Shown in pieces: positions 1-64,000 of a stretch of DNA of 64,000 bases. Made by a program: the position numbers and the translations under genes. Origin of the DNA: Schizochytrium sp. TIO01. Its lineage: Eukaryota; Sar; Bigyra; Thraustochytrida; Thraustochytriidae. Position 1 is the first letter of the stretch. Every line of letters starts with the position of its first letter. The notes beneath the pieces are model-generated. The model made no database searches. It was not told the DNA's origin and worked only from the letters and a program-made list of their open reading frames with translations. Where the stretch lies: NCBI GenBank assembly GCA_004764695.1, contig SMSO01000032.1, positions 2,258,501 through 2,322,500 on the forward strand, written 5' to 3'.

Positions 1-1328
1 CATTCATCAAGTCTCCCTGGGTCAGTCGATATCCAGCCTATGTCTTCTTGAGTTTGAGCGACATTAGTCTAGCTAAGCTGCGATGAAATAGCACCAATCG
101 TCTGAACGAAGTCGTTGGGTAGTTTGCAGAAACAGTGCCCGGCCTTGTATATACCAGCACGGTTAAAGCCCTTCAAAACATGCGACATATGTTAAAATTT
201 TTATTCTCTTTTTAAATATTGAGTAGTACCTGAATTAGATTTTCCAATACAACTCATATTCTTTCAGTAAACTAGACATAATGCAATTAGCCCCTGAAAC
301 ATCAGGATGACATGTTGTAGGATGTTTTATAATTAGCTAGCTTTCTATTACCTTTCCCACACTCTTACTATTTATTTGGAATGAGAAGCACTGTTAAAGT
401 ATTATGAGCTAGATTATATTGCCGACGATTGTAGTAGTCGCAAGTCCCAAAAAGTGACCATAGTGAGCTCAACAGGCCAAAAGCACAAAAGCAAAGAAAA
501 CTTAATTGAATCAATTATTTATTATTTAAATACTCCACCCCCCTATCTCCCTTTCCACTAGTTGAGACTTTAATGTATTCGAATAAAGGCCATGAGCTTA
601 ATCCTTTATATCACGAGGCTTGTGCAGGCCTATGCAGTGGTTTTTTCTACTGGAAGAAAGGAAACAAAGAATAGAATCCCGTGATGAGGCGTAACGGATC
701 CCCAGTCCACTTAAAAGAAAAAAAAAACATCTGGTTTAGTCCTACTTGTAGTAAACGGTATGTTGACGCTGCTGAAGAGTGCTGCATAAAAGAGTCTTAT
801 GATTTCTTCAAAAGGGAATAACTTAAGATAGGAAAAACTGTATTATGATACACGCAAGCGTCTTAACTGCGACTTTTGTCTCATTGTAGGTTAAGCTTCG
901 TTCAGAGTTTTTTTTACAGACCCAAATGCATTCTTCCATGAGCTTATTTGTTGGAAAATAAAATCTTCTATTTCTTCTTTGACATGAACAGATTTGTATC
1001 TCAAGCATATTAAAAAGAAAATTTAAATGTTATGTCCGTTTGTGACGAATGTAACAATTTGTCAAATGAAGATATCTTGACATGCTTGCTCCTTTTTGCT
1101 CGTCGTACGACATGAAAAGCATACCTTCGTCCGACACGTTTTAAACAAACTGGTATTTTTATAGTGGGTCAATTACTTAATATGGTGTAAATCATAATTC
1201 TTAAACTCCTTTAAACCTTACAGAACAGTAATTCACTGGCCTGTTGACTGTTACTCAATACCCGAACGCAGGATATCCACTAACTTAATTTTGCAGTTGG
1301 CAAACGAGTTTATAATTGTAGTCCTATC
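1..1328. other. AT-rich intergenic region upstream of ABCG gene A
   Basis: No gene is supported here. The stretch is AT-rich and contains only short open frames (the longest about 60 codons) without recognisable domains or codon bias. The last few hundred bases must hold the promoter and leader of the ABCG gene that starts at 1329, but I see no convincing TATA box or initiator. Confidence 0.6.
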
Positions 1329-3198
1329 ATGGCGCAGGTTGCACCTGATGTAGCGACAAAGAGCCTCATCGGTGATGCACTAGATAGCTCTCAGAATGCA
1401 ACAAAGATTGAAGCCTCTCGACAAACAGCTGATGGCCTTCTGTTTGAGCTAGAATTGCGTAATCTCGATCGCTTTGTAAACATTAAAGCGGGCACATGCC
1501 GCTCAGCCCAAAAGCAAATTCTTCATGGATTTAATGCTCGATTTTCATCTGGTGAGCTTTGCGCTATCATGGGAGGTAGTGGCGGTGGAAAGAGCTCTTT
1601 GCTTTCTGAAATTTCTCAGGGAAATCCAAATATGTATCTGAATGGACACGCCTTACCAACAAAGTACAAAAAGATGGTTTGTGTAATTCCACAAGCGGAT
1701 ATCCTCTTTCCTGCCTTGACGCCTCGCCAAGCACTTAGATATAGTGCGATGCTGCGTTTACCAGCCAAAACTAATGCATCAAAAATCGAAGGTGTAGTTG
1801 ATCGAATTATAAAAGATCTTGGACTCACAAAGTGTAAAGATACACCAGTTGGAGATGATAATGTACGAGGTGTAAGTGGAGGAGAACGCAAGCGGGTTTC
1901 AATTGGAACCGAGCTTGTAGTGAATCCCAAAATTCTGCTGGTCGATGAGCCTTCGTCTGGTCTCGATTCTACTACTGCAGAAAGCGTAGTGGCAGTTTTA
2001 AGCAGGCTTGCCAAAGAAAAGAATCAAATGGTGATTTGCACAATTCATCAGCCCAGCTACAAGTTATTTTCAACTTTTGATAAGCTACTAATGCTTCATC
2101 ATGGACGTGTAGTCTACCATGGACAAACGAATGAGAGGTTACATAGCTATTTTTCATCTATTGGATTTAAAGCCCCTGAATATGAGAATCCTCTGGACTA
2201 TTATATGCGCATTTTGCAGGAAAGAGACGAGGAGGACCAAGAATTTTTTGCGAATAAGTGGGCTGCGCTTGATGATGATCAACACAAAGAGATTGATACC
2301 GAGAGACATCCTGATTCAGTGAACAGCAAGCCTGTTTCAGATGAAGAAATGCAGAAAATAACAGCAAAAAATCCATGGTTGCACCAGTATAAGACGCTTG
2401 CACGACGCTTTGCAGATGATACTCTGCGAGATAAGCAGAAGTTTGCGCAGGCCTTAGGTATGAAACTTGGAGTTGCCATAATGATGGGAATCGTTTTTAT
2501 TGACCAAGCCCGCTCAGATGATTACGCGACAACTTTTACACGAACATCGCCTTTATTCTTTCTTACTATCTCTGGTGTTCTTGATACAGCCTTTGCTGCA
2601 ATTCTTCTAATTCCTCTTATTCGCCCGTTGCTTGTTCGAGAGTATCGTAATGGGGCATACTCAATCTCAGCATTGTTCATGGCTCAAATTACGAATAGCC
2701 TTCTTTTCGACACTATCTCGAGTTTATCATATGCTGTGGCAGTTCCTATGGTCGGACTTTTCCCATCTGCTGGCCAGTTTCTCACCTATTTGCTCACCAT
2801 GTCGCTGGTATCAGCATTTGGATCTGGTCTAGGATTGCTCCTAGGCAGCACTAGCAAAGATGTTCAAGATGCCCAAAACAAGATGATTCCAGTTATTATG
2901 CCTCTGTTGCTCTTTTCTGGATTTCTCATTCCTCTCGATCAAATCCCTAAAGTGTTCAGGTTTCTGTACTATCTGAGCCCCTTCCAGTGGGCTCTAAGTG
3001 CTTTGCTTATTACAGAATTCGATGGAGTTGAGTTCTCAGACAAAAGTACTGGCACAAAATACCTGGAATAGTCTTGGTTTGCATCCCGAGGACATCTGGA
3101 GAAATTTGTGCATCCTTGCAGGGCTGGTTATTGCAATGTTAATTTTCGCATTCGTTCTTGTGACATTGTCAGTTCAAAGGCAAGCAAAGCAAACATAA
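1329..3198 (+). CDS. ABCG (WHITE-type) half-transporter A, C-terminus in +1 frame
   Basis: ATP-binding cassette subfamily G half-transporter, expected to dimerise in a membrane and export lipids, sterols or xenobiotics; the substrate cannot be told. The order is nucleotide-binding domain then membrane domain, as in WHITE/ABCG proteins. Visible motifs are Walker A GGSGGGKS at residues 82-89, the Q-loop near 121, signature VSGGERKR at 182-189, Walker B ILLVDEP at 202-208 and switch His240. About six membrane helices follow from residue 375. The uninterrupted frame ends at a TAG (3069-3071) after 580 codons. Coding similarity to paralogue B then continues in the +1 frame from 3070 to a TAA at 3196-3198, restoring the family C-terminus (HPEDIW..., ending RQAKQT). 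One extra T at 3069 would explain it: a real mutation, a sequencing error, or +1 recoding. The ATG at 1329 is the first in frame. The gene uses more A/T-ending codons than paralogue B. Confidence 0.85.
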
Positions 3199-3406
3199 AA
3201 CTTCACAAGCTATATAATTAGTAATTTGTTACAGAAAAAAATAAGAAATTCTGAAAGAATGTTACATTCCCTAATTATTTGGGTTTTCTTTCCTTGCAGA
3301 GCTCCAATGATCTTCTCCACAAGTTGCATAGAACGTTCGGAACACTATGCAGGGGTCATGGAAAGTCAACTTTCATATACCTGTGTTGACATTGCTCTTT
3401 CAGAGT

Positions 3407-3478
3407 TCCGACTTAGCTCAGTGGTAGAGCGTTTGACTTTTAATCAAATGGTCGTGAGTTCGATCCTCACAGCCGGAA
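3407..3478 (+). tRNA. tRNA-Lys (anticodon UUU)
   Basis: A 72-nt cloverleaf can be folded by hand. The acceptor arm pairs TCCGACT with AGCCGGA plus discriminator A, the D-stem is GCTC/GAGC, the anticodon stem TTTGA/TCAAA carries loop CTTTTAA with anticodon TTT at 3439-3441, and the T-arm is GTGAG/CTCAC with loop TTCGATC. The A- and B-box internal promoter sequences are intact. There is no intron and no encoded CCA. The only flaw is an A-C opposition at acceptor pair 5:68. The gene stands alone downstream of ABCG gene A and is followed by a T-run terminator. Confidence 0.95.
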
Positions 3479-3496
3479 ACCGGAAAAAAATATTTC

Positions 3497-3502
3497 TTTT
3501 TT
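3497..3502 (+). terminator. RNA polymerase III T-run terminator of tRNA-Lys
   Basis: A run of six T residues on the sense strand begins 19 nt after the tRNA discriminator base. This is the usual Pol III termination signal and spacing. Confidence 0.8.
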
Positions 3503-5101
3503 AGAATTTACTTTATAAATATTTCTCTCTTAGTTGTCAATTTTAATCATATTGATTTCGCACAGAGGTATTTCTCAGGTAGATCGACAATAAATCTTAC
3601 CCAGGCTATGTGGATAAACCAAGGTAGAGAGAAAAAGAGGGGTGTAGATTAATTGGTCTATCATGATATTTCCCCTTTGTTTCCTATATTATCCTGTTGT
3701 CAGATTTTTGTATATATGCCCTAACCAGGAGCGCCCCCAGGGGCATCCGCTAAAGAAAATGTTAAGCAAGAGGTGACTTTTACTTGATTTACATCGTAAA
3801 TCAATTAGGTCACTATTAATATTTACCTGCTGTTATGTCTAGGTGAGTAGATAGACCTAGATAGACCTAGCTAGATAGCGATGAGTAACAAAAAAGATAT
3901 TCATTTTTAAAATTTGCCTCTAGAGAGTGATCCTTCAATTTAACTCTTATTAGGTTCTTAACTTCATCTGTCTGTTACTATAGTTGATGATCTGAGCCCG
4001 GGTACTACTGCAACCATAGTAAAATACCATGAATTTGCACATTAGAGAAATAATCAATCCAATCCTATTTCCATCCGACATATCTTGCTCATTATCTATT
4101 CCTGATCTAAAACCATCATTAAAACTAGAATAAGGTGCAATTGCTTACTGTCAAGCTTTGAGTCAGTAAAAGATTTATCCAAAGTTCCCAGGTAGCAAAT
4201 GTGCTCACATTTTTACTATCAAAAGGACTTCTTTCTCACCACTCAACTTCCTAGCAAACAGAAATGTAGGATCTAAACGGTATTTCAATATCCAAATTTT
4301 AGACCTGGAGGGTTGTTTGGTGTATAGAGTCGTTCAGTGCGACCATATGTTTGTCAATTCGAGTGAAATATTAGATCTTTAGGTTTCTCTAGCTCAGAAG
4401 GATAGGGATGATTAGAAATATGGAAACTCAGGCTCGTCTCATTTGCCAGTGCTTTCGTTTCAGAATCGCCTTGCAGCCCCGAGGATATATAAAGTTTAAG
4501 ATATTTTCAGTTATCCTATTGTTACGATGTTACGACCCTACCCTTGTCTTCTCTCAGCTCTCATTAGGCACAGATTTATGCTGAGGTAGTCATAATATCT
4601 CAATCCCAGCATAAGTTGTTAACTTTCTGTTCTTCAAATACTCTGTACCTGTTTGAGCAACTCGGAGTAGAAGCTGTCATTCTTTGCACTATCACTACCG
4701 CAATCTGTCTTCTATAAAGCAGCTGTTGAGCATCCGCATTTTAATGCATTCTCTCTCGCCGAAATTCTGTGATAGCAGTCCATAGTGACTTTTTTGCTAG
4801 TGTGTGAACTAATCTGCGCAGGTGAGCGTGTCTATGTCCGACGATATACATCCTCTGTCCGATGTGTCTTTCGCCGACCATTGCATCTCCGAGTCGTTGT
4901 GGCATTATTTTGCGCGTGCTGGAACATGCGATGCAAACGTGATTGTGTTGCGGCCAAGACTTAGCCTAACGCGAAGATAGAGAGCCATCCAAGGCGGATG
5001 AAGGAGCGAGCACCCATGACTGACGTGAGATAAGCAGACCTTCTTTTTATGATTTTAAATTAAGTCAGTTATTCAATTTTAATGAGAGGGTGTACCATCT
5101 A

Positions 5102-5131
5102 ACGATTGATTGATCGATTGATTGATTGATT
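5102..5131. repeat. (GATT)n-type microsatellite
   Basis: Imperfect GATT/GATC tetranucleotide repeats in intergenic DNA. Confidence 0.8.
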
Positions 5132-5321
5132 TATGAGAATGATTGACTGGAGACAGAGGGTAAATGCATGAACGAATAATTGACCGGATAACCTCCATTT
5201 AGTGTGGCCAACGAAGCCCTCACCACTTCGAGGCGACTCCACTTCCTCAGTTGCAAAGCCAGAGCCGTGATCATCTGGAGGATGGGGTGTCTTTGCTCTT
5301 CTTTTTTCTCACTCCGGTCAC

Positions 5322-5344
5322 ATATACATATATATATATATATA
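5322..5344. repeat. (TA)n microsatellite
   Basis: An alternating A/T dinucleotide run in intergenic DNA, with one C interruption near its start. Confidence 0.85.
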
Positions 5345-8300
5345 CGACACCTGCTGAGCTCTAACTAAGGCCCATAGCGATGCGAAGACCTTATTTTATT
5401 TTATTTTTAAAATTAAAACATTAAAGAAATATATCATGACCGGCCTACATAACGGGAAAAGGGAACAAAAAGTATGACCTCCAACTTGAATACCGCATTG
5501 TTCAGATACCTACCTACCTGCCTGCAAGTAATACCTGCCCTGCTATATTGAAGACGGCCATAAAAATGCGAAAGGCGTAGCCAAAGAAACCACCGTTCAT
5601 CCTAGCGAATCGAACACCAAGAGCTTGTATGATTATCATCGGTCACCAAACGTTAAAGTACCATGACAGAAATATACACAAGAGGTATAATATATCATTC
5701 AGTTAGTCTTAAAAGAATAACAATTGTGACTTGTACGGTAGGAGGTGCCTAGCTACTACTATCGATAGCCTACCTAGCACTATGAAAAGGAAAGAAGGAA
5801 GCAAAACCTTACGACAAGGCCTCTTCACTCTTGTCGCGTTCAACTCTCTGGAGAGGTAGACCTGCAGATTTGGAACGAACAAGTCTCAAGAAAGAAGTGA
5901 ATCGCTGTAGACAACGATGGCAAAGTCTCAAAAGCTGTCCCGAGAAGGTAGTTCGGCGAGAGTATAGCTCGAAGCTGCTAACTACATTTCTCCTCCTGGG
6001 AATTAGATTAGCAGCTGACAGGCATGAACACTAGAGTTCAATGTGGCAGGCGTGAAAGCGAAGCAAAGGCTGCTTTTCTTTTGAATGCGAAGGTCCTTCG
6101 ACAAAGAAGTAGAAGAAGGTCTTCAAACACTTGCTTCTCTGAGCTAAATAATTTCATTTCTCTCTCAGGAGACGAGTCACTCAGCCTCTGAAGGTGCACA
6201 AGAGAAGAAAAACTTAAATATGTACTTTTAACTCTCGACTCGGAACAGCCGACTCGGAACATGCCACACGACATGGAAGAAAGCTCACTGTCGCGTAGTA
6301 CAATGATCATCGTCATTATCTGCAGAGCCACCACAACCGCTTAAGGCAGCAAGGCACTGAGGATAAACGGGCACATGGGTGTAGGAATGACAAATTAAGT
6401 GCTACTTCTACAATCTACTAGCAGTTAACTACCCATAGGGGAACGTTCCGCGTTATAGTTTGGTAAACTCGAACGCACCAAATGTTAGTCAAAATACCGA
6501 GAGGTTCATTTATTCATTCATCGCTCTGTATCCGCAACCAAACTAAACATGTTCTGTGTTCTCTGGCTCAGCACGATGGATTAAACTCATGATGCACCAT
6601 CTTAGACGATCCTGGAAACTCCATGGCTGTGATTGTCATGATCTTCAATGCCGTCACTCACTTTCTAGGTATTTAGGTATATGTTATTTAACTCAAGTAT
6701 CACAGAGTCGCAGATGCGCACGCAAAGCGTCAGTATAGTATCGTCAGTGACGCAGCGAAACAAACTTCGTGCAAGAGACTTTGAACTTTGGCAGCCGAAC
6801 TGACGCCTGAGATGAAGTAGAACATGATTTGCAGAGCTATCGAGATGAAGAATGAGCGTCAGAGGGTGGTTTCTTTTGCAGCGGAAAGCAGATAGTACTT
6901 CCTACCGATCTACCAACCTCCGTTTCTACTTGATAGGAATCTTGACTTCAAGCAAAAACATGATCGATTTTCTGAATTTATCAAAAAGCTGAAAGTTCTT
7001 TAGAAAATTGTAATTATAAAAATTAAAACAGACCCTCAGGCTACCACTGGGGGTTAAAAAGAGAAAAGAATAAGGAATAAAATGGCGCATCATACACACC
7101 AATGGAATTGTTTTCGTCATTGTTTGAGGTTTTGGTGCAGGTATTTTCAACCTGGTGTATTTCTTACAAGGCCTTCTTCACAATATTCTATAAGCTGACA
7201 CTGGTTTTGGAAACATTTGTAGCTGGCTGGCTGGTCAACCTCCATGGATATGCTAAAATATGTACCAACTTACTTCAAAGCGATAGATAGCTTAGCTACC
7301 TAGCTAGTAGGTGCCTACGAGTAACTAGCCAGCTCGAAAACTTTGGCGGCTCCAAGATGTTAACGACCTACTACCCCTGTACCTAGCTAGGTACTAAACT
7401 TGAAGACTAAGTGAACAAAGAAAAGAGGCCAGACAAGGATAAGTAGAAGAACTTTGCTGAGAACCGTACAGAGTTCCACAAATTGTTGGACTCACCTCTT
7501 TTCTACATTTCGACTCTGAGAAAACCAGGCAAGACAAAACAGTCCTATGATAATACTAATTATTATTTTTTATAAATTCAATAACAACTAAATTACAAAA
7601 ATGTTTTGCTCACTCTTAATAATATGATGGTTTTTTCTTTTAATTTAAGCACTATTCGGGTTTAATTAATGAGCTTTTAGGCTGCTTTAGAAAGTGAAAA
7701 AAGGTTTTGGGGAAGAGGAAGAGTTACTTATTCTTCTTTCATCGTGTTTGTGCAAAGTTAATAAGGTTTGAAATACACAATGCAAAATAAAGAATAAAAA
7801 ATAGATTGTGAAAATACCTTTCGAGAAAAAAGAATTGGAACCCCAAAAAACTGTTCATCTCTCATGATAATAGTTTCCGCCTTAGAAGTACTTATATGCC
7901 TAAATAGCACTTGAAAGAAGGTAAAGTTTCCTTTAAATTTTAGGTAGCTAGGTCCTGCAATTTCATTTCCTCCCATCGTATGCGCAATTCTGCAAACCCC
8001 AACCTCGTGGTACAGAGAGAAATCGCAAAACCATTTGTGCTCGTCACCAAAACCGAATTGCAAGTTGACAAAAGTGAAGCTGCTCAGGCCTCGGGTCACC
8101 TGAAAGGGAGTCTTCATCGGATTCTGTTTTGCGGACGTTACTATCGAGCTGGAGGGGGTCTGTCTGAGCTCGTGTTTATCACTGTCTATAGCCAGCTGTA
8201 CGCCCCCAAACGTAGTAGGAAATAAATCTAGCAAGCCCACAAATATTTTCGAGGGGAGGCAAAACCGCAACTCAGGTTGCAAATTTTGCTCACACGGAAC

Positions 8301-8519
8301 AAGTTGTGGCTAGCTAGTTCATAAGTCAGCTAACTAAACAATCGTCTGCGTGAACTCCAGATACTCTTGTGAGCAGTTGTAGCGGAGTTTGAGATCTGTT
8401 CGAGCACTGAGAACGATCTGCGAGACATCCTTTGCAAACAGCAAATCGCAGGGTCGAGGCGGTGTATTTCTGACTGGTGGCGCGGAAACGGCGCGTAAAG
8501 TTCCAAGTAAAGTGCCAAA

Positions 8520-10526
8520 ATGATCAACAACGGTGTTAGTCCAGAGCAAGACAACAAAGTCGATGACTCGCGCGATACGCCATCCTCGTCAACCTCGCAG
8601 TCCAGTGAGATGGACAATAGTCCGAATGAAAGCAACAGTAACAACAAGACCATGCCGCTTCCCTCGGAATCTGCTACGAGCTCTGAGGATATCAAAACTG
8701 AGGTGTTCGATGTCGAGGCCGGTCCTCCGGTCATGCGCCATGGAACGAGCTACTTTCCTGAGTTCGAGATGGAGCTTCGTGAATTAAACAGAGATGTCAA
8801 GATCAAAGCAGGTCTCTGTAAATCAGGAGAAAAACGCATTCTGCACAGTGTGAGCGCGCGTTTTGTGTCAGGTGAATTGTGTGCTCTGATGGGCCCCAGT
8901 GGTGCCGGCAAGTCATCACTGCTCTCTACTTTGCAGAATGGCAACGATGCAATGTTCTTGAATGGACAGCCGTTACCCAAACAATACTCACAGATGGTTT
9001 GTGTTATTCCTCAGGCTGACATCCTCTTCCCGGCTCTCACGCCGCGCCAGGCACTTCGCTACGCAGCGGTCCTCAAGCTTCCGGAGAACACCTCCAAAGA
9101 GGAGGTTGAAGAAGTGGTAGACCGTTTAATCAAGGACCTTAACCTCACCAAGTGTAAGGACACCCCTGTAGGTGACGAGAATCGCCGTGGTGTAAGTGGT
9201 GGTGAGCGCAAGCGTGTTTCTATTGGCACCGAGCTTGTCGTGAACCCGAGCATTTTGCTTGTCGACGAGCCCTCGTCTGGTCTTGACTCGACTACTGCTG
9301 AGGGTGTCGTGGATTTACTGCGTCGACTCTGTAAAGAGAACGGCCAGATGGTGATCTGCACAATCCACCAGCCTAGCTACAAGCTTTTTACATCTTTTGA
9401 CAAGCTTCTTATGCTCCACCACGGTCGGGTTGTATACAATGGACTGGCTCATGAACACCTTCACAGCTACTTCAACTCCATTGGCTTCAAAGCTCCTGAA
9501 TTTGAGAACCCCTTAGATTATTATATGCGCGAACTCCAGGCTCGTGATGGAACTGATACTCAATTCTTTGCAAACAAGTGGTTAGAGCTTGACAACTCCA
9601 AACGTGGTGCAATGGATACTCGTCGCCACATCAAGGATAGCGCTGCCGGTGTCTCAACAGAGCAGTTGGAAAGAATCACTGCTAAGAACTCATGGTGGCA
9701 TCAATTTAGCACACTGATTCGCCGCTTCTTTGAAGATACCGTCCGTGATAAGGGCAAGTTTCTTCAAATGCTTGGTATGAAGCTCGCCATTGCTGTCTTG
9801 CTTGGTATTGTTTTTATCAACCAGGCTCGCAAAGACTCGGTGAGCAGTGCTTTCACATCAACCTCACCGCTCTTCTTTTTGGTTATTTCTGCTGTCTTCG
9901 ATACCGCTTTTGCATCAATTCTTGTCATTCCTCTCACTCGTCCATTGCTCGTTCGCGAGTATCGCAACGGTGCATACTGTGTTTCTGCATTATACCTTGC
10001 TCAGGTTCTGAATAATCTTCTCTTTGATATGCTTAGTAGTGTGGCATACTCTGTAGCTGTTCCGATTGTTGGACTATACCCATCAGCACGTCAGTACTTT
10101 CTCTACCTCTTTGGCACTATGCTCATCACTGCTTTTGGTTCAGCTCTTGGGCTTATGCTTGGTAGCACAAGTGCAAATGTTCAGGAGGCTCAGAGTAAGA
10201 TGATTCCCGTCGTCATGCCTCTTTTGCTATTCTGAGGTTTCCTTATTCCTTACTCTGAGATCCCGTTCTACTTTACTTGGCTCTACTACCTCAGTCCATT
10301 CCAATATGCTCTTAGTGGGCTGCTCATCGTTGAGTTCGAAGACCGCACGCTCTACTCCGACGATGGCACGGCAATGACAGGTACAGAGTACCTTGAATCC
10401 CAGGAGCTCAACCCGGATGAGCTTTGGCAGAAATTTGGCATTCTTATTGCTCTTGATGCCTTTATCTACATCGTTGCATTCATCAGCATCAGTATGTCAA
10501 TTCGTAAGCAAGCAAAGAACACCTAA
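8520..10526 (+). CDS. ABCG (WHITE-type) half-transporter B, with one in-frame TGA
   Basis: Close paralogue of the ABCG gene at 1329, with the same NBD-then-membrane order and a longer Ser/Asn-rich N-terminus (residues 1-75). Motifs are Walker A GPSGAGKS at 125-132, signature VSGGERKR at 225-232, Walker B ILLVDEP at 245-251 and switch His283. The frame is open for 571 codons, then meets TGA at 10233-10235 inside the conserved segment PLLLF-[stop]-GFLIP, where paralogue A has Ser (TCT). The same frame then continues for 96 conserved codons (LYYLSPFQ..., ending IRKQAKNT) to TAA at 10524-10526, giving a 668-position product if the TGA is read through. Without that part the protein loses its last membrane helices. 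A TCA-to-TGA point change, a sequencing error or stop readthrough are all possible. Third positions are richer in G/C than in paralogue A. It is probably a membrane exporter, like its paralogue. Confidence 0.85.
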
Positions 10527-11845
10527 AGACAACGCTAAGAATTTTCCATGCGGCGGCTCGTGTCTCCTTAGAACCTTCTTCTTTGCAGAAACATTAGTTC
10601 TGTGGCGAACGGAGTTGCCTTCAACATGTGTAGTGTAATGAAAAAACCATCTCTCCATTTGATATATGATGCAGCGGTTTCAAAGTTGCATGCGGATGTA
10701 ATCTCCATATGACACCCGCATCTCCGTTGCACTAAATTAAAAATCTTACGACCACAACGTATACCATTGAATATTCACTCATCCGCATTTGACTCTTTGC
10801 TGTGGTCTCCATACCCAAATTCCCCTAAGAAACCCATTAAATTAATTTGTCAGCATGCCCACCCACCCCCCTAAAAAAACTCAGCCTCAGATCAGCTATC
10901 ATAATTTTGCCCAGTCCTTGCCCTGACCATTTACTTATACATATCATTCTCCTTCCTCATTTATATGCACCTTGAGTTACAACGTCCTCAAATACCTGCA
11001 AATCCTCGCAAATATCAACCTCGTAAATCGTACGTTTCCTAGTTCTCCTTCTACATAGTCGAAGTACCTGCTTTCTTCTATATCATAAAATCTCGCCTAG
11101 GTACTTAGTAGTACTTACTCGCTATTAGTCCTACCAAGCGCCCTCCTACTCTAAACTCTAGGAAAGAGTCCCTTCCTCCTGCTCTCGCTACCATGCGCCC
11201 ACCTACCATCAACTATAGAAGTGAGAGTAAGTTAGGAAAGACACGCGACGGACTCGAATGGGATTGCTACAGTTAACCATAGGTAAGGGGCTACCTCCCT
11301 CTGTTATATATCGAGCAGCAGCAATTTGGAGAACTGACTGCGGAGTTGGTCTTTTCCCGCTTTCGCAGCCATGACCTTCGCAGGAGCCTGCTTTTCCCAC
11401 GTCTGAGCTGTGAAGAAGAGCCTCCGGTGCCTCTACTGGGCCTCCCTTCGACCTTCAGAGCCGCCCCTCCACCAGCCTGCATGCAGAGAGAGTTCTTGCG
11501 GAGTTTAGAGGTGGAACGAGCGAGCGAGCGGTCAGACAGACCCGGCACCGGACAGACTTGCAGACAACCCCCCACCACTTCCATGTGTCATACTCTCGAA
11601 ACCATAAATTTAAGGACCTAAAGAGTATAGGGGGTAATATAGAGTTATTTAAGGGCCTATAGACGAATGAATTCTGTGCTCGCCACGAATGAAACAGAAA
11701 GCAGCACGGATAGTGGGGGATAAGGGAAACTCCTAAGGGTAGGAGGTTATCAGAAAAAAAGAAAAGAAACGAAGAAAAAAACCTGGAAAAATAGTACTAG
11801 GTGGGGCAGTAGGTAGGTGGTAGTGTGATATGATATCAAATCGAT

Positions 11846-11881
<36 letters not shown>

Positions 11882-12476
11882 CAAATAGCGAATCAACTAA
11901 GCGATTAATCGATCATTCGGTCAACCAATCGCTTTCTCGCGTTCGTGTGGTTCCGCAATTCTATAACTCGTGGGATAGTTCTCGATTGACAACACAGGTG
12001 AACCATACAACGTCTTGAGCTTCCTCGCTGCGTTGGCCCTGGTTACAGCGCGTAGAACTCAAGTTGAGGACATTTCCTGAGCGGTCAATCGCAAGGTTTT
12101 CCGCCTTTTCTCGCTTTCTTTGTCCTTTTTGCAGAACTATCTTGAGATCCTAAGTACAGTTAGTACTCGAGGATTGGAGGATTCGCAAATACGTTCGAAC
12201 CTATCATCCGTCCGTTCGCCTATCTTGATTGAAGTCTGTGTGTAGAACCTGTGGACGTAGATGTGCATAAATAGCTGCGCGCAAGAATAGAAGAATCTAG
12301 ACTCAAAACCCCAAGTTTAACAAGCGCGTCTCATCCGGACTCTCTGACGATATTTCATCTTGTGTTCTGTGAACTACTGTGTACGATTAGAGTGCTGCGA
12401 AGCGATTAGAGATCAAGAGTTGTGAAGACCTCGCACAGATCTTTAGCGTGTTTTCGGATTGGGAACAGCGCCCAAG
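10527..12476. other. Intergenic region between ABCG gene B and the Tudor-like gene
   Basis: No supported gene. The first part is AT-rich; 11160-11600 is less AT-rich, with overlapping open frames on both strands that lack domains. A (GATT)n run lies at 11847-11880. The last ~400 bp, of mixed composition, probably contain the promoter and 5' leader of the gene starting at 12477. Confidence 0.5.
11847..11880. repeat. (GATT)8.5 microsatellite
   Basis: A perfect GATT tetranucleotide array, about 34 bp long, in intergenic DNA. Confidence 0.9.
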
Positions 12477-12953
12477 ATGATGCTCCCACCAGCAGAGGCA
12501 TCTTCAACAACATTTGAATCGTCGTCATCGGTGGAGATTCGCAACGATATGGTGTCGAATGATGACGAAGAGTACGAGCTTGTGCCGCATGTCCTGGAAA
12601 TGCCCGAGAACGATAATGCGGAAACTCACGAGGAGTCCTCTTCAGTCCCGAAGTTGGCCACGAAGCTTGAAACCACGAGAGCACCGCCAATGAAGAAGGA
12701 TGATGAAGGACTAAGCCCTGAAGTTCTTCTGAAGTATGGTGAAAAAGATCCCAAGTTTGCCATGAAGCTTCTGGGTACCCGTGTGGAACTCAAGTGGAGC
12801 AGCGGAAGATGGTATCGGGGCACCATCTGTGAATACAATGAAAACCACAAAAAGCACCACGTCGTATATGATGATGGCGACGAGCGCTGGTATCACCTAA
12901 GCGAAATGATCTTTCGTTTCGTGAAGGACGAGGAAGAGTGGGTCAAGTGCTGA
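12477..12953 (+). CDS. Small Tudor-like domain protein
   Basis: A protein of 158 residues if translation starts at the first ATG (12477; the codon is doubled ATGATG). The N-terminal ~95 residues are acidic, Ser-rich and probably disordered. Residues ~98-149 form a single Tudor-like barrel: G-x-R-V-E-L-K-W, then W-Y-R-G-T-I-x-x-Y, then H-H-V-V-Y-D-D-G-D-E-R-W-Y-x-L. This arrangement is typical of Tudor/PWWP-like readers that bind methylated Lys or Arg, and the aromatic residues (W, Y, W, Y) could form the cage. I infer a chromatin or RNA-protein adaptor role; the partner is unknown. It converges on the F-box/LRR gene, 527 bp away. No close named orthologue is recognised. Confidence 0.75.
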   Translation: MMLPPAEASSTTFESSSSVEIRNDMVSNDDEEYELVPHVLEMPENDNAETHEESSSVPKLATKLETTRAPPMKKDDEGLSPEVLLKYGEKDPKFAMKLLGTRVELKWSSGRWYRGTICEYNENHKKHHVVYDDGDERWYHLSEMIFRFVKDEEEWVKC

Positions 12954-13480
12954 ACAGGCTTGCCGTTGCCCATCGTTGAACATCGCCCCCCTCCCTTTCC
13001 TCGCAAGTTAATCATGCTTGAGGCCTCAACTCCCACAAATTGTTTATATTTACTCAAAACACCAACAGGATAATCACTATACAAGTATGCGGCGCGCTCT
13101 CTGTAGGATACTTTCCAGAAGTCAAACTTCCACTTACTTCTTTAATTAAAGATTTAACAGAATTGGAGCCATCCAATTTAATCAAAATTTTATTGTTATC
13201 TTCCCCTTTTCTCACAGAGTTTTAGTTCTTGTATCAATTGTTAGAGTATCACAAGTATAAATAGACAGTTATGCCTTTCCGAAATCAGTGTTTTGGATAC
13301 TTTTGGCTTGATCTTTAGAAAGATCAGTTGAAAATTGCTCAGTCATCAAATTCTAGATATATGTACTTCCCCAGAAATGGTTCTGGGTATTGCCGCTTGT
13401 CATCCTTCATAGTGGTATACATCAGCACGAATCTTGCTAGAAGCAGAGAAAGAAGCAAAAAGACCTATGTAGAAAAAGGT
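12954..13480. other. Convergent 3' intergenic region
   Basis: AT-rich spacer between the 3' ends of the Tudor-like gene (+) and the F-box/LRR gene (-). It presumably carries both polyadenylation regions. No coding or RNA feature is seen. Confidence 0.6.
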
Positions 13481-15181
13481 TTAATCTGATTTCATTTCGC
13501 TTCCGAAGTTCATTGTTGGCGAGTGCATATACAAGCCATCTCGAGCAACAAAAATCTTGTTCAATTCTTTGGTAAGGACACTAGCAGATGCAGGGGTCAC
13601 TGAAGAAACACCACGCATATCTAAGAGATCAAGAGTCACAGAACCACTAGGTCGTTTTGCACACGCCTTAGCAATCTCTTCTACGGTCTGATTATCAAAC
13701 TGCTCACAAGATGCCAGGGACAGTTCCGAGAGCAGAGTGAGACGCCGGCATAGATCAACAACACCACGTTGAGTAATTGATATACAATGAGTAAGATTCA
13801 GAGAGCGCAAATGTTCAAGTGAATTTCCCAGTGCATCAAGACCCTCATCTGTAATGCTCATCATGTATCGGAGATTCAGGTGCTCAAGCTTGAGTAAGCG
13901 ACGAGCAAGGACTTCAATTGTTCGGTCTGTGATGAGATGGCAGTTCATCAAATTGAGGTTCACAAGGTTTGTGCATGCGCACACGGTAGGAATAAGAGCT
14001 GCATCGTCCAGCCCAAAGCATTCAGAGAGGTTCAATGAAGCCAGTTTCGGGCATCTTCCACCCATAGGTGCAAGACCTTGACCGGTGAGGCGATGCATAG
14101 ACCACAGACTTAACGTCTCAATCCGAGCTCCACAGCCCTCGAGCAAAGAGGACACAGCATCATCAGTAACAAGATGGAGGTCCTTAGCATGCAACACGCG
14201 TAAACGCTGTAAAGAGGAACCGACCTTGCTTATGCTTTTGTCAGTGAGTTTAACACAGTCACTTACATTCAGAATCTCAAGGTTCTTGCATCTCTCTGTA
14301 ACATTGATTACGCATGTATCAGTAAGCGCCTCTAGACGTTTCAGGCTCAGTGAGACAAGTTCAGGGCAGCTCTCCCCAATTGTAGACAGACTAGTCTCAG
14401 TAAGCAATGTACAAGCACTCAAGTCAAGCCATCGAAGCTGTGGGTTTCCCTTCAGAGCTGGCGATAAAACTTCGTCTGTCATTTGTGAGTATGCACCAAG
14501 GTCGAGTAGAACTAAGTGTGACATAGATCGAGAAAAGACCATATGAAAGAAGTCAAGTGGCATGTTCAGGTAACACGGTACACCCTCGCAATCTGGGACA
14601 CCTACAGAGAATCTTTCAGCAAGACCGTTGACTGTGAGGAAGTCTCTCCACGAACGACAAACAGACATACTGCGTAGACGGTCTGGATGTAGAGGAAGAA
14701 ACGAAAGAATCAAGCGTAGAACATCATCTGTCTCTAACGCCCGGGGCGTTCCAGTAGCGGCGCAGCTTGTTTCGTCCGAGAGGTCATCTGGACAACACCC
14801 GAAACGACGCACCATTCGGAAAGGCCCATTGTATCTTCGTGCATCAATAAATACCGTCGACCCCTCAGGAATTACAGATACCTTCGTCTCTCCATGCAAT
14901 GTGGTGTAGTAAATTTTGAGAACTTTATTCTCATCTGGAATCGGGTCGCCAAAGAGTGCATTGAAGCTCGCCTCGATGCTAAGAACATCACCTTGAGGGG
15001 TGTGATCTACAAGGTCACGCACCTGGGTTGTTACAAATCGCAAGGTTTCTGGCCTCTTTATATCTGCGTCAAGAGTGCCATACGTAGCCTTGCGAATATC
15101 AAGCCTCCCACGGGGAACAGTTCCCTGGTTACTAAACCAGCGTCTCGCCCTCTCTAGATCGGCCATGTCCTTGCAATCCAT
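13481..15181 (-). CDS. F-box / leucine-rich-repeat protein (FBXL type)
   Basis: Putative substrate-recognition subunit of an SCF (SKP1-cullin-F-box) ubiquitin ligase, 566 residues, single exon. Residues ~150-190 match an F-box (L-x-L-I-L-S-F-L-P then R-x-x-S-V-C-R-S-W-R-D-F). From ~220 to ~540 there are about a dozen cysteine-containing LRRs of ~26 residues of the AMN1/FBXL type, with repeated C-x-x-L-x-x-L-x-L-x-x-C-x-x-L-T-D. The first ~145 residues are unusual: a segment with a hydrophobic/charged pattern that I do not recognise. The start is the first ATG in frame, at 15181. It is divergent from the DOT1-like gene with a shared 593-bp upstream region. The substrate is unknown. Confidence 0.85.
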   Translation of the reverse strand: MDCKDMADLERARRWFSNQGTVPRGRLDIRKATYGTLDADIKRPETLRFVTTQVRDLVDHTPQGDVLSIEASFNALFGDPIPDENKVLKIYYTTLHGETKVSVIPEGSTVFIDARRYNGPFRMVRRFGCCPDDLSDETSCAATGTPRALETDDVLRLILSFLPLHPDRLRSMSVCRSWRDFLTVNGLAERFSVGVPDCEGVPCYLNMPLDFFHMVFSRSMSHLVLLDLGAYSQMTDEVLSPALKGNPQLRWLDLSACTLLTETSLSTIGESCPELVSLSLKRLEALTDTCVINVTERCKNLEILNVSDCVKLTDKSISKVGSSLQRLRVLHAKDLHLVTDDAVSSLLEGCGARIETLSLWSMHRLTGQGLAPMGGRCPKLASLNLSECFGLDDAALIPTVCACTNLVNLNLMNCHLITDRTIEVLARRLLKLEHLNLRYMMSITDEGLDALGNSLEHLRSLNLTHCISITQRGVVDLCRRLTLLSELSLASCEQFDNQTVEEIAKACAKRPSGSVTLDLLDMRGVSSVTPASASVLTKELNKIFVARDGLYMHSPTMNFGSEMKSD

Positions 15182-15774
15182 ATTTCAAGTGAGCAACTTT
15201 AAAGCAAGCCTAGGAGAGATTGGAGTTTTGCGAACTAAGTTGAGCTCAGCGTTGCTTCGTTGTCGACCCAATCGGGGTTTGCATTGGGACTAGTTCTGCC
15301 GAATGCACCTCAGAGATGCCAAAGACTGCAAGCGCACCATGGTAGTATCTTATTCGGTGCATACTTGAGAGTGATGATGGGAATGAAAAGGATGGGTTGT
15401 TTCCTAGTATCCCATCAAAGTCTTGATACATATTACTGCTAGGACCTCCACGCCCAAGGAAGTGTGCAGGCACAATATAGAAGTACTACTGACGCTAGGT
15501 TCAACTAGTTACCCTTACTAGACCTTGCAAATGAAGTGTTTAGTATGAGTAAAATGAGTGAATGAGAAGAGGAAGAAGAAAGTCAAGCTGCCAAGCGCAG
15601 CGATGAACGATGATAGATGATCCGAATTAGACCAGCAAATCAGAATTGTCTCTGGGAGAGACTGTAGAAAGCGTGGAGGTTTGGAGAGCGCTGATTCTTG
15701 GTTAAGATAGTATTTTTCAAGTGTAGTAAAAACATTAAACTGGGGCTCAGCCAGTCGTTTGTGGTGTCTCAAAG
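15182..15774. promoter_or_regulatory. Shared upstream region of two divergent genes
   Basis: 593 bp separate the start codons of the F-box/LRR gene (-) and the DOT1-like gene (+), so both promoters must lie here or overlap. I see no clear TATA box. The inference of a bidirectional promoter rests on gene orientation only. Confidence 0.45.
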
Positions 15775-17247
15775 ATGGAGCGTGTTCGCGAAGCTGTCGC
15801 AAAGCAAGAGCTCAATCAGGAGGCCATCGGCAACGTTTTGCAGGAAGGTGCCGAGCTTTCGCTTCTTTATGGAGAAACTCCCTTAGAGAGTGTCGAGGGC
15901 GCACTTAAGATTATCAAAGACGCCCCATCTGCATTTGGGGCTCAAGGCAAAGCTCTCCTGGGGGATGGCTCCGAGGTCTTCGTGGATGTTGGCTCTGGTC
16001 GTGGACATGTGGTTCTTGCCGCTGCAGCCTCCATGAAATGGTCCAGGTGTATTGGCATTGAGCTGGAGCAAGCCCATGTCGATGAAGCCAACAAGGCCCT
16101 TGAGACACTTCGCGCAGACTCTGAAGGTGAGGCATCGCAGCCTCTTGCCACCCCAACTTCTGCGATCCAATTCATTTGTGGCGATGCTCTCAACAACGAG
16201 GAGGCTCGCGAGGCTCTCAAAAGTGCTAAGATTGTCTACTGCTTTGATTTGGCCTTTCCCACTCCTGTTCGCCAGCAGCTCGCGGCCCTATTTGCCGAAA
16301 TTCTCCCTGAAAACTGCATCCTCGTAAGCGGTCACTCTGATCCCTTCCCGAGCGCAGCTTTTGCTCCAATGATGCCAGTGCAGACTATCAAGATGGAGTG
16401 GGGCCCTGCGCCGATGCGAGTGTATCGCAAGGGCCCTGGAGGCTACGACCTCTGGCAAGAACAGCACTATGGCCAACTCCAGGCTGCAGGCGTACCAGCA
16501 AGCCTCCATGAAGCGGCTTACCGTAAGATCACCGAGCTCGACTTTGACATTGGCTCCGCCGTACAACTGGCAAGGGCCTCGGAAGATTCTTCAGATCTTT
16601 TTGTTGTATCCACTAAGGACCTCAAAGCAGACGAGGATGTCTTTGTATTGGACCACGCATGGACATTCGCATCTCGTGCAGATGCCGCTGCTTCGCTCGC
16701 TAATGTTCCCGGTCTCTTGGACCGTTTGTGGGATCTTTGCGGGGAGCAAACTGCTGGAATCGAGAAACCCAGTGCCGAGGTTTTGGCTTCGAACCCGGAG
16801 GAGGCTGCTAAGCGCGTGCTCAGTGCAGCTGGCAACCTCTTGGCAAGTTATGTGATTCGCCATGGAGATAAGGAAGATGACATTACCACTGTGTACTATC
16901 TTTTGGATGAGGTTGGATCTCGCATTCGTCGTCGTCGTAGCCCCGTTGCATCTCGCCTTCAGCCCACAGAGGCCAACTTTCGCGTTGTTCCTATCTACTC
17001 CTTTGACTATCGCATGGCGTTTCAGCTGGCATGGCCGGTGACCAGCGTAGAGACTGGCAATGTCCTTGTGGCCGACCATGAGCAAGGTTGGGATCTCAAC
17101 CAGGAGGTAGAGGTGATTGACTCAAGCAAGGAGACTTCCGACTCTTTGCCTGAAATGAAGGAGTTTGCCGCGCAGGCTGCTCTTCGCCAAATGATGGACC
17201 AATCCAGGCAAGAGCAGCAGCAGCAGCAGCAGCAGCAAGAGGAGTAA
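15775..17247 (+). CDS. DOT1-like methyltransferase fused to a TTLL12-type N-terminal domain
   Basis: 490 residues, single exon. Residues ~30-225 look like a DOT1-type SAM-dependent methyltransferase: motif I VDVGSGRGHVV (70-80), acidic Glu96 for the SAM ribose, GDAL (136-139), FDLAF (157-161) where DOT1 has its NNFAF-like catalytic loop, then ILVSGHSDPF (182-191). DOT1 methylates histone H3 Lys79, but the substrate here is unproven. Residues ~226-455 resemble the N-terminal, SET-like half of tubulin-tyrosine-ligase-like protein 12: AGVP near 238, LDHAW (292-296), VPGLLDR (311-317) and LLDEVGSRI (376-384). The ATP-grasp ligase half of TTLL12 is absent. The C-terminus ends in a CAG-encoded eight-Gln tract. 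The first in-frame ATG is used. It converges on the thioesterase gene. The methyltransferase fold is fairly certain; the DOT1 and TTLL12 identities are from memory of the families. Confidence 0.75.
   Translation: MERVREAVAKQELNQEAIGNVLQEGAELSLLYGETPLESVEGALKIIKDAPSAFGAQGKALLGDGSEVFVDVGSGRGHVVLAAAASMKWSRCIGIELEQAHVDEANKALETLRADSEGEASQPLATPTSAIQFICGDALNNEEAREALKSAKIVYCFDLAFPTPVRQQLAALFAEILPENCILVSGHSDPFPSAAFAPMMPVQTIKMEWGPAPMRVYRKGPGGYDLWQEQHYGQLQAAGVPASLHEAAYRKITELDFDIGSAVQLARASEDSSDLFVVSTKDLKADEDVFVLDHAWTFASRADAAASLANVPGLLDRLWDLCGEQTAGIEKPSAEVLASNPEEAAKRVLSAAGNLLASYVIRHGDKEDDITTVYYLLDEVGSRIRRRRSPVASRLQPTEANFRVVPIYSFDYRMAFQLAWPVTSVETGNVLVADHEQGWDLNQEVEVIDSSKETSDSLPEMKEFAAQAALRQMMDQSRQEQQQQQQQQEE
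17215..17238 (+). repeat. In-frame (CAG)7CAA tract encoding poly-Gln
   Basis: Seven CAG codons and one CAA near the 3' end of the DOT1/TTLL12-like gene encode residues 481-488. It is a potentially length-variable trinucleotide repeat. Confidence 0.9.
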
Positions 17248-17718
17248 GAACACTATTGGGGTAACAGAAAACAAAACTTATTCCAGGAAGCTTGCGCACA
17301 TCTGAACCTTCAGTAAATTATACATAGACAAAGCTGATCCTCTGCTGGAGGAAGTGCAACATTGTTTCGTCGGATCTGCGCTCCCTTCTAGTTGTTAGCT
17401 ACGATATAGACAAGATTAAAAATGAAAGAAGAACTTTTAAATTTTTGAGTTATCAAATCATTTTTCACATTGAATAAAGCTCCTTCAGTGCCTCTTTGAC
17501 CATCACTTTCATGGCACCAGGTGGAGAAACTCCGCAGAGTGAGAGACCTCGATGTTTAAAAAGACAACGATGACAAAGAAAAAACCGTCGACCTTATTGT
17601 ATTTCATTGATTGATTATACTAGAGGCAAAGATCTTTGGTCAGGTACCAAGAGAGGTGGGTTCAAAGCACCAAGTGTTAGCTTGGTGGAAAGCTATACTA
17701 TTATTATGATTTGGATAC
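17248..17718. other. Convergent 3' intergenic region
   Basis: Spacer between the 3' ends of the DOT1-like gene (+) and the thioesterase gene (-). It is AT-rich and no gene is seen. Confidence 0.6.
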
Positions 17719-18681
17719 TTAGGGTCCAATGGCCGCGTTGACGACCTGAGGTATTTTCACAAGGTTCCGCTTGGTGTCATGGAGGAACACGATCTCGAAC
17801 TCCGATTCGATCAGGACCTGGTTATCTGCCACGCGGATTAAAGACTGCGAGATGCTGACGACGTACTCGGAGGGATCAGCCTTACGGTTGCGTTTCGTGA
17901 CGATTCGCAGGTCCTCATAGGGGCGAGCTCCATACTTGTAGGTGACCTTGGCTCTGCGCACGACAGGAACTGCTTGCTCCTGGTTCTTGGCCTCGAGAAG
18001 AACCTCAGGGCTAAGATATTGGGTGCGCGCACGCTCGAACCAAAAGTAGTAGTTTGGGTGGAAAGCAATGCCGGTGAAGTCAGTGTCAGCCATGTGGATG
18101 TGGTAATCAAAGTTAGCGACCTTGGCAGAGGCCTCGGCGACGGCATCGCGTGGAGCTGGTTTCTTGCGCATGGGAGGGCGCTTCTTGGTACCAGGCTTAT
18201 CGAGGAAGGAAAAGTTCTTCTTGCACTCGTCGAAGAAGCCCATAAGCTCTACAACAAATGAAGGTGCCTTGACGAGCTGGAACGTCTTGCTGACGACAAC
18301 CATCTCCACGAACCCAGCAACAAGCAGGGTATTGTCACTCTTGCGCCAGATACTCTGATCAAAATGCACGCGGAATGGACCATCGAGAAAGGGAATTGTT
18401 CGCACCTCGAGATCGTCTCCATAACGACCAGGGGACTTGAACAGAAGGTCAGAGCGAGTTACCACGAAGGAGTTTCCGTTGTATGCGTAAAGGTCTGCAA
18501 GAAACTGTACAGAGATCACACTCTCACGGCCTCGCTCGAACCAAGTCAAGTAGTTGCGATAGAAGACAATGCCGAGAGTGTCCGTGTCCTCCCTGTAGAC
18601 AGTGACGTCGAGTGCGTTGTAACCCGTCTCACGGGCCGCTTTGAGAGCCTCATAGTCGAGGCGAGGTTCTGGGGCGCTCAT
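17719..18681 (-). CDS. Tandem hotdog-fold (4HBT/YbgC-like) acyl-CoA thioesterase
   Basis: About 320 residues, single exon, built from two hotdog domains of the 4-hydroxybenzoyl-CoA/YbgC thioesterase class, which hydrolyse acyl-CoA or acyl-ACP thioesters. Domain 1 carries EDTDTLGIVFYRNYLTWFER (residues 31-50), whose Asp34 sits where YbgC-type enzymes have the catalytic Asp. Domain 2 carries ADTDFTGIAFHPNY (about 197-210) followed by WFERAR, with Asp near 200 in the same place. A basic, Pro-rich linker (about 162-180) joins them. Both catalytic acids appear intact, so both sites may be active. I see no signal peptide or peroxisomal tail, so a cytosolic location is inferred. Codon use is G/C-rich at third positions, suggesting good expression. 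The substrate is unknown; fatty acyl-CoA is the obvious guess. Confidence 0.85.
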   Translation of the reverse strand: MSAPEPRLDYEALKAARETGYNALDVTVYREDTDTLGIVFYRNYLTWFERGRESVISVQFLADLYAYNGNSFVVTRSDLLFKSPGRYGDDLEVRTIPFLDGPFRVHFDQSIWRKSDNTLLVAGFVEMVVVSKTFQLVKAPSFVVELMGFFDECKKNFSFLDKPGTKKRPPMRKKPAPRDAVAEASAKVANFDYHIHMADTDFTGIAFHPNYYFWFERARTQYLSPEVLLEAKNQEQAVPVVRRAKVTYKYGARPYEDLRIVTKRNRKADPSEYVVSISQSLIRVADNQVLIESEFEIVFLHDTKRNLVKIPQVVNAAIGP

Positions 18682-20624
18682 CTTTGCTGGTGCTAGTGCC
18701 TGGTAATAGTTTGGGATATGCTAGCGCTGGTGATTCTGCAGCGCTGAAGCAATTAGTTGATCTGCAGTGCTACGTAGTAGCTATTGCCTAAAGAATATCA
18801 GTGCCAGCTAAAAGCTTCACAAGGGGAGGCCTCTTCAACGGAGAGTCCTCAGGCTTGCTCGTTGTTCGCCAGTGACTCTAGGGTTCCCGTCACTCCCGAT
18901 GTCACTTTGCGATTATGCAAACCCAGGCAGGATGTCTTCATTGATTCTAGCTAGTTTCTATCATTGATTCTCATTCATTCATTTCTCATTTATTGCTTTT
19001 TTTAAATTCTGCACTCTTTTCCTCAAGTGAACAATCATCACAAAATACAGCATCATGGTCATCAAATAAAGAGCGATGCGTCGACGAAGCCCATCAGTTT
19101 CACTGTGATCAAACTCACTGCAAATGGGCTATTCGGCACATCTACAGTGAGGAATAGCGTGATAAACTAGACTATCCCAGAACGCAATTCTTTCTACTTA
19201 TTCTTTCTTACGTCGCGCCCTTGCGCAAGAAGAAGACGCAGGCGAGTCACCGCAGGTCACATGCGACCTCTGCGATCCTAACACACTCTTAGAAAAAAAA
19301 GAAGATAAACCATGGTAAATCTAGCCTATAAACGACTTATTGTTATAACTATGAGTGCTTTTGCGATTTTCCGCGATCCATAGGCAACAATAGGTACCTT
19401 ATGCCTTGTTATCTCGTGAAAGTATGGTCTTTTTCATTCAAGTTGCTACTCTAGAGATGACTTTTTGCTAGTATTTTTAGTTTAAATTAATATTTTTTGT
19501 TTTAAATTAGATATATATATATACTTAAAGTTAAAATATAATATAAATAAATGAGCGCGTTTGAATGCAGACATTTGTCCTCCATTTAATAACCTTCGCG
19601 TGATAGAAATGCATAACAGTTGGATTCAAGATATGATTGCACAAGTACTTGTATGGAAATCATTGTGGGATGACATCAGATCGCACCCCAAAAGCCCCTG
19701 AGACCCCAAGAAACTCTGTATCAATTATGAGGAATAGTAGAAGGTAGTCAGCTTGGTAGCACCCATGGAGCCTACGACGTCAGCTTTAGCCACAATGAGA
19801 CTACGCGTAATGATGCCGTTGCTAATCTTCCGCTGCCCAGTGCATGGGCCGTGAGGAGCCAGGCAGAAGTAAAACAACGGAGCCAACCTCGTTGCAAGTG
19901 GCATCGAAATTGGAAATGGATGAAGAATCAGGTAGACAATTTTTTATTGTCAAGTTTTATCTTGAGGAATCTTACTTCTCCATAACTTTTAAAGTTAAGA
20001 AGAGTATTCTATACTTCGCTGGTGATGAATGATACTTTATGATTTGGTTACACCAGATGCTGATGGGGTTTGTGCAACTGTCTCAAGTTATTGGAATAGG
20101 TTTGGACCCCTAAGTAGAAACAAATGGCTAGTAGCTGCGAAATTATCCATGCTTTTCCCTTCTCTTTCATTTTTGCTGCATTGTAGCTCTTATAGATTTT
20201 GATTTTAGAATATACATTGAAAGAGGGTTTGTATTAGTAAGCTTTGTGGCTTTCGAGGCTCGTGTGCAACGTTTTGGACCTTTTGACCTTGTGCAAGAAG
20301 GATATGCTTGCAAAAGACAGAAGTTCAACACAAAAGAAAGTGAGATTAGAAGGAGGGAAAAGTACCTACATATGGTTTATATGAGTGGATAATGGGTATC
20401 TATCTCTTTCTCTATGTTGTTAACAGGTCAACAAAAAGTCTGGAACTGGTTCTTTGTACGGCTTTTATATAATAGAAATTCCTGCAAATCCGCGCGGAAA
20501 GAATCGCATCAGAATTCACCTAAGATTTATTTTCTAAAAGAATTTATGAACCTACCAAGTAGTAGGGAAAGTAGCCTTTTTCTTCTTTGATACATGAATT
20601 GCAACAAAGTCACAAGTTATAACT
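18682..20624. other. Intergenic region
   Basis: No supported gene. It includes an AT-rich core (19450-19560, with a short TA run) and one 62-codon open frame at 19844 without domains. It presumably contains the thioesterase promoter at its left end and the 3' region of the Cys-rich surface-protein gene at its right end. Confidence 0.55.
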
Positions 20625-23600
20625 TTATGCGCGGGAATCTTCATCTTCGTCATCGAAGAGGCCATGCTTGGGTCCAACCTCATAATGTGACATAGACAAT
20701 TCACGCTTTTGAATGCGACGACGACGCCACACAACAGCTCCAACAGCAACTACAACGGCGGCTACAAGAGCCACTACCACAACCGCAATACCGGCACTAC
20801 TTAAACCCCCACTACTGCCATCTTCGTCAGGGTCAGACGAGGCAAAGGAAGCCTTAAGAGTTGAAACGAGATTTGTGATTGCACTAACATCACACTCTTC
20901 AACACTGTTTGAGCCACACTGCTCAATCACATTGTTGAAGGTGGTACGTGTACTTGAGCGAGCAAAGAGAGTTTGAAATTCTCCTGCTGAAACCTTGCTG
21001 GACTCAATTCTGAAGTGGATTGCTAAATCAGAATCAGACTCAGCGTATGAAGTAAAGTTAAAAAGGTTCACATCACATTTGAGAGTGCCCATCTTGTGTT
21101 TGGATTTTGTCCTGTAAACAGTGCGCTGTACAACGAAACAAATACCAGCAAGAAAATCTTCAGCGTCATGCTCAGATGCTACGTACGGTACATCGAAGCG
21201 AAGAATGTAGTAGTCGTAGTTGAGAGAAGTGGTTACGCCAGTCACATTAAGCGTGTCTGAATAATCTGAGAAGGCGCTACTTGAGGCGAATGCCTCCCGA
21301 AGAACCTCCATAGTATTTCCATAATAATTCGCTGTATCGTCTCGTGCAGACTCGGCACTAGAAGCATCGGTATACATGAGGTATGAGGTAATGTAAAACT
21401 CAGTCATGCCTGGCGTAAGTTCACGACGCGTCATCCTCGGTGTAAGAGCACCACTTGGATTCAAAGCAGTCTTACGCGAAGCTGCGGCGGCAAATCCACG
21501 ACGTGACAAAGCGCGACGCGGGACCGTGCTCGAATCCTCGACAGAAGTAATCAGCTTGACATTGCTTCCGTCCTCTTCCTCGTCTAGCCGACGCGTCCAA
21601 CCAAACGACTGAGTTGTAGGAGTCTGGGTGGGAGCAGATGTAGGTGACTTTGTCGGGCTACGGGTGGGGGCTTGTGTCGGGCTACGGGTGGGGGCTTGTG
21701 TCGGGCTATGTGTGGGGGCTTGTGTCGGGCTATGGGTTGGGGCTTGTGTCGGGCTACGGGTGGGGGATTTGGTTGGTCTTGAGGTGGGGGCCTTTGTTGG
21801 GCTTCCGGAAGGCGATCTGGTCGGAGTCTCAGTTGGGGTAAGTGTAGGCGCCATAGTAGGCAGAAGTGTTGGGCTTCCGGAAGGCGATCTGGTCGGCGTC
21901 TCAGTTGGCGTAAGTGTCGGCGCTATAGTAGGCAGAAGCGTCGGGGCTGTTGTTGGGGAGCTCGGGCAAGCTGCAGCACCACGGTACGAACCAGACGCAA
22001 ACGAAACATCATTGTCACATGCAAAGATAAAGCAGTTGCCGCCTGCGATCACCCAAGCATCACAGCCATCAAATTGTGCACAGACGTGCGCACAAACCGC
22101 GTCAAGATCATCAGTATCATCTGTAGTAAGATCGCATGCCGCAGTCATATCAATATAGTTGCCGTTACCGTCGCTGGTCTGAAGGATATTGTCACTGCTA
22201 AAGTCACAAGAGTAACAAAAGTCTGATGCATTGAGATCGCTGGCAGAAAACGTGATATCGTGCGCGCACACGGATTCATCGATGACAATACTTGTCTGGA
22301 CCTCAGGCGTATCATCTCCAGCAGGACATACGGACTGTACACAAGTGGTAGTTCCTGGGCAGGCTGCAGCGCCGCGGTATGAACCAGATGTAAACGAGGC
22401 CTCATCATTGTCACATGCAAAGATGAAGCAGTTGCCGCCTGCGATCACCCAAGCATCACAGCCATCAAATTGAGCACAGACGTGCGCACATACCGCGTCA
22501 AGGTCATCAGTATCATCTGTAGTAAGATCGCATGCCGCAGTCATATCAATATAGTTGCCGTTACCGTCGCTGGTCTGAAGGATATTGTCACTGCTAAAGT
22601 CACAAGAGTAACAAAAGTCTGATGCATTGAGATCACTGGCAGAAAACGTGATATCGTGCGCGCACACGGATTCATCGATGACAATACTTGTCTGGACCTC
22701 AGGCGTATCATCTCCAGCAGGACATACGGACTGTACACAAGTGGTAGTTCCTGGGCAGGCTGCAGCGCCGCGGTACGAACCAGATGTAAACGAGGCCTCA
22801 TCATTGTCACATGCAAAGATGAAGCAGTTGCCGCCTGCGATCACCCAAGCATCACAGCCATCAAATTGTGCACAGACGTGCGCACATACCGCGTCAAGAT
22901 CATCAGTATCATCTGTAGTAAGATCGCATGCCGCAGTCATATCAATATAGTTGCCGTTACCGTCGCTGGTCTGAAGGATATTGTCACTGCTAAAGTCACA
23001 AGAGTAACAAAAGTCTGATGCATTGAGATCGCTGGCAGAAAACGTGATATCGTGCGCGCACACGGTCTCATTGATGACAATACTTGTCTGGACTTCAGGC
23101 GTATCATCTCCAGCAGGACATACGGACTGTACACAAGTGGTAGTTCCTGGGCAGGCTGCAGCACCGCGGTATGAACCAGACGTAAACGAGGCCTCATCAT
23201 TGTCACATGCAAAGATGAAGCAGTTGCCGCCTGCGATCACCCAAGCATCACAGCCATCAAATTGAGCACAGACGTGCGCACATACCGCGTCAAGGTCATC
23301 AGTATCATCTGTAGTAAGATCGCATGCCGCAGTCATATCAATATAGTTGCCGTTACCGTCGCTGGTCTGAAGGATATTGTCACTGCTAAAGTCACAAGAG
23401 TAACAAAAGTCTGATGCATTGAGATCACTGGCAGAGAACATGATGTCATGGGCGCACACGGTCTCATTGATGACGATACTTGTCTGCACCTCCGGTGTTT
23501 CAACATCTGAAGGACAAACTGACTGGACACAACCCGAAGTTGAGATTGGGCTGTCTGTTGAAGTGGGAAAAGGGGATGCTGTAGGGACCAAAGTGGGCAT

Positions 23601-26174
23601 TTGAGACGGAGCAGGAGTAGCCACACCACGTGCAACGCGGCAAACTCCTCCACCTACACTAGATCCGTCAACAAAAGTAGCTGTGTCATTTTCACAAGAG
23701 TAAAGAAAACAATCCCCACCCTTAAGAATCCACGCATCGCAATCTGCATCAAGTAAGAGAAAGCAAATCTGTGCACATGCCTCCTCAAGACCAGTAGTAT
23801 CAGAATCAGCAAGATCACAGGAATCACCAAGAGAAACATAATAGCCATCACCACTTTCACGTATAGATTCTTCGCCGGTGAAATCACAGTCAGCACACAT
23901 ACTGGAAGCATCGATATCACTAGAGGTAAACGTAATCTCTGTGGTGCAAACATCAGAATCTATGTCAACACCAGTTTCCATGGTGACATCCTCAGCGCAG
24001 TAGTCACTGCAGCTGTAGGCGGAAGGACTTGTAGTAACGCTGTTCACTTGTTGTGGAAGGCTGAAGGAAAGATCCATCGAGACTCCATCAATCCAATTGC
24101 ACTGCTCAACCACACCACATGAAGAGTCACGAGAGCATTGCTGAAATCGAATCGGGTGTGTGAAGAGAACTTCGTTTCCAATGTAAGGAACCTGGAGCTC
24201 CTGGTCACAGAGACCACGTGAAGCGGGGAAAGCAGCGTAGTCGGTCCAGGAATCGTCATCACCAGCAGTAGCTTGGTACTGAAGAGTAATGCCTTCCTGG
24301 CACGATGTGAGCGAGGTAGTGAGGTTTTCAAGGCTTGAGATACAGGTGGTAGTCTCGGCGCCGACATTATTTAGAAACTCAGCGACAATTTCACTGTATC
24401 CAAACTCATTGATTTCGTTGATGCACTTAGAAATGAGAGCATCAGAAGAGTAGGCTACTCGGCAAAATCCGTTGGTCACATCCAGCGCCTCAAAGTAATC
24501 CACGCAGGTTTCAGCATCAATGCTTGATTGTGCAAGCGAAGCGTAGTTCTTACAGAAGAAAGCAAAGCAGATTTGGACACTCTGATTAGTGGTGTAGCTT
24601 GTACAGATTGTACGTGCAAACTCACGAGCCTCATCCGTGTCATATACAATGCCCTTCGCTTTACATGCTGCCTCGATCTCACGATGCGCCTGAAGAGCAG
24701 CGATCTCGGTTTGAGAAGCATTGTTGCCAAGAAGACTGCTTGTGTAGCAAAACCCATCTAGGTTTGAGCGCGTGGTGTTCCAAGATTCAAGGGGCTCAAT
24801 AATTGCATCAATATTGATACGGTAGTTGCCGTATGTTTGCTTGCTCAAAACTTTATTAGCATCGCTTGGATCAACGGTTCCAGTGCATGCAATGCTTACT
24901 TGAATGTTAGTGGATCCATCAACAATATACCACACAACGTCGAAGGTCTCATTTGAGTCCTTTCGCACCCAGTTTGCGGTGTATGAGGGCCATGAGCTGG
25001 AGCCTTCAAGAGTCCATGAAGAGGAAAGACTAGTCTCTTCAATGCAACTGGTTGCGTCAAGGGAAAAATTAGCATCGGAAGTGTACATCATTGCCTCGCG
25101 AATGACACCACGTTCTTCCTGACGAACCCAGAATTCGAAGTCATCGGCTTTGTACATGAGGAGCCAGGAGGGCTCACCATCAGCTGCTGGCTGGCATTTC
25201 GATCCAGACTGCCAGGTGGACTCCCAGGTAGAGGGCTTCCACAGACAAGCAGCGCCATTCGTATCTTCGACACTTTTACAGGCGCTTTGTGTGATTTTAC
25301 AATTCTTAGTGGTTGTGTCACGGCCGTCACAAACACGCCACGAGGCCTCTGTGCCATTGAATGACACACAATTAGGATCTCCATAGCACGTGCACGTCTC
25401 GCAGCAGCCACCCGTGGCTCCTCCATCAGTGTATGTGAGCGAAGAGATAGTGAGAGATGCCTGGTCAGGGTTCTCGCTGAGTGCAAGGCAAGCCTGCGTC
25501 GGGTTCGTAAGGTCAGAGCAAACAGGAACTTGAATACCAGCAACACGGCACGCCGCGCCTTCAAGGTTCACAATTTCACAGTCCTCCACAGGAGCAGTGT
25601 CTCGTGCTGGGCAGCAAGGGTCCATTGAACTAAAAGTAATATCGATTTCGTCCGAATTTGTGGGCAGCACTGTGATCATGTTATTGGCTGTACCACAAAG
25701 CGGTGCATAGCCGCAAGTTTCTGCGTCTACAGAGTCCGAGTCCACGGAGGTTGCTGTTTGCGCTGCCATGACCTCAGCTAGGATAGAATCCACTGCGTCC
25801 ATTTGATCATCGCTTAAAATATAGGTTGGCATTTCTAGGCGCAGCGTCATTGCCAGTACGCCAGTATCAGCGGTTGTGCTCACAGGGGCTGCTGTCGGCA
25901 TGGATGCGGGAGACGAGATACTACATTGTCCAGAGCTTTCGTGGTACGTGCATGGGCTCACACATAGCCAAGCATCATCGTCATAAGTGCTGCACGAGAC
26001 ACATTCTGAGCTCTGATCTCCACTACTGTCAGCAGTCACTTGCCAGAGGCATCCATCGGCATCATTTACGCATGTTTTCTGTGAGGTTTGTTCATCGCAG
26101 GCGCCTTGCACCGCAGCTATACTCAATAAAAGCACCGCCACACGCATTGCCAGCATGCGTCCAGAAAGCTCCAT
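20625..26174 (-). CDS. Large Cys-rich PAN/Apple-like repeat surface protein with Pro-Thr stalk and C-terminal TM
   Basis: About 1849 residues, single exon. The first ATG in frame is at 26174; it gives a short N-region then a hydrophobic signal peptide (about residues 10-24, ending VQGA). The ectodomain is Cys-rich with many N-glycosylation sites. Residues ~745-850 hold one diverged copy, and ~880-1400 four near-identical 132-residue copies, of a module with eight or more Cys and a C-x-x-x-C...CDAW...GG-x-C-x-x-x-C pattern resembling PAN/Apple domains. A Pro-Thr-rich stalk (S/A-P-T repeats, about 1404-1520) follows, then a possible SEA-like segment, one TM helix (~1790-1815: AVVVVALVAAVVVAVGAVVW), and a short cytoplasmic tail starting RRRR and ending in acidic residues. 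I infer a type I cell-surface protein for adhesion or carbohydrate/protein binding. No orthologue is recognised. Confidence 0.8.
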   Translation of the reverse strand: MELSGRMLAMRVAVLLLSIAAVQGACDEQTSQKTCVNDADGCLWQVTADSSGDQSSECVSCSTYDDDAWLCVSPCTYHESSGQCSISSPASMPTAAPVSTTADTGVLAMTLRLEMPTYILSDDQMDAVDSILAEVMAAQTATSVDSDSVDAETCGYAPLCGTANNMITVLPTNSDEIDITFSSMDPCCPARDTAPVEDCEIVNLEGAACRVAGIQVPVCSDLTNPTQACLALSENPDQASLTISSLTYTDGGATGGCCETCTCYGDPNCVSFNGTEASWRVCDGRDTTTKNCKITQSACKSVEDTNGAACLWKPSTWESTWQSGSKCQPAADGEPSWLLMYKADDFEFWVRQEERGVIREAMMYTSDANFSLDATSCIEETSLSSSWTLEGSSSWPSYTANWVRKDSNETFDVVWYIVDGSTNIQVSIACTGTVDPSDANKVLSKQTYGNYRINIDAIIEPLESWNTTRSNLDGFCYTSSLLGNNASQTEIAALQAHREIEAACKAKGIVYDTDEAREFARTICTSYTTNQSVQICFAFFCKNYASLAQSSIDAETCVDYFEALDVTNGFCRVAYSSDALISKCINEINEFGYSEIVAEFLNNVGAETTTCISSLENLTTSLTSCQEGITLQYQATAGDDDSWTDYAAFPASRGLCDQELQVPYIGNEVLFTHPIRFQQCSRDSSCGVVEQCNWIDGVSMDLSFSLPQQVNSVTTSPSAYSCSDYCAEDVTMETGVDIDSDVCTTEITFTSSDIDASSMCADCDFTGEESIRESGDGYYVSLGDSCDLADSDTTGLEEACAQICFLLLDADCDAWILKGGDCFLYSCENDTATFVDGSSVGGGVCRVARGVATPAPSQMPTLVPTASPFPTSTDSPISTSGCVQSVCPSDVETPEVQTSIVINETVCAHDIMFSASDLNASDFCYSCDFSSDNILQTSDGNGNYIDMTAACDLTTDDTDDLDAVCAHVCAQFDGCDAWVIAGGNCFIFACDNDEASFTSGSYRGAAACPGTTTCVQSVCPAGDDTPEVQTSIVINETVCAHDITFSASDLNASDFCYSCDFSSDNILQTSDGNGNYIDMTAACDLTTDDTDDLDAVCAHVCAQFDGCDAWVIAGGNCFIFACDNDEASFTSGSYRGAAACPGTTTCVQSVCPAGDDTPEVQTSIVIDESVCAHDITFSASDLNASDFCYSCDFSSDNILQTSDGNGNYIDMTAACDLTTDDTDDLDAVCAHVCAQFDGCDAWVIAGGNCFIFACDNDEASFTSGSYRGAAACPGTTTCVQSVCPAGDDTPEVQTSIVIDESVCAHDITFSASDLNASDFCYSCDFSSDNILQTSDGNGNYIDMTAACDLTTDDTDDLDAVCAHVCAQFDGCDAWVIAGGNCFIFACDNDVSFASGSYRGAAACPSSPTTAPTLLPTIAPTLTPTETPTRSPSGSPTLLPTMAPTLTPTETPTRSPSGSPTKAPTSRPTKSPTRSPTQAPTHSPTQAPTHSPTQAPTRSPTQAPTRSPTKSPTSAPTQTPTTQSFGWTRRLDEEEDGSNVKLITSVEDSSTVPRRALSRRGFAAAASRKTALNPSGALTPRMTRRELTPGMTEFYITSYLMYTDASSAESARDDTANYYGNTMEVLREAFASSSAFSDYSDTLNVTGVTTSLNYDYYILRFDVPYVASEHDAEDFLAGICFVVQRTVYRTKSKHKMGTLKCDVNLFNFTSYAESDSDLAIHFRIESSKVSAGEFQTLFARSSTRTTFNNVIEQCGSNSVEECDVSAITNLVSTLKASFASSDPDEDGSSGGLSSAGIAVVVVALVAAVVVAVGAVVWRRRRIQKRELSMSHYEVGPKHGLFDDEDEDSRA
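21612..21960 (-). repeat. Pro-Thr stalk repeats (24-bp and 72-bp units)
   Basis: Within the surface-protein gene, a 24-bp unit encoding (S/A)PTQAPTR-type residues repeats about five times between roughly 21655 and 21775. A 72-bp unit is duplicated with starts at 21799 and 21871. They encode the extended, probably O-glycosylated stalk between the Cys-rich modules and the membrane. Confidence 0.85.
21965..23548 (-). repeat. Four 396-bp tandem coding repeats
   Basis: Identical landmarks recur at 22158, 22554, 22950 and 23346, exactly 396 bp (132 codons) apart, and sequence between them differs at only a few positions per unit. Each unit encodes one Cys-rich PAN/Apple-like module. The lowest-coordinate unit (closest to the stalk) is the most diverged at its distal end. 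A fifth, much older copy lies at about 23640-23960. Confidence 0.95.
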
Positions 26175-26754
26175 ATTTCTGCTCTCCGCGAATGGTTCAA
26201 AATACAAGACGCTGCAACGAGGTGCTTATAAATTAATTTTCGACCTCCTTACTCAACTACGTTGCTGCTTCTCTCCACACAACGATGTGCAGAGCAGAGC
26301 CCTACCGCCGCAGACCTGCTGCAGCAGCGACGATTGAAGATGAACTTTCGTCGAGCACCTCGAGTATTTATTATTTTGCACGTGCGCTGTCCTCTGGTCA
26401 CGCCAAGTAATTCAAATCGCTCCTTGCGAAAAGAAAGGAGAAAACAAAGAGAAAAGGGCACGCGCCGGGATGAGTAAGCGACAAGGGCACGACAGCTCGT
26501 ACCCGCGCGATGCGAGGCACACGCTACTGGATCCCGAAAGCGGCCGCCCTGATCGGCGACAACAAAGTGGATGCGCCGGGAGAGGGTGGATGCGGGATTG
26601 TTTGAGGATTGAGGGACTGAGAGACGTAATGACTACACTAATTGAGCTCAGTAACTCAGTAACTCATCCATTCATGCACTTGGATGAGTGAAGGGTACCT
26701 GAAAAAATTGATTTAAAATAAAAAATCCTTATTTCAGAAAAATAATTTTAAATA

Positions 26755-26777
26755 ATAATATATATATATATATATTT
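26755..26777. repeat. (TA)n microsatellite
   Basis: Alternating A/T run in the long intergenic region. Confidence 0.85.
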
Positions 26778-27505
26778 ATACACTTCTGGAGTGTTGTGCA
26801 AAGAGATACTTAGGAATCAGCGCTGGTTGGAGGGTTTATTGTTTGTTTCTAATTTTGTCTCTGTAAAGTCGCTGGACTGTGCTTTTCTTTCTTTCTTGTT
26901 ATCATGCTTGAACTACGATCGCATAATTATTCTTTTAGATTTTTCCTTTTACGATAGTCTTTTTCTGTAAAACATAATACATAAATAGAAAGTTGTGTAA
27001 AGCTCTACTTTCCTATATGTAGCTATGTTTTGCTATTATGTTCTGAAGAAAGTAAATGGTAACCTGAGGGAAGGGAGGGACGCGCCGTGCGAGCTATGGA
27101 AACTAACTTCATGGATTTAGCCATGTCTGAGCGGAGAAGATGTCATCCTTGGGCAATCTAGAAGCGAGAATTCGAGTCGAAGCAACAATGAGACAGTTTT
27201 TGTGCTGATGAGAAGCAAAAGCAGGCAAATGTTGTAGGAAACACTCACTCAATCAGAGTCATTGAAAAGAAGGAAGGATTAGGCTCATGAGAAATTGAGA
27301 ATTGGAAAACTGTGGAGAGAGGAGATCGCACGAATGCTAAATATAGAACATCAAGTCAAAGTCAGCCAGGAATTAAGGTAGAGAATAGGCAGTGTCCGCG
27401 CATGTAATAGCCCGAGTTCCTGCCTCCTTGTTTCTGTTGTTATTGTGATTGTTGAGAACCAATCGTACACGAGCACTGTCTGCGGCACATATAGCCAACA
27501 CCATG

Positions 27506-27506
27506 T

Positions 27507-27553
<47 letters not shown>
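27506..27553. repeat. (TTTA)12 microsatellite
   Basis: Twelve perfect TTTA units followed by an A-run, the longest simple repeat in the window. Confidence 0.95.
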
Positions 27554-27554
<1 letters not shown>

Positions 27555-29874
27555 AAAAATAGACTATTAGTTTATAATTTAAAATATAACAAAAGGTAAA
27601 GAAGAGTTCAAGTTTTGCAGGGAACGCACATCAGCTTCTTTGCAAATACTTGAAGTTCACCGTGCTGCTCCACCAAGATCTCGAAAGCTTCACCTTCAAT
27701 TATATGAAATACCAAAACCTAAGGAAAGGCCAAGCGCAAGATCTTTCGAGAATTGCAATGGCTCACGAGCTAACACCACGGGCACAAGGACAAAGCCCCA
27801 GTAGGTAGGTATAGGTCGTACTTTCATGGTCACTCGCCTAAATTCGTTTGTACAATAGAAATACGGACCAAATCACCATATGACCTTACTAAGATATGAG
27901 ACAAAGCGTTCTTGATTGAGATATAAAGAAGGGACGCTTGGCACATAGGATAAATCGGGATCAATAAGGTCTCGCACCATCAACAAAGACCTGATATGAT
28001 TTAAAAAATATATTTTGTTTATTTTTTAATATTAAAAAAAGGCAACAAAAGTTTTACAACAACCCTCTGTCCTTGCCTTGTTTTGTGCACAAACGAGCAT
28101 GAACTCCAAGGGCTGAAACATGACTCCGAGAGATGAACTTGGATTGTATGCAAACTTTTCAAGGGCAAGTCCGCGCAGGTTGTAACGTTGACACCATCTA
28201 CAAACCTCGTTGCCCCATGGCGATGTTACTGGCTGCCGTGGGTGCTTGTCTACTAAAGCGTTTCTGCTCCAACTGCAGCGGGTTATAAGACTTACACTTC
28301 CTCTATCTCCATTATCACTGTCCATATCAATTATCATTGATTGGTAATCGACATGCGTTCTACATAGAGTTTAGACTAGCAAAGACCGTGCATATTTCTC
28401 TATCACAAATTGAAATTTAAAACTACCATAAGAAAGGTGTATGAAAAGAAAAAAGTTGATTTTCTTTGTTGTGTACTTATCTTTTGTGGTCTTTTGCGTT
28501 TAATAATCAGAAATGCTTCGACGTTTACATGAATGATTGTTGGAGGAAGACCAAGCCTTTACAGCTGATGTTAAGAGTAGGTATAGCGTTATCTTGCAGG
28601 CTTCCTAGCTTAGTAGCATAAACGAGTCACCAGTTTTTTTGTTTGTTTTTTCATTAAAGATAAAGAATCTTTAAAGTTGTTTTTGTTTTTTTAAAGAGCG
28701 AGAGACTTAATGGTAAAATATGATATTTTCCTCCTACCTACTACCTTTGATGGCCGATTGGGGATAGAGACGCAGCAAAGCACAGCTAATTTGGGGTTGT
28801 GTATGATCCCAAGGCTATTTGCTACTTTAATTGTCGAGAAAGAGGAAACTCGCTGGCTGCGGCAAACCTCTTTTTTACAGTTGTGCAAGCAATTTTCCAA
28901 ATATGTGAAACTGTACGACCCGATACATACACACAAAATTGAAAGATGTTTCCACAACTCAGAGAACAACCGCAAATTTAACGCCGGTTTCAGGCCCTTC
29001 GACATGGACCGTCAAAGAGCTCGAAAGGAGGTTTATTTCAGGCAAAGCCCCGTGTATATTCTGCAAAGCGTGCTAGGCAAGGTTCAGAATACAGCAGATC
29101 TAATTTACTAGTGAACCGGCTAAAGATATTGTGATAAGGTTTTGTATTTGGGGTTCAAAGGATTTGAAGAACATATGTAACTTCATGATTAGCAGCCCGA
29201 AGCAAAGCTATGGGGAAACAGTTTGAAGGTAGGCTAAAGCTGGCGTTATGTCTTTGTAATATCTTCTTGTACGCGCCTATTCTTCTCTTTCTCTTCTTCT
29301 CTATGCATCTGTCCTTCTCCAAGAAAGCGAATCTCGGATTGCTATTTTAACAAATAAGATCCCGAAACAAACATTGGGAGTACTCGTATCAATCGTTGAC
29401 CTTCTATGATTTAGTTAATTTATGAAACTGTAATGTGTCAAGAAAGAGCCAAATATATTATTTCGATCGATTCTATAGGATGCATAAACTATCCGTTTAA
29501 GAAAATCTTTGTTATGGAAAGGTTTCTCGTTTTGGGTGAGATATTATGTTAGCACATCATATATATATAGTGTTCTGCTGTATTGAAAAAGTGCGACAAA
29601 AATCTCGGCCATGCCGAATCCCACTTTAAGCGAAAAGGAAGAATAACTTCGTTCAAGTTGATCTTGACCTCTCGCTGAAGGAGTTACTCATCGCCGTTTC
29701 ACTCACGCGCGAGTATCTGAGCCTAACGTTGCTCTTGTGGAGTCAGTCTATGCAATCATAGAGATTGGGAGTATCGAATGTGGCTTGCATACCCTCTGAG
29801 AAAAATACCGACCTTGTCATCACTCCTCTTCACCTCTCTCCCTATACCATTAAATGTTTATATTTCTAATATAA

Positions 29875-29921
29875 GAAGAAAGAAGAAATAAGAAAGAAAA
29901 AAGAAAGAAAAAAAAAGAGTG
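29875..29921. repeat. A/G homopurine tract
   Basis: An almost uninterrupted AAG/AAAG-rich purine strand in intergenic DNA. Confidence 0.75.
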
Positions 29922-32900
29922 AAGGTGTTGATACAGAGGAAACACTGGGAGCGAATTCCAATAGCGCGACACAGTTTTCTGGCAATCAAATTATACCAAG
30001 ATATAGTACGAGTGACTGCTAGTTCTATCTAAAACTTCAAGAGGGTTTCGGAGGAGAGAAGCAGATAGGCATCCACTTGACTTCGCTTAGCTCTTTTTAT
30101 TTATTTATTTATTTTTAATAATTAATTTTTAATACAAAAAGTGGGAGTTAATTAAAAAAGAGCTGATATGAATTCCGATTTTAATGAAAGAAAGGAGAAA
30201 AAGAGAAGAACATTAATCACTCAAAAGAACAAGATGGCGGCCCGGCGCAGTGTGCTTTGACGACGCACCATGGACTATCAACTTGCAGTCAATGGATTCA
30301 AAGAAGGGCCAAGAAACACATGGGTTTCTTAAGGCTTACTTGTAGCAACTTGCCGCAAAACCATGCCTGCTTGAGGTCCACAGCCTTGAATCACTGAAGA
30401 GACTCGACGAGATACCCATTCGTGCGTGCAACAAGTTTGAGTACATCTGCACGTGCAGACAGGCTGACTCCAAGGCGCTTGCCTCTTATTCATATGATTG
30501 GCACATAGGCACGCACGCACCCACCTTTCCAAATAAAAACTACAGTTACTTATGTTTATGTACTAGTAGTAAGGTAGATAGTAGGTACGCTCTCTACTTG
30601 GGCTGCGCTATTCAGAGATAAACCTATGTGAACCAAATGAAACGAGAAAAGAGAATACTGGGAGGAACAGATAGATATCAATCACCTCCAGATTTTTGCA
30701 AATGTCAACTTGAAAAACAAAAATAGAATATACTTTTTTTTCTTTTCATTCCTTTTACATTATTATTCATCTTATCTATGAACCTTTCAGGACTTAGATG
30801 TATTCTCCTCGACTGTATCGACTGCCCACATGCAACAGCACTATCTCCTTGCCACCTCCGTCATATACGTCTATCGAAGAAAATGTTCTTTCAACCTTGG
30901 CCGACACCAGGATTGTCATTGCTGCAACAAAAGACAGGTACTAGTACTCTGTTTATTATCATAGCAAGGACATCGGGCTTCGTCATGACTCACATACAAA
31001 AGAGCACCAGACTATATCAGTTGATCCTTTCCCAGAAAAGAGAATTGAGCAGAAATCCTTAGAGCAGGTACTTGCCTAATAACATTATGAAGGACGGAAG
31101 TACTTCGACATGTACTTAGTGGCTTTAGCTTGATCCTCTTTAGGTAGCACTCGTTCCCTCTGCTATTTCCACACAGTTTTGAATGTTTCTATCGTCCCTG
31201 CTCATTTGCTTCCAGGCTCTGCACCGGCCCCCTTTTTCTCCCTCTGCTACCCTGCGTCTTAAATCTTCAGGTTTTCACCAGCAAAATCCAGCAAAAAAAG
31301 CATACCAGCACTTTGGAAGTAGAAACTTCCATAAATCTGAAATCGAAGGAGGGTAACTTGAGCTAAATCTAATTCTTCATAAATCAGCCTGCCACAGCCC
31401 TCAGCTTTTAAAAAGAATAACTGCAGATTATAATACTAAGACAATGAAAATGCAGAATCACCAGAATCTTAGAATAGTGGCTCTCGAGTACAAGGAAAGA
31501 TCTGTACGTACTAGCCTCGATGAAAATTCTGTGGACCCTTCGCTGCGCGTTTTCACGCGCTGAGGCCAAAATGCTGTGGTTACAGTTTACTATACACGTA
31601 CAATGGTAATATAAATTCTTCGGAACGCTCTACTTGATTATGAGTGTGGGCCTGAGGTTTAAAGAGAATCGAAGTTTTTTTCTTTTTTAAGAATACAAGG
31701 AAAGCGTACCAGAGGTAAGCACATGATACGAAGTTTTGGTTCCTCGGCAATGCTGGGCTAGTAAGACCTCCAACTAAATTGATGCTCCGATAAAATAATA
31801 AATATAACTTGGTGTGCATGTGTGTCAAAAGCAATTCTTTAGTTGCCTTCATGTGTGTCGATCAATTGAAAATTTAGCCTCACGAAATGTCATCGGCCGG
31901 CAGCATGCGACCACAAGCACCATGAGCAGAAAAGGATGCATGGGTCCTTTCAAGTTCCCGGTGATGCGCCTTGAGCTGGAGTAACTGTGTGCGGATATGA
32001 GCTCTATTGCTTGTCTAGTATGTACGTACCTAGTCACACCAATGTAGCCTATATAAATAGATAAATATTAACATTTATTTTCCGTGATCACCATGATTCG
32101 GCTTGTTCAATAGAGAAAAAGAATTCTAGGTACAATATCAAGTTAACTCTATTCTGTATATCTTGTTTGTCTGATGGTAAGCAAAGACTTGAGTAGATGA
32201 TAGCCTATTTATGGCATAGGCGTAGGTTCAATCAAATCAAATTCAACAGTTGATCCCCTTTTACCCATATTGCTTTAAGAGCTTTTTCAAGATGAAGATA
32301 GTATGACTTTCATAGAACATTCATGTTCTTGAATATTCCAAACCCGCATATGAAATTGTTGTGAAGTCATCTTCAAGCATGCCTCGTCTGTATAGCGACC
32401 TATAAATGACCAAAATTCTCAATCAAAGGAATTTAGAGCTTAGGCTGGGAATACTCGGATTGCTGTATTGTAGTATTATTGCAGAAACATTCTTCTTTCG
32501 TCTCAAAAATACACGATTCTGCCTTTGAAATAAATTACAACCTAATAAAGAACAAGATCGAATAAAAGTCACTCGGAAAGTTAGGTATAACTAATTTTTG
32601 AATAAACACAACCCATGCTCCAGATTCATGCTGAAAGGGCTTGTTGAAGAACCACCACAATGAAAATAACGGAAGGCATTGACCAGAGCACTTAAATTTT
32701 AAAAAGATATTATCAATCGAATTGCCTTCGATCGATCAGAGAGATTGTCATCCTAGCACATAAATAGCGCATATATTCTTAATAGGCCAATATTAACTCT
32801 AGCCAATTTATAAATTCAATTCATATATGTTCATCCATGAGCATAAAGTCATTTTGAGATCTATTCTGGACTGTTTAAATTTAAGTTTGGAGTTCTGATG

Positions 32901-33246
32901 GGATAGCATTTCGAAGGTAATTCCCGCGACCTTCGTTTTTGTCTTCAATTCGAAAATTTTGGTCTCTGCCGACGTTTGCGCAGTGCTAGCTCGTCGAGTC
33001 TGCAGATTTTGGAATCGAATCTTTCTACAGTATGCTCTACATCTAGATACTGATTTTTATGAGGAGGCTCTGAGCACAAGCTGAAAGTTTTATGTCTCTC
33101 CTGATTCCCCTCTTCTTAAAAGCCCTCCATTCTATAAACATAAATTTAACTAGAGCCCTGCTAGTATATGCCTAGAGGTAGTTACTACCTAGGGGTAGGT
33201 ATGTTGAAACAAATGATAATCCTGGAAACCGGAACGCGGCGATTCT

Positions 33247-34092
33247 ATGGCTTTCTCTGGGTTGAGTCCTCTTTGTGAGGACTGGCAAGCCTTTCTTTTG
33301 CGCCGAGAACGCGAAGGGCCTTTGGTTGCTCTCAAATCTCTTTCGCCAAAAATCCAGGCTCTTTTGCAGCAGGACCATGAACTAGAATCAAGCGATGAGA
33401 ACAAACGTAAGGGTCTTGGGAGCGTGAGGTTGCCAGGCTCCAAGAATGTATCGCTCCCGCTAAAACTCGTCTCTGGCTTCGATCCAGCGCCAAGAAAATC
33501 TTTAGAATGGCCACCTACAGTCTTGAGAGCCCGAGATGTGCTTCCTGATGCAGCAGAGGTAATTCGTATAAGCAGACTAGACATTGAGCGCCAAGACCCA
33601 TTCAAGGCGGGCTCTAGTGCATACCAACTAGCGAAGACACTTGCACAAAGCAATGACATTGGGGAAGTGTCACGACATTGTTCTGTTGAGGATTGGCGTG
33701 AAGGACTTACTCAGGTATTTGGCAAGAATTTTTGCGAAGCAGTAACAGTTGACCAATGGAATACATGGCTATCCAAGGCTCATGGCACTGCCCTCCCTGA
33801 CTTGATCCTCGAGGATGTAATTTGCTTATTGCTGAGTCAGCAACACTGGGGCAATCAAGAAACCCATGTAGAACAGGATCAATATTTCAACAAATGTTCT
33901 TCTTTGGCAATTTCTTCGATGGAAAAGAGTTCATGGCTGATACTCGAACCTTCAGGAATGGCAAAGAAATTGCAACAACTTAATCTTCCGAGTCTAATGA
34001 CTGGAGGATCTGGCTCACGACTTGAGCGTGCTCTCGCTCAAACGTACCATAAACAGCGAAACAAGTTACTAACTTTAGCTGCTCTAAATTGA
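33247..34092 (+). CDS. Hypothetical protein, 281 residues
   Basis: An uninterrupted frame with a clean ATG and coding-like composition relative to its AT-rich flanks; it ends 250 bp from the convergent DEAD-box gene. I do not recognise a domain. The protein is soluble-looking, without a signal peptide or TM segment, rich in Leu, Ser and charged residues, with predicted helices in the C-terminal half (W-x-x-W-L-S-K around 170-175 and a Leu-rich helix near 185-195). The basic tail ends YHKQRNKLLTLAALN. No function is assigned. An overlapping frame on the other strand (33189-33659) is judged a shadow because it is shorter and low in coding character. Confidence 0.6.
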   Translation: MAFSGLSPLCEDWQAFLLRREREGPLVALKSLSPKIQALLQQDHELESSDENKRKGLGSVRLPGSKNVSLPLKLVSGFDPAPRKSLEWPPTVLRARDVLPDAAEVIRISRLDIERQDPFKAGSSAYQLAKTLAQSNDIGEVSRHCSVEDWREGLTQVFGKNFCEAVTVDQWNTWLSKAHGTALPDLILEDVICLLLSQQHWGNQETHVEQDQYFNKCSSLAISSMEKSSWLILEPSGMAKKLQQLNLPSLMTGGSGSRLERALAQTYHKQRNKLLTLAALN

Positions 34093-34341
34093 TTCCGTAG
34101 ACAACTATGTTGTAATTTAATTCTTTTGTTCACAAAAAAACAGGGACATTGAAAAGGGGGAAATAGTTTATAGAGACATGCACACAGACCAATGTTGTCG
34201 GAGGTGATGCCTTGGGACGTTTGGGTGCTAGAAAATAAGAACATAAGTTTGTGGCTCCGCGAGATGTTGAACAATCTCTCTAAATTAAAAAAGATATCCT
34301 GATCTTACTATGCTAATGGAATTCCGTTTGTGTCTGTCTTT

Positions 34342-35976
34342 TCACTCGTCTCCACCTTCCGCCTTCTCTGCTTCCTCCTTTGCTGCTTTCGCTTCAAACT
34401 TCCGACGTTTGTTGTCCCTGTGCTGCCGAATTTTCTTGAGATCAGGGTCGTCTTCACCTTGATCAACCAGACGCTGTAGATATTGATCAACCTTCTGGTT
34501 GCATTGCTGGAGAAGTGCGATGAGACTAGGGGCAAGAGGTGCAAGGTTTCTCGTGAAAAACGAGTATGCTACACCGGGTCGGTCTTGTCGACCAGTTCGA
34601 CCCACGCGGTGAACATACACCTCGAGAGAACCAGGAAAGTCATAGTTTACCACGAAGGGAAGTCCCTTAATATCAATGCCCCGGCCAGCAACGTCTGTAG
34701 CAACGAGGATGCGAGCCTTGCCAGCCTTAAAGTCACGAAGGGAACGCTCGCGCTCCACCTGGGTAAGATTTCCATGAAGAGCAACACACTTGCGTTTGGG
34801 ATGCTTACGGATCAAGGTCTCTACAAACTTGACAGTCTTGATCTTTGTACAAAAGATAAGTACGCTACTCGGGTTACGCAAACGATTTTGCTCTTTATCT
34901 TCGGCCTCCACCTTGTCAAGGAACTTATTTAGCTTCATGGGCTTCTTGTGTTCTGCAACTACCTGCACAATCTGGGTGATGGAGGATGAAATCCCATGAG
35001 CTGCGAGTGCTGACGCAGCAGCCTTTTCTTGTTCTGTGGCAGAACCATCTCCGGCTGCACCTGCTATACCAGCGTCTTCTTGGTCTTCAGCATTTTCTAC
35101 AGGCATGAACTTGCCATTTGCACCAATCCGGAAACGCAGAGGCTGCTTTTTAAGCAGCTTGAGGTCTTCAAGCACAAGTTGGAGCTTGGGAGGAAAGGTG
35201 GCGCTCAGAAGAATGGATTGAGGAGAGTTCTGGTACTCACGGAGTGCCGCGACAAATTCACGAATTTGGGGCTCAAAACCCATGTCAAGCATACGATCAC
35301 ACTCATCGAGCACAAGCATAGTCGTGCACTCAAGGCTGAGGTCATTAGCCCGCACGAGATCAAGAGCACGCCCAGGAGTGGCAAAGACAAGCTCGATGTT
35401 AGTGCTCTGTAAGGTATCTACCTGCTCCTTACGGTCTTTTCCACCGTATGCAGCCATGCACGAGATCATGTATGGTTTGCAGAAGCGCCTTGCCGTCGAC
35501 TCAACCTGTTTAGCCAATTCACGCGTAGGCAACAATGTGAAAACACTTGGGCTGTTATGACGCGTAGACCTGCGCTCCTTCGACTTTTTGGCCCGAGTCT
35601 GTTTCTCAAGAACATGTGCAAGGCCTGGGAGGAGGTATGCAATTGACTTTCCAGATCCCGTAGGCGCAATTCCAAGCACATCATGGCCCTCTAGCACTGC
35701 AGGCCATGTGACACTCTGAATGGCTGTTGGTGTGGTTAAAGTCCCTCGACTATTACGAAAACATTCAGCAAAACATGAAGGAAGCCGAGAATCTTCAATC
35801 GTGCTTGCTGCCTCTGGAAGATTGAGCTCGGCAGCAACTTCTTCATTGGTCTTGAGATTGTCAGAGGCACCCGCCTCCTCTTGAGAGCCTGTGGCACCCT
35901 CAGCATTCTTGGCTGCACGCTTGGCCTGTTCACGCCGGCGCTTACGGCCTTGCGATTTTTTCTTTGGGTCTTCCAT
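34342..35976 (-). CDS. DEAD-box family ATP-dependent RNA helicase (DECD variant)
   Basis: 544 residues, single exon, with all core superfamily-2 motifs. These are a basic N-terminus (residues 1-25, likely nuclear/nucleolar), Q-motif region PTAIQ (83-87), Walker A APTGSGKS (104-111), PTRELA (150-155), TPGR (200-203), motif II DECD (224-227), SAT (258-260), TDVAGRGID (427-435) and HRVGRTGR (456-463). Such enzymes unwind or remodel RNA in ribosome assembly, splicing or decay. The second motif is DECD instead of DEAD, and an acidic/Ala-rich insert of ~50 residues (288-335) separates the two RecA lobes. The Lys/Glu-rich C-terminus suggests RNA binding. The exact orthologue is not clear, so no symbol is given. 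The gene's 5' end faces the START-domain gene's 3' end. Confidence 0.9.
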   Translation of the reverse strand: MEDPKKKSQGRKRRREQAKRAAKNAEGATGSQEEAGASDNLKTNEEVAAELNLPEAASTIEDSRLPSCFAECFRNSRGTLTTPTAIQSVTWPAVLEGHDVLGIAPTGSGKSIAYLLPGLAHVLEKQTRAKKSKERRSTRHNSPSVFTLLPTRELAKQVESTARRFCKPYMISCMAAYGGKDRKEQVDTLQSTNIELVFATPGRALDLVRANDLSLECTTMLVLDECDRMLDMGFEPQIREFVAALREYQNSPQSILLSATFPPKLQLVLEDLKLLKKQPLRFRIGANGKFMPVENAEDQEDAGIAGAAGDGSATEQEKAAASALAAHGISSSITQIVQVVAEHKKPMKLNKFLDKVEAEDKEQNRLRNPSSVLIFCTKIKTVKFVETLIRKHPKRKCVALHGNLTQVERERSLRDFKAGKARILVATDVAGRGIDIKGLPFVVNYDFPGSLEVYVHRVGRTGRQDRPGVAYSFFTRNLAPLAPSLIALLQQCNQKVDQYLQRLVDQGEDDPDLKKIRQHRDNKRRKFEAKAAKEEAEKAEGGDE

Positions 35977-36321
35977 TCTCCCGAATGCAAGTTCCGATGC
36001 CCTTGCTCACAACAATACGGCAAGTCTCTCGCACGCAAGCCTTGAACACCTGACTGGGAACTGCTGCAATTAGTAGCAGCCACCCAAGGCGAATACTCAA
36101 TGGACAATGCGTTTTCCAAAATTTTGGGTTGTGCAAGATGAAAGTAAGACTCTAAGGACTCCTATAGTAGATAATAATTAATCTTCTTTCCATTCCGGAT
36201 TCTATGCTTTCTTTAAGCAAAATGGAGACCTATTCTTTATTGCAAATTAGGTTGTTCTAAATTATTTCAAGGTGCAAGGCAGGCTCGACAACTTTGAGCA
36301 GAGTGATTCACCCATTGATGA
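35977..36321. other. Spacer between START gene 3' end and helicase 5' end
   Basis: 345 bp that must contain the helicase promoter and the terminator region of the upstream START-domain gene, both on the minus strand. No further gene is seen. Confidence 0.5.
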
Positions 36322-38151
36322 TTAGTTTTCTGGTCTAAAGTCGGAACGTTTTGAAGTAGTAGGGGACAACTCTGGATTGCTGGTACGGCGACCTGGTGAG
36401 CTGTTTGTCGAATGACGTTGGGAAATGCGGCGACTTAAACGATGCAGTAGTGAGCGTCTTTGAGATGTTTCATCATGTGGCTCAATCCAGCTTGTGGCAT
36501 TGTCTGCGTACGCATAAGCGTCTTCTTTGGTCCATACATACTCAAGAGCTGACTGAATTGTGTCCCGTAAACCTCGTCGAATCCTTCTTTTCATTGTATT
36601 ATTTGCTTCATCAGATTCCTCACCCTCATCGTTTTGATTCATAAAGAAATCTTGATTCTCATCTTCTTCGATCTTTTCCTGGTTCCAAGCTACAGAAGGA
36701 CTTTTGTGATTTTGTGTAAGACTCGAGCGAACTTTGAAATGGGGCCTGTTTTCGCTGAGATTATGAGTATGGACATTTTCTGCACTTTGTAATTTGAATG
36801 GGTTCTTTCCATATATGTCCACAGTGTCTTGAGCGTTATCCTCAATGTGTACTGATTCTGAAGAATCATTATATGACTTCAGACATGAGCCATGTTTACT
36901 CCTCACACTAGCCAAATAAACTTCAAGACGTTCACGAATGTCCTCATAAATCTCAGGCTGCTCCAGGATCCGATTCTGCCACTGGCTTCCTTCAAATTGA
37001 TCAAATGCTTTAGTAAGGTTGCTCACAAACTCCAATGGTACAGCACCTTTGCTAACCAGGTTAAGGACTGCCGGAGGCACAAACGAAAGCTTGAGATCAA
37101 TAAATTGAATATTTGCAAAATAACAGCTTCCATCTTCAAGAATTTGAATGTAGTATGCTGCACGGATGTCAAAGCGGGTGTATCCAGGCGTTAAGTCAGG
37201 AACAGTAAATCCATCTTGCGTAAAGTCCTTCGGAAGAGTTCTTACCCCAATACAAATGGCAGACCGTTCTTGAGTTATGTCATAGCCTTTGCCTTCAATA
37301 ATGACTTCACGTTTAGAGATGGGTAAGAATAATGGCGGTTGAATACGTATACGTGTGAATCTAGAGAACTTAGTCTCTGCTTTAAGAACTTCGTTTGACT
37401 TCATGAGCCCTCGTGGGAAATAATTTGGCATTAAATCAACTTCAGCGAAAAGACTCACAAGAGCAAGAAACGTATATGTTGCTGGCTTGCCGGGTACAGC
37501 TGAGAAAGTCTTAGAAGATTTGGTTACAAGGAAAGGTGATCCTTCTTCTTTCTTGAAGAACACTGCGACACCATCCTTCTCCAGAGACTTTGTCCATCCT
37601 TCCAAGCTATCGATCTCTGCTAACAGGTTTTCTAGCTCTCTTGCTTCGCGTAAGACTCTATGGATCGCTTTCTTACGTCTGTTGTATGCTTCTTGGGTTT
37701 CTACGCTTGACTCTGCAAGTTCTTCAGCCCTTTTCGCAAGGCGCTGTGCCTCGTATGGTTTATCTAAGGCAACAGCCTCATCAAATGCCTCGAAGACCTC
37801 CATCTCTAAACTCTGCTTACAGACCTCACAAGTTTCTGCGCCTGCTCCATTTGACGCGATTACTTTTTGGTGACTGTCTAGCTCCTTTGAGGTCTTCGTT
37901 ATTGAAGTATCCTCCACTACGGCACGTGCAGGAGAGGTATCTCGAGACCTAAACTTGCATCTTGAACACGCAAAGTGCGGGACCAAATGTCTCCTCCTAT
38001 GCTGCAGGCGTAGAGCAGGCGGCATACGACCTTTTGAACCAAGCAATGGTGTATTGCATTCCAACTCTGGCACTCCTCTAGTAGAGCTTTGTTTGCGAGC
38101 GCGGGATTTTAAAGCCTCGTGAGGTTTGACACAGAGGAACCTATAGTACAT
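36322..38151 (-). CDS. START-domain lipid-binding-like protein
   Basis: 609 residues, single exon. Residues ~180-410 have the layout of a StAR-related lipid-transfer (START) domain: an initial helix with W186, the GVAVFFKKEEGS strand pair, the F-L-A-L-V-S-L-F helix, Y244-F-P, P-L-F-L-P-I-S-K-R-E near 273-282, and a long amphipathic C-terminal helix (about 368-390). Such domains carry a sterol, phospholipid or ceramide. Before it, residues 118-180 form a charged helical region, and two Cys pairs (C62/C65 and C108/C111) could bind metal, though they are widely spaced. The C-terminal ~200 residues are polar, Ser/Glu/Asn-rich and probably disordered. Met43 is an alternative start. The role is inferred as lipid sensing or transfer. 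Confidence 0.75.
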   Translation of the reverse strand: MYYRFLCVKPHEALKSRARKQSSTRGVPELECNTPLLGSKGRMPPALRLQHRRRHLVPHFACSRCKFRSRDTSPARAVVEDTSITKTSKELDSHQKVIASNGAGAETCEVCKQSLEMEVFEAFDEAVALDKPYEAQRLAKRAEELAESSVETQEAYNRRKKAIHRVLREARELENLLAEIDSLEGWTKSLEKDGVAVFFKKEEGSPFLVTKSSKTFSAVPGKPATYTFLALVSLFAEVDLMPNYFPRGLMKSNEVLKAETKFSRFTRIRIQPPLFLPISKREVIIEGKGYDITQERSAICIGVRTLPKDFTQDGFTVPDLTPGYTRFDIRAAYYIQILEDGSCYFANIQFIDLKLSFVPPAVLNLVSKGAVPLEFVSNLTKAFDQFEGSQWQNRILEQPEIYEDIRERLEVYLASVRSKHGSCLKSYNDSSESVHIEDNAQDTVDIYGKNPFKLQSAENVHTHNLSENRPHFKVRSSLTQNHKSPSVAWNQEKIEEDENQDFFMNQNDEGEESDEANNTMKRRIRRGLRDTIQSALEYVWTKEDAYAYADNATSWIEPHDETSQRRSLLHRLSRRISQRHSTNSSPGRRTSNPELSPTTSKRSDFRPEN

Positions 38152-38861
38152 ACCTAAAGTAAACTAGGACATAGAATTCCTAAGGTTTTTAGTAACTTAA
38201 GCCAGGACAGCTTTAAGTTGAACACCATAACAGTGAGTGATGGGCACACTCAACTTCAAGAGCTATGCTTATGATGGTATGTTGTGCAGCGATGCTGGTA
38301 TAGGGTTAAGGCAGCGCGGAATCCAATACATCATGGTATACTTTGTTCGTACACTGATTTCTCACAAGTATTGGACTTAATAGACAGAAATTTACAGGAA
38401 ATTTTATTATATCAAGCAAATTGAACAGTGATCCAAGCGATGTTTGTACAGGAGTATATTCTACGATGGAGTCCTACACAACCTTTAACCTAAACCTGCA
38501 TCCGCATTAAACTTGAAAACGGTATTTGAAGAAACTAGAATTGCTCATCAAGAGTAAAATACAGACTATATAGAGGATTCCAAACAAGTAAGAGCAAATG
38601 ATGAATGAAGATACTAGTAATACTCACGTCCAATCTACATGAATGAAATCGAAAGATTTGTATATCGTCTTAGCGGCTCTTTTATATTTATTGTTCCATT
38701 TGTCCTATCCACGATTATGCAATCTCGCTTTGGGACATCAACCATCTCCCAATATCATCTTTTGCAAGGCAAATCTTTTAGCTACAAACACGTTTCTGAG
38801 ACATTGAAGTGACCTTTACGGAAGGGGCCAATGCTGATGCGTATGTTTCGGTTTTTGCAAA

Positions 38862-39262
38862 TGCCCAGAACTGCGCCAACGCGGACGCGAACTCACACAC
38901 ACACAGACAGAGAGAGAGAGAGAGATTATGCAAACCATTAAATAAAGACGCCAGACTTAGAATGAAGCTTGCTTCAATAGCAAAATAGGCCGATGTATAT
39001 GTCTATGAGTATTGTTGAAAAGAAGAATATGATTGTACTCTCCCAGTTTGAGGAGGATGATACATTATTATTAGCCCTGCCCAGAACTGCGCTAATGCGG
39101 ACGCGAAGTGAGAGAGATTATACAAACCATTAAATAAAGACGCCAGACTTAGAATGAAGCTGGCTTCAATAGTAAAACAGACCGATGAATATGTCTGTGC
39201 GTATTGCTGATAAGAAAAATATGATTGTACTTTCCCAGCTTGAGGAGGATGGTACATTATGA
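38862..39262. repeat. Direct tandem duplication of ~0.2 kb
   Basis: Two adjacent diverged copies, 38862-39073 and 39078-39262. Both begin TGCCCAGAACTGCGC and share long blocks, such as the AAACCATTAAATAAAGACGC block and the GAGGAGGAT block. They differ by scattered substitutions and by a CA/GA microsatellite expansion in copy 1 (38894-38925). Confidence 0.9.
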
Positions 39263-42200
39263 TTGGTCCATTCATACATTAAATCAATGAGTAAGAACAT
39301 CATTTTTACAGTTTTGATATATTCTATGCAACCTTTAATAGTGAACATTGCAGTGCAATCTTGATGATCTACTATCTTCTCGCCCTGGATGTTATGCTTT
39401 AGTTTGAATTTTATCCATACTTTATCTTCATGGTATTCATTGTTCACGTTATAAAAGCAATGCATGGACTTTTAGCTGTTCAAGGGCTAGGTCAATTTTG
39501 CATAAATGGTGGGAAGGGACATAAATCGTTTTATGATCAGACTTCGCATAGCTACGTCACCCTGCGAGAAAGAGGCATCCCAAAGCACAGGAATAGGAGG
39601 AGTTCGGCGTGCAAGATTGTTCATATGTCGGGTTCCAACTGAGACTGGCAAACACTTTCTAGCTCGCGTTGCTCACTAGAACTTTTGGATTAGAAATGTA
39701 AGCTTGGAGGGGTACACAGTAAGTTAATAATTGTATAAGTGTTTCTTTTATATATACTACTAGTTGTTCGGAGTATCGGATTTATATACCAAAGATCTCC
39801 CTGTGTTACCCATAATAGTAAAGTGCGTCCCTGTGCGAGCCAGCGTCTACACAGGTTTCGGATAAATATGTAAAATAGTTAACATGCATCTCGGATTAAT
39901 ACAAAACGTCTAGAATACCCAAGTGGGTACGCTGGCTTCCAGAGAGAGATTAAATTGCCGCGATTTTAGGAGCCGTCAGAAAGCGCCCAAATCAGGAGTC
40001 GTTGCGAAAAAAAAAGGGGCATTGAGGATTCACACTATGCTCCATAGTATCACTACGGCACTGATGCATGTATCGAAAAGGTGAGGAAAATGAACAGTAG
40101 GAATAATGGTAGATAAAGTCTATTGAATTCTATGAAGGTCGAGTTTTCTCGCTCTCTTGAGAAGGCAGTGGAGTGCCTAAAATGGCTACAAGTGAAATAA
40201 AATAAAATACTTTATAATGTCTGCATGTAGGATATTTTGTATAGCCTAGTTTAAGAGGGGAGACACAAGTGGACAATAGAGTTGCGAGGAAAAGAGCAGA
40301 AATTTGGGAGCAGATTAGTGAACTTGAGATAGATAACAGTGAAAGCGTAGTTTGACTCAAACTGAGGCGCATCAGACCCGAAACTGCGACCACCAAAAAC
40401 GCACTTCTAAAACAGCATAACCACGTTAGGTTGCCTGACTACATCCTGTTAGTAGCCAAGGTACAACTAGCGATTTTACTACCTCCTCACTAATCTTTCT
40501 TCTTGAAGGACTCGTGCCTTCTTGTAAACCGGTCTAACTGCATCTGATAGGCTAGGGAACCTATTATAGGCTTGCTGCCTAGGTTGCTTCTGAAGTCACG
40601 CGCATCCTGGCAGGCAAGCAAGAGATTAACACTGGGCGGCTTTCGCAGCCATCGTAGCTTGATCAGTCAGAGATTTTTTTGCTAATCAAAAAGTTCTGTC
40701 GTTGTTTTCAACTGGTTCCAAGTAGGACCGCAGGATAAGGGTAGTGTCTGGCGAGGATAAGCAATATTGGAAGAAAGCTAGGAATTGTCTACCCATACGT
40801 AAAGGTTTTTTAAGCTTTGGGGACGCCGATCTTCTTGTTTTTTGAGATTGGCTTTGTAGTGTCACTTTCACAAGATACCCTCCGAAAGCTTGAGTGATAA
40901 TTTCCAGAGACAATACAAGACTTTCATTGGACCCAATTTGATTGAGCATTCCTTGCTTCTGGCCAAAGTGAAGTTGAACTTCAAAAGTTTGGAAAATAAC
41001 AAGTGTCCAAGAGAAGTTCTAGGTGCGAAAAAGTAGCGGACCGAATCACCAAAGCACTTGAATAAGATTCCAGCTTGAGGCCAAGGCCCGGCAGACAAGC
41101 ACACAAACTCGCCTTCAGGATATTGCACCAAGATATCAGCGCTACAACCACGTTGTGTTGCATTCAATTTCCCTGTAACACAATTTGAGAAGCAACCGTG
41201 GCCATCGAATATCGTATCGACCTACCGGTACCCAATCGGCAACAACATTGGTTCTTCCTACGATCCTATCCGTCCTATTCTAGGGTATTAGCTACTTTGC
41301 ACGCACCAGAAACTGGAATTGTTCTTCTTGGATCTACTATTTCAGCAAGCAAAGCAGCCATCCAAGGTTCAACGTTCTGCAATTACCCACGCATCTTAAC
41401 TTCTCCATTTACCCAAGGTACAGGACTTTGATTTTAAGTGGTAGAAGTGCTTCAATTTGTCATCCCGCGAGCCAGCTGCAGAAAAAGTTAATCAAGGAAA
41501 CGACTGACTGCCCAGTGCCTTCACATTCTAGCCATTTCGAGGTAGTGATAGCAGTAGGTGCTGCTACGAATATCAAGCGTGTCTATTCCATCCAACCCTG
41601 GCAAAGCAACTTGCGAGATAATTCACAGGCCTCAACAGCTACCTAAAGCGGGAACCAGTGCCAGCGCTGCGCCAGCGCCAGCACCACCAGCTTAACAAGT
41701 CTTCAAGATCACCAATAAACCAGCAACAGCCCAAGCGCATCGAACACAAGTCTCGTCTCAAGTGAAGTACCCTTTTGGAGCAAGTCAGTGCCCTATTTTC
41801 TTCGTTTTCTCCTTTCTGTCACTTCCTGTGATCGTTCTGAGGGGAATCAGCACCTAGGCTAGCTAGCTGGCTAGCTATACCTCGCTACCTTTATAGAATA
41901 GCTGTTCTCAGTTCACAGAACCCATACGTAACCCAAATAGATCGTTCCGAGATTGGTCGGTGTGGAAAAGGACGCTCGTTGGAGTCTCCTGGTTGATTTG
42001 GTTGATTCGCGTCACCACTTTGGCATCCACTCCTCGAGGCGCAACCAGAGTCCTTGGAGAATAACCTGAAGCTTCTGGAGCCTGAGTAGAGGCCTTCTGC
42101 ATAAGCGTCGCGCTGCTTTGCGACCCCGCGGTCTCCTGAGAAGCGGAGTTCAAATCAATTAACCAACCTACACCGCGCCGTTCCCAGATCCAAGTGCTAT

Positions 42201-42577
42201 AGTAGTTTTCGGTAAAGGAGCCTTAGTCAGCCCCATCGCTTCTTGAGTTTCGAAGTTTCGCGTCGCGACGACCGCAGGCAGCCCAGCGATTCGTTGGAGC
42301 CAGGAAGCTCCCGTCGAGAAAGCGTGCGCATCGGTGCTCTTGAAGGCACGCCAACCAGCCAGCTAGCCAGCCAGCCTGCCTGCCTGCCGGCCTGGCCTGA
42401 GTCGAGCTCCAGCTTGCTTCAGCTCGAGCGGTCTGCAGGTTTTGGGAAAGAGCAAATCTGAAAATTGGGAATTTGAATTTCGAAATTTCGAAATTCGACA
42501 GTTTTGGCGTTCCTTCTCCTTCTTCTCCTCCTTTTCTTTTCCAGTTTTTTGAATTTCTGGAATCCGCGAGAGTGAGT

Positions 42578-42631
42578 GAGTTTTGAATTGCGAGTTTTGA
42601 ATTGCGAGTTTTGAATTGCGAGTTTTGAATT
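42578..42631. repeat. Four-copy 14-bp tandem repeat
   Basis: Unit GAGTTTTGAATTGC repeated at 42578, 42592, 42606 and 42620, the last copy changed at its end. It lies in the GC-rich non-coding zone and is followed by related TTGAATT-containing sequence. Confidence 0.9.
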
Positions 42632-42847
42632 CGCCATTCAAATTTGCAAAGAAAGCTCAAGCCCAATTCAAATTCTGAGTTTCCAGGTCTGACTTCGGTC
42701 GATCAGAACTCGTTCGAGGAGGCCCACGGACCGACCTCGCGAGAGCAGAGCAGAGCAGAGCAGGCGAGGCAAGAGGTCCGCCCGCCCGCCCTTGCAGCGC
42801 CGCCCTTTGCTGGGGATCCGGGCCAGCTTCAAGTTGAGCACGTAGGC

Positions 42848-42877
42848 AGAAGAAGAAGAAGAAGAAGAAGAAGAAGA
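42848..42877. repeat. (AGA)n microsatellite
   Basis: About nine to ten AGA trinucleotides in the GC-rich zone, within no supported gene. Confidence 0.85.
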
Positions 42878-43388
42878 GGAAAGCTCCGTCGTTGACACGG
42901 ACCCGTAAACCTGCTTGAAGCTGCGACGACTACAGCGTCGCACTCGCTTGCTGCAGGCGATCCGGAGTGGCCAAGCGGGAGGGAGGGGCCAGAGGCAGAC
43001 GGGGAATCGCCGCGCCAGACCTGCCTGCACCTTAGCCTCGAAGAACGGAGAGAGCGAGAGTTGACCGGCGTTGACCCCTGATTCCAACTCGTTGTTGGCC
43101 ATCGACGTCGTCTTCGTTGTCCACAGACGGCTACTGCATCCAGGCGTGCATCTAGCTGGCCACGAAGCACATCGACACATCGATTCCGACGTGCATTCTA
43201 TCCGACGGAGCTCGTGTGGTCATCCGAAGGAGTCCGAAGGAGTCGCCAGGAACACCGAGGGCAAGAGGCGTTCGCGCTGCCAACACGAGGAAAGGCGCCG
43301 ACCTAGGATCCAGAGCTTTGTTGACGTATCATCGGCATCGCCGCTGCATTGATTCGAGTGATTTGGGAGCCAAGATAGCCAGAACCAG

Positions 43389-43397
43389 TCAGGTAAG
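43389..43397 (+). promoter_or_regulatory. Consensus-like 5' splice site in non-coding DNA
   Basis: The sequence CAGGTAAGT matches the canonical donor consensus, as do the two APC10 donors. It could end a non-coding 5' exon whose 3' partner lies upstream of the Myb-like gene at 46448. This is inference; no acceptor is proven. Confidence 0.3.
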
Positions 43398-43535
43398 TAG
43401 GTAAGCAAGGAGAGCTTGGAGCTTGGAGGGGGAGGGCTTAGGAAGAAGCGAAGAAGCCGTGGAGAAGCGAACAGATGGGCGGCAACCGTGGCTTGGCAGG
43501 CAAGACGGGGCTCGTTAGCGAGCGAATGAGCGAGC

Positions 43536-43560
43536 GGGTGGGTGGGTGGGTGGGTGGGTG
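43536..43560. repeat. (GGGT)6 microsatellite
   Basis: Six GGGT units in the GC-rich zone. A G-rich strand of this type can form a G-quadruplex. Confidence 0.85.
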
Positions 43561-45650
43561 TTTCATGGTGTTTCATCTTGAACGCTAGCGACACGACGAT
43601 GCATCCTTTGCATGGACGTTTACAGGTTAGGCCCGGAATAGTCCGGATCTAAGCATGCAGGGCGATGGACCGAACCCGGTATCGACAGGTGCCTGTGGGA
43701 CTGCGGGGACCCTGCTCAAAGAGACGGAAGCGGAAAGGGGGAACAAAGGGGGACCCGCACAGACAGCTGCGGGAAGATGACCGTGCATTCCAGCTCGCAT
43801 AGTACCAGCCGGACTACCAGCGCGGTTTACTTCCCTCTTAGCCAGTGGAGGGATCTAGGAGGTAGAGAGGAAGAGGTGCTGCGGGAAAGACAGAGGGGAC
43901 CCGCTGAAGAAGTGCCTAAACAATGAGAACAAGTATCTACGCTGGATGGAGGTGGCCCTCTCAGGAGCAGCGCGTTGAGAGGAGAAGAGCCATTTGACAA
44001 GATTAGATGGTAGGCGAATGAATGACAGTTGCGCGAGTTGGCCACCTCGAAACTAGCTCGGTTCGGCCTCGAAACTAGCCCTGTTGTTTTGGTGGAGGGA
44101 AGGGAGATATTGGAGGCAGACGAGGTCATGGCTGAGCCGGCTGAAACAAATGGAAAACCAAGATAAGATTGTGATGGCGAATCTTTGGCGATAGTCTTAG
44201 TACAACTCTGTGTACGCGGTATGTACGTATAGTAGCAACGCCGGTCACAGCCGCTGCGGCGAGATTGCCCAGTGCTGGGTGAAGAAAGAAGCTACCATTA
44301 TGATGGTAGTAGGCACTGATTGTTAAATCATGTCAAGGTGAGGCGACAGGCAAAGAAAGGGCAGGGAGAGTGGGAGGGGCCTGACTAAGAGCAGACGTGG
44401 GACTGTTTTGGGGTTTTGTTTTTGCCAGGTTGTTCATTTGTTTATCTGCAGCTTACGCGAAGTCCATTGTCCTCGATGAGATCAGTTCACACGGAAGGGT
44501 ACCCACACACGCTCGAGTTTAGAGGTGTTCTGAAGCAGGAGACGGGTAGGCAGGAGCGGGGGGTTTCGACCTCGCTGGCTTTGCAAGGAGACAACGAGAA
44601 GTAGTGAAATATAGAGGTGACTTATGTAGTATAGAAAGTGAGGACTCGAAAACAGGGGAACAAGGAGGTGGGGAAAATAGAACAGGAAGCAAAGTAGCAG
44701 CGGCTTGCCGCACCCTTGAGCTGAAAAGAACTATAGACTAACCTAACCAGCTATCACAAAGGAAGAGGGGATTGACTCAACATATCTGCACACAACAAGC
44801 TTTGCCACGTGCGGACTGATTTGTTCAGCCCGTCTCTGACCTTCAAACAAGGACGCACAGCATAGCCTTGAAACTCCCAAGGTGGAAGAACAAGGGGAAA
44901 TCGAGCTTGTCTTTCACTCTTTTATTTACCTGACTCTTAACCGAGATTAACACTCCTTATCGAAGTACTGGTATTCTCAACATTAGTCGCGGTGCTTTGC
45001 CTGTCAACCTACCCTCTTAGTGTTAATTATATCACATTGGACAGGGCGTGAACTCATACGAAGGTGGAAGATCGAACTATACGTAGCCTACCACTATTAG
45101 TACCTACCTGCTTTGGCGTTTTCTAATCTAAACTCTGAAAAGCAGCCAACATTGGCACTGCATATACCAACGATTATTATACCAACGATTATTGCAGATA
45201 GAGTGCTACAAGTTAACAAGGGACGGAAAATAATTAGTTGATTGTTTTCAAGTACGGTGCTGGGAGAAAGGGAAAGGGCCTGGTGCGCAGTTAGGATAAA
45301 TCATAGCAGTCACACGGGAAAAGGGATCGACTCGTTTATCGCTCTGGTCTCTTGAATAGCTCAGATAGAGCTGGCTGGCAGGCCACAAATCAATAAGACT
45401 AGCTATCTAACTGCAGCTTTCGCTGCAGACACGCCAGCGGGCAGATAGAAGCATCAGAAGATATCGAGTCCTTCTTGTTTGCATTTGTTGGTTCATTCAT
45501 AAAAAGACTCAACCAGTGAGGCAATCAGTTTGCGATCAACTGAATTGGTTATTTGCATAGGCACCCAATTTGAGTAGGACACTAGCAAAGTGTCAAAGGA
45601 GAAAAGGAAATTCCTTCGTTTAGTTTTTGAGTTAATTGAAAGATTTACAC

Positions 45651-45681
45651 AAAGAAAGAAAGAAAGAAAGAAAGAAAGAAG
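45651..45681. repeat. (AAAG)n microsatellite
   Basis: About seven AAAG units in the intergenic DNA upstream of the Myb-like gene. Confidence 0.9.
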
Positions 45682-46447
45682 AACGAAATCAGTCAGTCAA
45701 ACAGAAAACTAGAGTAGAAGCTCCCTGTAGCTAGTAGAACATCGTTTGCATTTCTCCAAGGCGGCAGACTCGCACCACCAGCTCGCGAATTGCAATCTAT
45801 TCCATTGACAGGCTCTGACTTGGATAGCGGCCAGCCTCCAGAGCAGTGTACAGGTTGTTCAGGCATATTGGATAGCAGAAGCGGCTGAACATTTAAAAAT
45901 AGGAGGTCGAAAGGTGCGGGTGCCTTGCTCATCTTGGGACTTGCTCTGCTACATAGTCTTGTGAAGGTGCGGGAAAACCAGAAAACTTAGCGATTTCGCG
46001 AGATTGAAGAGACAGATCGCAAACGAATAGTCAACCTATCGGTCATCATCAGGTTGGTCGTGAGCTTGAGGTGGTCTGAGAGCGCAGAGACACACCGCCA
46101 GAGGTGGCAGTCTAAGCAGGTAACGCACAATCAAGCACCAGGAGCAACAAAGCCGCGGCGAGAAGCGGCGTGCTCATCCTGAAGCACAATTTATTAGCAA
46201 CGACAACGCGAAAGTCGGGAATTCGAAGCGCAAACGGCATATCCAGCTTCAAGAACCCGTATCAAGCGGATTAATATCAACCGAAACGAACCAGAGTGGG
46301 CGCGTGACAGCAGGACCAGCAAAATCTGCCGTTATATTACCTAGAATTCGACACAGCACATCGTCCTACTCTGCGTCTTCGTCATCATCATCGTCTTCTT
46401 CTTCTTCTGACACAGCTCCTATCCAAAGAAAGGTTTTCCAACGACCA

Positions 46448-48046
46448 ATGCTAGCAACGAGTGAGCAAACTGGATTTGAGGGACCTGTAACATCCATGCA
46501 GCCTCAACATCATCACCCAAATACTAACTTGCCTTATTCAGAGGACGACTGGTCCTTCGTTGCAGATCTGCTAGGCCGTCAAGAGGCAAGTGCCGCTGCC
46601 GCAGCTGTAGCTGCAGCCTCTCCTTTACGGTCTGAACAACAACAAATGCAATATCACCATCCGTTCCAGTCTCAGCATCAACAACAAGAATACGAAAGGA
46701 ACCCAGTGCAAGTTTCGTCAATGTCAATTTACGAATGGGAGTCATTGCGTCCGAACCCGCGTTTCTCAGCCGAGAGGAGACCCAGTAGCTCAAGCTCAGA
46801 CACATCTAGTACAACGAATAGCTCAGTCATCAATGCCAATCGTTCCAAAAATAGTGCATTGCTTTCAACCACAAGCGAAAAGTCTGAGTATACTGCTGCA
46901 CCTAATTGCGCCAATTCTTACGAAAATCGAGTTTTGTTCGACACTATTCGATACACAGGTATTCCTTCTCCCACTGGTGCTACGGCTGGTGTTGCCGTTG
47001 CTACAGCAGCCCGCACCGGCTCTTCTGCTGCTCAGATAATGACAGCAAGCTCTGGTCCTTCGCATTATCAAACGCATTTCTCACAGCACCAGTCTCCCTT
47101 TTCTGACCAAGATCCATATAGCCAACTTCGCCTACGCCACCCTCACCAGCAATATTCACAGCCTACTGCTAACCGGCATGCTGACGCTCTGTACCCCATG
47201 TCAGTGCAGACCGAGGACAGTTCCAGAAGCAAGAACAACCATATGTTTGCAAGGCGATCGTCTTCACCGAACAAACGTAAAGCACTTAATGAGGACGAAG
47301 ACGAGGGACATTTGCACGGACACGATGCATACGTGGTGTATGCTAAGGAGTCTTCTGTGCAAGCAGAGGGAGGCCATCAGACATCTCTTCCTGCACGTTC
47401 AACATCTACAGGTGCTATGAGTCGGATCAGCAAAAAACGTCGCAGCCTAGACCACATGGATTTAGATGCCGGAGATGTGGGTTCTGAGGCCCCATCTGAG
47501 ACAAGCTACACCTCTGCTGATGACCCTGTAAGGTATCCTGGAAGGACCCCTACCCAGGCTACTATGCCACACACCACTGGTACAACTCCAACGATAGCAA
47601 ATGCACAAGCACGTAAGCCCGTGGACCGGAACAAGAAGCCCTGGGAGGAAAAGGAAGAACGCATGATTCTTTATGTGGTATATTATTTTGTGGAAAAGGA
47701 CCTTAAGACTATTTCACAAATTGCACAACGGTGCGATATTGATAGAAGTATCCGGGCCATTGACAAGAAGCTAAAACGTTTGCTAAATTTTGAAAAGTGG
47801 AACTCGCGCGTTCAAACCGAGATCCAGTCTAATATCCGTACAATCTTTCGCGACCGCAACATCACATTTACAAAGGTACAACGTGACAAACTAGCGCAGG
47901 CTAAACGAGAGTTTGCAGCTGCAAATTACCCCCCCTTGCCCTGCGATGAGGATGCGGCTCACATGGCATCCTCTATTGGAGGAACTATGTCCGGCTCGGC
48001 TTCTGATATTAAAACGAAACCGCATTATCCTCCTGCAACGTGGTAA
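46448..48046 (+). CDS. Putative Myb/SANT-like DNA-binding regulator
   Basis: About 532 residues from the first in-frame ATG (46448). The frame stays open upstream to 46124 without an ATG, including a Ser-rich stretch, so a spliced upstream exon or non-ATG start is possible. Most of the protein is low-complexity (Ser, Gln, His, Ala, Pro) and probably disordered, as in transcription factors, with a basic KKRR-type nuclear signal. The only conserved-looking block is near the C-terminus (about 47615-47940): KKPWEEKEER, a hydrophobic helix LYVVYYFV, a second helix with ISQIAQRCDI, then a basic recognition-like helix RAIDKKLKRLL. That three-helix pattern is Myb/SANT-like, but the usual three Trp spacing is incomplete. 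Binding to DNA is inferred. No named orthologue is recognised. Confidence 0.65.
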   Translation: MLATSEQTGFEGPVTSMQPQHHHPNTNLPYSEDDWSFVADLLGRQEASAAAAAVAAASPLRSEQQQMQYHHPFQSQHQQQEYERNPVQVSSMSIYEWESLRPNPRFSAERRPSSSSSDTSSTTNSSVINANRSKNSALLSTTSEKSEYTAAPNCANSYENRVLFDTIRYTGIPSPTGATAGVAVATAARTGSSAAQIMTASSGPSHYQTHFSQHQSPFSDQDPYSQLRLRHPHQQYSQPTANRHADALYPMSVQTEDSSRSKNNHMFARRSSSPNKRKALNEDEDEGHLHGHDAYVVYAKESSVQAEGGHQTSLPARSTSTGAMSRISKKRRSLDHMDLDAGDVGSEAPSETSYTSADDPVRYPGRTPTQATMPHTTGTTPTIANAQARKPVDRNKKPWEEKEERMILYVVYYFVEKDLKTISQIAQRCDIDRSIRAIDKKLKRLLNFEKWNSRVQTEIQSNIRTIFRDRNITFTKVQRDKLAQAKREFAAANYPPLPCDEDAAHMASSIGGTMSGSASDIKTKPHYPPATW

Positions 48047-48992
48047 TTGAAAGCATACACATCATGGCCTTTGGAATAGTCTTCTGAACTGATATATTAT
48101 CTCTTCTCATTTCTTTTTTATGAATTTTGATACTCTTTCATGGTCATCTCAATACTCTAGAAATCTGATTTGAGGCCTTCCAATTCGTTAATCAACATAT
48201 AGTTGTTGTCTTCGAATGTGAACCCAAATTTTAAAACAAATAAATAATAATAATTGAGTATCTCAGCATTCTTCATGATATAGATTGACAGACAGTAGAT
48301 TCCGCTCTGTTTATGTTTTGGAGCGGGCGAGCTTTTCTTTACCATGATTTGCATCAGGAAAGTAAGTAAAAGAACAAAATGCGCGAACAAGTGACGTCCT
48401 CACACTCTGCATATGACTACCTACTTATATGAATATAAATACCTGTAGACCTGTCAAAAGAGTTTTTTTTGTTTTCGCATTTTGCTCTAGACTTTCTGTG
48501 GAATACAGAATTCAGGTGCAACGCAGCCTGGTCGCTTTATCCTCACCTAGCCTTCTCACCGTGGACTGGTCGATTAAAAATTAAAATCTGCAAACTTTGA
48601 CTGCCTACCGTCACACTGACATTCCCACTTGAAAGCCACACTCTTGATTTCCATCCTTATAGGTCGATGACTTATTCTAATTGCTCTTGATGGTCTTTAC
48701 ATAGTTTGTGTTACAACGATACCATTTACGTAGCTGTAGATATTCAAGAGCTTATAATACCTCATTTCTGTAAAATGTTATACTTTAATATATAGTTTGT
48801 GCATATCTTAAAAGACCACATAATTAGAGGCCGTGGAAAAAGCTGCCCATTCTAACTACCCCATGTTCGTTGCTTAATTCTAATTGTTGCTTCTGAATAG
48901 TAGGTAGATAGGTAGATGCTACCAGGCGGTCTGCACGCAGACGCGAATACTCCATCGCTTGCGGGGCCGTGCGGGCGTCAAGAGTATAAAAA
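48047..48992. other. Intergenic region
   Basis: AT-rich spacer between two + strand genes. The last ~40 bp include TATAAA directly before the ATG at 48993, too close to serve as a standard TATA box for that start. No gene is seen. Confidence 0.5.
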
Positions 48993-51461
48993 ATGAGCAA
49001 TGGCGACAGCTCAAAGGCACAGGGCGTGTCTCGTGTGCTCTGCATAGATTTGAGCAGCAACAAAAACGCTTTCGATGTGCCAAGGATGCTGGCACCAAAG
49101 CCCAAGGTGAGCAAGGTGGCTCCAAAGGCAGCAACTACAGGATCGGCAGCAACATCTTCTGCTATATCGTCAAAGTCATCAACGTCGTTGTCCTCAGCTT
49201 CTACTACTCAGGCAACCCAGAATTTAGAAGGGTCATCCTCAGGTGCTGGAAAGAATTCACAGAATCTAGCTGCAAGTTCGACGACTTTAGCCTCCGGGCC
49301 CAACGCCAGCCCGCTGGACCCTATGAAACGCATGGGTCTTGGAGATTCAATGGCGCGCCAAGAGGGTGCTCTGTCAGGTGGAGCACTGAGCACAGTCATC
49401 GCGAACCTTGAACAACGCTATTGCTCAGGGTATATGAGTGAAGATGGATTCGAAGATAATGACTTCATGGACGTGGAGGAGGATGACAATGATGCATCTC
49501 GCAAGAAGCAAAAACGTACTCCTGCTCGCCAGCGAAAAGCTAATAAAGAAGAATTGGAGTGGTTAGAAAGTGGAGAAGGTTTTCTTGCGGAGGAGTTTGA
49601 GGAGGACGAAGAAGATGTCGAACGACGTGGATATTATGAAAATGCACTCAAGTACAAAGATGAGGAATTCTATGTCCACCGAGGCCCACTGCTAACGCAA
49701 TCACTTCGCAAAGAGGTGTCTAAGAAAATGGAACAGGACCGCATACGAAAGGAAAAACGTAAACTTAACAGTATGCGTCAAAACACAGATGATTCCTTGT
49801 CTACTAAAAATGTCGAGAAACTGAAGAAAATGGTTCAACCAATCATGGGACATGTGGGTAAAGCTTATGCGAAGGCTGAGGCCAAATTGCAAACTCCAGA
49901 GGCAGAGGTCAAACCAATTGACCTATACACAAGGGAACTTGATACTATTTTGAGAAACTTCTTTACTAAGAAGAAAATTAAAAAGCTGCCCACAGCGCAT
50001 CTCAATTTTGTGTACGAGGAAGTAAACAAGGCTTTCAAGGATCAACCATTGGCAGACTTCAAATCACACCTCAAGCGGGCTTCCCACCAATTCCAAATTA
50101 TGTCACTGCGCAAGAAACATAACGAGGAAGTACGCGAGCTTGTTCAGAGCCTTAAAAAGCGTGGCATTGAACTCAATCCAAATAGTAAATTTGTGCGTCA
50201 AGTTGAGAAGGCAAGTGCTAAAGCAACTGCTGATGATTCTGCAAATCGGTCTGGTACCGCAAAGCCTGCACCTGTACATCCGTATGGGTTTGAGATCTGG
50301 GCAAGAGTGTTGACCCGGCCAGATGGTGTGGATGACGATATTCTTGAAAAACTTTACTTTGGTGATCTCGATGTTGCCACGCGTGATGGCACAAATGATT
50401 CCACCCCTCGCATCGAATCTCCACCAACAACATGGGCGGCCTTACGCGAGTCATTTATCAAAACTGTTAAGTCTTTAGAAGAGAAACAAGAGGGTCAACT
50501 CAAGGAGAAAGACCGTTCCACACGGGCCATGTGTAAGGGCTTTCTTCGCAGAAGTGATGAACTCAGTGGGCAAGATGTCGCAGAAGGAGAACAAGCCAAA
50601 CCAGCATTCTTCTGGGATCGGAAGTCAGCCAGACGCGTGCGCGTTGTTGGAGAGTCTCACAAGGGCTTTTTGAAGTGCTGTAACCAAGTATGGAAACGCG
50701 AGGATAAGTTGTTTGGAAAACTAAAGACACAATGTCCAGATCAGGACACACTCAAGAAGGAGCTCGCTGATATATGGCCTCTTCGAGTGATGTCTGGCGC
50801 AGAAATCGGTGCTCTTATTCACAAATCAAGGCTCGTAGCTTTCAAACCAAGCCACAAGGCCACTGCGCAGTCATCGTCTACTTCGGCTAGAAAAACTGCA
50901 ACTGGCGCAAATGCAGGCTCCAAATCCTCAGGGAATGTTCCTCCTTCATCTGAGGCAAATACCAAATCAAAGTCTAAGTCGAATGGTTCTAACAAAACCT
51001 CCAACCAACCCGATGCCTCTAAAAATGCAGCTGATACAAACAAATCTAATAAGGCTAGTTCCAAAACTACTGAAGCTGCACCTAAGCAAGCAGACAAGCG
51101 TAAACTTGGTGATGCTGAGGTCGCAGGTGCGCAAGAACCTGCAAAGAAAAAACGAGGTAGGCCAGTCCAAAGCAAGATGCCTCCCAAGGCGCTTGCAAAT
51201 ACCTTTCCTTCCGTCGTTTTCAAAGCGAAAGACTTTATTGTGAAAACATCGGGGCCAAAAAAGAAGACAAAAGGAGAGCAAAAGCAACCAGCAGAGAAAC
51301 TCAAGCCTCCCAAGAAAAACTCAGGGAAAGGTTCAGCTTCAGCAGACGACCAGGAAGATATCTCTGCGGACGCAGATGTTGACATTGCAGAGGAGACAAA
51401 TACAATTGGGGATGATCAAGAAATTGACAATCAAAGTACAATAACTGAGCCTGACCCATAA
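48993..51461 (+). CDS. Ubinuclein/HPC2-like protein (probable HIRA histone-chaperone subunit)
   Basis: 822 residues, single exon. Residues 30-110 are Ser/Ala-rich and disordered. Residues ~143-235 resemble the HPC2-related domain of ubinucleins: SEDGFEDNDFMDVEE, an inserted basic/acidic linker, then Y-K-D-E-E-F-Y-V-H-R-G-P-L. In UBN1/Hpc2 this domain binds HIRA for replication-independent H3.3-H4 deposition. Residues ~305-390 are a helical block (L-x-x-I-L-R-N-F-F... and F-K-x-H-L-x-R-A) like the ubinuclein middle region, and a second folded-looking stretch lies near 420-600. The C-terminal ~200 residues are Lys/Ser/Ala-rich with an AT-hook-like KKRGRP core near 728 and an acidic end. The insert inside the first domain is unusual. 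An alternative is a generic nuclear acidic/basic protein. Confidence 0.6.
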   Translation: MSNGDSSKAQGVSRVLCIDLSSNKNAFDVPRMLAPKPKVSKVAPKAATTGSAATSSAISSKSSTSLSSASTTQATQNLEGSSSGAGKNSQNLAASSTTLASGPNASPLDPMKRMGLGDSMARQEGALSGGALSTVIANLEQRYCSGYMSEDGFEDNDFMDVEEDDNDASRKKQKRTPARQRKANKEELEWLESGEGFLAEEFEEDEEDVERRGYYENALKYKDEEFYVHRGPLLTQSLRKEVSKKMEQDRIRKEKRKLNSMRQNTDDSLSTKNVEKLKKMVQPIMGHVGKAYAKAEAKLQTPEAEVKPIDLYTRELDTILRNFFTKKKIKKLPTAHLNFVYEEVNKAFKDQPLADFKSHLKRASHQFQIMSLRKKHNEEVRELVQSLKKRGIELNPNSKFVRQVEKASAKATADDSANRSGTAKPAPVHPYGFEIWARVLTRPDGVDDDILEKLYFGDLDVATRDGTNDSTPRIESPPTTWAALRESFIKTVKSLEEKQEGQLKEKDRSTRAMCKGFLRRSDELSGQDVAEGEQAKPAFFWDRKSARRVRVVGESHKGFLKCCNQVWKREDKLFGKLKTQCPDQDTLKKELADIWPLRVMSGAEIGALIHKSRLVAFKPSHKATAQSSSTSARKTATGANAGSKSSGNVPPSSEANTKSKSKSNGSNKTSNQPDASKNAADTNKSNKASSKTTEAAPKQADKRKLGDAEVAGAQEPAKKKRGRPVQSKMPPKALANTFPSVVFKAKDFIVKTSGPKKKTKGEQKQPAEKLKPPKKNSGKGSASADDQEDISADADVDIAEETNTIGDDQEIDNQSTITEPDP

Positions 51462-54400
51462 GCAATCTTAGAGGCGATTTTGCCTCCTCAAGATGATGAA
51501 TTATGAGAATAGCTTCTAAACTTTCGTCTCTTATGATCACGATCATAATTTTCATTTTCATGGGTTAGTAGTACCTTTCATATTCTGTTAATTACTATCT
51601 GAATCGACACATTGGGGATCTTCATTGAAAAAGCCACAGTCATGTTCAATCGCATGTACTAGAACATATACCTCCGATCTACTCAGTCTGAATTCTGAAT
51701 TCGTGTTGTACTTTTGTATTTGCTGCGGAGGCTTTCCGTCCTAGATACTTTGTCTCAACTCAACTGAAACATCTTTGACTGAAGGATTTTGCTAGTTTAC
51801 AAAATTCATTGCTCAATAGGCCGACCAAGTCTCAGAAAAGACCCAAGCACCCAACAGCGGAAAATCAGAACCAAGTATAAAATTATCATATCCGTCGCTC
51901 ATATAGCACATTACATTATATACGTCTTAATGAAATTCTAATTATCATGATGATAGCAAACTCAAGAGTAAAAGAGGAGTAGCAGTGCGACAAATGAAAT
52001 CAACTTGGGTGAATAATATTTTTATGAAGATACGTGACCTTCGATGGTTACGAGCGATTTTTCCGTTAACAATCCTACTTTAATACGCAAAGTACATCAA
52101 AGTCATAACATCATGTAAAATCAGCATCGTTCACATGTCTCTTAGGGTCAAAGTCCCTACTAGTACTCGGCAATATCTAAGCATGCTCGTAAAGCATCAC
52201 ATGACTCTACCTCTGACAGATAACCTTTTATAGATTTATAAGTGTCAAGTTCTACCTATATAATCGACAAGAAATAAGCAAAGTCTCAGTACCTTGAATT
52301 TGATACATCAATTTAGCTCAAACTTACTGATCATTTTCATAGGTAGTTTGCAGGCCAGGTAGCTACGCCGATAAACATATAAAGGTTACTATTTTTAACT
52401 GAGTAGCTTTCAGTTAAGCAGTGTTTGAAATTGGTGCTACTCTATTTGAACCCTTCGCAAGAACTTTGAAAGTTCTTGGGAGTATTAATATATGTGCAAT
52501 TTAGCATGACAGCATTGAGAACGTAATAAGGAATTATGCCAAAGGAGACCTATCAGCTCAACATCTGTAAATCTCTTCAATCCGTGCAGTTTGTCATGCA
52601 AGTGTTTTCAAGGGTAGATTCTCTGTGAAACAGGCGAAGCGGTCTTACCTTTTTTTCTTTTTTTTAAATGAATAGATAACAAATTTGTCTCGTTCATTCA
52701 CTGACCTTGATTTGCCACAGATGACAAAGATACCTTGTCAAAATGTAAACCCAAAACCTTTGATATCTCTGCAGCTTTACTCTTTAAAGTCAAAATCGGG
52801 TTCAAAAGATTATACCGCTTGGAGCAAACTAACCTACAACAAAATTGCTTCCACTCAGAATTCTACGTTCTAATTTGGCCGAGATAGGAGCGAAGAACAG
52901 CTTATTTAAAATTCTATACTTATCAGATAACGAATGTTTTACAGCAACTTTCTTGAAAGAGAAAGCCCCTTACTCCTTTCATGCAAAAACAATAGGTTTT
53001 AGGGGACTTTTTAGTTTCTATAGCAAAAGGGATGATAGAGATTTGAAAAAGTAAATAATTGTTGACTAGAATGTTCACTTGCAAGGTACAACTTTATTAT
53101 ATTGAAACAAACTGTAATTTTTGCGTTCGTTATCAAATTTGACAGTCTGTAATCATTCTTCAAGAATCTAAAGTTGACATTTTGTAGAGCCCACCATATT
53201 TCATTTTCCCCTCAAAACCACGACGCCTAGATTTGTACACACCACAAGCTTGCTTCTATATGCCATCCCATGACATGTCTACATCCGCGTACCACTCTTC
53301 CGAAGGTGCTATTAAACTTCTAATCTAGTCTGAGAACTCTTTCAGACCTCATCACAGTAAATCTATCATAAGCGATAACTAAGTATGCCTAGTGAGCTAG
53401 TACTGTGTAGGTAGGTAGGTAGGTACCTATGTTCTCTTCCTCCTTCTTCTGCACCCATCCATCCATGTATACCTGCTAAACACTCAGATCTCAACTACGA
53501 TACAACGACAGATATATAGCGCTCTTGGTAGGCGCGCCTTTTCTTCTAAATAACTAGCTAGCTAGCTAGCAGTCGTTCATTCATTCATTCATTCACCTAA
53601 ACTAAGTAGGTACGGATACTCATCACCAGTGGCGCCTATTCCTGCGCAACCCTTTTCCATTCCTCTCTGCGCAACCCTTTTTCTGCCATCCTCTTCCCCA
53701 TTCTTCTCCCTTCCTTTCCCATGCTCACCAACCTACCACTTACTCTTATCCCGCCCCTAATACCCCTCCACTCGCATTCAATTACCCTAACCCTATCCCC
53801 CCTTCTGCTCCTAGTCCCTCATTGCCCCCATTGAACCCCCTTATATACGAACATCCTCATTCCAAAGTGGGGTATTCTGAAACAGTTAGGATCCACAAGT
53901 ATATGAGGTAACGTAGGGAACCTCTGCTTGTCCATTGAAAAGGAAGGAAGGCGGGACGAGGCAATTAAGGTGGGAACTTAAGGAGGCAGGCGTCTCGCGG
54001 CGTCTAGAGCAGCAGCAGCAAGTCCTCTTGGTGGCGCACAGCAGCATCGGTACGTGGAGCTCGTCAGGACGCGGGTGGGTGGAGCCCGCTAGGGCGCTAC
54101 GCCTGGGCACCGCAAGGATCGGGGTCTCTCGCTTGAGGTTTCCGCAGGTTTAGGGCGACGGGGAGCACCTTTCGGCCGCGCATGGCGACATCAGGCACCA
54201 GAGCCACTCACCACCATGCATGTGGCTTCTACTAGCCTGACAAGCTTCGAAGGGCCAACCTTAGCTGCGGAAGAATAAGCTCGAGCTTGAAGAAACAGCA
54301 ACAGGACACTCGCACAGGACTCTTTTCATCGACTTCGAGGCGGATGAGACGGCTGGAGACTATTTGCTTGCTCGAGCAAGGTCACCACGATAAGCTCTCT

Positions 54401-54705
54401 TAGTATCCAGGTTACTAATATATCAATGCAACACACCTGCATCATTAGTGCATGGTGGCGCTTTGATTGGATGAGTTCGATTGAAACTGTTTCATTAGCT
54501 TTGAAGCAAACCCGAATGAGGTCTTGACAACGACCTGAAAGAATTCATGTGCGAGAGTCGACATAGCTGCGTGTTATTAGGGATATATATATGGCGTGTT
54601 GTGGGATGAAGATTGACTAACTTAGATTTGATGTGGTGTTCAATGGCTTTGTTACAAATATTGAATGAATGCACAGTCGCGAGGTAAACTTAGAGGTTTC
54701 TCAAA
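51462..54705. other. Intergenic region upstream of RPL27A
   Basis: No supported gene. 51462-53600 is AT-rich. 53390-53840 holds short GGTA, CTAG and ATTC repeats (for example 53573-53596) and a C-rich strand; 53930-54400 is GC-richer and probably contains the RPL27A regulatory region. A tiny 20-codon frame at 54216-54278 with a good start context is noted but not called as a gene. Confidence 0.5.
54582..54593 (+). promoter_or_regulatory. Possible TATA-like element of RPL27A
   Basis: GATATATATATG lies 113 bp upstream of the RPL27A start codon, a plausible distance for a TATA box with a short leader. It rests on sequence and position only. Confidence 0.3.
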
Positions 54706-55155
54706 ATGCCGTCCCGGCTCAGCAAGAACCGCAAGAAGCGCGGCCACGTCTCCGCTGGTCATGGTCGTATCGGCAAGCACCGCTCGCACCCCGGTGGTCG
54801 CGGTAACGCTGGTGGCCAACACCACCACCGTACCCTCTTTGACAAATTCCACCCGGGCTACTTCGGTAAGGTTGGTATGCGCCACTACCACCTCAAGAAG
54901 AACATCTATTACTGCCCCACCATCAGCGTCGAGCGCTTGTGGAACCTTGTCCCCGCTGAGGTCCTCGAGGGCGCCAAGGCTGACCAGTCTGGCAAGAACG
55001 CCCCCGTCATTGACGTCACCCAGCACGGTATCTTCAAGGTTCTCGGCACTGGCCACCTCCCCAAGGCCCCCGTTGTTGTGAAGGCACGCTTCTTCACCAA
55101 GGGCGCGGAGAAGAAGATCAAGGAGGTTGGCGGCGCTTGCGTGCTTACGGCCTAA
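54706..55155 (+). CDS. RPL27A: Large-subunit ribosomal protein L27a (uL15)
   Basis: 149 residues, the usual length for eukaryotic uL15, a structural protein of the 60S subunit. The start [20 protein letters not shown], the glycine/histidine-rich RNA-binding loop (residues 20-42), and the [12 protein letters not shown] block with the following H-L-K-K-N are all family hallmarks. The intact frame runs from ATG to TAA with no intron in the coding part. Third positions are strongly G/C-biased (mostly C), much more than in neighbouring genes, as expected for a highly expressed ribosomal-protein gene. Confidence 0.98.
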
Positions 55156-56205
55156 GTTACTGTGATCCTTTTTTCCTTTTTTCCTGCTTTGTTTTTTTTG
55201 CAATGATTCTGTTGTTATCCTCTGCAGACTCTGTCTGGCACTGTGCCTGCTCATCTCCTGTTGAGTCCCTGAGTCCCAGCTTGCTCTCGTGATATAGCCT
55301 TCTAGATCGGCTAGCGAGCTTAGTGTTAGCTACCTTGACCTCACTATAGGTGTGCAAAGAAAATACATGACTTATGGCTTTTGCTTCTCCCATGCATCGT
55401 GTTCTTGGCTCTGATAATTGCTGAGTATACGATCTTTCTCCTTTGTCTTGCTATCCTCTTGCTTGAAGACCTGCCCTGTACAGAGTGTCTATGCCTATGA
55501 GGACGCGCGATTGCTAATTTTTCTTATCTTTGGTGGTTGTCGATCTTGGCAATCTATTCATGACCTAGTTCACGTCTTTTTCGAAGATTAGTCATTTGAT
55601 AATGTCACATGAAGACGATTCATTTTAGCATCTGTAAATCATCGCGTCACTATTTCACTAGCAGTATAGAGAAGTAAAAGCTACACATTATACAAAAGCA
55701 ATCATAAATTTGTACTGATCATGCTTGATAAAATCTGACTCTCGATAGTTTCCCTGCGAGCTTCACACATTGTTTGGACAACAAGATCCTAATGCTCAAT
55801 GGAGTTTGAGCAGGATTTAATTCGCAATACTTCAATGCAAAGGAGATGAGAGTCTCTTTCTTTTTGAGAAAATGCCAACAAACATAATACTTCAAAACTG
55901 CCATCTTAAACACGTTCTTGAATCAAATGCTTCACAAATTTGTTTATTCAGTATCCTATTACGGAAGCCTATTTGCCTAGCTGCTGGGGAACTTTGCTTC
56001 TCATTGCTCTTTTACGTTTTCCATCTTGAGTGCTGACTAGCGGAGTATAATTAGGGTCCTAGAAGGACTCTTAATCATAATAGATACATCTACGGAAAAT
56101 GTCAAACCGTTTGCTCGCGCTCAAAGAAAGAGCTCTGCTGGGAGGCAATTCTGAACGGAGAAAGGCTAGAATCAAGCAAAGCGCTCCTTGCCAAAACCAT
56201 AGACC
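55156..56205. other. Intergenic region between RPL27A and APC10
   Basis: Holds the RPL27A 3' region and the APC10 promoter. It is AT-rich; short open frames on both strands have no domain. Confidence 0.55.
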
Positions 56206-57130
56206 ATGGCAACTCCACAGAGCCAGCGGCCTGCGCACGCAACGCCGCAAACCCCAGCAGCAGCAGCAGCAGCAACCTCGATTGAGGTTCTCAGCGAGAC
56301 TGAGAAGCGAGAAATCGGAGACGAGGTAAGTTGGCTTTGCCCTCTGAAGGCATCGTCAGGCTCAGCACTTATAGCATTTCTGAAGAGAAGGAGAAGGGGT
56401 CAGATTTTGAGCGAGACGATTAATTCTAATGAGAAGATATGCAAAATCGTAAAGGATCTCCGCACAAATAGAAGGAGACAACTAACATTGTAATGCTGTT
56501 CGTCAATGGATTGGTTTTCCAACATACAGGCTGTTTGGTCACTTTCTACAGCGAAACCCGGCAACGGAGTCGAGCAGCTTCGTGACAATAATTTTGATTC
56601 GTAAGTAGTCTAACTTGAGTAGATATTAAAAACAAGACTAACGTTGAAGAGTCCACGTTCATAAACGATGAGGATGATGCGTACATGTGTGCCTTCTCAG
56701 GTATTGGCAGTCCGATGGACAACAACCGCATCTTATCAACATTCAATTTCACAAAAAGATGAGCATAGCAGAGGTTGCACTCTATTTAGACTACAAGCAC
56801 GATGAGAGTTACACGCCTAAGAAGCTGTGCTTCAAGGCAGGGTCAACATTTCATGATCTTGAAAAGGTGCATCAATTAGAACTAGAGGAGCCTCATGGGT
56901 GGGTTTACATTCCACTGGGCCAGATCGTAAATCATGGAGGCCAGGGCGTCTTACGCACTCACTTTTTACAGATTGAAATTCTTGCTATGCACCAGAATGG
57001 TCGCGATACTCATATTCGTCAAGTAAAGGTCTTTGGACCTCGTCAAACTGCAGTGCATCGAATGCTCCATGCTGCTTCTGATGGCGGATTTTCCTCCATT
57101 GATTTCTCTCAGTTTTCTTGTGTACGATAA
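56206..57130 (+). CDS. APC10: Anaphase-promoting complex subunit 10 (APC10/DOC1), three exons
   Basis: Substrate-recognition co-subunit of the APC/C ubiquitin ligase, which directs degradation of cyclins and securin. Three exons join in frame: 56206-56325, 56530-56600 and 56701-57130 (206 residues). Both introns are GT-AG (GTAAGT donors; acceptors after ACATACAG and CTTCTCAG). The DOC-homology domain is clear: AVWSLSTAKPGNGVEQLRDN from exon 2, the conserved YWQSDGQQPHLINIQF at the exon 2/3 join, then YTPKKLCFKAG and the VKVFGPR end strand. The protein ends CVR, close to the C-terminal Ile-Arg tail that docks APC10 on APC3. The N-terminal 25 residues are an Ala/Pro/Thr/Gln-rich extension. Length and motifs fit the family. 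Confidence 0.95.
56326..56529 (+). other. APC10 intron 1
   Basis: A 204-nt GT-AG intron in phase 0. Splicing joins GDE to AVWS in the conserved DOC domain. Confidence 0.9.
56601..56700 (+). other. APC10 intron 2
   Basis: A 100-nt GT-AG intron that splits a Ser codon (TC|G). Removing it restores the conserved DSYWQSDG. Confidence 0.92.
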
Positions 57131-57392
57131 CCAATGATTTGTAATTTCTTTTTAATGTCTATGCTGAGCTGTATCACTGCGAATGGTGGCATTTAATATA
57201 ATATCTAGCTAGACACACCGGATAGCTGGGCGAGTTGCCAGTCTTAAAATAATAAGCCGACAGAGGGTCGAATCATGCAAGTGATGACGTAGCATAAAAT
57301 TGTTGAATGCTTATTTTAAAGACTAAATCTATACGAATGTTTCAAATTGATCATCAGACTGCTAACACATTGCTTGCACGCTAATTCGAAAT

Positions 57393-60300
57393 TCAAACCC
57401 GTGCCACATCGTCTTGCTCTTGGTTTGAAATTCTTAAAGCAGCTGCAGTCGTAAATTCTAAAGTTACATCTGAGCGGTCGCCCGAAGCAACCGCTAAAGA
57501 GTATTTGACAATCTCTGGAGAGAGTCCAAGTTTGTCAGACAGGCTACGAACGTGCTCATCAGTATACACGGTTGTACCTGTATCAAGATTCTGTACAAGA
57601 ACAGAAGATGCACGCTCCAACAATTGACAGCTCCAGTCAAAAGTATTGGGGGGCGGCAAAGGTTCGCTTGTGGAACAGAGTTTCAGCCACGGGTGTTTCA
57701 AAAGTTCTTTTGCGCTTGGTCGCTGCTCTTGGTCCGGTGCCAGAACTTTTCCAATAAAATCGTGGAAGTTTTGAGAAAACTGAACACGGCCCATAGTTGC
57801 GTAGCCAGTTCCAGCTGGAGCACGAACACGAGCTTCGCGAGGGAGAGCTGCAGCGGCATCTCCAACACGCTCAAGTAGCTTCCAGTACAGGTCACTACCA
57901 CTACCTCCGCCACCACGATCCAAAGCATGTTGAAGTTCACCCTCATCCTGCAGCGCGATTGGATAACGTCCATGGACAAGCGCTAGCAATGTAATGCCGA
58001 ATGCCCAAATATCACTTGCATGAGAGGCAGGAGCACCGCGGAGGCGCTCGGGGCTCATGTACCTAAGTGTACCTGCCACCTTTGTGCTGTCATTACTGGA
58101 ATACTTGTCATAATTTTGGCAAAGTCCAAAATCAGCAAGAGTACAACGCCCATCACGAGAAAGGAGTACATTGGCGGGCTTCACATCAAGATGAAGGAGG
58201 TTGAGTTCATCAAGAGTCGCCAGCGCCTGCAGAAGATCCTGAGCAACTTGTGCCAGGATGCTTTCATTACAGATCCCGAAAACTTCAATCATGTGGCGGT
58301 CGTCCATATGAGAGGATGGTGGCTCATTGCCAGCCAAAATCCGATGAGCAATGGATGATGATAAGACAGTGCGCAGCTTAAAGCAAACATCATCACGATC
58401 GCGAACTAGAGTAGGAGACTGCTTGAGATCGGTGAGAACATCCTCCAATGAACCACCCGACTTAAAGTCCATCACAACAGCGATCCGTTGAGCATCCTGG
58501 TCCAGAAATGCATTGTACATGTGCAAAATGTGAGAGGTCTTCGTATCTGGAGAGTGCTTACAAACCATATCTAATGCACGTACTTCACGAGTAGCAAGTG
58601 ATGAATTCAATAAGGCAATCTCTTTCACTGCAAGAAGTTGCAAGTTGCGTTTGTCCATGACAATGAAGACTGTGCCACTTACACCTGTACCAAGAACTCC
58701 GAGTCTCACAAGGTTGTCCTTCGTTGGCATGTCTTCGGTGGCTGCAAGAGCTGCCTGCCAATCTTCATCCGAGTAATTATGATTCACTTGGCCACTCATT
58801 TTATATGCTTCAGTGCCAAAGTATATTCCATCAATGACCAGGTAACCACGGCTCGTACGCAGACGAGGCCCACGATCTTCGTTTCCAGTTACGTCAAGTG
58901 CCATAGTATGCTGCAGTCTAGGTGTTTGCAATTGCTGTTCTAGCATATTATGATCTTCTTGTTGTTGATGTTGCTGCTGCCTTTGATGAGAGAAGAATGA
59001 TGACGAAGAAGCCGAAGACTCGGCGTCTTTCCCACTCCTGGTTCCACGACTTCCTGGTGTTCGGTTAAGGAGGCTACGGCCAGCGCTACTGCGTGAGCCG
59101 CGGCTACCTCCCGCAACACGAATAGGAACATGAATTTCTGATTTTTCTTCCGACGAAGAAGCTTCTCCATCGGAGCTCTCCTCACGAGCGAATGAATTCA
59201 CTTGCTCCGGAGAAGGGGGTTGGCTGAAGTGCTTCTTATCATAGGGCCGAGGTGGAGGATAAGCTACCAAACCGGTGGTGCTCATTTCCATTTCGTTTGT
59301 ATGAACTTGGCCATTTTGGACACGGAAACCAGGCATGGAGTTTGCATGCTGGGGTTGGTACTGCCAAGCGGCATTGTCTCCAGGATCAGCTTGGGAATAG
59401 TGCGTATCCATGTCAGGTTCACTCTGAGCCCCACCAAATGCTGACGGGGTTGTAACAGGCGCAGTTCTATGATAAAAGTTGCGACGCAATTTCACGCGCA
59501 TCTCATCCTCTCTATCGGGATATTGGCTCAAATGAATCATATCATACACAGTGAAGACTAAAAACGCACAAATCTCAATAGCAATGATGCCCCACAACGT
59601 ACTGCTATATCCAATTCGAGCTGAAGAGTTTGTGCCAGAAGATAACCACAACATTGCACCAATACTGATTGCAATGAGGTTTGCCTGTGTCAATGACGCA
59701 AACGCAGCATCAAAACGGTTTCGGTAGGGTTGGAAAATCTGCAATAGAAAGACAGAAATGATCACGCAGACCAGACCGAACGCAATTTGAACAAATCCTT
59801 CTTCATATGCATTTGTCTGGGCTGTTGATCCATTCCGCTCAATAGGGGAAGGACCTGGTCTCAGTGCCACTACACCAGCAATGATTGCACACTTGCGTGA
59901 GTAATCATAAACTTCAAACCAAGAGGCGCGATTAGTGTATGGTTTATGGAGAAACTCAAGCCATCTGGCCTGGTCTGCTTCCTCTGGAGTCCAGTGTGGT
60001 TTACGCAAAAGCTTTCGATTTTGGTGCAGAGGAATAACTAGGGACAGGAATCCTCCGCAAATGAAAATGGCAAGGATGAAGCCAGAGTAGACCTCCCAGC
60101 CGCGATATGTGGCTCCTTCACAATATGTTGCGTAGCTGATACGCAAAATATAGTTGTCTTCAACATTTGAGCACATGAAAGTAGCTAGGGATGACCACAG
60201 ACCAAAAGGAAAAGTAAGCAAAAGCACGAAATAAAACCACGACGCGAGGCTATCCTTCGCAGATTGATACGCTTGTGCAGGTAGCATTCGTTTAGCAAAC

Positions 60301-63300
60301 CAAACTGCCACTCCAATGCAGAAGAGCCAAAGTACACCAGGTGCTGAGTAAAACACTAGCCAACCATAGTATGCTAGGTGGACGATACATGAGAGGTTTA
60401 AGAGGCTGAGTGTACGCATACTCCCAATCAACGGCATATCATCGACCACAAAGAAAATTGCCATGCAGAGGTAAATATGCACAAAGCCCAAAGCAATGCG
60501 TGCTTTCGCTGCACCACAACGATACAAAAGTTCCCAAACTCGTCGAATGCGCTGCATCCAAAGTGAGTAAGTTGTCCGCTGCAAAATGCGAGGATGATGC
60601 GTTTCATCATTGTGTTCCAGGTCACGATGTGAACGTCTAAATCGAAGATAAACGATAGTCACATACACAAAAGGCGATGCAGCAGCACAAACAAAAATGA
60701 CGACGACAGTAACAAGTGATACCCACTGTTCCCATCGGATGGTGTTAGTACATTTTGTACAGATGTCGTTTTCTCCGACATGAGTGAATCCATAGCCAGG
60801 TTTGCAACGAGAGCAAAGGAAGCCTTCGTGGTTTGCTGCACAGTACTGACGACTGTCATTGCGAGAAGGTTCGCAATACCCATCGTTGCACTCAAATATG
60901 TTGAGTGTAAAACGGTTTGCACGCCAATACCCAGGCATGAGTTCCATATTGGCTAGAGTGGTACCAGCCTCCGTACAATTCATGACACTTTGGCAGGTTT
61001 CCACCACCACCTCACCCGTGCAGTCACTAGCGTTGACTTGATCGCAGACCTGATAGTAACCGGGCTGGGCAATACTGCAATTTTCAGAAGATGCAGCACC
61101 CTTCACAGGTGACATGGTACCCGTGGAACACAAGGCACACACCAAAAGTTCGCTTGTGCTGTACGTATCTTTAGGACATATTTCACATTGAGAGCGTCCT
61201 GTGGTCTCGTTCACAGCTTGCACCACACCCATGCCAGCAGGGCAAGCGCGGAGACTCAGATAAGCGCCGATGGTGCTAGAAAAATACTCCTTCTCGACTC
61301 CTGAATTATTTGTTGCGATACGTGCAGTGTAAACAGCGGAGTTGCTTCCTTGCAAAAGGTAGTATTTCAGGTCAACATACCCTGACTTGGGCAAAGATTT
61401 ATGATAGATGATATTTCCAGAATAGGCATCTACAAGTTCCCAATAGGCATCATCGGCAAGTGAATAAGGTACACCGTTGCTCGTGGCAAGGCGGCGCGAG
61501 ACGCTCTTGGGGAATTCCAGAAGCAAACTAGAGTCGGAATCACTTTGAATCGAGACTCCCGATGGACGCGTACCGGCCGCAGCCTGAACACCGAAGTCAG
61601 AGAACACAGAGCTCTCACCACTCGCCGTTGTCCGCACAGCAAATGCAGTGACAGATGCAACAACATCTTCGCTGGTGTATGTGTCCACAGGGATGGTGCC
61701 TTCGTATGAAGTTGTATCAGCTGACATGGGCTTGACAAAACAGCACTCCGCATCTCGTGATGTGCGTTCGGTGAGTATCATAAATCCATATTCAGCAGTG
61801 GACCAAGGCGAACCAGAAGTGGCAACTGTAGTCAGAAGGTCTTCACAACCTGAGCAGGTATCAAAGCTCTCCCAGGTAGATAATGATCCGCTGCTACGCT
61901 TTGATGGAACATCATAGCGGCTAAGGTCTGAGGCACGGACAGTCCAATCAAGAGTGAGGTTGGATTCTCCAAAGTAGAAGGTGTCAATAATTGCAAAGGA
62001 AGTAGAGTCGCGACAAGGCGAGCCTGCTATTTCAATGACGGGGATCTCCATTGAGTTGGCAACGCTCGTCTTTGGATTGGTACAAGTCCAGCTAGCATCA
62101 ACTCCACTCACTCCATAGAACATGATTTGCCAAGCGGCGGAGAGAAGCGCGCAAGTACATATCATGGAGTTCTGGGTAAAGTCGACCTTTGTCTCATAAG
62201 AAGTGTTGAGCCACCATAAATTCGGTTCTCCGATTGAAGTGCTCACGTTGACGAGGTCAATACTCGAGAAAGAGTTCTGGGAAATGTCAATGGTAAACTC
62301 ATTCGCTGGCATTGGTACATAGTAGGTACCCGTAAAGTTGTTATTGGAGAAGTTTCCGATCAAAAGTTGCGAAGAAATGGCTTCATCGATGAAACCATTC
62401 AGTGCATTATTGCTCAGGTCAAGCTCAACAAGTTGAACCAGCTCCGTAAAGGAGACAGGAACTTCACCTGTGAGACTACAATTCGACAGCTGAAGCGCTT
62501 GCAGTGTATTTGTAATATTTGTGTACGTAGACTGTACAGAGGCATTTATAATGCTCGAGAGATTTGCATTGCCAGAGGAAATATCCATGTCTTGAATACT
62601 AAGTATACTCAGAGATGGGAGAGTCATAAAAAATGATTCCAAATCGCCCTGAATCCTCGAACCTTTGAGGTTGAGAATGCTTAGGGCAGTCATATTTGAG
62701 ATGCCTAACGATGTGATGTTTAGATCCTGGGAATCAGGCAATTGAAGAGTGAATTCCCTCAGACTGGGCAGGCCTTCCATATCTGGTTCTGAAGTGGTCA
62801 GCTGGACGCTGGATATGAAGAGGTATTCAATATTGGTAAGAACGAGCGAGAGAGCGTGGAGATTAAGGGAGAAATCGACTAAATTCTGGATCTCCAAGGC
62901 CAACAAGTTTCCGAGGGCGTCTTTATTGATGGCGCGGCGAATATCAACAAGCTCGGTGAAACCTGCAACACCAACCAGGCGCAATGATTGGAGAGATGAG
63001 AGATCGTGTGCACAGTTACCAACAGTTCCAGAGTTATCCGTGGTTTCAGCACTACTGACGAGACTATATTGCCAGATCTCATCTTCGTCAATAAAGGTTG
63101 TGGAAAGGATGGAGTCGAGGATATTACAAAAGTATGGTGTGCCGGTCGTATAGATTTCAATGTCAAATGTAGAGTTTTTTGCAAATAGAATACCGGCTTG
63201 GTCGGCAGCAGATTCGATAGCATTATCTAGAGACATTTCGCAAACACTTGCTCCACTAGCGCAGCTGTCATTGCAAATCACCGAATATGAGTTTAAAGCA

Positions 63301-63641
63301 GAATCCATTGAACACGACCACGGGCCATTAGCCGCCTTTGTGAGAGCTGCCGCTACCGGTTCGACTATGGTTGTCCAGGAAGAGATTGCGACTAGAACAA
63401 CAATGACGAGCTCCATGCCAACGCTCCTCCTCGTGGTGCCATAGTTGCAGTGAGTCCATTTCATTCTGTTTGTGGTAGGCTTGCTGCGTCTCCTTCCCAT
63501 GCTTGGCATACCTTTATCCCCATGATTCCTTTTCAACGCTATTCTTTCCTTGGCTGATACTTGCTGTTGGGAATATAAATGAAGAGTCTGCTTTTCTCGC
63601 GCAATGTGTTTTGGTCGCATTTCATGGTTCATCTCCGCCAT
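57393..63641 (-). CDS. LRR / GCC-motif multi-TM receptor with MAP2K-like kinase domain
   Basis: About 2082 residues, single exon; the first ATG in frame is at 63641, and later Mets up to the hydrophobic segment are alternative starts. A signal anchor/peptide (about residues 77-99) precedes leucine-rich repeats (about 215-465), a Cys-rich GCC2/GCC3-type module (about 800-865) and a second Cys cluster (to about 970). Eight to ten membrane helices span about 975-1370, followed by a Ser/Gln-rich linker and a kinase domain (about 1645-1985). The kinase has G-loop GTGVSGTV, AVKEI Lys, catalytic loop HLDVKPANVLL, DFG and YMSPERL, a pattern closest to STE7/MAP2K kinases. The HRD motif is HLD, so it is a non-RD kinase. 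I infer a plasma-membrane receptor that signals directly through its own kinase. The ligand and substrate are unknown. Confidence 0.82.
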   Translation of the reverse strand: MAEMNHEMRPKHIAREKQTLHLYSQQQVSAKERIALKRNHGDKGMPSMGRRRSKPTTNRMKWTHCNYGTTRRSVGMELVIVVLVAISSWTTIVEPVAAALTKAANGPWSCSMDSALNSYSVICNDSCASGASVCEMSLDNAIESAADQAGILFAKNSTFDIEIYTTGTPYFCNILDSILSTTFIDEDEIWQYSLVSSAETTDNSGTVGNCAHDLSSLQSLRLVGVAGFTELVDIRRAINKDALGNLLALEIQNLVDFSLNLHALSLVLTNIEYLFISSVQLTTSEPDMEGLPSLREFTLQLPDSQDLNITSLGISNMTALSILNLKGSRIQGDLESFFMTLPSLSILSIQDMDISSGNANLSSIINASVQSTYTNITNTLQALQLSNCSLTGEVPVSFTELVQLVELDLSNNALNGFIDEAISSQLLIGNFSNNNFTGTYYVPMPANEFTIDISQNSFSSIDLVNVSTSIGEPNLWWLNTSYETKVDFTQNSMICTCALLSAAWQIMFYGVSGVDASWTCTNPKTSVANSMEIPVIEIAGSPCRDSTSFAIIDTFYFGESNLTLDWTVRASDLSRYDVPSKRSSGSLSTWESFDTCSGCEDLLTTVATSGSPWSTAEYGFMILTERTSRDAECCFVKPMSADTTSYEGTIPVDTYTSEDVVASVTAFAVRTTASGESSVFSDFGVQAAAGTRPSGVSIQSDSDSSLLLEFPKSVSRRLATSNGVPYSLADDAYWELVDAYSGNIIYHKSLPKSGYVDLKYYLLQGSNSAVYTARIATNNSGVEKEYFSSTIGAYLSLRACPAGMGVVQAVNETTGRSQCEICPKDTYSTSELLVCALCSTGTMSPVKGAASSENCSIAQPGYYQVCDQVNASDCTGEVVVETCQSVMNCTEAGTTLANMELMPGYWRANRFTLNIFECNDGYCEPSRNDSRQYCAANHEGFLCSRCKPGYGFTHVGENDICTKCTNTIRWEQWVSLVTVVVIFVCAAASPFVYVTIVYLRFRRSHRDLEHNDETHHPRILQRTTYSLWMQRIRRVWELLYRCGAAKARIALGFVHIYLCMAIFFVVDDMPLIGSMRTLSLLNLSCIVHLAYYGWLVFYSAPGVLWLFCIGVAVWFAKRMLPAQAYQSAKDSLASWFYFVLLLTFPFGLWSSLATFMCSNVEDNYILRISYATYCEGATYRGWEVYSGFILAIFICGGFLSLVIPLHQNRKLLRKPHWTPEEADQARWLEFLHKPYTNRASWFEVYDYSRKCAIIAGVVALRPGPSPIERNGSTAQTNAYEEGFVQIAFGLVCVIISVFLLQIFQPYRNRFDAAFASLTQANLIAISIGAMLWLSSGTNSSARIGYSSTLWGIIAIEICAFLVFTVYDMIHLSQYPDREDEMRVKLRRNFYHRTAPVTTPSAFGGAQSEPDMDTHYSQADPGDNAAWQYQPQHANSMPGFRVQNGQVHTNEMEMSTTGLVAYPPPRPYDKKHFSQPPSPEQVNSFAREESSDGEASSSEEKSEIHVPIRVAGGSRGSRSSAGRSLLNRTPGSRGTRSGKDAESSASSSSFFSHQRQQQHQQQEDHNMLEQQLQTPRLQHTMALDVTGNEDRGPRLRTSRGYLVIDGIYFGTEAYKMSGQVNHNYSDEDWQAALAATEDMPTKDNLVRLGVLGTGVSGTVFIVMDKRNLQLLAVKEIALLNSSLATREVRALDMVCKHSPDTKTSHILHMYNAFLDQDAQRIAVVMDFKSGGSLEDVLTDLKQSPTLVRDRDDVCFKLRTVLSSSIAHRILAGNEPPSSHMDDRHMIEVFGICNESILAQVAQDLLQALATLDELNLLHLDVKPANVLLSRDGRCTLADFGLCQNYDKYSSNDSTKVAGTLRYMSPERLRGAPASHASDIWAFGITLLALVHGRYPIALQDEGELQHALDRGGGGSGSDLYWKLLERVGDAAAALPREARVRAPAGTGYATMGRVQFSQNFHDFIGKVLAPDQEQRPSAKELLKHPWLKLCSTSEPLPPPNTFDWSCQLLERASSVLVQNLDTGTTVYTDEHVRSLSDKLGLSPEIVKYSLAVASGDRSDVTLEFTTAAALRISNQEQDDVARV

Positions 63642-64000
63642 AGTTATCAATATGTGAGTTTTGGTTTCTCAAATGCGCGGCGAATCAAAGAAAAAAATGA
63701 AAAGAGCAGGTGTTCTTGAGCAGCCAGGTCTACAGAAGCCAATCTTTCGAAGCCGCTATAGTAGATCAAGGTACCTTCGAAAGAGGGACGGCCAATCAAG
63801 ATCGGCAAGGAGGCCACTCCTCTCAAACTTCGCTGACGGCCTATTTACCTGCCTACTTGCTTGTTTATTCACCTGCCCAGAAATAGCTAGCAGGAGGCGA
63901 TCACGTGCCCGATGATGTTCTCAGCCTTCCCTGCGAGTACTTTGCAGCGGCGTAGAGTTGTTGAAGTGAAGGAGTGACCGATGAAGTAGTAGAGGTTGCC
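63642..64000. other. Upstream region of the receptor-kinase gene
   Basis: Should contain the promoter and leader of the minus-strand receptor gene. An 84-codon basic frame on the + strand has no domain and is not called. Confidence 0.5.

Follow-up and report, generated by a model that had tools for sequence, protein, structure and literature searches.

Schizochytrium sp. TIO01 encodes, in a single gene, a DOT1-like methyltransferase joined to the SET-like half of TTLL12. TTLL12 (tubulin tyrosine ligase-like 12) consists of a SET-like half and a TTL-like half, neither with a firmly proven activity, and in this thraustochytrid it appears to be divided, since the sole SET-like TTLL12 domain found in the genome is that of the fusion and a TTLL12-type TTL domain is encoded by a gene of its own. 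Both the joining of the two domains in one gene and the split of TTLL12 are observed in one genome. Such a natural division of TTLL12, with its SET-like half fused to what is likely a SAM-dependent methyltransferase, is a clue to the partner of that half.

Two domains in one open reading frame

The fusion gene lies in the window, by which we mean the whole 64,000-nucleotide stretch of DNA analysed (GC about 45%); its features are collected in Table 1. An in-frame stop is found 13 codons 5' of the ATG, and each of the other five frames contains 4-24 stops over the same interval. The stretch holds no Ns and occurs once in the 64-Mb genome. GC by codon position is 0.67/0.44/0.54 in the N-terminal half, 0.70/0.41/0.50 in the linker and 0.65/0.45/0.52 in the SET-like half, values that are alike in all three. 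On either side, genes for an F-box/LRR protein (13481-15181) and a double-hotdog thioesterase (17719-18681) lie on the minus strand, opposite to the fusion. A Pfam scan matched TTL (PF03133) nowhere in the 490-aa frame, and no ATP-grasp ligase follows it, the next gene 3' being the thioesterase; the absence of the ligase that an earlier note had described is thus borne out.

Table 1 Features of the fusion gene, with residues of its product and positions in the window
Feature	Residues	Position	Strand	Basis or state
Fusion gene, intronless		15775..17247	+	490 codons/490 aa, ATG start; ORF list and Pfam
DOT1-like class I methyltransferase core	31-217 (~30-217)	15865..16425	+	Pfam DOT1 and PDB DOT1 matches; ends set by motifs X and VIII
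Motif X, LYGE (AdoMet lid; Glu essential in DOT1L/Dot1p)	31-34	15865..15876	+	Kept, Glu34; V to L change
Motif I, VDVGSGRG (AdoMet binding)	70-77	15982..16005	+	Kept; DVGSGRG 71-77, L to V change
Motif II, GIE (AdoMet ribose)	94-96	16054..16062	+	Kept
Motif III region, GDAL	136-139	16180..16191	+	Diverged from F(V/L); alignment to DOT1L
Motif IV, FDLAF	157-161	16243..16257	+	Diverged from NNF(L/A)F; Phe157 at DOT1L Asn241 position
Motif VIII-like, MEWG (putative Trp305 equivalent; VSWT in DOT1L)	207-210	16393..16404	+	Trp aligned by eye and in paralogue alignment
Linker	227-279	16453..16611	+	Weakly similar to N-terminus of human TTLL12 (~27-70)
TTLL12 SET-like domain, SET_TTL (PF25556)	280-438	16612..17088	+	Pfam and human TTLL12 alignment
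LDHAW block	292-296	16648..16662	+	Human TTLL12 alignment
LLDEVGSRI block	376-384	16900..16926	+	Human TTLL12 alignment
C-terminal tail, Gln-rich run at end	439-490	17089..17244	+	No family match

Both domains exceed the curated Pfam cut-offs. DOT1 (PF08123) matches residues 66-177 with an E value of 4.7e-12 and 46.3-48.5 bits (cut-off 23), and SET_TTL matches with an E value of 1e-15 and 58-60 bits (cut-off 25.6). This confirms the pairing of a DOT1-type with a TTLL12-type domain in a single frame that the earlier note had proposed from four motifs, all of which lie at the residues it gave. Scanned separately, as that note had suggested, each half gives the same or a better match to its named family, and neither of the two sequence results that the note had listed as refutations occurred.

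As a query for TTLL12 we used a sequence of 644 residues taken as the human protein. Checked against Pfam, it scores 334 bits for SET_TTL and 256 bits for TTL, and 6 of 6 motif positions published for human TTLL12 agree with it (PMC3520985). The fusion aligns to its residues 117-245 at 31% identity, scoring 69 bits (E 9e-17). The alignment score is 172, where shuffled sequences average 29.8 (sd 4.6) and 0 of 2,000 shuffles reach it; the SET_TTL match is therefore no chance resemblance. The fusion shares with TTLL12 the SET-like domain with its LDHAW, VPGLL and DE.GSRI blocks and may retain remnants of the region N-terminal to it; it differs in that a methyltransferase stands ahead of the SET-like half and in that TTL is absent from the protein and encoded by a separate gene. 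The resemblance of the linker to the TTLL12 N-terminus is suggestive only, as 20 of 2,000 shuffles reach its score, and is not relied on here. The canonical SET domain (PF00856) was not matched in the fusion in a Pfam scan to E 10, and a critical Asn is reported to be missing from the SET-like domain of human TTLL12 (PMC3520985).

A search of the openly available text of the literature turned up no account of a DOT1-TTLL12 pairing, in agreement with the earlier note, which knew of no protein with this pairing. Relatives of the fusion were not found in viral contigs, phages or prokaryote genomes. A single-sequence AlphaFold2 model of the fusion had a mean pLDDT of 40 and was discarded.

The TTL half of TTLL12 is a separate gene

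By profile search, SET_TTL was found once in the 64-Mb genome, in the fusion, in searches run one exon at a time, which may overlook weak matches such as a highly diverged second copy. When the N-terminal half of human TTLL12 was used as the query, the fusion was the only credible match in the genome. One possible second SET_TTL copy was a weak match (E 0.01) containing a stop, and was dropped.

The PF03133 profile identified about 45 TTL-domain genes in the genome. Among these, a TTLL12-type gene lies about 4.2 Mb from the fusion on the same contig (G000:C31:~6,472,900-6,474,300, minus strand). The match itself (G000:C31:6472960-6473826, minus) falls in an open frame of 462 codons, giving 459 aa from the first ATG; in the extracted locus (L044, G000:C31:6471000-6477500) this is the ORF at 1874-3262, minus. 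The protein aligns to residues 361-631 of human TTLL12, nearly the whole TTL domain, with 29% identity and 104 bits, compared with 73 bits for the next best of the genome's own TTL proteins. Its PDB matches to TTL, TTLL6, TTLL7 and TTLL11 are weaker, at 41 bits or less, these scores being from phmmer, a different program from that behind the 104 bits. It is sister to human TTLL12, with support of 100/99, in a maximum-likelihood tree built from 38 of the genome's TTL domains and from human TTLL12 as the one human TTLL. Three low-scoring TTL loci had been considered as TTLL12 candidates and were dropped once this better one was found.

In the separate TTL protein, Pfam matched TTL only and no SET_TTL, and no similarity to TTLL12 was found in its N-terminal part. 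An intact TTLL12, with SET_TTL and TTL in one gene, was not found in the genome. What is new here is twofold: the only SET_TTL found in the genome is that of the fusion, and the missing half of TTLL12 is a gene of its own. The separate protein also keeps a canonical-looking SRGI loop, with WIIKPASEARSRGIVVS at the place of the non-canonical SLDT of human TTLL12. Because this sequence is kept, the ligase site of the protein may be closer to an active one, and the protein may be an active ligase.

Some TTL frames of the genome carry two TTL domains (C33:2158937, C36:3284892 and C8:26804); the one on C8 is equalled in score by a twin at C30:1628655.

A DOT1-like methyltransferase with a probably changed substrate site

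The best single-sequence PDB match of the fusion is 8fjm, a DOT1-type H3K79-specific methyltransferase (E 1.4e-6). A profile built from the N-terminal half and two paralogues from the same genome (L004 and L007) matched PDB 9ne1, a compact DOT1-type protein, at 3.5e-24 and DOT1L at 2.4e-11, and with this profile the YGE motif falls inside the alignment. The Pfam DOT1 profile also matches 6 of 14 control genomes, above the cut-off in 1, and is thus not specific to H3K79 enzymes. The compact DOT1-like methyltransferases share with the fusion their size, a YGE well before motif I and a C-terminal WG strand; in contrast to the fusion, L004, L007 and 9ne1 are stand-alone proteins, and the motif IV sequence is peculiar to the fusion.

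Seven DOT1 motifs have been defined (PMC10951340), of which three (III, IV and VI) are altered in the fusion. Like DOT1 and DOT1L, it has motifs X, I and II and perhaps the Trp of motif VIII; unlike them, it has a diverged GDAL in motif III and FDLAF in motif IV, has lost motif VI (Gx6K), with ENCILVSGH at the aligned DOT1L position, and lacks the DOT1L-type N-terminal nucleosome-binding region, only 30 residues preceding motif X compared with ~134 in DOT1L. Motif IV is part of the substrate channel, and its divergence could mean that activity is altered or lost. Asn241 of DOT1L, which this motif contains, has been called essential in a review (PMC9207516), yet the N241A mutant of DOT1L still made H3K79me2 in vitro, and trypanosome DOT1 enzymes carry Ser or Ala in its place (PMC10951340). 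Since motifs X, I and II are kept, III, IV and VI have diverged and Asn241 can be replaced in some enzymes, this half is probably a SAM-binding methyltransferase with a changed substrate site.

Other DOT1 genes of the genome outscore the fusion (82 and 52 bits against 48), and two of these genes have a zinc-finger-like C-terminus. The two encode larger proteins of 699 aa (L003, G000:C34:4378678) and 531 aa (L005, G000:C32:1525564), whose C-terminal segment gives a weak Vps36-NZF-N match below the cut-off. Both are better candidates than the fusion for the true H3K79 enzyme and may carry a ubiquitin-binding finger.

Stramenopile DOT1 proteins with novel domain associations are also described in the expanded DOT1 families of brown algae, where TTL goes unmentioned in the main text and legends (PMC13076208). 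That a stramenopile DOT1 has gained a new partner is thus not unheard of in itself; what surprises is which partner it is and that TTLL12 is split to match.

Possible roles of the fusion

Within its family, TTLL12 has been described as both the most conserved and the most mysterious protein (PMC10889654). The human protein binds tubulin, chromatin components and eEF1A1, and showed neither histone methyltransferase nor tyrosine ligase activity in vitro (PMC3520985). More recently, a SAM-dependent methyltransferase signal was obtained for it with tubulin and none with histone H3; the SET part by itself had no activity, both activity and tubulin binding required the TTL part, and TTLL12 knock-out cells had lowered tubulin Arg methylation, a modification that SET enzymes rarely make (PMC10883266).

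We tentatively favour a reading in which the SET-like half of the divided TTLL12 docks a DOT1-like catalyst to the separate TTL half, with a substrate on the tubulin side, while giving it somewhat less than an even chance of being right. The DOT1-like half would be the catalyst. The SET-like half would be a non-catalytic dock that rebinds the TTL half, a role assigned to it because the human SET part alone shows no methyltransferase activity. The free-standing TTL protein would contribute tubulin binding, and the methyltransferase would thus be delivered to tubulin or a tubulin-bound factor. Catalysis, the reassembly of the two halves and the substrate are what we infer here. The earlier note had suggested that the N-terminal half of TTLL12 is a methyltransferase partner; that idea is strengthened by the failure to find an intact TTLL12 and by the separate TTL gene, while the interaction it presupposes belongs to the inferred part. 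Several points weigh against this docking model. The separate TTL protein, with its SRGI loop, may serve a function of its own; eEF1A1 and chromatin proteins are further binding partners of human TTLL12; the fusion is seen in one genome; and it might be incidental, given that DOT1 families in other stramenopiles pick up varied domains (PMC13076208).

The main alternative substrate to tubulin is eEF1A, and it is possible, if rather doubtful, that the same architecture and dock serve to methylate eEF1A or some other soluble partner of TTLL12. EEF1A1, which is itself known to be methylated, was recovered with human TTLL12 by co-immunoprecipitation and co-purification; the authors raised it as a possible substrate but found no methylation of it by TTLL12 in vitro (PMC3520985), and the tubulin signal was obtained by others (PMC10883266). 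The DOT1 profile and AdoMet motifs would suit a chromatin enzyme that methylates H3K79 or another histone residue, its SET-like half aiding chromatin binding, and histone H3 and HP1-gamma co-precipitate with human TTLL12, whose level affects H4K20me3 (PMC3520985). The diverged motifs III, IV and VI, the missing nucleosome-binding region, the higher-scoring DOT1 genes and the lack of histone methylation by TTLL12 in vitro (PMC3520985, PMC10883266) make this unlikely, and the earlier note's 'self-contained two-domain chromatin methyltransferase' finds no support: two catalytic domains are improbable when the human SET-like part methylates no histone in vitro.

It is also improbable that both domains are non-catalytic and form a SAM-sensing scaffold regulating the separate TTL protein. 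Such a role would fit the diverged motif IV and the description of human TTLL12 as an inactive enzyme homologue with a regulatory function (PMC3520985), but motifs I and II and the Glu of motif X are kept, and in trypanosome DOT1 enzymes the position of Asn241 can be taken by Ser or Ala (PMC10951340). A lineage-specific fusion whose halves have unrelated jobs, or one private to the strain, is very unlikely: the shuffling of domains reported for stramenopile DOT1 genes (PMC13076208) would allow it, but with no other SET_TTL found in the genome the domain is kept only in its fused form. Least of all do we expect an artefact, in which two genes were joined wrongly in the assembly or by read-through; this is made extremely improbable by the single open frame of even composition, which has no Ns, needs no intron and lies within a 9-Mb contig, and by the missing TTL half, itself a complete ORF 4.2 Mb away.

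The fusion turns a vague question about TTLL12 into direct ones, namely whether the products of the two genes bind each other and whether the fusion methylates tubulin, eEF1A or histones. The drop of tubulin Arg methylation in TTLL12 knock-outs, although SET domains rarely make this modification, could also become easier to explain. In its broadest and more doubtful form, the SET-like half of TTLL12 would across eukaryotes serve to dock a class I methyltransferase, the methyltransferase signal of TTLL12 would be due to a DOT1-like or PRMT-like protein that it recruits, and the pairing would be visible here because dock and partner were joined in one polypeptide when TTLL12 was split; we regard this extension as unlikely.

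Other features of the window and the genome

Two nearby ABC transporter genes of the same build, with an ATPase and an ABC-2 membrane domain, lie on the plus strand of the window at 1329-3071 and 8520-10235. The protein encoded at 17719-18681 (minus) carries tandem hotdog thioesterase domains, 4HBT and 4HBT_2. An intronless ORF of 1849 aa at 20625-26174 (minus) has as its sole Pfam match a weak PT disordered repeat. Elsewhere in the genome lies a gene for a PfaA-type polyunsaturated fatty acid synthase, which together with its frame neighbours scores 1157 bits (cut-off 1010).
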